Virus record (IMG/VR): IMGVR_UViG_3300010885_006095
Coordinates: 1-36,712 of that record
Direction: 5' to 3' (one strand)
Length of the DNA stretch: 36,712 nt
Source of the DNA: a virus
Both the position numbers and the translations under genes were made by a program. Each line of letters opens with the position of its first letter. The first letter of the stretch is position 1. Positions 1 to 36,712 of the stretch are shown piece after piece. Below the pieces are notes generated by a model, which saw nothing but the letters and a program-made list of their open reading frames with translations, made no database searches and was not told where the DNA came from.

Positions 1-449
1 ACCGTTTCCAAATCGGTGACAAGCAAGTCACTGTGTATGGCAAAGGTACAATTGACTGTGTGACCGAGACAGACATTTGGGATTGGAAAACATCGGCCAG
101 GAAATACTCTGCCCGTGACAAACAATCTCAGGCTGTACAGCCAACAATGTATTCAGCCGCAATGGTTGCCAAAGGTACTCACGAGTATCCTGTGACATTC
201 AAATACGGTGTTCTAGTTCGTGGTGGCAAGGGACAGATCGTTCCTGTTCACCGTAACGAAAGCCATGCCGATTGGCTTAGAGAGCAAGTGCGACCGCTTG
301 TGCGGACAGCACTCTTAATCGGCACAGACGAATCGTGGACTAAGAATGACACACACTACTTGTGTAGTCAAACCTGGTGCTCGTATTGGTCAGTATGCAA
401 AGGTAGCAAACTGTCCCCTGCGGACATTATCCCTAAGGAAGAATCATGA
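1..449 (+). CDS. PD-(D/E)XK exonuclease (RecB/Cas4-like), 5' partial
   Basis: The frame is already open at base 3 and the first possible start inside the window (GTG at 33) lies within a conserved core, so the true start is to the left. The visible 149 residues contain the hallmarks of a RecB/Cas4-type PD-(D/E)XK nuclease: a GTIDCV strand supplying the metal-binding Asp, then DIWDWKTS with the D-x-K pair, then a Gln/Tyr-rich helix (QAVQPTMYSAAMVA). Near the end, YLCSQTWCSYWSVC holds three closely spaced cysteines, as in family members that carry an Fe-S cluster, although the fourth ligand would lie outside the window. It probably degrades DNA ends during recombination or host DNA breakdown. 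It heads the visible replication operon and its TGA overlaps the next ATG. The family call is from motifs only. Confidence 0.75.
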   Translation, partial: RFQIGDKQVTVYGKGTIDCVTETDIWDWKTSARKYSARDKQSQAVQPTMYSAAMVAKGTHEYPVTFKYGVLVRGGKGQIVPVHRNESHADWLREQVRPLVRTALLIGTDESWTKNDTHYLCSQTWCSYWSVCKGSKLSPADIIPKEES

Positions 450-925
450 TTAGCAAAGACCAGTCCATCGTGACACAAGTAGCCGCAAAAATTGCGAGCG
501 AGTTGACATGCAAGACCGAAGCAGGTGGCACGTTGGAAAGCATTCAGTCCGCTTTCCTCAGCAACTTTGACTTCGTCAATGAAGTGTTACAGAATGCCCA
601 CGGCAACAGCATTGAACACGGTATGCAACTCATGCAGGAAGCATTCCCTAACACGACAGTTGAGGAATATATGCCCAAGACAGCCAAGGCAATGATCTCT
701 ACACCCCCACCCATGATGGGTAGTAAGGGAAGCGTTGAAATTGCTGGCAAGCAACACGGCGATCTACCAAACTGGTTGATTACCGCCTGTCAAAAGGCTG
801 GCGTTGGACGAGTGTGGGACAACCGTGATCAAGCAGTTGGCACGAAGCGTCCTTGGTTCAAGCAGGCAGACACAGTTGATGGACAAGAAGCTGTTGCCTT
901 TTGGCCACCGAAAGGTTCAGCATGA
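446..925 (+). CDS. hypothetical protein between exonuclease and helicase
   Basis: This 159-residue protein starts at an ATG that overlaps the TGA of the exonuclease gene (ATGA), with an AAGGAAGAA ribosome site just upstream. The N-terminal half is helical and acidic. A Pro/Met-rich linker (TPPPMMGS) follows, and the last ~50 residues form a compact module rich in Trp, Lys and Asp (LPNWLITACQKAG, VWDNRD, KRPWFK, AFWPP). The aromatic and basic C-terminus would fit nucleic-acid contact, but I cannot name the family. Placement between an exonuclease and the replicative helicase suggests a role in replication or recombination. Its stop overlaps the helicase start. Confidence 0.7.
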   Translation: MISKDQSIVTQVAAKIASELTCKTEAGGTLESIQSAFLSNFDFVNEVLQNAHGNSIEHGMQLMQEAFPNTTVEEYMPKTAKAMISTPPPMMGSKGSVEIAGKQHGDLPNWLITACQKAGVGRVWDNRDQAVGTKRPWFKQADTVDGQEAVAFWPPKGSA

Positions 926-1962
926 GCCTTGAGGACTTCGCATCAAAATGGGAAGCGTTGAAAGCGGGGGGCGAAAGCCCCCCGTCCTCACTTCCTGAAC
1001 CAAAACAAATGCATTACTACAGACCATTAGAGGAAGCGGCTGAAGAGTTTGTTCGTTGGGCGCAGTCGCCACACGAACGTATCTACACAGGGTTCAACGA
1101 CCTTGACCGTGAGATGCGTGGCATCGCTTCAGGCGAAATGTGCAACATCATTGGTTACAGCCACAGTGGCAAGACATTAGTTACATTAGAGATACTCAAA
1201 GCGAATCAGAATAAGAACGTGGTTTACTTCGTCCCTGACGAACCACGCACACTCGTTCTCATCAAGTTGGCTTGCGTAACTCACGGTGTCAACGCCATAG
1301 ATCTTGAGCGTTCAATCGCTCAGGACGACGCTGGTGCTATTGATCTGCTCAAGCAGACAGCCAACGAACACTTCCCCAACCTTGCTGTGTTTGATCAGCC
1401 TATGGCTTTATCGGACATGGAGAAATCAATGAGCGAAGTGTCAAGCATGTGGAGTCAGAAACCTGACCTCATTGTGTTTGACTACCTAGAACTATTGCAA
1501 GGTGGAGGCGAGGATGTCGCATCTAAAGCCAACACACTCAAAGCATGGGGGCGACGACATGATGTCCCACTCATTGCTCTACATCAAACCTCACGAACGT
1601 CAGGTGCTGATGGTAAACGTATGACCATCTCATCAGGTGCGTTCGGTGGAGAACAGCAAGCGACACACATCATTGGTGTGCGACGCAAACGCTTTGAGAT
1701 TGATGCACAGATCCGTGAACTTGAAACTAAGCTTGACAAGTCGTCAGCGTCCGAACGGGCGATGGAACAACTTGACAACCTGCGTTACGAGGCTCGTATC
1801 CACACTCACACACTTACACTCAACCTGGTCAAGAACAAGCGTCCAGCAGGCAACCTCATAGATGACATTGACTTTGAGATTGAGCAAGGCACAGGGCGTT
1901 TAACAAGACTGAGCGAGGGTGAACTGCCCTCGCAGTTCCTCCGTGAGGCTCGCCATGACTAA
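922..1962 (+). CDS. replicative DNA helicase, DnaB/RecA-fold ATPase
   Basis: I place the start at ATG 922, which overlaps the preceding TGA in an ATGA junction and has AAAGG upstream, rather than the in-frame TTG at 901. The 346-residue protein has a short N-terminal segment and then a RecA-type core. Walker A is GYSHSGKT (residues 78-85). DEPR follows at the end of the next strand, DLIVFDYLELL forms Walker B, and LIALHQTSR followed by GAFGGEQQATHIIGVRRKR matches the later DnaB-family motifs that sense nucleotide and bind DNA. It lacks the long N-terminal domain of bacterial DnaB, as is common for phage versions. With the primase encoded directly downstream it probably forms the fork-unwinding machinery. 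A DnaB-type helicase is favoured over a RecA/UvsX recombinase because of the DYLELL and HQTSR context. Confidence 0.85.
   Translation: MSLEDFASKWEALKAGGESPPSSLPEPKQMHYYRPLEEAAEEFVRWAQSPHERIYTGFNDLDREMRGIASGEMCNIIGYSHSGKTLVTLEILKANQNKNVVYFVPDEPRTLVLIKLACVTHGVNAIDLERSIAQDDAGAIDLLKQTANEHFPNLAVFDQPMALSDMEKSMSEVSSMWSQKPDLIVFDYLELLQGGGEDVASKANTLKAWGRRHDVPLIALHQTSRTSGADGKRMTISSGAFGGEQQATHIIGVRRKRFEIDAQIRELETKLDKSSASERAMEQLDNLRYEARIHTHTLTLNLVKNKRPAGNLIDDIDFEIEQGTGRLTRLSEGELPSQFLREARHD
965..984 (+). other. GC-rich hairpin with GAAA tetraloop inside helicase start region
   Basis: CGGGGGGC (965-972), GAAA (973-976) and GCCCCCCG (977-984) form a perfect 8-bp stem closed by a GNRA-class tetraloop. It begins 43 nt after the helicase ATG and is translated as part of a Gly/Pro/Ser linker. 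No T-run follows, so it is not a standard terminator. It could slow ribosomes or protect mRNA ends. Confidence 0.6.
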
Positions 1963-2857
1963 CGAACTAGATGACGTACTCGCACAGTACATCGCCTTGT
2001 TCCGTGGTCGTGGAGACGCATACGGGTCGTGGGACGGTGGCTGTGTAAGAGAACCACTCACAGACGACACATTCAGACAGCACCTATTCGGTGACACATT
2101 TGTAGGCGTATATCCATGCGTGTACTACAAAGGTGAAACTAAATGCGTGTGGGGTTGCACAGACATTGACTATGACAACCCTGATGAAGCATGGATGCTC
2201 CATGACGCATTTGAATCTGTCGGTGTGAAGTCATGGGTGGAACGCACAAGGCGTGGCTACCACATTTGGGTGTTCGCAACAGAACTTGTACCCGCATCAG
2301 AGATGCGACGCATGTTCCTAGCTGCCCATCAAGTCACAGGACTCAACCCCAAAGAAGTAAACCCGAAACAAGAAACACTTAACGTTGGACAACTAGGCAA
2401 CTATGTTCGTCTCCCTTATCCGAACGACAACACAGGGCAACGCATGATGATCAAACGCGATCTCACAACAATCCCCTTGTCATCGTTCCTTGAGGAAGCG
2501 CACAAGCATCTAGTGTTATCGGAAACGATCACACGGTTGGCTGACTATTATCAGCCTCCAGTAATTACATACACGGTGTCCGCACCGTCTCATGACATGG
2601 CTGAGTCTGCACGACGACTCACACCGCTAGGTCGTACCATCTTTAGAGATGGCCCGATTGAGGGGCGTGACAGGTCAACCACACTCACACATCTAGCCCA
2701 CGAATGCAGAAAAGCGAACCTCAATCCCGAGGACGCACTATCAATATTGGAGGATGCTGATTTACGATGGGGAAAATACATGATGAGGGGCGAAGCGGGG
2801 ATACTGGAACTTCAGAAGTTACTGGTACGAGCGTACGGTCACATTCAATCTACATAG
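1955..2857 (+). CDS. DNA primase, archaeo-eukaryotic (AEP/PrimPol) type
   Basis: ATG 1955 lies 8 nt inside the end of the helicase gene, the same overlap style seen elsewhere in this operon. The 300-residue protein shows AEP primase motifs: CTDIDYD (residues 69-74) with the DxD metal-binding pair, then RRGYHIWVF (H103) matching the second conserved motif in which a His contacts the nucleotide. A later segment, QLGNYVRLPYP, is typical of phage and plasmid primases of this class. The C-terminal ~100 residues are a helical domain that may be the priming accessory region or the helicase contact. The role is to make primers at the fork opened by the upstream helicase. The primase-superfamily assignment is fairly secure; whether it also polymerises cannot be told. 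Confidence 0.75.
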   Translation: MTNELDDVLAQYIALFRGRGDAYGSWDGGCVREPLTDDTFRQHLFGDTFVGVYPCVYYKGETKCVWGCTDIDYDNPDEAWMLHDAFESVGVKSWVERTRRGYHIWVFATELVPASEMRRMFLAAHQVTGLNPKEVNPKQETLNVGQLGNYVRLPYPNDNTGQRMMIKRDLTTIPLSSFLEEAHKHLVLSETITRLADYYQPPVITYTVSAPSHDMAESARRLTPLGRTIFRDGPIEGRDRSTTLTHLAHECRKANLNPEDALSILEDADLRWGKYMMRGEAGILELQKLLVRAYGHIQST

Positions 2858-3180
2858 AGGGCCGACCACACCCTAAGGAACGTCCACGAGCAACAGCCAA
2901 GAACGGTAAAGCGTTCATGTACACACCAACAAAAACTGTTGATGCTGAAAAGAAAATTGCTGAAGCATGGGACGGACCTGTGTTCCACGGTGAAGTAGCA
3001 GTACACATTGTCATAGACAGTGAAGGTACTGCGGTCATCGTAGAACGTGTGGACATTGAAACTAAATCATCTTTGCGTGGCGACATAGATAACTATGTCA
3101 AAACGGTTCTTGATGGTTTGAATGGTGTAGCATGGTTGGACGACAAACAAGTCGTAAAGATTGTGGCGATAAAAGCATGA
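2767..3180 (+). CDS. rusA-like: RusA-like Holliday junction resolvase
   Basis: This 137-residue protein has the RusA signature: an N-terminal EGRPHPKERPRAT segment (conserved G.P.PK.RPR), then RGDIDNYVKTVLDGLNG with D106 and D108, and AWLDDKQV with D125/D126, giving the acidic residues that bind magnesium. RusA enzymes cut four-way junctions symmetrically and in phages help resolve replication or recombination intermediates before packaging. The start is uncertain. ATG 2767 has GGAGG about 12 nt upstream but adds ~27 residues not usual in the family and overlaps the primase gene by 91 nt; no other ATG, GTG or TTG lies nearer the conserved core. The stop overlaps the next start (ATGA). Confidence 0.85.
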   Translation: MGKIHDEGRSGDTGTSEVTGTSVRSHSIYIEGRPHPKERPRATAKNGKAFMYTPTKTVDAEKKIAEAWDGPVFHGEVAVHIVIDSEGTAVIVERVDIETKSSLRGDIDNYVKTVLDGLNGVAWLDDKQVVKIVAIKA

Positions 3181-3641
3181 GTACTTACAAGAATCAGCCT
3201 TGGTCATCACGAATCAAAACGATGGGCGACACCGCCGAAACAGCGTTTGAATCAGTACACCCCGAAGCACACCGACTAGGAATGTTACGTCCCTCGTTTG
3301 ACACACGAGGAATGCGTGACACCATGCGATACGCCCCCGACTACATGCTCCCCGATGGGTTGTATGAAGTTATGGGTTGTGCATCACGAGGAGACAGCCT
3401 ACTTAAGACACGTTTTGACAAACTGACATCAATGTCAGTATGGCAAGCAATCGGGCCAGTCAACTTGTGGATTTGGGATTCAAGTAAGAAACGTTACTGG
3501 GTAGCACCACTCAATGATTGGGTTAAAGCCTTTCATAAATTTGGTGAAGTCGCAAGATTCCCTGACAACAACAAACCTTACTTTGCTTTACACATCAACT
3601 ACTTCCCTACAGAACCAATTAAGCATGACATACAACCTTGA
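3177..3641 (+). CDS. putative PD-(D/E)XK-type endonuclease
   Basis: The start is set at ATG 3177, which overlaps the RusA stop; an earlier in-frame ATG at 3132 would lie deep in the resolvase gene. The 154-residue protein has an APDYMLPDGLYEVMG segment, a plausible PD...E-x-x core with the usual Lys displaced or replaced, followed by a basic helix (LLKTRFDKL) and Trp-rich strands (VNLWIWDSSKKRYWV). This layout resembles small phage PD-(D/E)XK proteins, but the catalytic set is incomplete, so function is inference. Position among recombination genes is compatible. Its end overlaps the next gene by 17 nt. Confidence 0.55.
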   Translation: MSTYKNQPWSSRIKTMGDTAETAFESVHPEAHRLGMLRPSFDTRGMRDTMRYAPDYMLPDGLYEVMGCASRGDSLLKTRFDKLTSMSVWQAIGPVNLWIWDSSKKRYWVAPLNDWVKAFHKFGEVARFPDNNKPYFALHINYFPTEPIKHDIQP

Positions 3642-4404
3642 TCTATTTGCCTCCACACCTATCTCTGATGGTGATTGGTTATTGCAGTTAGGAGAAGCAC
3701 CCGACCTGCAAGACACTGATCATATCCAAGTAGTCATAGAAGCAATTGAGCAACTGTCACCGCAATCAAAGTTCTGCATTGAAGCAATCTTTTATGAACG
3801 TATTCCATACAGTGAACTTGGTGGACGCCTCGGCGTGAGTAAACCTCACGCTTGGCGTCTGTCCAACAAAGCAATGGAAGAATTACGCAATCTACTATCA
3901 ACCAACAAAGTCCTAAACGAAAGGTACGACATGTTTTCTAATTGGAACGAAGCAGTGTCATCAGTAGTACTAAACTTTCATAACGTTTCAGATAAACGCA
4001 AAGTTGAAGTTAGCGAACTAGACAAATATATTTACAACATGTGTCAATACTCTGAAGATCGTGTTTATGAAGAAGCAACATTTATGGACATCAACGATCT
4101 TGGTCGCCTGGCAACGTCACATCTTAAATCAATTGGTGCGTGGGACTTACATGCCACCATTGATCTACTTGTCAAAAAGCAACACGACTACGGTCACAAC
4201 AACATTTTGGGATTCGGTTTGCTTGGATTATGTATCCGCATCTCAGATAAGATTGCACGACTGGTTTCGTTAGAGAAGCGTGGCTCAAAGCCACACAACG
4301 AATCAGTCATTGACACATGGACTGACATTGTCGGCTATGCATCAATTGCGAAGATGTTAGAAAACGGAACATTCAAACTTGAACTGGAGAACACCAATGA
4401 CTGA
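3625..4404 (+). CDS. sigma-region-4-like HTH fused to Nmad1/DUF1599 domain
   Basis: ATG 3625 gives 259 residues. Residues ~38-95 (EQLSPQSKF...IPYSELGGRLGVSKPHAWRLSNKAMEEL) read as a sigma-70 region 4 helix-turn-helix: a first helix, the SELGGRLGVS turn and an AWRLSNKA recognition helix. Residues ~170-245 carry KKQHDYGHNNILGFGLLGLCIRISDKIARL followed by ESVIDTWTDIVGYASIA. This pattern (DYG..N, R..DK..R, ES..DT..D..GYA) is that of DUF1599/Nmad1, a family tied to phage nucleotide or base modification. No sigma region 2 is present, so it is unlikely to be a complete sigma factor. It could be a DNA-guided modification-linked regulator, or the HTH may serve as a transcription adaptor. It overlaps both neighbours. 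Confidence 0.7.
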   Translation: MTYNLDLFASTPISDGDWLLQLGEAPDLQDTDHIQVVIEAIEQLSPQSKFCIEAIFYERIPYSELGGRLGVSKPHAWRLSNKAMEELRNLLSTNKVLNERYDMFSNWNEAVSSVVLNFHNVSDKRKVEVSELDKYIYNMCQYSEDRVYEEATFMDINDLGRLATSHLKSIGAWDLHATIDLLVKKQHDYGHNNILGFGLLGLCIRISDKIARLVSLEKRGSKPHNESVIDTWTDIVGYASIAKMLENGTFKLELENTND

Positions 4405-4567
4405 TAAAGAACTAACATTTATTGACATCGCCGCACTTGGAATGGCAATCACCCTATACCTAGGACGCGACGACAAGACCATCATTGACTACATTGGACA
4501 CATTGCGGACAGTATCAAAGCCGAGATGGAGAAAGACAAAAATGATGCAGAACCTGAAACTACTTGA
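4397..4567 (+). CDS. small hypothetical protein (56 aa)
   Basis: ATG 4397 starts 8 nt before the end of the preceding gene, with GGAGA upstream. The 56-residue product has a hydrophobic helix-like stretch (IDIAALGMAITLYL) followed by a charged segment and an acidic/lysine tail (MEKDKNDAEPE). It is too short and too charged at the end for me to call it a membrane protein with confidence. The consistent overlap pattern and ribosome site support translation. Function unknown. Confidence 0.5.
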   Translation: MTDKELTFIDIAALGMAITLYLGRDDKTIIDYIGHIADSIKAEMEKDKNDAEPETT

Positions 4568-4721
4568 GGAGTTGCTAGATGATCTTGTTCTTGAAGCAGT
4601 TCGCAAAGGAGTGCCTAAAGCACATCTCGCATGCATATACGATGTCAAAAACAAAACTATCCCCGCAATTCGCAACTCAACTCCAACACGACGCTACAAG
4701 ACAGGAGAAAAAATTGAGTGA
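4542..4721 (+). CDS. small hypothetical protein (59 aa)
   Basis: Starts at ATG 4542 (or 4545), inside the end of the previous gene, with GGAG at 4528-4531. The product begins with a Leu/Asp-rich amphipathic helix (LKLLEELLDDLVLEAV), then GVPKAHLACIYDVKNKTIP and a basic Arg/Thr end. The middle segment could be a short helix-turn-helix, but that is a guess. A longer frame opens at 4485 but lacks a ribosome site. The stop overlaps the next gene's TTG start. Confidence 0.45.
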   Translation: MMQNLKLLEELLDDLVLEAVRKGVPKAHLACIYDVKNKTIPAIRNSTPTRRYKTGEKIE

Positions 4722-4959
4722 CGAATTCTTCAACTCCATAGATCCAAAAGACCTAGAAGATCTACAGGCCCGGGCAGAAAAAATAGAACACGAAGCTGAC
4801 ACCTTCTTTGAGATCAAACTCATGATTCCATTTGAAGGAGCGATGCAGTTCCTAGATTCCTACGAAGAAGCAATGACAGGAGACATGATGTCAATCATGA
4901 ACATGCTCTTTGTTGTCGGCGCTATCGCAGAGAGTTTAAAGTTCCAGTTAGACAAATAG
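4714..4959 (+). CDS. small acidic protein with TTG start (81 aa)
   Basis: The open frame extends back to 4579, but the upstream part is Cys/His/Gln-rich and unlike its neighbours, whereas TTG 4714 has AGGAGA (4703-4708) at good spacing and overlaps the previous stop by 8 nt (TTGAGTGA), the same geometry as the ATG junctions upstream. From there the product is 81 residues: an acidic helix (DPKDLEDLQARAEKIEHEADTF), then FEGAMQFLDSYEEAM and a hydrophobic helix (MMSIMNMLFVVGAIAESL). This is the last gene of the leftmost operon; its TAG directly abuts the stop of the convergent endolysin gene. Function unknown. Confidence 0.55.
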   Translation: MSDEFFNSIDPKDLEDLQARAEKIEHEADTFFEIKLMIPFEGAMQFLDSYEEAMTGDMMSIMNMLFVVGAIAESLKFQLDK

Positions 4960-4971
4960 TTATTTAACTGG
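4944..4971. terminator. putative bidirectional stem-loop at convergent gene junction
   Basis: CCAGTT (4944-4949) pairs with AACTGG (4966-4971), and AAATA (4954-4958) pairs with TATTT (4961-4965) around a 2-nt centre, with a 4-nt bulge (AGAC) on one side. The stem lies over both stop codons. TTT follows on the plus strand; the minus-strand T-run is poor. It may separate converging transcripts, but it is A/T-rich and not a strong classical terminator. Confidence 0.4.
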
Positions 4972-5430
4972 TTTAAGCAAGCAAGCAAACACAGCATCCA
5001 CATAGCCAGCGTCGTTGGCTACTGTGGGGCTGAGTTCAACATGTATCCAAGAACCGCCAGTCCCAATCGTGGACTTCTTGTATACATCCCATCCGTTGCG
5101 GTCGCAACGCCAGCCTCGCCCAAATGGCCCGCCGAGGTAATCCCCAATATATTCCAAACCAAAAGCTTCAGCATTACGCACTAAGAAATCCATCAATGCC
5201 AAACCGTCCTCACGGTTTGCATAACGCAAATCAACAGCACGACCAGTGCCATGCACACTCGGCTTATCATGCTCACGTTGCAAACGAACATTCCACGTAC
5301 CAAGACTCTTAATCTTGCCACCATTCAAGAACACAACCCAATCCTTGAACTTCTCCATACCCTTTAACTTCCCTTTACTGTTGCCATCCCAACCCGTATA
5401 AGGACGACCTCTTGAAAATAAACCCATCAT
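4960..5430 (-). CDS. endolysin, M15-family (VanY-like) peptidase
   Basis: The 156-residue protein has the LAS/M15 zinc-peptidase signature: SVHGTGRAVDL (S58-x-H60...D67), matching SxHxxGxAxD, and SWIHVEL with H130 and E132 as third ligand and base. Such enzymes cut peptide bonds of the cell-wall stem or cross-bridge. No signal peptide is visible, so export would need a holin, and two small membrane proteins are encoded near the portal. No separate wall-binding domain is seen, though the first ~45 residues could serve. A strong GGAGG lies upstream of an ATGATG pair (5430 and 5427); the second ATG has better spacing. The start overlaps the giant gene's stop. It is the last gene of the leftward late operon. 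Confidence 0.85.
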   Translation of the reverse strand: MMGLFSRGRPYTGWDGNSKGKLKGMEKFKDWVVFLNGGKIKSLGTWNVRLQREHDKPSVHGTGRAVDLRYANREDGLALMDFLVRNAEAFGLEYIGDYLGGPFGRGWRCDRNGWDVYKKSTIGTGGSWIHVELSPTVANDAGYVDAVFACLLKPVK

Positions 5431-8400
5431 TGACCTCCACTAGCAATATTACGAAGAGCATTCTGCTCCAACTTTTGGCGACGTAACTCTGACTCTTTCA
5501 TACCAGGAGTAACAGTAGTCAACGGAATACCAAACAGACCCATCAACTTGTTGGTCTGATTTTCCATTCCACGTTCACTTGAAGGCATAACACCCTCAGC
5601 CTGACCAAGCGGTGGGAACAAGTTACTCATAGCATAATTCATCTTAGGAGTAACACCCTGCTCACCATTAGGCAACTGTCGTTGCTGACCCATAAAAGCG
5701 GCAAGAACGTCAATAGCAGGTGATAGAGGTCCACCGATAGCACCTTCAGCCTTTGCTCGGAAAGGTACACCAGTATTCAAATGCGTATTACCCATCACTT
5801 CTAATGGCACACGCAAGCCAGGGTTTACATAACCAAGCAGACGCTTCGGGTCTGCCATCATAGCGAACTGTTCGTTCATCTTATTGAAACCAAGGTCAAG
5901 GTTCAAATAAGTGTCCCCACCTAACTTCACTCCGCCACTTTCACGAAGCCACTTAGGAACAATATCGTCCTCAGAATTCTGACCAAGGTTCTGCATCAAG
6001 TGCGTGTACAACAAATACGGACGTGGGTTAGCAAATCTGTTGATTGTTTGCATCGGCAAGTTACGAGACATCCAAAACCAAAATGGCACAATGCCACGCA
6101 ATGACTCATCAACACGACCAATATCCACATAATCAAACAAGTAACGCTTCACACGAGCAGCCGCCATGTTCATGTCGTAGCCCTGTACAGCAGAGTCGTA
6201 TGCAAGCATGAAACGTGAAGAACCTTCAGCAGTTTCATTGTACTTACGGAAAAAACGTGTGTACTTGTTATTTGCAAGAGTTGCACGCTTAGGGTTCCAG
6301 TTAGCGAACGCTTCACCGCTACGGCCATAGCCCGTAGCATCAGCGGCAGATATAGCAAGATTAAACAGTCGTGCTTCCTCTTCAGGTAAAGAATCAACAA
6401 AAGCTTTTGCTGTGCCAGCCTTCAACGCGTCCTGCCAGCCTCGGTACAAACCAAGACCTTTCATAAGATTCTTGGTTTCTGCACCAGCCGCATACAAACT
6501 AAACGTGTTAGTCATGACGTTACGCACAACGAAACCAGGCGTTGACAAAGCATACGCTTTAAAGAAACCTGTGTATGAACCAAGGAACTTGTTGACCCCC
6601 CGAACAAATTCAGGTTGTTGGAAACGAGACATGTTGGTAATAATCGGGATCATTGATTCACGAGCTTGAAGGTTTGGCATACCAAACTTTTCAAGCGTTG
6701 TGAAACCATCCTTAATATCCAACCAAATTTCCTCACCAAGATTCTCATCAAAGAAATCATGAGTTAAAGCAAACATTGCTTTACGAGCCACATCCTGACC
6801 CATCATGTAATCCATATGCATGTTGACGTAGTCTGCCTTGACACGCAAGAACGCGTCGTACTCTTTCGTATTCTTATATTCAAAACGATCAATCATTATG
6901 CCACGGACACGCTCAGAACCTCGTGGCTTAGTCTTATCTTCAACACGACCGTACTCACGAAGCAGTTCTTCAGCATCATTAACAAGTGAATCAAACTCCA
7001 AGCGTTTGATTTCAGCAGTATCACTACTCTTACCAAGAGCTTGTGAACGAGAAAGAAGTTGTTGTAACTCATCAAGCTTATCTTTTAAGGGAGCGACGAC
7101 ATGTATGCGGTGAGCCGCATCAGTCATTTTGTTGATCTGTGCGAGGTCAACTTGTTGAGCCATTTCAAGAAGCGTTTGTTCAAGACTAGCAATCTTTTGT
7201 TCAGTAGTCTTAACGTTCTTTTCAAGAACTTTCTTTGCTTCCTTATGAGCCTTGGACTTGATAACAGCTTTCACTTCATCAAGTTGTTTCTTGATTGGTA
7301 ACGCCTGCTCAGTAAGATTGTCAATACGCTTTTTCATATCATCACGAGCATTCTTACCAATGCGAGTGAAGTACAACGCCAAGTTAGCGTCGTCAGCAAG
7401 CACGCGTTCAAAGAAACCAATCTGTGACTTATTGAAATCTATATCACGCAGATTCTTTACAGAGGTAGCAGACGAAGCAACATCCCAAGTCTTAGGATAC
7501 AACTTGGCGACCTCGTCAACAATAACATTTTTAGCCTCAATAAAAGTCATACCTTGCTCACGCAAGTCTGCCATTCGGGTCAAAGCATTATATTCACCAT
7601 TAGTGGAATCAGTGATAGCCTTAAGATCTTTGGCAAAGTCATCACGAACTAAACGATAACGATACTGTGCACCAGCAACAGTGTCTACTTCATAAGCTTG
7701 AGCACGTTTAAACGCCTCATTGAAAGCCTCAGAAGGCTCCATGCCTTCTTCATCAATAAGTTTCTGAACAGAGTTCTTAAACCTACTGCTTTTAACATTG
7801 ACTTTCTTCTTGGCTTTACCATTCAAAGCAACACGGCCCGCCTCTTCAGCAGTAGCCCTGATCTCAGACTCCACACGGCTTGTCGCCGCTTGACGTGACA
7901 GTCCTTCCTTCTGCATAAGATCCTGAATAAGTTTAGGTTTAGTGTCCTCTAACTCTTTAATCTTTGCACTGACTTTGCCAATACTGCGACGAGTCCCAAA
8001 GGGAGCGTCGCTATCTTTATCAAACTGTCCTTTGAGTTTTTCAATTTCTAAACGAATATTGTTAATTCGTTCACGAGCCTTTTCACTTTTACCAATTGAA
8101 ACATGGTAGTCAGCAACGTGGCTATCGTCAGCAAGTGCGGCGACATGATTAAAGACTGCCTCGTCTTTGGAACCACTCCATGCTTTATCTAGTTCTTTAA
8201 GACGTGCTTTGCGTGTTGCGCTATCAATTGATACAACATCGTTTTTGTCAGATCTTGATGTGAAACCTAGAGCGTCAACGACTTCTTCCATTGTCAGATC
8301 GCCATCTTTGATGGCTTTAATTATACGACTCATTTTTTCTAGACCCGCATTGCGGTATATGGGGTCAGTTGTCAATAACTGCTGTTGTAGTTCGCCTAAT

Positions 8401-11400
8401 TGATATTCGTAATCATAGTATTGGAGACTATTAACACCATCTCTAAACTTTGTTGCAAGTTTTTCAATTTGTCCAACCGCAAGTTCGCCAGCATCTTGCC
8501 TACTATAACCTTGCTTCATAAGTTTATATTCGGCGTCTACTAATAAATCAGGCCTGCTAGGAGCTCCTGTTGGTCCTTTACCACCAAATATTTTTTGTTG
8601 AAGAGCAAAATACTTTTCCTTAACAGAAAGATTTTTCCAAGCAACCTTTACAGCTTTGCCCTTACGCTCAACAATTTGAGCAGAACCAACACCAAAAGAA
8701 TCAAAAAACTCATGAGCTTTCTTAGCTGACTGAGGAACACGATATTGAACAGCCCGAATTTCTGCTTCAATTTCAGTACGAAGCACCTGATTGTCACCAA
8801 AGATACCAGCAATTTCACCAGGAGTAAAACTAACTTCTTTACCATCAACGACAAGAGGACGTTCAGGCCCTCGTTCAATAATCTTGACGCCACCCTGGAC
8901 TTCACGATTAATACGTTCAATCTGACCATAGATAGATTGAAGTTCAGTAGTTTCAGCAGGAGTGATCTTCTTAGCAGACTGCTTCTTCAACAAAGCATTC
9001 TGTCGTTTAATTAAACCATCAATCTGAATAATTGCTTCATCAATATTTGTTTCACCAATATTGCCACCAGCAACAAAATATGTTTTACCAGCATTAATTT
9101 CAGAAATATCATTAATTCGAGATAGTTGGTTTGTCTTGACAACATTAAGAGAATCTAAACCGCCACGTTTGGCGAGACTTGCTTGAACTTCTTGAATCTG
9201 CGGATTCAATAAGTTCCGTTCATACTGATATAAAGCCGTAGCATAATCGGCATTAGTAACAAAAGATTCTTTGCCTAATTCGCTAGGCTTCACCTTTCCA
9301 ACAACATTACCATCAACAATTAAATCAACAGAAGTTTGAAGAGGAACAATCTTCTTGATAACACCTGGATCTGCTACAAAGTCACCATACGGCAAATTGT
9401 AAGTATTGGAATTATTAACAACTTTACGAAAACGAGATTCAGCAGCACTTAACTCTTGTTGCAAATCACGCAACTTCTTAGTATCAGGAACAATATTGCC
9501 TTCTAAAGATTCCAACTTCTTATTAATAGCATTTAACTGAGAAGAAACTTCTTTAGCCAACTTCTCATTCTGAGCCATGTTGGCGTTAATAGTTTCTTCA
9601 GTAGCCATACGATTACGACCTGAAGTATTAGTAAGATCAGAAAGTTGACGCTCAAAAGCAGTACGTTGAGCCTTAAGATTCTTAATCTCAATCAACTGAT
9701 ACTCACTATGAGAACTCTTCATCGTAAAAATAGGAGTACCCTGATCAAACAAATCAGCCGCAATCTTATGTGAAGGACGACGATACTTCAAACTAGTAGT
9801 AGTCTCAAACGAATAAGGAGCGAACTCCCTTAGAAGGTCATCTACATGCTTGCGTTCGTAAGCACCCATATAGTCATTAGTGTTCTTGGCTTGTTCATAC
9901 GCTTGGAAAGCCCTACGTTGAGCCTGCAATGCACGCTCCTCTTGCTTCAAATATTCTTTAGAAACAAGTTCAGCCTTAGCAATATAAGCAGCCTTAGCCT
10001 TCTTAATATATTTAGCTTGAGCCGCTTCATCAGGCAAAGTCGCAAGAACATCTTCAGGAATGACTTCCAACTTAGCCAACTCGGCCTCATCAATAATAGG
10101 ATAAAACTCTTCATACACACTAGTAACACGAGGGGTCAGAATCTGACCACGAGTTTTACCTGACTGCATACGCTCAGCCAACAAAATAGCGGCTTGCTCT
10201 TCGGGCAGAGAAGCCTCCAAGGCTTCCTGCCTACGAGTAACACGAGCAACCATTGCATCAAGTTCATCCGACATCATCTCAAGTTTTGAAGCAGAATAAT
10301 CCAAAGCTCTAATATACGTACTAGGCAAATCTTGTGTAGTGCCTTTGCCGAAAGTGAACTTGCTTAAATCAAGGAAAGGGTCCTGTGCTTGTCGTAGCCA
10401 TTGACTGTTCTTGCTAGCAGTTTTTTCAGCAGAAAGCAAACGAGAGTAAGTTTCTTCCAACCAAGTTTTCATTTTAGAAACTGAAGCATCTTCGGCAAGA
10501 CGACCAACGTCAGTCTTTAAAGTTTTCATTGACTTAAGAGCAGCGGCCATCTCCTGATATGTGGCTTTAGTAGCGGTAGAGTCAACGTTCTTCAAGTACC
10601 AAGGACGAAGAACTTCTTTCTTAAACTTGTCACGTATGGCTTTCAAGGCAGGGCCAGTAGGTAAAGAGTTAAGACGTACCGTTATAGCGGCACGTTCACC
10701 CTCACTTAAAGTTTTGTCTTTTAATTTCTGAGCAAGTTTAGCACGCGTATTAGGTATACCACTCTTTGTGCCAGTAATACCTAGTTCCTGCATTTGCTTA
10801 TACAAACGGTCGGCATCAGCACGACCGTTAGCACGACTAATAGCATCAACCCAACCCGCACTCTTAGAGTCAGGAGAAGCAATCTCTTTCGTAATGAGAT
10901 CATACAGTTCCGCTTCGCGTCCCTGCCAATCGCCACTACTAACAGTTTCAATAAGATCAGTGATCTTCATTTGCGCCATACGAAGCGACGACATCTCATG
11001 CCCAACATCACCATAATGTTGTTTAGCAACATTGTTGACAATGTTCAAGAAGTTATCTTTGCCAGGCAATATTCCTTGAGCCGCAAATAAATCAACCATT
11101 TCTGAAGTGCGTTGCTGTATGTCCATTTGGAAATGCATTATTGGAAGCATTTCGGCAAGACTATTTAATGATTGTTGATAGTCTGCAACATCAGCACCAA
11201 AGCCCATTGGCTTTAATACTTCATCATAAAACTTTCTGTTTATTTGATTTTGAACAAGAATCAAATCATCTTGAGTTGCTTGACCATTGGCAATCAATCG
11301 TTTAATACGATTGATTTCTTTCTGTCCTTCAGTATCAACGACAGAGACGTCAAGTCGTCTGTACATGTTTTTAATATCGTTTATTCTGCGAGCAAGCGAC

Positions 11401-14400
11401 TGACCGCCAGTATCAGGAACGTTATCTTCAATGCTCGCTCCAGTGATTTGTCGTGCACGACTACCTTTATGACGTGCCCCTAATGCAAGTTCATTTTCTC
11501 GTTTAAGAAGTTCGTCATCTGTAACAATTTTCTTACCAGTAATAGCCCTACTAATAAAGTCATCCAATTTTTCATTAGTGTGAGCAAGATTTGCAGTTGT
11601 TTCGTCAAAAGATAAACCAAATTTATAATCTTTAATTAATTGACTCAATCTAACTATTTTATCTTCAAGATCATAATCTTGATTACGCAAACCAGCCTTA
11701 GAAGCTTCACGCAAATTCAAAGTAATTGTATACTCTTCATCAGGAAGATTCTTTACAACACGACCCAAGTCCTGTTCAAGTTGACCAAAAGTAATAGTAG
11801 GAACATCATCAAAATTGGCTGCATCAAACGCAGCCTGAGCACCAAGTTGCGCACGACCAGTACCCTCAAACGCCCCCATCAACTCTTCATAATCAATATC
11901 CCGACTTAAGAAACGAGAAAAATATGCTTCCAAAGCAGGATGATCATTACTCAACTTATACAACAAATCAATAGGGACAATAGCCTGAGGATCAGGGTTC
12001 ATTCTAACAATGTCATCCAAAATAGTATTAGCACCAAAATACTGTCGCAAACCAGCGACAACCTTGTTTTGAACAGCAGTATAGTTGCTAACAACATTGT
12101 CAAGTTTTACAGCACCACGAGAGTTACGCTTAATATTATCCAACTGCTTCTGCAAAGTAACAGAGTTAGAAGCCTCATTCAACAAAGTGATAAGACGATC
12201 ACGAGTCTCAACAGTTAACGAATCATTATTGCCAGCCAAGAAAGCAACACCAACAGCACGCAACTCTTCCATAGAAGCCTCGCCACGCAAAGCCTTAGAC
12301 ATAATGCTTTGCATGTTCGCAGGCTTAGCGGCCTCAACAATACGTTTCCTGTCAATAACATTATTGCCGTTAATGATCGCCCATTCCTGCGGAGTGAACA
12401 CGCTCGGTGTCGCAGAAACAGGTTCAGCAGGACCAAAATACTTAATGCCTTGACCCTCAGGATAGCCAGTTTCCGCAAGATTTACTTCTAAATCTTGAGG
12501 TAAGAAAGTTCGGTCACGCTTAGCAAACCACATTCTTTCTTCACGTTGAGCAATCTCAGCAGGAGTAGCACCATACTTATCGTAATGTAAACGCTCATAC
12601 TCCAACTTAACTAAAAGAGCAGACCGCCCCTTGTCGTCGCCTTTATAAAATCTTTTAACACGACTCTGCGCTTGCTTATATAAAGCAGCATCTCTTTTGA
12701 AAGGAGAAATAACTTCGTTAGCACCACGACCTGGGAAAGCGCGTTGACCCGAAATAACACTCTCAGAAACACCTTGCATACGCGAAGGTCCAAACAAAAT
12801 ATTTTCAACCCTATTCGCAAAGTCCTGATGACCTTTAATCTTGACACCAGCTTTAATTTCGTCTGTACGAAATTGCATGATGTTGCTACGGTTAACAGTT
12901 TTTTCTTCCGTCTTAGTAATAAGCTCAACGTTTTTCTGCAACTTAGCAATACGATTAGTGATCTCGGCATCGCGGGCTAGACCCGCGTTAACATCGTCCC
13001 ACAATTTTTGTATGTCCGCCATATGCTCAGCGAACTGAGCGTTCAATGCTGCAGCGACACCATCTGTGCGACCAGCAAGATCAGACAAAGCATTCTGATG
13101 TTGAGCAAGTTCAATGTGCGCTTCTTCAAGCGTGTCCAACAACTGCTTTCTAGCCCAACTACTTTCCCACGACTGATTACGAGCAGACAAATCTGTCTCA
13201 GCCAAAGCGGCAGTAAGTCTGCCTTTAGTGTCTTTCAAGCCTTGTTCTAAAACAATGTCAAGCGACTTCGTTGCTTCACCAAGTTTTTTATTGACCTTGG
13301 CTAAAGCCTTAGCACGTTCCTTGGTTACAGTCGCAATTCTTTTCTCTGCGCTTTTAACCCACTCGGGATCTTCAATGAGACGTTCTTCAACTTTTTGAAA
13401 AACACCTTTGTCTTTCAAATATTGTTTACGAGCAATCTTACCCATCTGAGCACCGTACATTTTAGTGTACTTGTCCATGACTGTTGGAAGATCTGTTTCA
13501 AAGAAATCAAAAGTTAACTTGCCACGTTCGCGTGCCAACTTGTTAAGTCGTTCAACACCACCAAGAATATCTTCTTCAGTTAACGCTTCACCAAACCATT
13601 CCTGGCCTGCAACCATACGGTGCTTCCAAGCACTAGCAGGGTCAAGAGGGTTGTATACAACGCCACGCGTCGCATTAGCGACAGGGTTGCTTTGATCTGA
13701 CATCCAACGAAAAGCATCATCAGTATGAATGTGAGGGAAATAGTTTACAACCTCACCGACAGGGGCGTCGGGATCAACAGCCTTAGCGGCTTTGTAAACA
13801 TTGTCGTGCATTTGTTTGAACCACTGCTTGATAGGTCCAACAATACGGCCTTCAGCACTACTCACATCGGGTACGGCTGTTTCTGCTTGTTCAATATATT
13901 TGTATGCTGTGCTACGAGCCGCTTTAATATCCGCTTCAGAAATACTGCCTAGCAAATTTATTTCTGCTTGGCTTGCTTCACGCGCACCAGCCGCTTCTGC
14001 TGATCGTTCAATATTGCGCGAGTTAACGAAATGCAAATACTCTGCGATTTCGTCAGCAGGTGCAGTACCACGACGCAAAGCGAGAATCGCCTCATTAGCA
14101 TCAGCGCGAGTGAAAGCATTACCAATCTTACCGAAAATATGGTCTCCCGACCATATGCGCATTCCAGCAAAACCTTTTTCTAAAACCTCGCCAGCACGAG
14201 TCGTACCTGCGATACGCTTACCCATGAAATACAAACCTGCGCGGTCAATACCAGCCTTAGAAAGTAACTCAACATCCTTGACACCAGCACGACCATAACG
14301 AATAGCAGCTTTTTGAACTTGAGGCGAAGCACCAAGACTTGCTAAACGTTCAGCCAAAGCAAAACGTCCACCCTCACCAGTAATGCGAGCACCAATACGT

Positions 14401-14945
14401 TTGCCAACTTCTTTAGAAACTAAACGGCCAGCATCATCAAGCATGCCAACAGCTTTGCTACCACCCAAAGTAAGATACGTCAAAGGGTCAGTAAGAATAT
14501 CACCAGCAAAACCTAAACCACGATCAATCCATTTAATACCAGTAAGGTCACCAATGACAGTACCAAAACCAAAAGTAGGATCAGCAACTTGTTTAGTAAA
14601 ATCGTTGAAAGAAACATTAGTATTAGGATCACTATCCAAAGCATCAGCAAGTTCTTGAATACCCGAAGTAACAATCTTGCCAGGAATAGAAAGGATCTTT
14701 CCACCCTCAGTGACAACCTTACCGAGAGGAGAACCCATAATGTCAAGAAGGACACCCTTCCAACCACCAGGTTCAGGAGCCGCCTTCTGAGCCGCCTCAG
14801 CAAACCAGTCTTTCTGCCCCGTGTTTGTCGTCGCCATACCCAAACCCTGCTGTTGCATAACACTCTTAAGTGTTTGCACAGAAGGAGACTTAACGCGTTC
14901 TGCTTTTGAACGTGCAAGGTCTAAACGGGGATCATAAACAGCCAT
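5427..14945 (-). CDS. giant polyvalent virion protein (3172-3173 aa), probably injected
   Basis: One uninterrupted frame encodes about 3172 residues and fills roughly a quarter of the window. The N-terminal ~400 residues hold Gly/Ala-rich hydrophobic stretches (ILTDPLTYLTLGGSKAVGM). The centre consists of long charged, coiled-coil-prone helical blocks broken by globular segments. Residues ~2796-2990 form a conserved-looking aromatic region (STPGFVVRNVMTN, RFFRKYNETAEGSSRF, FWFWMSRNLPMQTI), typical of the C-terminal domains of large polyvalent phage proteins (LPD class). By known phages with short tails, such proteins sit in the capsid and enter the cell with DNA. I see no clear lytic transglycosylase motif. 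ATG 14945 follows a GTG and lies 23 nt from a GGTAAC element; a further start at GTG 14948 is possible. Its stop overlaps the endolysin ATG. Confidence 0.75.
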   Translation of the reverse strand: MAVYDPRLDLARSKAERVKSPSVQTLKSVMQQQGLGMATTNTGQKDWFAEAAQKAAPEPGGWKGVLLDIMGSPLGKVVTEGGKILSIPGKIVTSGIQELADALDSDPNTNVSFNDFTKQVADPTFGFGTVIGDLTGIKWIDRGLGFAGDILTDPLTYLTLGGSKAVGMLDDAGRLVSKEVGKRIGARITGEGGRFALAERLASLGASPQVQKAAIRYGRAGVKDVELLSKAGIDRAGLYFMGKRIAGTTRAGEVLEKGFAGMRIWSGDHIFGKIGNAFTRADANEAILALRRGTAPADEIAEYLHFVNSRNIERSAEAAGAREASQAEINLLGSISEADIKAARSTAYKYIEQAETAVPDVSSAEGRIVGPIKQWFKQMHDNVYKAAKAVDPDAPVGEVVNYFPHIHTDDAFRWMSDQSNPVANATRGVVYNPLDPASAWKHRMVAGQEWFGEALTEEDILGGVERLNKLARERGKLTFDFFETDLPTVMDKYTKMYGAQMGKIARKQYLKDKGVFQKVEERLIEDPEWVKSAEKRIATVTKERAKALAKVNKKLGEATKSLDIVLEQGLKDTKGRLTAALAETDLSARNQSWESSWARKQLLDTLEEAHIELAQHQNALSDLAGRTDGVAAALNAQFAEHMADIQKLWDDVNAGLARDAEITNRIAKLQKNVELITKTEEKTVNRSNIMQFRTDEIKAGVKIKGHQDFANRVENILFGPSRMQGVSESVISGQRAFPGRGANEVISPFKRDAALYKQAQSRVKRFYKGDDKGRSALLVKLEYERLHYDKYGATPAEIAQREERMWFAKRDRTFLPQDLEVNLAETGYPEGQGIKYFGPAEPVSATPSVFTPQEWAIINGNNVIDRKRIVEAAKPANMQSIMSKALRGEASMEELRAVGVAFLAGNNDSLTVETRDRLITLLNEASNSVTLQKQLDNIKRNSRGAVKLDNVVSNYTAVQNKVVAGLRQYFGANTILDDIVRMNPDPQAIVPIDLLYKLSNDHPALEAYFSRFLSRDIDYEELMGAFEGTGRAQLGAQAAFDAANFDDVPTITFGQLEQDLGRVVKNLPDEEYTITLNLREASKAGLRNQDYDLEDKIVRLSQLIKDYKFGLSFDETTANLAHTNEKLDDFISRAITGKKIVTDDELLKRENELALGARHKGSRARQITGASIEDNVPDTGGQSLARRINDIKNMYRRLDVSVVDTEGQKEINRIKRLIANGQATQDDLILVQNQINRKFYDEVLKPMGFGADVADYQQSLNSLAEMLPIMHFQMDIQQRTSEMVDLFAAQGILPGKDNFLNIVNNVAKQHYGDVGHEMSSLRMAQMKITDLIETVSSGDWQGREAELYDLITKEIASPDSKSAGWVDAISRANGRADADRLYKQMQELGITGTKSGIPNTRAKLAQKLKDKTLSEGERAAITVRLNSLPTGPALKAIRDKFKKEVLRPWYLKNVDSTATKATYQEMAAALKSMKTLKTDVGRLAEDASVSKMKTWLEETYSRLLSAEKTASKNSQWLRQAQDPFLDLSKFTFGKGTTQDLPSTYIRALDYSASKLEMMSDELDAMVARVTRRQEALEASLPEEQAAILLAERMQSGKTRGQILTPRVTSVYEEFYPIIDEAELAKLEVIPEDVLATLPDEAAQAKYIKKAKAAYIAKAELVSKEYLKQEERALQAQRRAFQAYEQAKNTNDYMGAYERKHVDDLLREFAPYSFETTTSLKYRRPSHKIAADLFDQGTPIFTMKSSHSEYQLIEIKNLKAQRTAFERQLSDLTNTSGRNRMATEETINANMAQNEKLAKEVSSQLNAINKKLESLEGNIVPDTKKLRDLQQELSAAESRFRKVVNNSNTYNLPYGDFVADPGVIKKIVPLQTSVDLIVDGNVVGKVKPSELGKESFVTNADYATALYQYERNLLNPQIQEVQASLAKRGGLDSLNVVKTNQLSRINDISEINAGKTYFVAGGNIGETNIDEAIIQIDGLIKRQNALLKKQSAKKITPAETTELQSIYGQIERINREVQGGVKIIERGPERPLVVDGKEVSFTPGEIAGIFGDNQVLRTEIEAEIRAVQYRVPQSAKKAHEFFDSFGVGSAQIVERKGKAVKVAWKNLSVKEKYFALQQKIFGGKGPTGAPSRPDLLVDAEYKLMKQGYSRQDAGELAVGQIEKLATKFRDGVNSLQYYDYEYQLGELQQQLLTTDPIYRNAGLEKMSRIIKAIKDGDLTMEEVVDALGFTSRSDKNDVVSIDSATRKARLKELDKAWSGSKDEAVFNHVAALADDSHVADYHVSIGKSEKARERINNIRLEIEKLKGQFDKDSDAPFGTRRSIGKVSAKIKELEDTKPKLIQDLMQKEGLSRQAATSRVESEIRATAEEAGRVALNGKAKKKVNVKSSRFKNSVQKLIDEEGMEPSEAFNEAFKRAQAYEVDTVAGAQYRYRLVRDDFAKDLKAITDSTNGEYNALTRMADLREQGMTFIEAKNVIVDEVAKLYPKTWDVASSATSVKNLRDIDFNKSQIGFFERVLADDANLALYFTRIGKNARDDMKKRIDNLTEQALPIKKQLDEVKAVIKSKAHKEAKKVLEKNVKTTEQKIASLEQTLLEMAQQVDLAQINKMTDAAHRIHVVAPLKDKLDELQQLLSRSQALGKSSDTAEIKRLEFDSLVNDAEELLREYGRVEDKTKPRGSERVRGIMIDRFEYKNTKEYDAFLRVKADYVNMHMDYMMGQDVARKAMFALTHDFFDENLGEEIWLDIKDGFTTLEKFGMPNLQARESMIPIITNMSRFQQPEFVRGVNKFLGSYTGFFKAYALSTPGFVVRNVMTNTFSLYAAGAETKNLMKGLGLYRGWQDALKAGTAKAFVDSLPEEEARLFNLAISAADATGYGRSGEAFANWNPKRATLANNKYTRFFRKYNETAEGSSRFMLAYDSAVQGYDMNMAAARVKRYLFDYVDIGRVDESLRGIVPFWFWMSRNLPMQTINRFANPRPYLLYTHLMQNLGQNSEDDIVPKWLRESGGVKLGGDTYLNLDLGFNKMNEQFAMMADPKRLLGYVNPGLRVPLEVMGNTHLNTGVPFRAKAEGAIGGPLSPAIDVLAAFMGQQRQLPNGEQGVTPKMNYAMSNLFPPLGQAEGVMPSSERGMENQTNKLMGLFGIPLTTVTPGMKESELRRQKLEQNALRNIASGGQ

Positions 14946-14962
14946 CACTAATAGGTGTGGGT

Positions 14963-14968
14963 GTTACC
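14963..14968 (-). promoter_or_regulatory. GGTAAC start-upstream element, copy 1
   Basis: On the minus strand GGTAAC lies exactly 20 nt (first G to first base) before the GTGATGG start of the giant protein gene. This gene lacks a good GGAGG. The same element at the same spacing precedes four other late genes. Confidence 0.45.
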
Positions 14969-14972
14969 TGTA

Positions 14973-16082
14973 TTAAAGACTGGAAGCGCGCTGGCTTAAT
15001 TGGTCGCTAAACGGCGTACGCCCAAGATACTGGGCGGCCGCCAACTCCGCCATTTTAGTAATCAACAACTCGCGTTTCAACTTGTCAGAAGCCGCCTTAT
15101 TGGAATCCAAAGGATTCTTAGCGCGAGCTTGCTCAGCCGCTTTATATGACAAAGCAATACCAGCACGACCCTGCTGATCCTCCATCAAACGTTTATTTTT
15201 AGCACTCTGAGAAGGTTGAGTCGCAATAGGCGCAACAACCGCACCACTAGAATCTGTCGTAGCGTCAGTAGGAGTAGGATTATAGAAAGGACTAGGCGCA
15301 ACAAATCCCTGCTGATTAGGATCAGCATTGGGATCTTCTGTTTGGACACCATACATATCGTACTTAGGTAAATTAGCATCCATCTTTGCTTGCTGTGCAG
15401 CAGAAGTATGTGTTTTAGCGTAATCAGTCATCATCTTCTCATACAGAGCCTGGAAATCAGATTCAAACTTAGGCTGAACCTTTTCACGATTCATTTCAGA
15501 TTCACGACGCAACCAATCTAACTGCGTTTGTTTATCTTGAACAGCAGAAGAAAACGGCAACGTTTCCATCGTATACTGCTCATAAGGTTGACTAAAGCCA
15601 GCCTTACCATACTGATTAGTTGTTTCCCAATCCTTAATAGAAGCAAAATGCTTATTCTCCGCTTCAATGGTACTCGTGACCTCAGCAAACATAGCCGCGA
15701 CATTCTCACGAATGCTCTTCATATCAAAACCAGCCTGAGGCGTATCATCCGTAACACCCAAGGTTGTAGCAATCTCAGCAACAGCAGAGGCAGGATCAAT
15801 AAGACCAGCACGAATTTTCTTAGCGACAGCACTCAAAACAGGAGTAGCACTACGTTCAAACGAATCCAAATAAGTAGTAGCAGGAGGGATATACTCGGGT
15901 GGCACAGCTAACATAGGATCAAAAGTACCAGTACCAATACCAGTGGACGCCGACATCAAATAAGACAGTAAGTCCTGTTGAAAGTTTAGGTCTTTAGCAG
16001 CCGACCCGCTGCTACCACCACCACTATTATTAACATACTGATTCAAATTTAAAGGATCATTAATATTTTCCCCAGCCATCAT
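14973..16082 (-). CDS. internal virion / structural protein (369 aa)
   Basis: The 369-residue protein has a Gly/Ser linker near the N-terminus (NNSGGGSSGSAAKDL), a proline-containing central helical region and a Gln/Asn/Asp-rich disordered stretch with Pro-Thr repeats around residues 255-290, ending in a helical Ala/Lys-rich segment. I recognise no enzyme motif. Because it lies between fibre genes and the giant protein and is translated from an ATGATG overlapped by the previous stop with strong GGAGG, it is probably a virion or ejection protein that partners the giant protein. Function is inferred from position. Confidence 0.6.
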   Translation of the reverse strand: MMAGENINDPLNLNQYVNNSGGGSSGSAAKDLNFQQDLLSYLMSASTGIGTGTFDPMLAVPPEYIPPATTYLDSFERSATPVLSAVAKKIRAGLIDPASAVAEIATTLGVTDDTPQAGFDMKSIRENVAAMFAEVTSTIEAENKHFASIKDWETTNQYGKAGFSQPYEQYTMETLPFSSAVQDKQTQLDWLRRESEMNREKVQPKFESDFQALYEKMMTDYAKTHTSAAQQAKMDANLPKYDMYGVQTEDPNADPNQQGFVAPSPFYNPTPTDATTDSSGAVVAPIATQPSQSAKNKRLMEDQQGRAGIALSYKAAEQARAKNPLDSNKAASDKLKRELLITKMAELAAAQYLGRTPFSDQLSQRASSL

Positions 16083-17263
16083 TGACCTCCAAGCAAAGCC
16101 ATAATCTGCGACACATCAACACCCTGACCAGCAAGACCCAACAACTGTTGCATCAAAGTATCCTGACGACTCTGAGTATTAGACTGCTGAGTCAAGTTGC
16201 CTTGCAACTGGCCAAGACCAAGTTGATTCAATAAAGCACCCAAAGCAGTCTGATTCTCCATACCAGCCTGCAAACGACCCTGGCCTAAACCAAGCATCTG
16301 CTGAGCATACTGAGCCTGCTGAGCCTGTTGAGCTGCCTGCGACTGCTGTAACGCCTGCAAACCAGCCGCACGCTGATTAGCCGCCAAATCCTGCTGAGCG
16401 CCAGCACGAGCCACATTAACATCACCAATACGAGACTGCTGAGCCGCCTGATTCGAAGCACCCAACAATTGAGCAAGGTTATTGAATCCCCCACCTGTCG
16501 TCGCATTCTGAGACTGCAACATATCCTGCAACGCTTGGATACCACCCTGAGGAGCACCAACAGCCTGACTATAAGCAGCCATAGGATCGCTCACAGCAGG
16601 AGCATTAGCCATCTGCAGTCCAGCGTAAGGATTACCTTGACCACCAAGAGCCTCTAAGGCTCGTTGGGTGGTCTGATCAATCGTTGTACGACCAGCCTCA
16701 GCCTGAGTACCAATCTCTCCTGTAGTCTGATTATACATGTTCTGCAACATGGCCAAAGCCTGGCTGTTCAAACCACCAAGTTGTGTTTCAGCACCACCAT
16801 AGAACTGGTCAATAGCATCTTGCTGTGCTTTAGCACGAGCCTGAGCATCAGTAGACAGTTGACCATACCCAGCATTAATAGCTGGGTTAACAGCAGAACC
16901 TCGCATTCCTGTTGCGTACTGTGTCAGCGCCGACATCAAAGGGGCGTTTGATTGGGTAGTCATAGTGCCACCACCACCTGAAGTTGGAGGTTTCGGTTTA
17001 TCTTTATTAGCGGCGGCTGCCATTGCCGTTCTAGCATATTGATCCATTTCGGCAGGTGTCATTTTTAAAGTAGGATCAGATTGGTTTTGATCATAGATCT
17101 GTCCCCAAAAATCAGCATACACAGGAAAATCGGCACCAAGATTAAGATTATTCTGAGGAGCCTTAGTCTTAGCTTCGTAAACATCAGCACTAAAACCAGG
17201 TTGCACACCAGCCTGATTACCTGCAGGCGGATTATACTTACCAACTTTTATTGGACCAGCCAC
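16079..17263 (-). CDS. Gln/Ala-rich internal virion protein (394 aa)
   Basis: This protein starts at GTG 17263 with AGGAG at good spacing. After an N-terminal segment (GKYNPPAGNQAGVQPGFSAD) and a Lys/Pro linker (KDKPKPPTSGGGG), it consists almost entirely of Gln- and Ala-rich sequence with repeated QQ and LG/QA patterns (QALQQSQAAQQAQQAQYAQQ). That is typical of long helical or coiled-coil virion proteins, such as the internal core proteins of podoviruses. No catalytic motif is seen. Its position before the 369-residue and giant proteins suggests a group of ejection or core proteins. Family assignment is not possible by eye. Confidence 0.6.
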   Translation of the reverse strand: MAGPIKVGKYNPPAGNQAGVQPGFSADVYEAKTKAPQNNLNLGADFPVYADFWGQIYDQNQSDPTLKMTPAEMDQYARTAMAAAANKDKPKPPTSGGGGTMTTQSNAPLMSALTQYATGMRGSAVNPAINAGYGQLSTDAQARAKAQQDAIDQFYGGAETQLGGLNSQALAMLQNMYNQTTGEIGTQAEAGRTTIDQTTQRALEALGGQGNPYAGLQMANAPAVSDPMAAYSQAVGAPQGGIQALQDMLQSQNATTGGGFNNLAQLLGASNQAAQQSRIGDVNVARAGAQQDLAANQRAAGLQALQQSQAAQQAQQAQYAQQMLGLGQGRLQAGMENQTALGALLNQLGLGQLQGNLTQQSNTQSRQDTLMQQLLGLAGQGVDVSQIMALLGGQ

Positions 17264-17267
17264 AATG

Positions 17268-17699
17268 TCACGCTCCTAAAAATGGGCGTAAGCCCTGTAA
17301 GGAAGCAGCCGTAGACAAAATGTCACGCTGCTTCTCCAATTCAATATCAGCCAAAGTATTCTGATACCCAGCCTGAGACTGAGTATCCTGCAAATCATAC
17401 TGTGCCATCTGCTGACGCAAAGCATCTAACTGATCATTACGTTGTTGCATCCAGTTCTGCGAATAGTCAGAAGCAGCACCTTTAAAAATACCACTATTAC
17501 GTAAACCACGCTTACCATACCCAGCACCAAAACCTTCAAGCCCTTTAGAAGCAGCTTTATCGGTAGCCATAATGTCACGAGCACCACGTTGCTGAGACAG
17601 CAGACGACTGAACGCGTTCATCGCTAAAGAAGCGTCACGCTGCATACCAGCAGAACGCTTCCTCGGTTCGTAATTTAAACCTATATCAGTGTAAGCCAT
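17268..17699 (-). CDS. small helical structural protein (143-144 aa)
   Basis: Begins at ATG 17699 (or GTG 17702, giving MM). The protein is rich in Arg, Gln and Ala. It has RKRSAGMQRDASLAMNAFSRLL near the start, then a Gly-rich centre (GLEGFGAGYGKRG) and a Gln-rich helix (QQRNDQLDALRQQMAQYDLQ). It resembles the Gln-rich protein encoded next and probably belongs to the same internal virion or tail-tip set. GGTAAC lies 20 nt upstream, along with AAGGGTGAT close to the start. Confidence 0.55.
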   Translation of the reverse strand: MAYTDIGLNYEPRKRSAGMQRDASLAMNAFSRLLSQQRGARDIMATDKAASKGLEGFGAGYGKRGLRNSGIFKGAASDYSQNWMQQRNDQLDALRQQMAQYDLQDTQSQAGYQNTLADIELEKQRDILSTAASLQGLRPFLGA

Positions 17700-17701
17700 C
17701 A

Positions 17702-17839
17702 CTAATCACCCTTTTCGTTACCCTCACCCTTATCCACAGAAGCAATAAAAGCCTCCAACAAGGCAACCTTCTGAGCATAATCCGCTATTTGGCGTAGTAG
17801 TGACTCTACGACTTTGTTTGCGTCTATTTGCTCGTTCAT
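17702..17839 (-). CDS. small coiled-coil protein (45 aa)
   Basis: I set the start at ATG 17839, which overlaps the TGA of the fibre gene (ATGA) and has GGAG at good spacing (TTGGAGACAGT). A longer frame back to 17905 would run inside the fibre gene. The 45 residues form one predicted amphipathic helix (VVESLLRQIADYAQKVALLEAF) with an acidic Gly/Lys tail. It may be a small fibre-assembly or structural factor, judged only by position directly after the S74 fibre. Confidence 0.55.
   Translation of the reverse strand: MNEQIDANKVVESLLRQIADYAQKVALLEAFIASVDKGEGNEKGD
17717..17722 (-). promoter_or_regulatory. GGTAAC start-upstream element, copy 2
   Basis: GGTAACGA on the minus strand is exactly 20 nt before the GTGATGG start at 17702/17699. 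It lies inside the end of the upstream 45-residue gene. Confidence 0.45.
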
Positions 17840-19434
17840 ACTGTCTCCAATTGTTGTAGTCGTTTGCGAGTATCTTGTAAGGCTATAGTCAATAAACTCA
17901 TCCAACCATTAGGGCTAATGCCATTTGGTGGAGTTTGGCAGATGTTGCCATCCTCATCAACATCCATTCCATGGGTTGCTAAGAATGGCGATATGTCGTT
18001 CATATCTTCAGCCATTGGGCCGACTTCAGGGATATTTGGGGCGATGGTGCGGTTCCACAAACTGACATCAATGTCATCAATCATTTCGGGTGTAAGTACG
18101 CCGTTGAGAGGTTGAATGTTTTCTTTATCGGCTCTTGTCGAAGTGTTACGAACAAGAAAATAGTTACCAAACACAGTAGCCCATTGGCAAGCCTGACCCG
18201 AACCTGTGTTTGTAGCGTGTTGAAAATAAGATCCACTTGAACCTGAAATAAAAATGTTGGTGTTTTGCGCTTCAAATTGACCTGTAGTAGTAGTAGCAGT
18301 TAATGTGCCAACTGCTGTGATGCCTGTGTAACTACCGCTGATGCGTGCAGACGCAACAGTCCCGCTAGACAAGTTTGATGCGTTGAGTGATGTCAGCCCT
18401 GAACCCGCACCACTAAAACCACTCGTATTGACAACTCCATAAGTTGTAGTACCAACACCAAACCGAACATCTTGACTACCAGCACCATCACCAAATTGAA
18501 TGAAGCCCATTCGTGTTGCATCAACAAGGCGACCCATACGCCAAACAGCAGTAGTCCAGTCTGTCCCGTTGCTGTTGCGTATCAAACGAGTATCAAGTTT
18601 GTCGCCGTTACTCGTTGTTCCATTGGGGTCTATAAAAACAAGTTCGTTTCCTGCCGTTGTACCTAATGCGCCACGAGAAATTGTTACTAGACCTGTAGTA
18701 GTCAAGCCAGTCAAAGTACCAACACCAGTAATACCTGTGTACGAACCGCTGATGCGAGCAGAAGCAACTGTTCCCGACAATAATGTTGCTGGGATAGACC
18801 CCGACGCAAGAGTGCCGACAGCGGTAATGTCAGATAGGTTGCCTGTCGTGATTGCCGTACCATCAACATTAGGTAACGTCAAAGTACGGTTAGCTGTCAA
18901 AGTGGTAGGTATCAGTTTTGTTGTTAAAGAAGTAGTACCACCAGCACGACCAGCCAACTGAATACCATCTTGAGTTGCTGCAGCACGAATAACTTGCGTA
19001 CCAACAACATCAAGTTCAACTGAAGGTGAAGTTATATTAATGCCAATACGATTGTTGGTAGAATCAACTCTAAGCGTATTTGTATCTACCGTAAGATCGC
19101 CCGTAACAATGAGTGAACTCAAAGTACCAAGACCAGTAATTCCAGTATACGAACCACTAACACGTCCAGTAGGAACAGTACCTGACGCAAGATTGCTTGC
19201 GTTCAGGCCAGTTATAACACTCCCAGTAGTGTTAATCCACAAAGAGTTAGTCGCATCATACGACAACACTTGACCCACAAAAGGAGTAGTAATAGTTACA
19301 TCATCAAGACTGTTTAACGTATAACCATTCTCATAGTCCTTAAGATGCTCCGACAAAGAGGCGAATATCTTTTGTAGAGGTCTACTATTGTCACCACGAA
19401 TGGACGCAATATCGGGCGCAGTCCACTTAGTCAT
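17836..19434 (-). CDS. tail fibre with C-terminal S74 intramolecular chaperone
   Basis: The 532-residue protein has an N-terminal attachment region (~1-70), then at least three repeats of a fibre module (GTV-x-x-x-R-(I/V)SGSYTGIT-x-(V/L)GTL) in residues ~80-390 that should form a trimeric beta-rich shaft. The last ~100 residues are a peptidase S74/intramolecular chaperone domain: NTSTRADKENI (S432 and K437, the spacing of the Ser-Lys autocleavage dyad), VGPMAEDMND, and a terminal helix DTRKRLQQLE that would form the coiled-coil clamp. In known phages this domain trims itself off after folding. It is probably a receptor-binding fibre. ATG 19434 overlaps the upstream stop. Confidence 0.8.
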   Translation of the reverse strand: MTKWTAPDIASIRGDNSRPLQKIFASLSEHLKDYENGYTLNSLDDVTITTPFVGQVLSYDATNSLWINTTGSVITGLNASNLASGTVPTGRVSGSYTGITGLGTLSSLIVTGDLTVDTNTLRVDSTNNRIGINITSPSVELDVVGTQVIRAAATQDGIQLAGRAGGTTSLTTKLIPTTLTANRTLTLPNVDGTAITTGNLSDITAVGTLASGSIPATLLSGTVASARISGSYTGITGVGTLTGLTTTGLVTISRGALGTTAGNELVFIDPNGTTSNGDKLDTRLIRNSNGTDWTTAVWRMGRLVDATRMGFIQFGDGAGSQDVRFGVGTTTYGVVNTSGFSGAGSGLTSLNASNLSSGTVASARISGSYTGITAVGTLTATTTTGQFEAQNTNIFISGSSGSYFQHATNTGSGQACQWATVFGNYFLVRNTSTRADKENIQPLNGVLTPEMIDDIDVSLWNRTIAPNIPEVGPMAEDMNDISPFLATHGMDVDEDGNICQTPPNGISPNGWMSLLTIALQDTRKRLQQLETV

Positions 19435-20450
19435 AGTTTGATAATATAGTTCACCACAATATAAGGAGCAAGATTACTAAACGCAGTACCGCTACCTTCA
19501 AGGGCAGTAGAACCACTCATCGTGTGGGTATGTCCACCACCGAGAGCAACAGAACCCGACATGGCGTGTAAGTGAGATCCTAGTGCTGTCGCATTGTTTG
19601 TTGGTGTTTGCCCATCAGTAGTACCCGAAACAGAATGAGTATGATAACCATCGTCAATAGCAGCAACAGTCGCATAAGCAACACCCAAAGGAGATGCACC
19701 AGCATTAGCATGCGTCGGAATTGAATATGTACCATAAATGCTTTGATGAAGAATATAACCTAAAGCATTTGTCAACGCTGCAAAACCATGATCATGTGGA
19801 CCACTAGAACCAATAGAAGTAGAAAAAGTATGTGTATGCGCATTCTGTGTATGGTTATGCGAACCAAGATCAGTACCAGCAGTAGCCAACGTACCAAAAC
19901 CATGAACGTGATCAGCAATAGTGTTAGGCAAAATAGTACCAACACCATGTTGGTGAGAAGGCAAGTTGGCCGTACTCAACGTACTTGTCTTAGATCCACC
20001 AGTCTCAGCCAGCGCATCAAACTCAGTTTGCGTACTATCAAAACCAACAGGAATACGACCTTGCAAGTTGGGAAGATTGAAAGTAGTGCTACCATCTCCA
20101 ACACCATACGTAGTGCTAATAGCAGTAAACAAACGAGTGTACAAAGGATTAGTACGGCTAATAGCCTGGCCACGACATAACAACCATCCTGTCGGCGCAG
20201 TAGAAGCACCATACTGAGTGATCACACCAGCAGGCAGAAAGTTATCTACATACGCTTTACGTACAGCCTGATTATCAGTTGTAGGATCAGAAGCAGGCAA
20301 ACTAGGGATAGCCGTGAACGCAATACTTGCGTCACGATGAATAGTCTCAGTGTTCAAAAAGTTAACGACACTTGTAAAGTTGGAGTTAACTTGAACCCCA
20401 TCAGCATTAGTGCCATTGGCAAACGTATAAGTAACAGCAGCAGTAGCCAT
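19431..20450 (-). CDS. tail fibre protein with phage collar domain
   Basis: The 339-residue protein has an N-terminal tail-binding region, then a phage tail-collar domain at ~77-160 (PAGVITQYGASTAPTGWLLC, YGVGDGSTTFNLPNLQGRIP, VGFDSTQTEF). A long His/Gly/Ser-rich region follows with repeated HxH pairs (LPSHQHG, HNHTQNAHTHTF, HTHSVSG, GGHTHTMSG), as in receptor-binding fibres where paired histidines hold metal ions along a trimeric needle. It ends with LAPYIVVNYIIKL, a conserved end of this family. It most likely forms a host-recognition fibre together with the S74 fibre encoded next. Confidence 0.8.
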   Translation of the reverse strand: MATAAVTYTFANGTNADGVQVNSNFTSVVNFLNTETIHRDASIAFTAIPSLPASDPTTDNQAVRKAYVDNFLPAGVITQYGASTAPTGWLLCRGQAISRTNPLYTRLFTAISTTYGVGDGSTTFNLPNLQGRIPVGFDSTQTEFDALAETGGSKTSTLSTANLPSHQHGVGTILPNTIADHVHGFGTLATAGTDLGSHNHTQNAHTHTFSTSIGSSGPHDHGFAALTNALGYILHQSIYGTYSIPTHANAGASPLGVAYATVAAIDDGYHTHSVSGTTDGQTPTNNATALGSHLHAMSGSVALGGGHTHTMSGSTALEGSGTAFSNLAPYIVVNYIIKL

Positions 20451-22060
20451 CAGGCACGCACCTTTCGAGGATTATATTTGTAGGTAATAGAGTTAATACC
20501 CCAAGGTTTCCCACCCTCACCTTGGATTTTTAATTGAACACTACGAGCAAGTCCTAAAGACTTGCCTACAGCAAAAGCAGCACCAGTAGCACTAGAACCC
20601 CAGTTAGCCTGATTCCAACCAGGGTTAGCATCAGGTTCAGTAGCAGTAGCATTCCAAATAAGAGAAGAACCCGAAGCATCTAAAGCCAAAACATATAACT
20701 TGGCAACAATAGACTCTTCCCAATCATGAAAAACTGTGAGACTCAAATTAGTAGCAACACTCGTCTGCTTCACAACAAAGTCAGGTCGTCTCCACATTTT
20801 ACGATTAGAAACATTATTAGCATCCTGCCAGCCAGTCGTAAAATATGATGAAAAGTTTGCAGCACCCGTACCCACATCATCCTGATACACGCTTAACTGA
20901 TCAACTTTCATCACATAAGCATTAGAAGGATGGCAAACCAAATTATAAGTCGTCCCAGTTGACGTAACAAAATCGCAGCCACTACCAAAACCTTTCGCAT
21001 CAGAAGTCTGATATTTAGTCCACCCACCGCCCTGTTTCAAAGAAGGATCGTAAACATAACAAGCAGAAGCTTTAGTACTAGAACCCAAAGGCAACGAAAG
21101 CCAAATCCTATGATTCACACTCGCAACACGGATCTCATCCTGAGCAATATTATTAACTTGCCCAGTCTGAATCAAAGGACGAATAGCAGTAAACAAATCA
21201 CCAAACTGTTGACCATCATATTTAAACAGTCCATCAGGCCAAGAAAAAAAATACACTGCAGTCTCAGTAGCCACAACACTCAAAGGATTAACAGCACCAA
21301 CTTCACTCGTCAAGTTAATAACTTGGAACGTGTCAGTTGAATAACCCATAATAGCAAACACGGCACGCTTCTTGAACACAAGAAGGTTGCCGTTAAAAGG
21401 AATGATCGCAGTGATCCCCGAACCACCCTCAACAATATCAATATAATCATTCGTAGCCCAAGACTCACGATTAATAGGATGCGAGAAACGAATACGGTTA
21501 GGGTAATCAGTAGCACCCTCAGTCACATAAGCACACCACAAACGATCAACATGCGACGTAATATAACGACACTTAGGAGCAAATCCAGTAACAGGAGAAG
21601 CATAATTATCGGCGTACCCAGTACTAGCATCAGTCAACGCAGTAGCAGTCGCACCATTCCACTTATAACTAACGCCACCAGTACCAATATAAACAAAACT
21701 TTCAGTACTAGCAGACCAGGCAGTAAACGACGCACCAAAAGGTGCAGTCGTAGTAATACCCATAGAAGTAAACGCAGTTGTCGTCGCATAATACACAGCA
21801 CTATTAGTAGACAACAAAACTTGTGGCGCAGTATTATCCCAAGCGTATAACGACTTAGGGGTAAACGAACCATTAGCAATGGTCCCAATAGCAGACGTAT
21901 TCAACTTAGTAATACCACCACGCATAGTCAAACCACCACGTGGATCAATATCCACGTTCAACAAATCAGGTGATTCAGTACGACCTAACTGGAAAGGATC
22001 AGCGCGAAGGTTAAGCCCACCAGTAAAATCGTCTGTACGAAGCAACGACAAACGACTCAT
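20450..22060 (-). CDS. tail nozzle / stabilisation protein (T7 gp12-type)
   Basis: The 536-residue protein begins with FTGGLNLRADPFQLGRTESPDLLNVDIDPRGGLTMRGG, an opening typical of podoviral tail-nozzle proteins. It continues with a series of short beta strands and blades (VYYATTT, YKWNGA, KCRYITSHVDRLW, RIRFSHP, NLLVFKKRAVFAIMG, AVYFFSWPDGLFKYDG) that suggest a beta-propeller. This class closes the short tail below the adaptor and binds fibres. No tape measure or tail-tube gene is nearby, supporting a podovirus-like tail. The next gene's stop overlaps its start. Confidence 0.75.
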   Translation of the reverse strand: MSRLSLLRTDDFTGGLNLRADPFQLGRTESPDLLNVDIDPRGGLTMRGGITKLNTSAIGTIANGSFTPKSLYAWDNTAPQVLLSTNSAVYYATTTAFTSMGITTTAPFGASFTAWSASTESFVYIGTGGVSYKWNGATATALTDASTGYADNYASPVTGFAPKCRYITSHVDRLWCAYVTEGATDYPNRIRFSHPINRESWATNDYIDIVEGGSGITAIIPFNGNLLVFKKRAVFAIMGYSTDTFQVINLTSEVGAVNPLSVVATETAVYFFSWPDGLFKYDGQQFGDLFTAIRPLIQTGQVNNIAQDEIRVASVNHRIWLSLPLGSSTKASACYVYDPSLKQGGGWTKYQTSDAKGFGSGCDFVTSTGTTYNLVCHPSNAYVMKVDQLSVYQDDVGTGAANFSSYFTTGWQDANNVSNRKMWRRPDFVVKQTSVATNLSLTVFHDWEESIVAKLYVLALDASGSSLIWNATATEPDANPGWNQANWGSSATGAAFAVGKSLGLARSVQLKIQGEGGKPWGINSITYKYNPRKVRA

Positions 22061-22749
22061 TGACCAAGAGTCCTACCAAGCGACTGTAACCACCAGCGAC
22101 GAGAGTTATGTGGAGCACCATCAGAAACAGCAAGAGGTCGTTGCGACGAAGGTCGCATAAGATCCTCGGCTGTTAATCGTACTGCTTCGTCAAATGATTT
22201 ACGATAGAAGGAGGCGAGTTCAATGTCCTCTTGCAACTGGTACACTTGCGCCACCCCATAGTACACAAGACACTGATGTAAGCGTTCGTCTGCGTCAACT
22301 TCCGTGGAATCTGAAGCAGACCAGTCGTTAGGCTTACGATATCCACGAATAGTAAGCGGATACGTTGTGTCAGGCTTGGGCCACAAATGCACTTGGTCTT
22401 GCCACAACGTGAAATACAATGGCCGTTGAACTTGGTCATAAGATCCGACCCAAACCGCTTCAGCATCATCATAACTAATAAACTCCAAACGATTACCAAC
22501 AGTAGAAGTATCAACAATAGAAGTGATCTCACGCAAGTTACCATCACCAATAGCATTAATCGCATATGAACGTTGACCAGCAGTAGTGGTCATAGTAAAT
22601 GTTTTTTGGTAGAACGGCCAACGGCGTTCCAAAGCAATAATGCGATCAAACCCATCTTTGATATACATATTAAGAAGGGTGTCTGAAACATCTTGTTGAT
22701 CAAGATCAACGATTTCACGGATCTTAGAGCGAATTTGTGTCAAGTTCAT
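22057..22749 (-). CDS. tail adaptor / head-tail connector (T7 gp11-type)
   Basis: The 230-residue protein starts with an N-terminal helical bundle (LTQIRSKIREIVDLDQQDVSDTLLNMYIKDGFDRIIALERRWPFYQKTF), a beta region (QRSYAINAIGDGNLREI) and a C-terminal helical segment (VYYGVAQVYQLQEDIELASFYRKSFDEAVRL). This layout matches short-tail adaptor proteins that bind the portal and nucleate the nozzle. It sits between a small Cys-rich protein gene and the nozzle gene, with AAGGAG upstream of its ATG inside the end of the preceding gene. Confidence 0.75.
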   Translation of the reverse strand: MNLTQIRSKIREIVDLDQQDVSDTLLNMYIKDGFDRIIALERRWPFYQKTFTMTTTAGQRSYAINAIGDGNLREITSIVDTSTVGNRLEFISYDDAEAVWVGSYDQVQRPLYFTLWQDQVHLWPKPDTTYPLTIRGYRKPNDWSASDSTEVDADERLHQCLVYYGVAQVYQLQEDIELASFYRKSFDEAVRLTAEDLMRPSSQRPLAVSDGAPHNSRRWWLQSLGRTLGQ

Positions 22750-22969
22750 TGGCAGTCTCCTTCGCTTTTTGTCGTAGATGACCTATGCAATAGTCAGTAC
22801 CTTTGGCACGTGCTCCTTGACATGTTTCTTCGTTAGCCATGCAGCGTGTATGACCCGTGTAGGGCATACCTCCTGCGGGCGCGAGAACAGCGTCTGCTGT
22901 AGCAAAAGGACGTGAGCCTATGTTTGCAGAGACTCCGTAGTATGAATATATAGGTGTTCCAGCCATCAT
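22724..22969 (-). CDS. small Cys/His protein, putative zinc knuckle (81 aa)
   Basis: The protein has a hydrophobic Gly/Ala/Tyr N-terminal half (TPIYSYYGVSANIGS) and a C-terminal C-x5-C-x10-C-x2-H pattern (CMANEETC, YCIGH), a plausible zinc site. The last 26 nt overlap the adaptor gene, which takes its ribosome site from here. It starts at an ATGATG pair with GGTAAC exactly 20 nt upstream. I associate similar short proteins with phages of actinobacteria near the capsid genes, but no function is known. Confidence 0.6.
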   Translation of the reverse strand: MMAGTPIYSYYGVSANIGSRPFATADAVLAPAGGMPYTGHTRCMANEETCQGARAKGTDYCIGHLRQKAKETANELDTNSL

Positions 22970-22983
22970 TAGTAGGCTGAATC

Positions 22984-22989
22984 GTTACC
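22984..22989 (-). promoter_or_regulatory. GGTAAC start-upstream element, copy 3
   Basis: GGTAACGA lies 20 nt before ATGATGG (22969) on the minus strand; its first base is the last base of the upstream gene's TAG stop codon. Confidence 0.45.
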
Positions 22990-23405
22990 TACCTCTTAGG
23001 AAGAGGACGAGCAGTCTTTTTAGCAGCAGCCTTCTTTTTGATTGTTGGTTTTACAATCGCATCAGAAGTATTGAACTTTCGTCCATCCGCCACGTATTCA
23101 CTGAAACCATCACTATAATGCAATTGAGTATAACCCTTTTCAGTTCTTTTTTCAGAAATGCGCTTTCCACCGTTAGGACGAGTACTCCGTGAACCAGTTA
23201 CGTGATATTGGTAATCAGGGCTAGTTCCCGTGTTGCTAGAAGGAATACCCCATGCGTCCATACCACGAGTAGCACTACGACGAGCTTTAGAGTCAGCAGT
23301 ACCAACACTACGACGAGCCTTAGCCTTTTTGACAGAAGCAGCAGCAGCAGCAGCGCCAGCAGAAGCATCTGCCGAACGACCAGTTGATTTCTTCATTGTT
23401 GCCAT
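22989..23405 (-). CDS. basic Ala/Lys-rich protein, possibly DNA-associated (138 aa)
   Basis: The first ~50 residues are Lys/Ala/Arg/Ser-rich with a run of alanines (SAGAAAAAASVKKAKARRS, coded by GCA/GCT repeats at about 23338-23354). The middle segment (GISSN-type linker, TSPDYQYHVTGS) is followed by GYTQLHYSDGFSEYVADGRKF, and the tail is again Lys/Ala-rich (KKKAAAKKTARPLPKR). The flanks resemble histone-tail-like or head-packed basic proteins; the centre looks like a small beta domain. It is the first gene after the capsid terminator, so its mRNA needs read-through or its own promoter. Confidence 0.6.
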   Translation of the reverse strand: MATMKKSTGRSADASAGAAAAAASVKKAKARRSVGTADSKARRSATRGMDAWGIPSSNTGTSPDYQYHVTGSRSTRPNGGKRISEKRTEKGYTQLHYSDGFSEYVADGRKFNTSDAIVKPTIKKKAAAKKTARPLPKR

Positions 23406-23463
23406 AATAACTCCCTAAAATAGTATTCTATAAGATAAATTAAGCGTTACTTAAATAACAAAA

Positions 23464-23486
23464 AACCCACCCCCCAGGGGTGGGTT
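23464..23486 (-). terminator. rho-independent terminator after the capsid gene
   Basis: On the minus strand AACCCACCCC and GGGGTGGGTT form a perfect 10-bp stem around a 3-nt loop (TGG), followed by a T-run (TTTT after the stem, TTTTTT counting its last two bases). It lies 25 nt after the major capsid stop and is the strongest terminator in the window. It should limit expression of tail genes relative to capsid. Confidence 0.9.
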
Positions 23487-23510
23487 CTCTGCATTCCTTG
23501 TCGGAAAAAC

Positions 23511-24476
23511 TCAGGCAGTCTTAGCCGTAAGTTTACCCTGCTTCTTACGGTTACGAATCGTAAGGTTACCGTAACACAAAATGAGCGCATAGCGAGCATC
23601 CATGTTCTCAGGACGAAGGAATTCGGTATTAGCGAACCACTTGTCTGAGTGACCTACAAGGCTGATGTACTTGCTGTTCAAGAAGTAAGCCACACCAGCG
23701 GTGCAATGAACGTCATAAGCAACAGGAGCAGCCTTGAACAAAAGGTTTTGGAAGCCTGCATCAGCAGTCTTAGTGTCAGTGTAGCGAAGTTGCGGCTGAA
23801 GCAACGACTCATACTTTTCAAACAATGTCTGAGTGGTAAGAACCATGTCAGGATGATCGTTACCAACACTAACAGTGTTATAGGCAGTCGTCATCTGAGC
23901 AAGTGTCAAAGCACCAGCAGTGTTATCTTCATATGAACGCCACCAGTCATTACCCTGGCTGTTAGCCGAGTTAATTCCACCAACAGTGTTACCTGATTCA
24001 ATCAAGTTAGCAAGACCGTTCCAAGACTTACCGCTGTTAGCGCCACTAGCACCAAGAGTGTCAGTACCATCACCGAAGAACATACGGTTGAAGCCTTCCT
24101 TCATTGATTCTTCAGCCTGCATAATCTTGGCTTCAAGAAGGTTAAGGATAGCCTGCTCACCATTGTTCTTGGCTTCTTCAATACCGCTGATAGCGATAGA
24201 AACAGCGTACTGCTTCCAATCAAACTCAGCAGCCGACATTCCTTCTTGAGGAGTCAAAGCCAATGTGTCGTAGCCACTGTAAGGTGCAACAGTAGATGAT
24301 TCACCATAAATCAATGGTTCAACAATCTTAGTTCCACCATTCAACATGCGGATACGGCCTTTGTCCATCAAATGATAGGTCAAAGGACGTGCCGAGAACA
24401 CGTTGTCAGTGAGGGTCTTGCGATAGTTCGCAATCGTTGTGGATAGAAGTGCGTCAAAGTTAGCATTACCTGCCAT
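23511..24476 (-). CDS. major capsid protein
   Basis: The 321-residue protein begins with a helical arm (ANFDALLSTTIANYRKTLTDNVF) and RPLTYHLMDKGRIRMLNGGTKIVEPLIYG, then EFDWKQYAVSIAISGIEEAKNNG, a long E-loop/spine-helix-like stretch, and ends with an A-domain-like region (VAYFLNSKYISLVGHSDKWF, ALILCYGNLTIRNRKKQGKL). The composition and order fit the HK97-fold major capsid proteins of phages with a separate scaffold, and the upstream gene encodes one. It lies after portal and scaffold genes and before a strong terminator, as expected for the most abundant virion protein. AAGGAA precedes the ATG. Confidence 0.85.
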   Translation of the reverse strand: MAGNANFDALLSTTIANYRKTLTDNVFSARPLTYHLMDKGRIRMLNGGTKIVEPLIYGESSTVAPYSGYDTLALTPQEGMSAAEFDWKQYAVSIAISGIEEAKNNGEQAILNLLEAKIMQAEESMKEGFNRMFFGDGTDTLGASGANSGKSWNGLANLIESGNTVGGINSANSQGNDWWRSYEDNTAGALTLAQMTTAYNTVSVGNDHPDMVLTTQTLFEKYESLLQPQLRYTDTKTADAGFQNLLFKAAPVAYDVHCTAGVAYFLNSKYISLVGHSDKWFANTEFLRPENMDARYALILCYGNLTIRNRKKQGKLTAKTA

Positions 24477-24494
24477 GATAGTTCCTTTATAGGG

Positions 24495-25271
24495 TTAGGA
24501 GATGCCGTGAGTTCTCTTTGCAGAGTTCCAGGCATCAGAAATTGAACGGACGGTGCCGACTGCATCCTTGCCAGCCTTAGCAGACGATGCGCCTGAAACG
24601 ACAGACGCATTACGTTTACTTTCAACAGCCTTAGTATCACGAGAAGGTTCTGCCTTCTTGGATGTTCTAACGCGATCAAAAGCTACCTGCTTAAAGACAG
24701 CTTCAAGGTTAGTGTTGCCTTGCGCGAGCGCGGCGGCCACTACTTCTTGAGGGTTGAAATCTTCACCATAAGTGTTTTGCAGTCGCTGGATTTCCTCTTC
24801 AAGCCTCTGTTGTGCTTGCATCTGCTCAAACGCGCTGACGCGTTTATCAATCTCTTGCAGACGCTTATCCACTGGGTCGTCTTGCTGGAATTCATCCATG
24901 AAATAGTCATCATCAACCATACGCTGTGCCTCTTTGCGAGTCACACCATAATGGCTAGTTAACAAATCAATAGTTCCAGCAGGGTCGTTTTCCAATGCCT
25001 GCCTAATGGCAGAAGCCCATTGAAGTTCCTGCTTCTGTGATGCTAGTTCTTGAGTCTTACGGGTATAGTCCGCTTGACGTGAATAACCAGCAATTGCTTC
25101 CGAAAGAGGTACACGAACATCTTCTCCATCAACTTTAACAGTAATATAATGATCACTGTATTCGTCAATATCTAAAAGTGGTGCATCAAATTCTTCTGCT
25201 TCACCCATCCCTTCAACTTGTCCATCATCTGTGGGGTCGAATTCTGAGTCATTTGTAAAAGTGTCAGACAC
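24495..25271 (-). CDS. capsid scaffolding protein
   Basis: Starts at GTG 25271 with AAAGGAG upstream. The 258-residue protein is highly acidic at the N-terminus, contains VDGEDVRVPLSEAIAGYSRQADYTRKTQELA (a motif widely seen in phage scaffolds between portal and capsid), then a long charged helix (RLQEIDKRVSAFEQMQAQQRLEEEIQRLQ) and a basic C-terminus (SKKAEPSRD...NSAKRTHG) that would contact capsid subunits. Its product should guide capsid assembly and then be removed. No protease domain is seen. Confidence 0.85.
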   Translation of the reverse strand: MSDTFTNDSEFDPTDDGQVEGMGEAEEFDAPLLDIDEYSDHYITVKVDGEDVRVPLSEAIAGYSRQADYTRKTQELASQKQELQWASAIRQALENDPAGTIDLLTSHYGVTRKEAQRMVDDDYFMDEFQQDDPVDKRLQEIDKRVSAFEQMQAQQRLEEEIQRLQNTYGEDFNPQEVVAAALAQGNTNLEAVFKQVAFDRVRTSKKAEPSRDTKAVESKRNASVVSGASSAKAGKDAVGTVRSISDAWNSAKRTHGIS

Positions 25272-25328
25272 TTTGTTTCTCCTTTAGAGTCCACACGGTT
25301 GCTCTACATATAGGAATAGTGCGTTACA

Positions 25329-27155
25329 TTAAGTGTTAGGTAATTGCATACCCATACGCTGCGACAAAGCAGCAAGTACCGCAGGATCAACACCTGACAA
25401 CGCTTCAGTACCTTGAGGCATCGGCCCCATAGCACCAAGATTAGTAGGAGGCATGGGTGCGCCACCAGGAGGCAACATACCTTGCTCGGGAGGCATAGGC
25501 GCACTTTCAGGAGGCATACCACCCTGTTCAGGAGGAGCCATAGGTGATGGCGCTTCTTGAATAAACTGATCAGGGTTCTTAATACCGAAACCAAACTGTA
25601 GAACATGTCCAGCCAATGCTGGCATGTTCACAATACCCATACCAGCAAATGGGGCCATGGCATCTACAAGTTGCAAAGCCATCTGTCGTCGGAACGACTC
25701 ATTACTAGGTGCCGTAGAACCAGCTTCAACTTCAAAGTCAAACTCACCAGCAATATAATCAGCATCAAAAGTAACCCACAAAGGTTCACCATCTTTACCA
25801 ACAATACGAGCAACTTGTTCGCCAGTCATAAATTGCTGCGCCAAACTAACAAGACGCAAAGCAACTTCGGCAATAGCACCCTCAATGGTAGCCAACTTGT
25901 CAGCCGCACGAGCGTTAGCCGCGTCCTGCACAATAGCCGCTTCTGTCGCTGTGCGACGAATCTCGGGAACACCACCACGTTGATACTCGGATACACCCGA
26001 AACAGTTTGAATGTCACTTTCAATGATGTCTGACTGACGATAGAACTCGGGAGGAGTCATAACAGCAGGGAAAGGAGCAACAACGTTAGCAAGGTTCTCG
26101 TCACCATTAACTGGAACCATTACGTTGTCGTAATCTGATTCAAGAGCGTCACGGCCATCAGCATCAAACGCTGATTCTTTATACAGATACTTACGTGAAT
26201 ACCGTTTACGGTGATTCATCATTTGAGTACGAGTCGCATTCAACTCTCGTTGAAGCGGCTCAATAGCCTCAAGATCACCCATAGGATAGAAGTAGTCAGG
26301 AATATCGTAGTTGCGGATCATTACAAAAGGATGACCAAACGCATACGGCATATCCATAGGCTTAACTAAATACTGGTCGCCACCATCGCAGAACACAGAC
26401 ATCGTCTTTTTAACGATGTCGTAGAATTCCCAAACTTCAACATATCCTTCTTGCGTATCTTGAATTTGACGTTTGCCTGGATCTTCGTTATAGCGACCCC
26501 AAGAAGTAGCATTGATGCTCTCGCGCGCCGCGCGTGAGTATCGCTTATCCGATTTAACTTCAGTAAGCGTACGACGAATACGCTGGGCAATCCAACGCGC
26601 GTCCTGCATGGACGTAGCGTCAGGATCAACGAACACATCAAATGGTGATACACGCTCAACAAAAGGACGATCCTCAGTAACAATAATAGTAGGCGTAATC
26701 TCGTTGCCTTCTACCTGTGCATCAGATTGATCTCCTTCTTCAGAGATGCTTTCCTCTTCCACATAACGATAACCACATTTAAGCCAGCCGTGACCAACAA
26801 CAAGAAAGTCTTTTACAGCCCTACGGAACTCAGGACGCACTTTATAGTGCTTCCACCAGTAGTTAATAACAGCCTCAGTAATAATTGCTTTAGGTGCGTC
26901 ATCGGGACGACGAGCGTTAACAGCGATCTTGGGATAGTTAACAGCAACGCTAGGAGCAATAACGTTTACGGTAGAGAATGAAATATTGACAAGCAAACGA
27001 TCTTCAGGAGAAATGTCCTCATACTGCTTACCTCGATACAAGTCAATTAAGCGACGCCAAAGATCGTCATAATCTTCTTCACGACGCCACCGTTTTGTCG
27101 TAGCAATCTTCTGCTTATATTTGCTAAGAGTTTCTGAATGCGTTTGACGCGCCAT
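25329..27155 (-). CDS. portal protein
   Basis: The 608-residue protein begins with a basic helical region (KYKQKIATTKRWRREEDYDDLWRRLIDLYRG), continues with LVNISFSTVNVIAPSVAVNYPKI and RPFVERVSPFDVFVDPDATSMQDARWIAQRIRRT, and has a long helical stem with EAAIVQDAANARAADKLATIEGAIAEVALRLV, as in portals of short-tailed phages. The C-terminal ~70 residues are rich in Pro, Met and Gly with repeated MPPE/APMPP elements, probably flexible. It forms the dodecameric DNA gate at the capsid vertex used by the terminase and adaptor. ATG 27155 starts 2 nt after the previous gene. Confidence 0.85.
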   Translation of the reverse strand: MARQTHSETLSKYKQKIATTKRWRREEDYDDLWRRLIDLYRGKQYEDISPEDRLLVNISFSTVNVIAPSVAVNYPKIAVNARRPDDAPKAIITEAVINYWWKHYKVRPEFRRAVKDFLVVGHGWLKCGYRYVEEESISEEGDQSDAQVEGNEITPTIIVTEDRPFVERVSPFDVFVDPDATSMQDARWIAQRIRRTLTEVKSDKRYSRAARESINATSWGRYNEDPGKRQIQDTQEGYVEVWEFYDIVKKTMSVFCDGGDQYLVKPMDMPYAFGHPFVMIRNYDIPDYFYPMGDLEAIEPLQRELNATRTQMMNHRKRYSRKYLYKESAFDADGRDALESDYDNVMVPVNGDENLANVVAPFPAVMTPPEFYRQSDIIESDIQTVSGVSEYQRGGVPEIRRTATEAAIVQDAANARAADKLATIEGAIAEVALRLVSLAQQFMTGEQVARIVGKDGEPLWVTFDADYIAGEFDFEVEAGSTAPSNESFRRQMALQLVDAMAPFAGMGIVNMPALAGHVLQFGFGIKNPDQFIQEAPSPMAPPEQGGMPPESAPMPPEQGMLPPGGAPMPPTNLGAMGPMPQGTEALSGVDPAVLAALSQRMGMQLPNT

Positions 27156-27157
27156 TA

Positions 27158-27346
27158 CTATTCACCATCAATGCTATTGATGTACTCTTCAGAAGCACGA
27201 TAAACAAAGTTGATGAGTGCGCCAACACCAGTCCATAAGGCAGTTTTCCAAATTTCTAAACCACCTACAGCACCACCTACAAGAATACCTGTTGAGGCAA
27301 ACACGAATGTTGCGACTGCTTTCTTGGCTGATTCTGAATATTTCAT
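27158..27346 (-). CDS. small membrane protein, holin candidate (62 aa)
   Basis: Two hydrophobic segments are visible: VATFVFASTGILVGGAVGG and WKTALWTGVGALINFVY, separated by a short polar turn (LEI), with a Lys-rich N-terminus and an acidic C-terminus (EEYINSIDGE). This size and two-pass topology match small phage holins. Its gene start overlaps the stop of another small membrane protein gene, so the two may act as a holin/antiholin pair, although the endolysin is encoded ~22 kb away on the same strand. GAGGG precedes the ATG. Confidence 0.6.
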   Translation of the reverse strand: MKYSESAKKAVATFVFASTGILVGGAVGGLEIWKTALWTGVGALINFVYRASEEYINSIDGE

Positions 27347-27537
27347 AATCCCTCTTTCAAGTGGTATTCAACATGATCGTCCAAACGATCATCTATGTGG
27401 TCAACTTTATCTTCAATACGGCGAAGAACTTTATAGTTCTCACCGTGTTCTTTAGTATTGCGAGCGTCAAATCTTTTTAAAGCCAACATTAGAGGACCAC
27501 CAATAAGTGCGACGACAATAGGGGTGATCCAATACAT
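27343..27537 (-). CDS. small membrane protein with coiled-coil tail, holin-like (64 aa)
   Basis: I place the start at ATG 27537, just after the previous stop (1-nt gap), rather than TTG 27558. One N-terminal membrane segment (YWITPIVVALIGGPLMLAL) is followed by a charged helical domain (KRFDARNTKEHGENYKVLRRIEDKVDHIDDRLDDHVEYHL) with heptad-like spacing. Single-pass proteins with this layout are often annotated as holins or membrane proteins in actinophages. No clear GGAGG is visible, so translation may be coupled to the upstream gene. Function inferred. Confidence 0.55.
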   Translation of the reverse strand: MYWITPIVVALIGGPLMLALKRFDARNTKEHGENYKVLRRIEDKVDHIDDRLDDHVEYHLKEGL

Positions 27538-27538
27538 G

Positions 27539-27766
27539 TTAGACCCAACGGGTCCCAACAGGTTCGGCTTTAATCCCAGCTTGTGTGGCTTGCCTCATCT
27601 GCTCATCTTGACGTTGTTTAATAGTCGGGCCATGAAAGTCCTCTTTGCCATGCGCAAACCCTAGACGAATCCCTTTTAGGTGGCATGCAAAACATACCGC
27701 GCCTCTACGCGGAAGTACGTCAAAGGAGAACAATTTTGAACATTCTGTGCAGTTAATAGATCCCAT
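27539..27766 (-). CDS. zinc-ribbon protein (75-76 aa)
   Basis: The product has CTEC near the N-terminus and CFAC about 18 residues later, giving a CxxC...CxxC zinc-ribbon pattern. The following segment HLKGIRLGFAHGKEDFHGPTIKQRQDEQ is basic and helical. Similar proteins occur beside terminase genes in actinophages. A nucleic-acid or packaging accessory role is possible but not shown. GTG 27769 precedes ATG 27766; GGTAAC is 20 nt before the GTG. Confidence 0.6.
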   Translation of the reverse strand: MGSINCTECSKLFSFDVLPRRGAVCFACHLKGIRLGFAHGKEDFHGPTIKQRQDEQMRQATQAGIKAEPVGTRWV

Positions 27767-27783
27767 CACATTAAGAATGGTTC

Positions 27784-27789
27784 GTTACC
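27784..27789 (-). promoter_or_regulatory. GGTAAC start-upstream element, copy 4
   Basis: AGGTAACGA on the minus strand lies exactly 20 nt before the GTGATGG at 27769 and includes the TAA stop of the large terminase gene. Confidence 0.45.
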
Positions 27790-29377
27790 TGTTGTTTCTA
27801 GTGTTATATGCGCCGATAGGTATGGGATCTGTGCCATGATCTTCACTCATAACAAATCGTTCAAACCAATGCAAACTATATTTAGGTATAGGGGCTTCGG
27901 TACGATATTCGGGCAACCACACATATTTTAACATTTGATATGTGATAGCCAGGGACATTACACGGTCGTCATGGGGTGAACCATGCATTTTGCCGTTAGG
28001 GTCACGGACGAATGTTCTTAATTCTGCAATAGTGTGGCTATCAAACAAAGCAAGCTCAGAGTCACGGATAGAAGCAGAAAGTTCGTCAATAGCCAAAGGT
28101 TTTGTGGCTGTCGTAGTACGCCAACCCAACTGTTCAGTCGCCTCAGGGCGACGTTGCTGTAATCTGCGAGTGCGGTAAATATTTTTGTAACCATATCGTT
28201 GTAAAGCTTTCAGAGTAGTTAGACCGTGGTTGTTATTTTCTACACCTACAAGAGCACCGTTAAACCACCAGCCTATTTCGGCAAGAAGGTCACCAAAAAG
28301 GTCAGGTTCAATATGACCATGCCAGTGTCCTACAACTTCTAACGATCTAGCCTCAATAATATGTGCGGTAGAGTAGTCGCCGTGTACTAAACCTTCAGCA
28401 ACGTCAGCGCCGACAACATATACACCTTCGGGTTTGGGGTATTCCCAAATAGCGAACTCGCCTTCAGGTACTATTCTGAAATCACAGTTCTTTTTAGAAA
28501 TAGTATGCAAATATCCGCGAGCAGGTTCAATAGTTTCTAAAGAATCCAATAGATCTATATCAAAGACAGGATTACCTGACTTAATAAATGCTTCTTCGGG
28601 GGTACGAGGATATTCTTGGTGTAACTGCCATCCAGGCATAGTTTTGCATTTAGATTCGTACCAGTCCTCGTCACGGTCGCCAGCAGACCAAGGCCAAAAA
28701 ATACCTTTAAAAAGGTTTGCCCCTGTTTGCGAACCAGTCCAAAGGTGGTGAAAGAAGTTACCTGAACCGTTGGCTGTGGATAAACAGATAACACGACCAC
28801 CAACGTCAGCAATCGGCTCAATAGAAGCCCACGCTTCCTCAGAGTTGGGTAGGAATGCCATCTCGTCAACAATAACAAGATACACGGATTCACCACGAGC
28901 AGGATCATTGCCCGATGGTAATGATTCAATCGCAGACTCATTCGAGAAAGTCATTTTTAACTGGTTATCAGAAGTGATCTGAGGGCCACGTTCTTTCATC
29001 CACTGAGGAATGAACTTAAACCCATACTTAGATTTCTGTAGCAACTTTGCGGCTTCGCGTTCAGTACGAGACAACATGACAACAAAGCGATCCTGCCAAA
29101 AAAACGTCAACCAAAAAGCGTATGCAGCACCAAGAGTAGAGAAACCGATTTGTCGTGCTTTTAGAACCACACTGTAACGGTTAGACAGCCATGCTCGGAT
29201 TGTTTCAATCTGAGCTTCTCGCATCTCAAAAGGTATCCGTCCTCGCTCAGGATGTTTGATATACCAATAGTTGGTACAGAAGTGCTCAAAGGCATCCACG
29301 AGGTCGTCAATTGAACCGTCTTGAGGTCCTTTACATTTACGCCACTCACGTTCATTGAGTAGTTCATTCAGATCCAT
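27785..29377 (-). CDS. terL: terminase large subunit
   Basis: The 530-residue protein is a complete two-domain packaging motor. The ATPase domain shows a Walker A-like LKARQIGFST (residues 72-81, a classical variant without the usual GKS), Walker B VYLVIVDE (D171, E172) and the coupling motif CLSTANG (198-204). The C-terminal RNase H-fold nuclease domain shows VVGADVAEG (D325), LVGVENNNHG (E380) and HDDR (D469/D470), which hold the two metal ions that cut concatemeric DNA. It docks on the portal and is fed by the small subunit encoded upstream. GAGGA lies upstream of ATG 29377, inside the end of a 42-residue gene. Confidence 0.95.
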   Translation of the reverse strand: MDLNELLNEREWRKCKGPQDGSIDDLVDAFEHFCTNYWYIKHPERGRIPFEMREAQIETIRAWLSNRYSVVLKARQIGFSTLGAAYAFWLTFFWQDRFVVMLSRTEREAAKLLQKSKYGFKFIPQWMKERGPQITSDNQLKMTFSNESAIESLPSGNDPARGESVYLVIVDEMAFLPNSEEAWASIEPIADVGGRVICLSTANGSGNFFHHLWTGSQTGANLFKGIFWPWSAGDRDEDWYESKCKTMPGWQLHQEYPRTPEEAFIKSGNPVFDIDLLDSLETIEPARGYLHTISKKNCDFRIVPEGEFAIWEYPKPEGVYVVGADVAEGLVHGDYSTAHIIEARSLEVVGHWHGHIEPDLFGDLLAEIGWWFNGALVGVENNNHGLTTLKALQRYGYKNIYRTRRLQQRRPEATEQLGWRTTTATKPLAIDELSASIRDSELALFDSHTIAELRTFVRDPNGKMHGSPHDDRVMSLAITYQMLKYVWLPEYRTEAPIPKYSLHWFERFVMSEDHGTDPIPIGAYNTRNNR

Positions 29378-29492
29378 TGTTCCTCATCTTAAGAGGCTCA
29401 TCATCCAATTCGCCACAGGCGGGACATTGCCACTTACAAGCTAGTGGTGGATACTCTTCACCACAAACAGGGCATTCAATTAGTTCGCTCAT
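29364..29492 (-). CDS. 42-residue zinc-ribbon protein between terminase genes
   Basis: This short gene is read from ATG 29492, which overlaps the small-terminase TGA (ATGA), to TGA 29366-29364 inside the terL start. The product begins MSELIECPVCGEEYPPL and carries CPVC and, 17 residues downstream, CPAC, making one four-cysteine zinc ribbon, followed by an acidic tail (ELDDEPLKMRNNGSE). Its ATGA junction on one side and coupling to terL on the other argue that it is translated. It could be a packaging cofactor or just a DNA-binding ribbon; function unknown. Confidence 0.65.
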   Translation of the reverse strand: MSELIECPVCGEEYPPLACKWQCPACGELDDEPLKMRNNGSE

Positions 29493-29917
29493 ACCACACG
29501 AAGTTTGCGAGATTCTTTTTCCTGTGACGCAACAGCAGAAATTAGATCTTCAAGTTCCTTGTCTGACAACTGACCGATATTTGTCTCAGATTTGACGGTG
29601 AGGGTTGGGGGAGCCATTCTGTTTGTAGCTTGCAAGTACAACTGGGCAGCTTTGATGTCGCCGCCCAACGCCTTCTCATACAGAGTGTCCAGCAGACGCT
29701 GAGAACGCTCAGGAGAACCCTGTACATCATCAACCTTGGACTGCCATTCTTTACGAAAAACATCTTTCTTTTCCCAACGCCGTAAAGTACTAATATTGAC
29801 CCCGATAGAGTCAGCGTACTTTTCTTTGGACGTAGGTGTCCTTTCAGAAGGTGGTGTACACAACCAACCGATATACGCTTCTTGGCGCGAATCCAAAACA
29901 TTTTCTTCAAGTCCCAT
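29489..29917 (-). CDS. terS: putative terminase small subunit, helix-turn-helix
   Basis: The 142-143-residue protein has a helix-turn-helix at ~25-60 (SKEKYADSIGVNISTLRRWEKKDVFRKEW), a common N-terminal module of small terminases that recognises the packaging site. It is followed by a helical region (RSQRLLDTLYEKALGGDIKAAQLYLQATNRM) and a C-terminal ISAVASQEKESRKLR. It lies directly upstream of a zinc-ribbon gene and terL, the usual arrangement. Start is ATG 29917 (TTG 29920 precedes it). It is the first gene of the leftward late block. Confidence 0.75.
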   Translation of the reverse strand: MGLEENVLDSRQEAYIGWLCTPPSERTPTSKEKYADSIGVNISTLRRWEKKDVFRKEWQSKVDDVQGSPERSQRLLDTLYEKALGGDIKAAQLYLQATNRMAPPTLTVKSETNIGQLSDKELEDLISAVASQEKESRKLRVV

Positions 29918-30057
29918 CAAAATACAGGCAACTTCGTTACCTGTTTAGGTATGTAACGGGTAACGCTTAGGTTAGGGGCCACCAAGTAATCCGTTCCTAC
30001 CGCAGGGGCGGGACGGATCTAGTGACCTAGAAACAAGTTGCGACGACAGGAGTCAAT
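29918..30057. promoter_or_regulatory. divergent region between late packaging and right-arm genes
   Basis: This 140-bp gap separates the leftward terminase operon from the rightward genes, so it should hold promoters for both. It contains three GTTAC/GTAAC blocks with two orientations (29935-29965) and TCTAG-TGAC-CTAGA (30018-30031), a 5-bp inverted repeat. I cannot identify clear -35/-10 hexamers. Because it adjoins the small terminase gene, a packaging start site is possible but not demonstrable from sequence alone. Confidence 0.4.
29936..29941 (-). promoter_or_regulatory. GGTAAC start-upstream element, copy 5
   Basis: AGGTAACGA on the minus strand lies 21 nt before the TTGATGG at 29920, one base further than the other four copies. 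The same gap also contains GTAAC at 29953-29957 and GGTAACG at 29959-29965 on the plus strand, making inverted copies. Confidence 0.4.
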
Positions 30058-30393
30058 ATGATTGCACCATCAATAACAACAGGCACTTTGGGTGCCGCTA
30101 ATGATACATTAGCCGTAGGTGGGTCAGGAGTAGATTTAATTATAGTTCAAACCACTGGTACATGGGTTGGAACTATTACTTCCGAGATTTCTTTGGATGG
30201 AACAAACTGGTTTTCAAATGCTATGATTAACTCAGGGCAAACATCTGCTGCAACATTAGCAACCACTTGGACTAGTAACTGTATTATGAAAACTTCTAGT
30301 CAACTTAGGGTTCCGTTCTTTAGAGTTAAAATGACTCCTTATACTAGTGGCACTGCAACTGTCACTATTTATGGTGATAGAGCAGTCAAGTAA
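30058..30393 (+). CDS. beta-sandwich virion decoration-like protein (111 aa)
   Basis: The product is rich in Thr, Ser, Gly and Val with alternating strands (GVDLIIVQTTGTWVGTITSEISLDGTNWFS, LRVPFFRVKMTPYTSGTATVTIYGD). The GTWxGTIxxExSxDGxxW pattern and the final TSGTATVTIYG are recurrent in small phage proteins thought to form beta-sandwich decorations or spikes on the capsid or tail. No signal peptide or membrane segment is seen. AGGAG precedes ATG 30058, and its TAA overlaps the next gene's start (TAATG). Confidence 0.6.
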   Translation: MIAPSITTGTLGAANDTLAVGGSGVDLIIVQTTGTWVGTITSEISLDGTNWFSNAMINSGQTSAATLATTWTSNCIMKTSSQLRVPFFRVKMTPYTSGTATVTIYGDRAVK

Positions 30394-30554
30394 TGGCTGC
30401 CAAGAAAGCAATGCATCGTATGCCTAATGGCAAAATGATGGCTGGTGCTAAGCATGGTTCTAAAGAGTATGCTTCACCTGCCGCTAAGAAGCGTCATGAA
30501 GCCAAAGAAACACCAGCTAAAAAGAAAATGGAGCGACGACAAGGGAAGTCATGA
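30393..30554 (+). CDS. small basic protein (53 aa)
   Basis: Starts at ATG 30393 overlapping the previous TAA (TAATG) and ends at TGA 30552-30554, overlapping the next ATG (ATGA). The product, MAAKKAMHRMPNGKMMAGAK at the start, is rich in Lys, Met and His, with KKRHEAKETPAKKKMERRQ at the end. A (M/H)RMPNGKMM segment is recurrent in tiny basic phage proteins next to virion genes. Tight overlaps on both sides argue it is real. It may bind DNA or be packed in the capsid; no function shown. Confidence 0.65.
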   Translation: MAAKKAMHRMPNGKMMAGAKHGSKEYASPAAKKRHEAKETPAKKKMERRQGKS

Positions 30555-30826
30555 CTATTAAACGTGGATCTGAAACCTTTGCAGGGTACAACAAACCGAA
30601 ACGTACCCCGTCACACCCCAAAAAGTCGCATGCTGTCCTCGCAAAAGAAGGTAGCACTGTCAAGTTAATTAGGTTTGGTCAGCAGGGTGTCAGTGGCTCC
30701 CCTAAAAAAGCGGGAGAATCTGCTTCTTATAGGGCACGCAGGGAATCCTTTAAAGCACGACACGCCAGCAACATTAAGAAAGGCAAAATGAGCGCGGCTT
30801 ATTGGGCTGACAAAGTAAAATGGTAA
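30551..30826 (+). CDS. DUF5872-like small basic protein (91 aa)
   Basis: The product contains YNKPKRTPSHPKKSHAVLAKEG, KLIRFGQQGVSGSPKK and YRARRESFKARHASNIKKGKMSAAYWADKVKW, a pattern conserved in a short family found in many phages and some algal viruses (DUF5872-type). It is strongly basic with an invariant Trp at the end. The role is unknown; association with capsid or DNA is inferred from charge and neighbours. The gene overlaps both the preceding basic gene and the following gene. Confidence 0.7.
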   Translation: MTIKRGSETFAGYNKPKRTPSHPKKSHAVLAKEGSTVKLIRFGQQGVSGSPKKAGESASYRARRESFKARHASNIKKGKMSAAYWADKVKW

Positions 30827-31092
30827 AAAAGAAAGCACCCAAAATACCACCCCTAGTAGAAATCTTTTGGGAAGATCACTACAGCATGGGTGACGACTGG
30901 CACGAACCAGGAGCCAAACATGAACCATGCGTACTATCAGCAGTAGGCTACCTTGTCGCTGAGAACGAGCAGTACTATTGGGTCGCTTGTACGTACGAAC
31001 TAGCTACAGGAAACTACTCTGCGGGGACAGCAGTTCTCAAGAACTGCGTCACCTACTTCTGTGAGCATACTTCAGCCCGCAAAATACATTAA
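30820..31092 (+). CDS. conserved hypothetical protein (90 aa)
   Basis: Begins at ATG 30820, overlapping the previous gene by 7 nt. The N-terminus is basic (MVKKKAPKIPP), then PLVEIFWEDHYSMGDDW and VGYLVAENEQYYWVACTYELATGNYSAG, short strands that suggest a small beta domain; the WxDxxSxGDDW and VGYLV pattern is common in a class of small phage proteins. No catalytic motif is evident. It is the last gene before a 373-nt gap. Confidence 0.6.
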   Translation: MVKKKAPKIPPLVEIFWEDHYSMGDDWHEPGAKHEPCVLSAVGYLVAENEQYYWVACTYELATGNYSAGTAVLKNCVTYFCEHTSARKIH

Positions 31093-31145
31093 AACATATT
31101 CCTATCTGCGACGACAGTAATACAAAGTATCACAAATAGTCCTCT

Positions 31146-31159
31146 GTGACTATAGTCAC
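31146..31159. other. 14-bp perfect palindrome
   Basis: GTGACTATAGTCAC equals its own reverse complement over 14 bases. It is a single copy in the intergenic gap and could be a binding site for a dimeric protein; no matching protein is identified. Confidence 0.4.
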
Positions 31160-31426
31160 CCCAACATATAGAATCATCACGATTTGGCTACACCCCAATG
31201 TATCTTTTCTCTCGTTTTGGCGTACGGGCACCTATGCTGGGGGGTGCATGATGACACGCAACGACATGAATATGCCCATATAACAGTTCCTGCTCAACAC
31301 CCTGTTTTCTCGTGCCCGCTAGGGTGTAACAGATGTGCAATACAACACCAGTGCGCTCGCAAGAGTAGACATCAAGTGTTCGTGTTGCATGGTTGGTATC
31401 TGTTGGTTAGCAAATCACAAACCCAT

Positions 31427-31446
31427 TTTGGAACGACCGTTCCAAA
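31427..31446. repeat. TTGGAAC palindrome/hairpin, copy 1
   Basis: TTTGGAAC-GACC-GTTCCAAA, an 8-bp perfect stem with a 4-nt loop. It ends 19 nt before the ATG of the 31466 gene and just before its ribosome site, where a bound regulator or stem could influence expression. Same core as copies at 31914, 32644 and 33565. Confidence 0.7.
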
Positions 31447-31465
31447 TTACAAAGGAGATAACAAA

Positions 31466-31912
31466 ATGAGTAAGAACATCAACTGCGATTTCGCATCGCA
31501 CGAATTGTTAATCACCAAGGGCGAACAGCAATCGCTCAAGGGCTGGTGGAAAGCAGGCGACGAATGTCGCAAGTCTTTCCGCAAGGAAAACGGTGCACCG
31601 AATGTTTCGTTGTACGCAAAAGCAGCTAGCAAGGTTGCTAGCGACAATACTGAGGACACGATCCGCAAGTATGTCGGTTACATCATCAAGGCTCAGGACG
31701 CTGGTTACAAGGTCACTGAGTTTAAGGGCATCATGCATTTGCGTGAGACCATGGCAGGTCAGGGCAACCGTGCTGTTGTTGCAAAGAAAGAACCGAAGTC
31801 AATTCGCTTCAGCGCACAACGCAAGGAGGAACTTGCTTCCATCTTGCGCCGTGCCAAGGTCAGCGATGCTGAGATCGCTTCCTTGTTTGCTTTCGGCACA
31901 CTTGGCAAGTGA
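31466..31912 (+). CDS. hypothetical protein flanked by palindromes (148 aa)
   Basis: ATG 31466 has AAAGGAG 9 nt upstream. The 148-residue product is basic and helical: LITKGEQQSLKGWWKAGDECRKSFRKENGAPNVS, a long Lys/Ala middle, and RRAKVSDAEIASLFAFGTLGK at the end. A DNA- or RNA-binding role is conceivable from its charge. The TTGGAAC palindrome lies directly before its ribosome site and again one base after its TGA, so the gene could regulate these elements or be a cassette bounded by them. I recognise no family. Confidence 0.6.
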   Translation: MSKNINCDFASHELLITKGEQQSLKGWWKAGDECRKSFRKENGAPNVSLYAKAASKVASDNTEDTIRKYVGYIIKAQDAGYKVTEFKGIMHLRETMAGQGNRAVVAKKEPKSIRFSAQRKEELASILRRAKVSDAEIASLFAFGTLGK

Positions 31913-31913
31913 T

Positions 31914-31931
31914 TTGGAACGCTCGTTCCAA
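31914..31931. repeat. TTGGAAC palindrome/hairpin, copy 2
   Basis: TTGGAAC-GCTC-GTTCCAA, a 7-bp stem with a GCTC loop, starting one base after the TGA of the 31466 gene and just upstream of a hammerhead-like core. Confidence 0.7.
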
Positions 31932-31943
31932 TTTCAAATAGTT

Positions 31944-31990
31944 GAAACGCCGTGAGGCGTATAGCAGAGTTCGCCTACTGCTACTGATGA
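31944..31990 (+). ncRNA. hammerhead-like core with weak stem II
   Basis: GAAA (31944-31947), stem III CGCC-GTGA-GGCG (31948-31959), UA (31960-31961), stem I TAGCAG / CTGCTA (31962-31967 and 31978-31983) and CTGATGA (31984-31990) occur in hammerhead order and spacing. Stem I differs in sequence from the 32.2-kb copy yet still pairs. The bases that should form stem II (U31943 against U31991, then only two adjacent pairs) do not pair well, so it is probably inactive, degenerate or a relative. Expected cut, if active, is after A31961. Confidence 0.55.
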
Positions 31991-32017
31991 TACAGGCGTA
32001 ACCGAAAGGAAATCATA

Positions 32018-32224
32018 ATGAAGCGTGTTGATTGGCACTTAGTGAATAACAAAGGTGTCCGCACTTTGTGGGCATTTGAGGTTGGTGATGATGGCAAGGT
32101 TAATCCTTGGATTTATCAGAGCAACATTAAGGTTGATGTTCGTCGTGCTGACATCTTTCTTATTCATGAAAGCGAATACTTTGAGCCTGGCAATGTTCCT
32201 TGTGGCTCAATTATTATTGACTGA
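32018..32224 (+). CDS. small hypothetical protein (68 aa)
   Basis: ATG 32018 has GAAAGG 9 nt upstream in a leader repeated before several neighbours. The 68-residue product starts MKRVDWHLVNNKGVRTLWAFEV, with aromatic-rich strands (NPWIYQSNIKVDVRRADIFLIHESEYF) and a hydrophobic end (GSIIID). It looks like a small beta-rich globular protein; no family recognised. A hammerhead-like element lies between it and the upstream gene, and the complete ribozyme begins at its stop codon (TGA 32222-32224), so its mRNA 3' end may be set by self-cleavage. Confidence 0.6.
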   Translation: MKRVDWHLVNNKGVRTLWAFEVGDDGKVNPWIYQSNIKVDVRRADIFLIHESEYFEPGNVPCGSIIID

Positions 32225-32278
32225 CGAAACGCCTTCGGGCGTAATCCGCAGGTGTGCTCTGCGGGTCTGATGAGTCAG
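32221..32278 (+). ncRNA. hammerhead ribozyme, stem II open (type II-like)
   Basis: All core pieces are present in order: CTGAC (32221-32225), GAAA (32226-32229), stem III CGCC-TTCG-GGCG (32230-32241), U32242-A32243, stem I ATCCGCAG / CTGCGGGT (32244-32251 and 32259-32266) around a 7-nt loop, CTGATGA (32267-32273), then GTCAG (32274-32278). Stem I pairs 8 bp (one G-U), stem III 4 bp plus the A15.1-U16.1 pair, and stem II 5 perfect bp with G-C next to the core. Cleavage is expected after A32243, 19 nt past the stop of the preceding gene and 55 nt before the next ATG. The RNA fold was read by eye. Confidence 0.85.
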
Positions 32279-32298
32279 CACATTGAAAGGAAATCATA

Positions 32299-32643
32299 AT
32301 GAATATCATTGCAATGTTGTTCGCAATGTCGTTGCCTTTGGGCTTCGCCATTGCCTTGATCACTGAAAGGCATCGTGTTAAGAGCGACGCATTTCAGGTT
32401 CGCACTATGCGTTACACCCGCATTGAGCACACGCTTGACGACGATGATTTTTGGGACGACGATATATGCCTGTTTCATTGGTCTTTTGATTGCTCTTGTT
32501 TTGAGCATATTGCGGTGACAGATGTGCATGATCCGTATGAGATTGTGTTGCCGTTTCACGAACGCATTGAACCACCCGATTGGGTTGATGGTTGGGTTGC
32601 ACCGCAAGTGAAGTGGATTGTGAAGTCCAAAGCCAATAAGTAA
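32299..32643 (+). CDS. small secreted or membrane-anchored protein (114 aa)
   Basis: The N-terminus MNIIAMLFAMSLPLGFAIALITE is a membrane segment or uncleaved signal; the rest is hydrophilic with an unusually acidic loop (HTLDDDDFWDDDICLFHW), a cysteine pair (FDCSCFEH) and Pro/Trp-rich strands (ERIEPPDWVDGWVAPQVKW). The exposed part may act outside the cytoplasmic membrane. The leader GAAAGG precedes ATG 32299, 55 nt after the predicted ribozyme cut. Its TAA is directly followed by TTGGAAC palindrome copy 3. Function unknown. Confidence 0.6.
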   Translation: MNIIAMLFAMSLPLGFAIALITERHRVKSDAFQVRTMRYTRIEHTLDDDDFWDDDICLFHWSFDCSCFEHIAVTDVHDPYEIVLPFHERIEPPDWVDGWVAPQVKWIVKSKANK

Positions 32644-32661
32644 TTGGAACGCTCGTTCCAA
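32644..32661. repeat. TTGGAAC palindrome/hairpin, copy 3
   Basis: TTGGAAC-GCTC-GTTCCAA, identical to copy 2, starting at the base after the TAA stop of the preceding gene. Confidence 0.75.
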
Positions 32662-32663
32662 AA

Positions 32664-32710
32664 TGCGTAGCCATGCGTGGCTTGTTCGGGTTCAATTCCC
32701 GACTACGCAC
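32664..32710 (+). ncRNA. tRNA-like acceptor/T-arm structure (short)
   Basis: TGCGTAG (32664-32670) pairs with CTACGCA (32703-32709) over 7 bp. Directly before the 3' strand is a T-arm-like hairpin TCGGG-TTCAATT-CCCGA (32686-32702), with 5 bp and the 7-nt loop of canonical T-loop pattern (TTCRANY). Between them is only CCA-TGCG-TGG (32671-32680) and a short linker, so D and anticodon arms are missing. The unpaired 3' base is C and no CCA follows. It is not a normal tRNA; a tRNA remnant or tRNA-mimicking RNA is inferred. Confidence 0.55.
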
Positions 32711-32711
32711 T

Positions 32712-32734
32712 ACCGAATACAATCCCGTATCGGT
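32712..32734 (+). ncRNA. bulged hairpin upstream of 32755 gene
   Basis: ACCG (32712-32715), bulged A, ATAC (32717-32720), loop AATCCC, GTAT (32727-32730), CGGT (32731-32734). A sibling with compensatory changes lies at 33648-33669. It ends 20 nt before ATG 32755, just upstream of the ribosome site. Confidence 0.6.
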
Positions 32735-32754
32735 TACATGAAAGGTAAATCATA

Positions 32755-32994
32755 ATGGATATCAACCAAGAGGAACTCTACGATGTCGCAGGTTATCTGC
32801 TTCATCTTGAGTCTGTCGTCGCACAGCGGGAGATAGATACCGCAAGTGTGATTGCAGGATTACAGCAGGCGAGAGATATTTTGTCTGTTGTTTTGACGAA
32901 CAATCAGGCTCGTGCTCTTGAGCGTCGTGCAAAGTTGGCTGAGTTGCAAGCCAAGTATCCTTCTCGCCCCATTATCACATTGGAGGACAAGTGA
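32755..32994 (+). CDS. small helical protein (79 aa)
   Basis: The product is almost fully helical: EELYDVAGYLLHLESVVAQREIDTASVIAGLQQARDILSVVL, followed by a charged ARALERRAKLAELQAK segment and a short PSRPIITLEDK tail. Heptad-like spacing suggests a coiled coil. The start ATG 32755 follows GAAAGG with a leader shared by neighbours. Its TGA overlaps the ATG of a tiny membrane protein gene (TGATG), so the two are translated together. Function unknown. Confidence 0.6.
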   Translation: MDINQEELYDVAGYLLHLESVVAQREIDTASVIAGLQQARDILSVVLTNNQARALERRAKLAELQAKYPSRPIITLEDK

Positions 32995-33164
32995 TGTTTC
33001 CGTACATTCTTTTACTTCTAGCGTCATTGCTTTTTGTTGGCTGTGTCGTGTTTGCCTATGAGATGGGCAAGAAAGTTGGCGAGTACGAAACTCGTCGCAA
33101 TTACCGTTTCCCGAACTATCGGGTTGTTCCACATAAAACCAAAACGAAAGGAAAAAAGCGATGA
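32994..33164 (+). CDS. small membrane protein (56 aa)
   Basis: ATG 32994 overlaps the previous TGA, with GGAGG 8-13 nt upstream. The first ~22 residues (MFPYILLLLASLLFVGCVVFAY) are a membrane segment; the rest (EMGKKVGEYETRRNYRFPNYRVVPHKTKTKGKKR) is strongly basic and should face the cytoplasm. The Gly-Cys near the end of the hydrophobic segment is not a clear lipobox. Its TGA overlaps the next ATG (ATGA). The tight overlaps on both sides support a real gene; function unknown, though a membrane lysis or exclusion role would fit its size. Confidence 0.65.
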   Translation: MFPYILLLLASLLFVGCVVFAYEMGKKVGEYETRRNYRFPNYRVVPHKTKTKGKKR

Positions 33165-33562
33165 GAATTGCTTTAGAAAACAAAGACCCAATCCAACTTG
33201 AGGTGCTAGCACCACTCATTCACGATGTGTACATCGTGTCTCGTGACGCACCGACTTATCTAGGTGGAAGCATGGTCACCATGTACATCACTATCCTCAA
33301 AGATAGTTTCGGCAATACAGAGTTCGGTGTGTTGCCACACACATACGAAATCCTTTTTGTCTCTGACGACGACAAGATGATTTGGTTTGGTCAGTGTGAG
33401 GAACACATCAAGTTAATGGGTGACGCAGTGAATGTTGCGTTGGCTATCAACAATGCTGGTGATCGCAATGTGCGTATGCGTGTTGTGACTGAATCAGGTA
33501 CTGATCATAGTCATATGTATTCAATCTATGAGTACATGGCAGAGCGAGGTTTCCCGTTCTGA
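33161..33562 (+). CDS. hypothetical protein (133 aa)
   Basis: Starts at ATG 33161 (ATGA with the preceding gene), with GAAAGG upstream. The product has strands EVLAPLIHDVYIVSRD, MVTMYITILKD, YEILFVSDDDKMIWFG and MRVVTESGT, and helices EEHIKLMGDAVNVALAINNAG and YEYMAERGF, so an alpha/beta fold is likely. No catalytic motif or signal peptide is obvious. It precedes the fourth TTGGAAC palindrome and is encoded with small membrane and helical proteins; I cannot assign a role. Confidence 0.6.
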   Translation: MRIALENKDPIQLEVLAPLIHDVYIVSRDAPTYLGGSMVTMYITILKDSFGNTEFGVLPHTYEILFVSDDDKMIWFGQCEEHIKLMGDAVNVALAINNAGDRNVRMRVVTESGTDHSHMYSIYEYMAERGFPF

Positions 33563-33564
33563 GA

Positions 33565-33582
33565 TTGGAACGCTAGTTCCAA
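33565..33582. repeat. TTGGAAC palindrome/hairpin, copy 4
   Basis: TTGGAAC-GCTA-GTTCCAA. As DNA palindrome it has one central mismatch, but as an RNA hairpin the stem is a perfect 7 bp with the change in the loop. It starts 2 nt after the TGA of the 33161 gene. Confidence 0.7.
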
Positions 33583-33584
33583 AA

Positions 33585-33645
33585 TGCCTACCCATGCGTG
33601 GCACCACATTCGTGTGTGTGTTGAGTTCGCAACTCAAGTAGTGCA
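33585..33645 (+). ncRNA. multibranch RNA-like element, sibling of 32664-32710
   Basis: TGCCTAC (33585-33591) pairs with GTAG-t-GCA (33638-33645), 7 bp with one bulged T. Inside lie CCA-TGCG-TGG (33592-33601, identical to the 32.67-kb element), CACA-TTCG-TGTG (33605-33616) and TTGAGTT-CGC-AACTCAA (33621-33637), which can also be drawn as a 5-bp stem with a 7-nt TTCGCAA loop directly before the closing strand, the T-arm position. Like its sibling it follows a TTGGAAC palindrome and precedes the bulged hairpin. Confidence 0.5.
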
Positions 33646-33647
33646 CT

Positions 33648-33669
33648 GCCGAACACATTCCGTGTCGGC
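33648..33669 (+). ncRNA. bulged hairpin upstream of amidoligase gene
   Basis: GCCG (33648-33651), bulged A, ACAC (33653-33656), loop ATTCC, GTGT (33662-33665), CGGC (33666-33669). Relative to 32712-32734 two base pairs have changed on both sides, preserving the stem. It ends 19 nt before ATG 33689. Confidence 0.6.
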
Positions 33670-33688
33670 TATCACAAAGGAGGGCGTA

Positions 33689-34945
33689 ATGCCTGAATCA
33701 AATAACATCAACGAAGTTCCCGATGATGACGAGGAGGAAATCCAACTCTGTTACTTCACGGGTGTCGTACTTACAGACGAAACCCTTGAAAACGAGTTAG
33801 TTACATTCCGCCGTGATGCGGCTATCACATGGGATAGTTCAACTATGAACTTTGCATATCGTCATGAACAGGAGTATGTCAATTACACCAACGAGTTAGT
33901 GAATCATCAGTATTTGGTTTACCTCTGCGATGATTGCGACAGCTACTTTCATTATGCGTTGTACAACACGGACACTGATCGTTGTACTAGTTGCAATGAC
34001 ACTTACAGCGAGTGTCGTGATTGCGGTACGGAAGTGCATGATGACGAGTCGTATCGTGATGACGATGGTGATCCGTATTGCCAGGATTGCTGGTCAGAGT
34101 CTGACTACAATCCCGACAACCAACGATTAACAACAATTCAGTCGTACTCGTATCGCCCGACTCCTATCTTTGGTTGGGTTGTTGAGTCACAGTTAATTCG
34201 TGGCTTAGGTGTGCCTCGTGCAATTCAAAGCGAACCAATGTTTGGTTTTGAGTTGGAGACAAATGCGAGAGATCGCAGTACCATCAACGATGCAAGTGCG
34301 TTCTTGTTGGGTGAGTCACCAGAGGAATACTTGTACAACAAAGAGGACGGTTCAATCTCAGGGTTTGAGATTGTTACGCACCCATTCACTTTGGAGGCAC
34401 ACAAGATGTTGCTACCTCGTCAAGCAATTACCAAGTTGTCATCGCAGTATTCGTTGTCATCATGGTCATCGGTGAATGGCACAGGGGCTGGGCTTCATGT
34501 GCATATCAGCAAGAAATCTTTTGCTGGTAGTGCTCATCAGTTCCGTTTCCAAATGTTTCACTATCGGAACAGTGACTTCATTAAGAAGTTCGCTGGGCGT
34601 GACAGTGATCGTTGGGCGTCGTTCCGTCGCACCACTGACCGCAATGACTATGGCTACGATGACATGGTTGAAATCTGCAAGGGCAATCGCTCGCAGAACA
34701 ACCGTTACTCGGCTCTGAACTTTCAGAACCGTAACACGATTGAGTTGCGTTACTTCCGTGGTTCACTCAAGCCTGAGACTGTGTTGGGTGTTCTTGAGTT
34801 CTGCCATAGCGTTCACGCATACACCAAGTTGCTGACAGCCAAGGAAGTCATTGACGGTTGCTTGCAGTGGGGGTCATACAAGATGTGGCTTGCCGATCAG
34901 AACTACGAGTACCTCCCACAAGTCCTCGCAACTCGTTGCGTGTGA
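33689..34945 (+). CDS. amidoligase-family enzyme with N-terminal zinc ribbons
   Basis: ATG 33689 has AAAGGAGGG upstream; a longer frame from 33584 is noncoding by context. Residues 1-140 are acidic and carry four CxxC pairs (80/83, 99/102, 109/112, 131/134), enough for two zinc ribbons. From ~185 on it matches the amidoligase family (glutamine-synthetase-like fold): FGFELE (E188, E190), EDGSISGFEIVTHPF (D220, E227), GLHVHIS (H270, H272), and NRNTIELRYFRGSL (E352, R354). Such enzymes use ATP to join a carboxylate to an amine. The next gene encodes a glutamine amidotransferase; this pairing is known for the family. The substrate is unknown; cell-wall peptides or a protein target are the usual suggestions. 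It lies behind a structured leader. Confidence 0.8.
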   Translation: MPESNNINEVPDDDEEEIQLCYFTGVVLTDETLENELVTFRRDAAITWDSSTMNFAYRHEQEYVNYTNELVNHQYLVYLCDDCDSYFHYALYNTDTDRCTSCNDTYSECRDCGTEVHDDESYRDDDGDPYCQDCWSESDYNPDNQRLTTIQSYSYRPTPIFGWVVESQLIRGLGVPRAIQSEPMFGFELETNARDRSTINDASAFLLGESPEEYLYNKEDGSISGFEIVTHPFTLEAHKMLLPRQAITKLSSQYSLSSWSSVNGTGAGLHVHISKKSFAGSAHQFRFQMFHYRNSDFIKKFAGRDSDRWASFRRTTDRNDYGYDDMVEICKGNRSQNNRYSALNFQNRNTIELRYFRGSLKPETVLGVLEFCHSVHAYTKLLTAKEVIDGCLQWGSYKMWLADQNYEYLPQVLATRCV

Positions 34946-35004
34946 CATATCCTTATCCCTACAACAAATAAAAACCAACAACAAAACAGAAAGGACACAT
35001 CAAA

Positions 35005-35958
35005 ATGTGTTTGTTAATATTAGCCAAGGGCGGTTCAACGCCTTCCAAGAAATCACTACGCCGAGCAGGCAACGCTAATCCCGATGGGTTCGGCTTCGCC
35101 ATTGTCGGCAACAACAAGATTCACACTTACAAGAGTATGGATCTTGAGGACACCATCGGAAACTTTTACGATATGCGTGATCGTTTTCCTAAAGGCAATG
35201 CAATCTTTCACTTGCGTATCACTACGCATGGTACGACAGATATTAATAATTGTCACCCATTTCAAGTCAATGATGATTTGGTGATGGGTCACAACGGTAT
35301 GTTGCCTATCAAAGCAGAGAACGGCAAGAGCGATACAAACTTGTTTGCTACCGAATGGTTGCCTGAGTTTGACATGGCTGATTTGCTTGACACGCAGGCT
35401 GGTGTTGATGAACTCAGCAAGTTCGCTAGCGGTAGCAAACTTGCTTTCCTCAATACGAGTTCACATCTTGCCAAGCCGTTCTACATCATCAACGAACACC
35501 TGGGTCATTGGAAAGACGGTGTGTGGTACAGCAACTCGTCATACAAAGAGACGGTGTGGTATCCATCGTACTCGTATGGTTCGTATGGCAGTTCATACAC
35601 GCCTACAAAGACGACATCTATGAGTGACTACGAGAAGTACAACATTCGTAGCCATTGGGACGATGAGGATTTGTTTGCTGAGGACATTGCTGACGACAAT
35701 GATTTCCTGTGTGACACTTACATTGCTCGCACATGGAAAGAAGGCGATCTCATGTACGATCACATTGAAGGTGCATGGGTTCACCCCGATGACGCAGATG
35801 ATATCTCTGATCTTGTTCAATGGGAATGTCACACCTGCCACGAGCAAGTGATCTTTGATTTGCTCAATGACAGTGTTGATCTATGTTCCGAATGTGGAAC
35901 CTGCTACTTTTGTGACAACGACACTGATGCATGCAATTGCTACATCGCTGAGAAATAA
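35005..35958 (+). CDS. class II glutamine amidotransferase with C-terminal zinc ribbon
   Basis: Translation begins ATG-TGT at 35005, so removal of Met exposes Cys2, the nucleophile of Ntn-type glutamine amidotransferases. Other motifs fit: NPDGFGFA (25-32), FHLRITTHGTT with R71, CHPF (83-86), GHNG (95-98) and KSDTNLF with D110. This domain releases ammonia from glutamine or hydrolyses a gamma-glutamyl bond. The C-terminal ~50 residues have CHTC, CSEC, CYFC and CNC, likely zinc sites, echoing the ribbons of the upstream amidoligase. A central Tyr/Ser/Gly-rich linker (YPSYSYGSYGSSYTP) joins the parts. It probably works with the amidoligase. AAAGGACACATC precedes the start. Confidence 0.8.
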   Translation: MCLLILAKGGSTPSKKSLRRAGNANPDGFGFAIVGNNKIHTYKSMDLEDTIGNFYDMRDRFPKGNAIFHLRITTHGTTDINNCHPFQVNDDLVMGHNGMLPIKAENGKSDTNLFATEWLPEFDMADLLDTQAGVDELSKFASGSKLAFLNTSSHLAKPFYIINEHLGHWKDGVWYSNSSYKETVWYPSYSYGSYGSSYTPTKTTSMSDYEKYNIRSHWDDEDLFAEDIADDNDFLCDTYIARTWKEGDLMYDHIEGAWVHPDDADDISDLVQWECHTCHEQVIFDLLNDSVDLCSECGTCYFCDNDTDACNCYIAEK

Positions 35959-35988
35959 CAACCAACAACAAATAGAAAAGGAAAAATC

Positions 35989-36597
35989 ATGACTAACTAC
36001 AATCCACTTCCATACGAATGTGTCCCTGTTCCTGGCTCTGAGCCAACTACTCCTGATATTTGGGGGGTATATCCTGAGAACGCAATGTTGCGTGCGCAGA
36101 TAGGAAAGAACGAGGAGTATCAAGATTTCTTGATGAAAGAAATGGCAAATCAACTGCATGAGATCAGGACTCTCAATGACCGCATTGGTTTCAATGATGT
36201 CATGCACAAAAATCAATTTCATGCCATCAACACTTTCTTCAAGTGGATCATGGAACACTATGAGATTGACAAGCAAGACGACATTTGGGAAATGCTTGAC
36301 GGAATGTTCCAAGACGGTCTGCTCACTGACCCTCGTAAGCGCACATACCGTATTCGTGTCACTAAGAAAGAGATTGACGAATACGATGTTGAGTTACCTT
36401 GGGATATGACAGATGAAAGAGCGCATGACATCGTGCGTTCAGCAATCATCGCTGGCGAGTTCACTCGCAACAATTTCCAAGATGTTGAGTATCTCGGGGA
36501 GACACCTGTAGATGTCGTTGCACATAGCCCTCTTGAAACAGAGTGGAATGTGTGGAACAGAGGACAAGTCAATCAACTTGACTCAAGTCCGTGGTGA
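35989..36597 (+). CDS. hypothetical protein (202 aa)
   Basis: ATG 35989 has AAAAGGAAAAATC upstream, 30 nt after the amidotransferase gene. The N-terminus is Pro-rich (NPLPYECVPVPGSEPTTPD), then a charged helical region (MANQLHEIRTLNDRIGF, KWIMEHYEIDKQDDIWEMLDGMF) and a mixed C-terminal part (YRIRVTKKEIDEYDVELPWDM, EDVEYLG-like strands). The helical part could be a coiled coil. No enzyme motif seen. It shares its operon with the amidoligase pair and may supply substrate binding or be unrelated. Confidence 0.6.
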   Translation: MTNYNPLPYECVPVPGSEPTTPDIWGVYPENAMLRAQIGKNEEYQDFLMKEMANQLHEIRTLNDRIGFNDVMHKNQFHAINTFFKWIMEHYEIDKQDDIWEMLDGMFQDGLLTDPRKRTYRIRVTKKEIDEYDVELPWDMTDERAHDIVRSAIIAGEFTRNNFQDVEYLGETPVDVVAHSPLETEWNVWNRGQVNQLDSSPW

Positions 36598-36600
36598 TCT

Positions 36601-36712
36601 ATGTCAAAGACAAAAGATTGGTGGTACGACCACTACATGGACAAGCACAACGAGTATAATTTATCTAACGCCACGAACGGCGAATCAAATAAGGAGACAA
36701 CTATGTCTGAAA
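36601..36712 (+). CDS. hypothetical protein, 3' partial, two possible in-frame starts
   Basis: ATG 36601 follows the previous TGA by 3 nt and opens a frame to the window end. The first ~34 residues are rich in Trp, Asp, Tyr and Asn (KTKDWWYDHYMDKHNEYN). A second in-frame ATG at 36703 has AAGGAG (36691-36696) at ideal spacing, so the segment could be a short leader with a downstream gene or one gene with two starts. The product continues outside. Confidence 0.45.
   Translation, partial: MSKTKDWWYDHYMDKHNEYNLSNATNGESNKETTMSE

Follow-up and report, generated by a model that had tools for sequence, protein, structure and literature searches.

The window (the whole 36.7-kb linear virus record analyzed here, with terminase, DnaB, primase and RusA genes) contains two type II hammerheads, HHR1 and HHR2, which bracket one short gene. 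We put at about 0.7 the probability that they cut the polycistronic early mRNA of this podovirus-like phage co-transcriptionally, which would give one-gene messages with defined ends. Neither the class of ribozyme nor its setting is new; what the locus adds as a lead is that hammerheads seem interchangeable with another structured RNA, element X, which occupies both hammerhead slots in the close relative L044/L045.

By its terminase, the nearest named relative is the podovirus MW202803.1 (54% identity), in which a single hammerhead (38.8 bits) separates the first and the second of the rightward early genes. Among named phages, no match was found for HHR1, gene B or the stretch 31000–36700, and matches of the window to named phages were confined to the terminase, the amidoligase-like gene and 28 nt within X. 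A scan of 31300–33200 for sigma-70-like promoters retrieved none, which is consistent with a single transcript, the consensus used being that of E. coli, from which that of the host may differ. The features of this region are:

31466–31912, plus strand: 148-aa gene upstream of HHR1; orthologue at 1832–2278 in L045
31914–31931, plus strand: 18-nt palindrome TTGGAACGCTCGTTCCAA, with more copies at 31428, 32644 and 33565
31941–31998, plus strand: HHR1, a type II hammerhead absent from the earlier note on this DNA, found with a descriptor and an independent model
31961/31962, plus strand: predicted HHR1 cleavage bond, after A31961, which would leave a 56-nt leader before ATG 32018
32018–32224, plus strand: gene A, 68 aa, between HHR1 and HHR2, with its TGA stop codon overlapping stem II of HHR2
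32221–32282, plus strand: HHR2, a type II hammerhead, from its core, stems, fold and scores with Rfam and phage-derived models
32243/32244, plus strand: predicted HHR2 cleavage bond, after A32243, from the hammerhead consensus
32299–32643, plus strand: gene B, 114 aa
32664–32734, plus strand: element X, copy 1, before gene C
32755–32994, plus strand: gene C, 79 aa
33585–33676, plus strand: element X, copy 2, divergent (72.9 bits with the X model), before the amidoligase-like gene at 33689–34945

The 18-nt palindromes that follow genes are mostly constant within one phage (TTGGAACGCTCGTTCCAA) and occur also in L003, L022 and L031; they differ among relatives (GTGGACAATAGTTGTCCAC; GTGACTTAATTAAGTCAC) at equal positions, in the manner of operator-like or hairpin elements whose arms are specific to the lineage. 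The amidoligase-like gene (PF12224) is 30% identical to gp108 of mycobacteriophage LittleLaf, annotated as a glutamine amidotransferase, and is followed by a class II glutamine amidotransferase-like gene (35005–35958) that falls just under the Pfam cut-off.

HHR2 is composed of the following parts:

32223–32225/32274–32276: stem II, extendable to 32221–32225/32274–32278 (CTGAC 32221–32225; GTCAG 32274–32278)
32226–32229: GAAA
32230–32241: stem III (CGCC-UUCG-GGCG), 4 bp (32230–32233/32238–32241) with a UUCG loop
32229/32242: A15.1–U16.1, followed by H17 (A32243)
32244–32251/32259–32266: stem I (ATCCGCAG/CTGCGGGT), 8 bp including one G-U
32267–32273: CUGAUGA
32253–32258 with 32277–32282: pseudoknot between loop I (TGTGCT) and the 3′ tail (AGCACA), 6 bp, perfect complementarity

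The full core is present (CUGANGA and GAAA, A15.1–U16.1 and a non-G H17), with a C-G pair 10.1–11.1 at the base of stem II; stems I (8 bp) and III (4 bp) are closed by loops and stem II (3–5 bp) is open. The minimum-energy fold of 32218–32280 is the three-stem hammerhead itself (−25.4 kcal/mol, z −2.25). If the pseudoknot forms, stem II has 3 bp (GAC/GTC) instead of 5, and 3 bp is the common length among relatives. Over the whole RF02276 (Hammerhead_II) model HHR2 scored 32.2 bits (E-value of 1.7e-4 in an 821-nt stretch and 1.8e-6 in the whole record); a default Rfam scan reports nothing because this is under the gathering score of 37, which is a database cut-off and not a biological criterion. 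With a covariance model free of any HHR2 copy, the score was 50.6 bits (E 3.8e-12). HHR2 is thus supported as a genuine-looking type II hammerhead, for which self-cutting is predicted.

The earlier note had described a complete hammerhead at 32221–32278 in a phage operon, and its sequence is there base for base; the type, the core, the predicted cleavage position and the operon context are borne out, with strong detection by the independent phage-derived model, and recomputation again placed the bond 32243/32244 at 19 nt beyond TGA 32222–32224, with a 55-nt leader before ATG 32299. The Infernal search that the note proposed gave a mixed answer, negative with the Rfam cut-off and positive only with the phage-derived model. 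Its placement of the TGA within stem II applies to the 5-bp stem; with the pseudoknot, only the G and the A remain inside. Both the second hammerhead and the pseudoknot are additional to that description.

HHR1 lies 282 bases upstream of HHR2, and its parts are:

31941–31942/31992–31993: stem II, 2 bp, with a U10.1–U11.1 mismatch (31991/31943)
31944–31947: GAAA
31948–31951/31956–31959: stem III, 4 bp, followed by U16.1 (31960) and H17 (A31961)
31962–31967/31978–31983: stem I, 6 bp
31984–31990: CUGAUGA
31972–31976 with 31994–31998: pseudoknot CGCCT with AGGCG, 5 bp

Here too we found the core CUGANGA and GAAA, A15.1–U16.1, a non-G H17, an open stem II and a pseudoknot of loop I with the tail. 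HHR1 scored 62.5 bits (E 1.8e-15) with the independent phage-derived model and is unlisted by Rfam even at E 10; the Rfam cut-off can overlook phage hammerheads of the HHR1 and HHR2 kind. The U10.1–U11.1 mismatch occurs also in L020 and L038. Folded in its window context, HHR1 has its energy minimum in a competing hairpin in which GAAA is hidden (−19.7 kcal/mol, vs. −11.3 for the nested hammerhead with the pseudoknot left out). The mismatch, with only two further stem II pairs, and this modeled hairpin would count against cutting by HHR1. A hairpin TTTCAAATAGTTGAAA at 31930–31947, which would hide the HHR1 GAAA, is present in the window, L017 and L037 and absent from L003, L031 and L042.

A pattern scan of viral contigs gathered 65 distinct relatives. 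The pattern prescribed 21 bases within the core and stem III and left stems I and II, loops and tail free, so that conservation of those 21 bases is no evidence; all the relatives recovered keep the core, part of which the pattern had demanded. The same pattern gave 14 matches in GTDB genomes, about the number expected by chance on our own estimate, and just 2 of the 14 form a hammerhead; the hammerhead signal is therefore viral. In the fetched loci the type II descriptor identified 83 complete motifs, against none in Markov-shuffled sequence of the same total length, and a covariance model built on 30 hammerheads from viral contigs other than the window, with no HHR1 or HHR2 copies among them, had exactly two matches in the window, HHR1 and HHR2. 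In an alignment of 27 sequences with a 19-pair structure, 88.9% of the cells were paired (32–40% with slid partners), 110 cells were changed on both sides (19–26 in the slid controls) and 14 of the 19 pairs were compensated; for the pseudoknot helix, 69% were paired and compensation was seen in 4 of 6 pairs. Hammerheads detected with the 30-sequence model are clustered on one strand in the richest contigs (13 in the 77359-b contig L001 and 11 in the 52628-b contig L026). L004 and L021 also have several each, some with long stem III insertions.

The type II form, the pseudoknot, the U10.1–U11.1 mismatch and the flanking of variable prophage genes all appear in Perreault et al. (2011; PMC3088659), as do mutational results in which the loop I pseudoknot was critical for a type II hammerhead, the cutting in vitro of ~2 kb polycistronic transcripts by hammerheads flanking prophage genes, the cutting in E. 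coli by an Agrobacterium tumefaciens set and, likewise, the inactivity in vitro of 4 of 18 consensus hammerheads. Like the RF02276 hammerheads of that study, the window copies have an open and short stem II, the core, GAAA, A15.1–U16.1, H17, the pseudoknot of loop I with the tail that most type II hammerheads possess, a bacterial or phage setting and non-constant flanking genes, although both miss the Rfam gathering score. The Agrobacterium prophage ardA cluster of the same study, for which cutting was demonstrated both in vitro and in E. coli, resembles the window in that several hammerheads bracket small phage genes. The bracketed genes are different, those of the window being of no known function. 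In HHphage of haloviruses HF1/HF2, a hammerhead likewise lies just upstream of a start codon (13 nt) in the early operon of a phage, and a 5′ end was mapped at most 3 nt from the cut (Perreault et al., 2011); this hammerhead differs in having a core variant, in belonging to an archaeal virus and in being a single copy. Neither tight stop-hammerhead-start spacing, here counted over 65 phage copies, nor replacement by X was found in the consulted sections of that paper.

This spacing is a property of the group: 52 of the 65 phage hammerheads end 19–33 nt ahead of a start codon (10% for positions drawn at random from their loci), and in 34 of the 65 a stop codon lies upstream at no more than 8 nt from the core GAAA (2% at random), so that the overlap with a stop codon is a group habit and no peculiarity of HHR2. 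The usual packing in the group is stop, hammerhead, Shine-Dalgarno, start. Under the cutting model, both hammerheads would fold, with three stems and the pseudoknot, as the polymerase passes, and would cut just past each stop codon, HHR1 after A31961 and HHR2 after A32243. Upstream messages would retain their stop codon, hence needing no ribosome rescue, and would end in the UUCG-capped stem III hairpin with a 2′,3′-cyclic phosphate; downstream messages would start with a 5′-OH and stem I, in a structured leader of ~55 nt ending in the Shine-Dalgarno and AUG. The likely effect would be the conversion of the operon into one-gene messages with protected ends and with separate stability and dose for each small gene.

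The same packing could instead reflect a switch coupled to translation, in which the ribosome terminating at the TGA would cover stems II and III of HHR2 and block cutting, and a ribosome bound to the Shine-Dalgarno would compete with the pseudoknot, so that well-translated mRNA would remain polycistronic and poorly translated mRNA would be cut. The stop codon does overlap HHR2 stem II, with its counterpart in the 34 of 65, and only 16 nt separate the end of the pseudoknot strand (32282) from AUG 32299. The link between termination and folding that the earlier note had suggested is geometrically plausible, and its geometry is common in the group. However, the same geometry would arise simply from squeezing a motif of ~60 nt between two closely spaced genes, and the overlap is missing in about half of the relatives; we consider such a switch unlikely.

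The small gene between the two hammerheads is replaced among close relatives. HHR1 and HHR2 from L003, L017, L031 and L042 are identical to the window copies over 57 nt, and this identity is not solely an effect of the scan pattern, because L003, L017 and L031 were recovered also through their proteins alone. Between them lies gene A in the window and L042, a gene for MTKDIRF... in L017 and L031, and one for MTRIFEL... in L003; all of these stop at the same TGA inside HHR2, and the small genes in the slot following HHR1 (or X) showed no homology to each other above shuffled scores. The flanks also change: gene B is preceded by HHR2 in the window, L003 and L017 and by X in L044/L045, while gene C is preceded by X in the window, by HHR1 in L022/L032 (where only HHR1 was found, bracketing nothing) and by HHR2 in L031 and L042. 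Identical borders around one of several unrelated genes, with changing flanks, might suggest that hammerheads are chiefly homology carriers or selfish leaders that allow swaps of accessory genes, with RNA cutting being secondary. Nevertheless, the hammerhead sequences of unrelated phages have diverged with compensation of paired bases, which requires selection on the RNA fold, and the 11–13 different hammerheads in single contigs share no sequence; on balance, we find this explanation improbable.

The bracketing of one short gene would also permit the segment with gene A to be released by both cuts and then ligated or circularized, and MW202803.1 encodes an RNA ligase (PF09414). This is very improbable, since none of the window proteins that were scanned matched an RNA ligase, L022/L032 have HHR1 with nothing bracketed, and circular or spliced products were sought and not seen in the 2011 study (PMC3088659). 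The ligase gene of MW202803.1 lies at 20569–21669 in L051 (1.1e-15). It is just as improbable that the motifs are inactive relics or chance look-alikes, a reading that the low Rfam score of HHR2 might favor, given the full core and pseudoknot of both copies, the independent model scores and the absence of motifs from shuffled controls. The cutting model also has against it the HHR2 score under the Rfam gathering value and the dispensability of hammerheads in this lineage, because L044/L045, which were selected through their proteins, yielded none.

Element X is an undescribed, covarying structured leader RNA that shares intercistronic slots with hammerheads. A model of X found four copies in L044/L045 (in L045, at 2301–2379, 2601–2676, 3057–3133 and 4299–4375); another copy lies on the minus strand of L031 (3161–3251). 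The L045 copies at 2301 and 2601 fill both slots held by HHR1 and HHR2 in the window, between the same 148-residue upstream gene and the same gene B. Copy 1 of the window combines an acceptor-like stem of 7 bp with a short hairpin, a hairpin resembling a T-arm (TCGGG-TTCAATT-CCCGA) and, after it, one more hairpin; among eight copies, 6 of the 25 predicted pairs were compensated, including pairs in the acceptor-like stem and the T-arm stem. We found no paper describing this element in a literature search.

X is not supported as a tRNA or a known ribozyme by either Rfam or ARAGORN: ARAGORN found no tRNA gene, copy 1 scored 14.4 bits against the Rfam tRNA model, with a cut-off of 29, and no known Rfam family was matched. 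A leader peptide (MRSHAW...) was also dismissed, because the copies vary in reading frame and start codon while their stems covary, and an attP site is unlikely because there are up to four copies per contig, each ahead of a gene. The minimal substrate of RNase P is an acceptor stem stacked on a T-arm. X is similar to tRNA-like elements of the RNase P type in having a 6–7 bp acceptor-like stem stacked directly on a 5-bp T-arm, with the loop TTCAATT in several copies, but it has neither a D arm nor an anticodon arm and other copies have the non-canonical loop TTCGCAA. Because of the resemblance to the minimal substrate, and as a guess by analogy, X might be an RNase P-type substrate, some copies of which lack the canonical T-loop.

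The exchange of X and hammerheads raises the possibility, which we advance tentatively, that early phage operons have standard slots for RNA processing, filled interchangeably by a hammerhead or by X, the latter cut by the host RNase P or acting as a novel ribozyme. The locus offers a direct comparison, as close relatives with the same gene order fill some slots with hammerheads and other slots with a structured RNA unrelated to them, and this bears on the role of phage hammerheads, a question dating from 2011. If hammerhead and X were to yield the same messenger ends, the function would be mRNA processing; exchange in orthologous slots, if true, would show that phage hammerheads serve the processing of mRNA or the formation of leaders gene by gene, and X would be a new RNA element of phages.

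Structures reminiscent of X occur in other phages. An X-like element with a canonical T-loop (29.1 bits, E 4.5e-5) is found on the minus strand of L028 (8829–8900), upstream of a gene with a GTG start; L028 is a different phage with its own hammerhead at ~1.6 kb from this element. Mycobacteriophages SWU1 (L078, ~534–628) and Twister (L079, 552–632) contain unannotated tRNA-like structures with weak X-model scores (11–14 bits), located 30–50 nt ahead of the first gene in the matched early stretch; both have the acceptor GGGTAG/CTACCC, the T-arm loop TTCGATT and an arm with a GGAATG loop.
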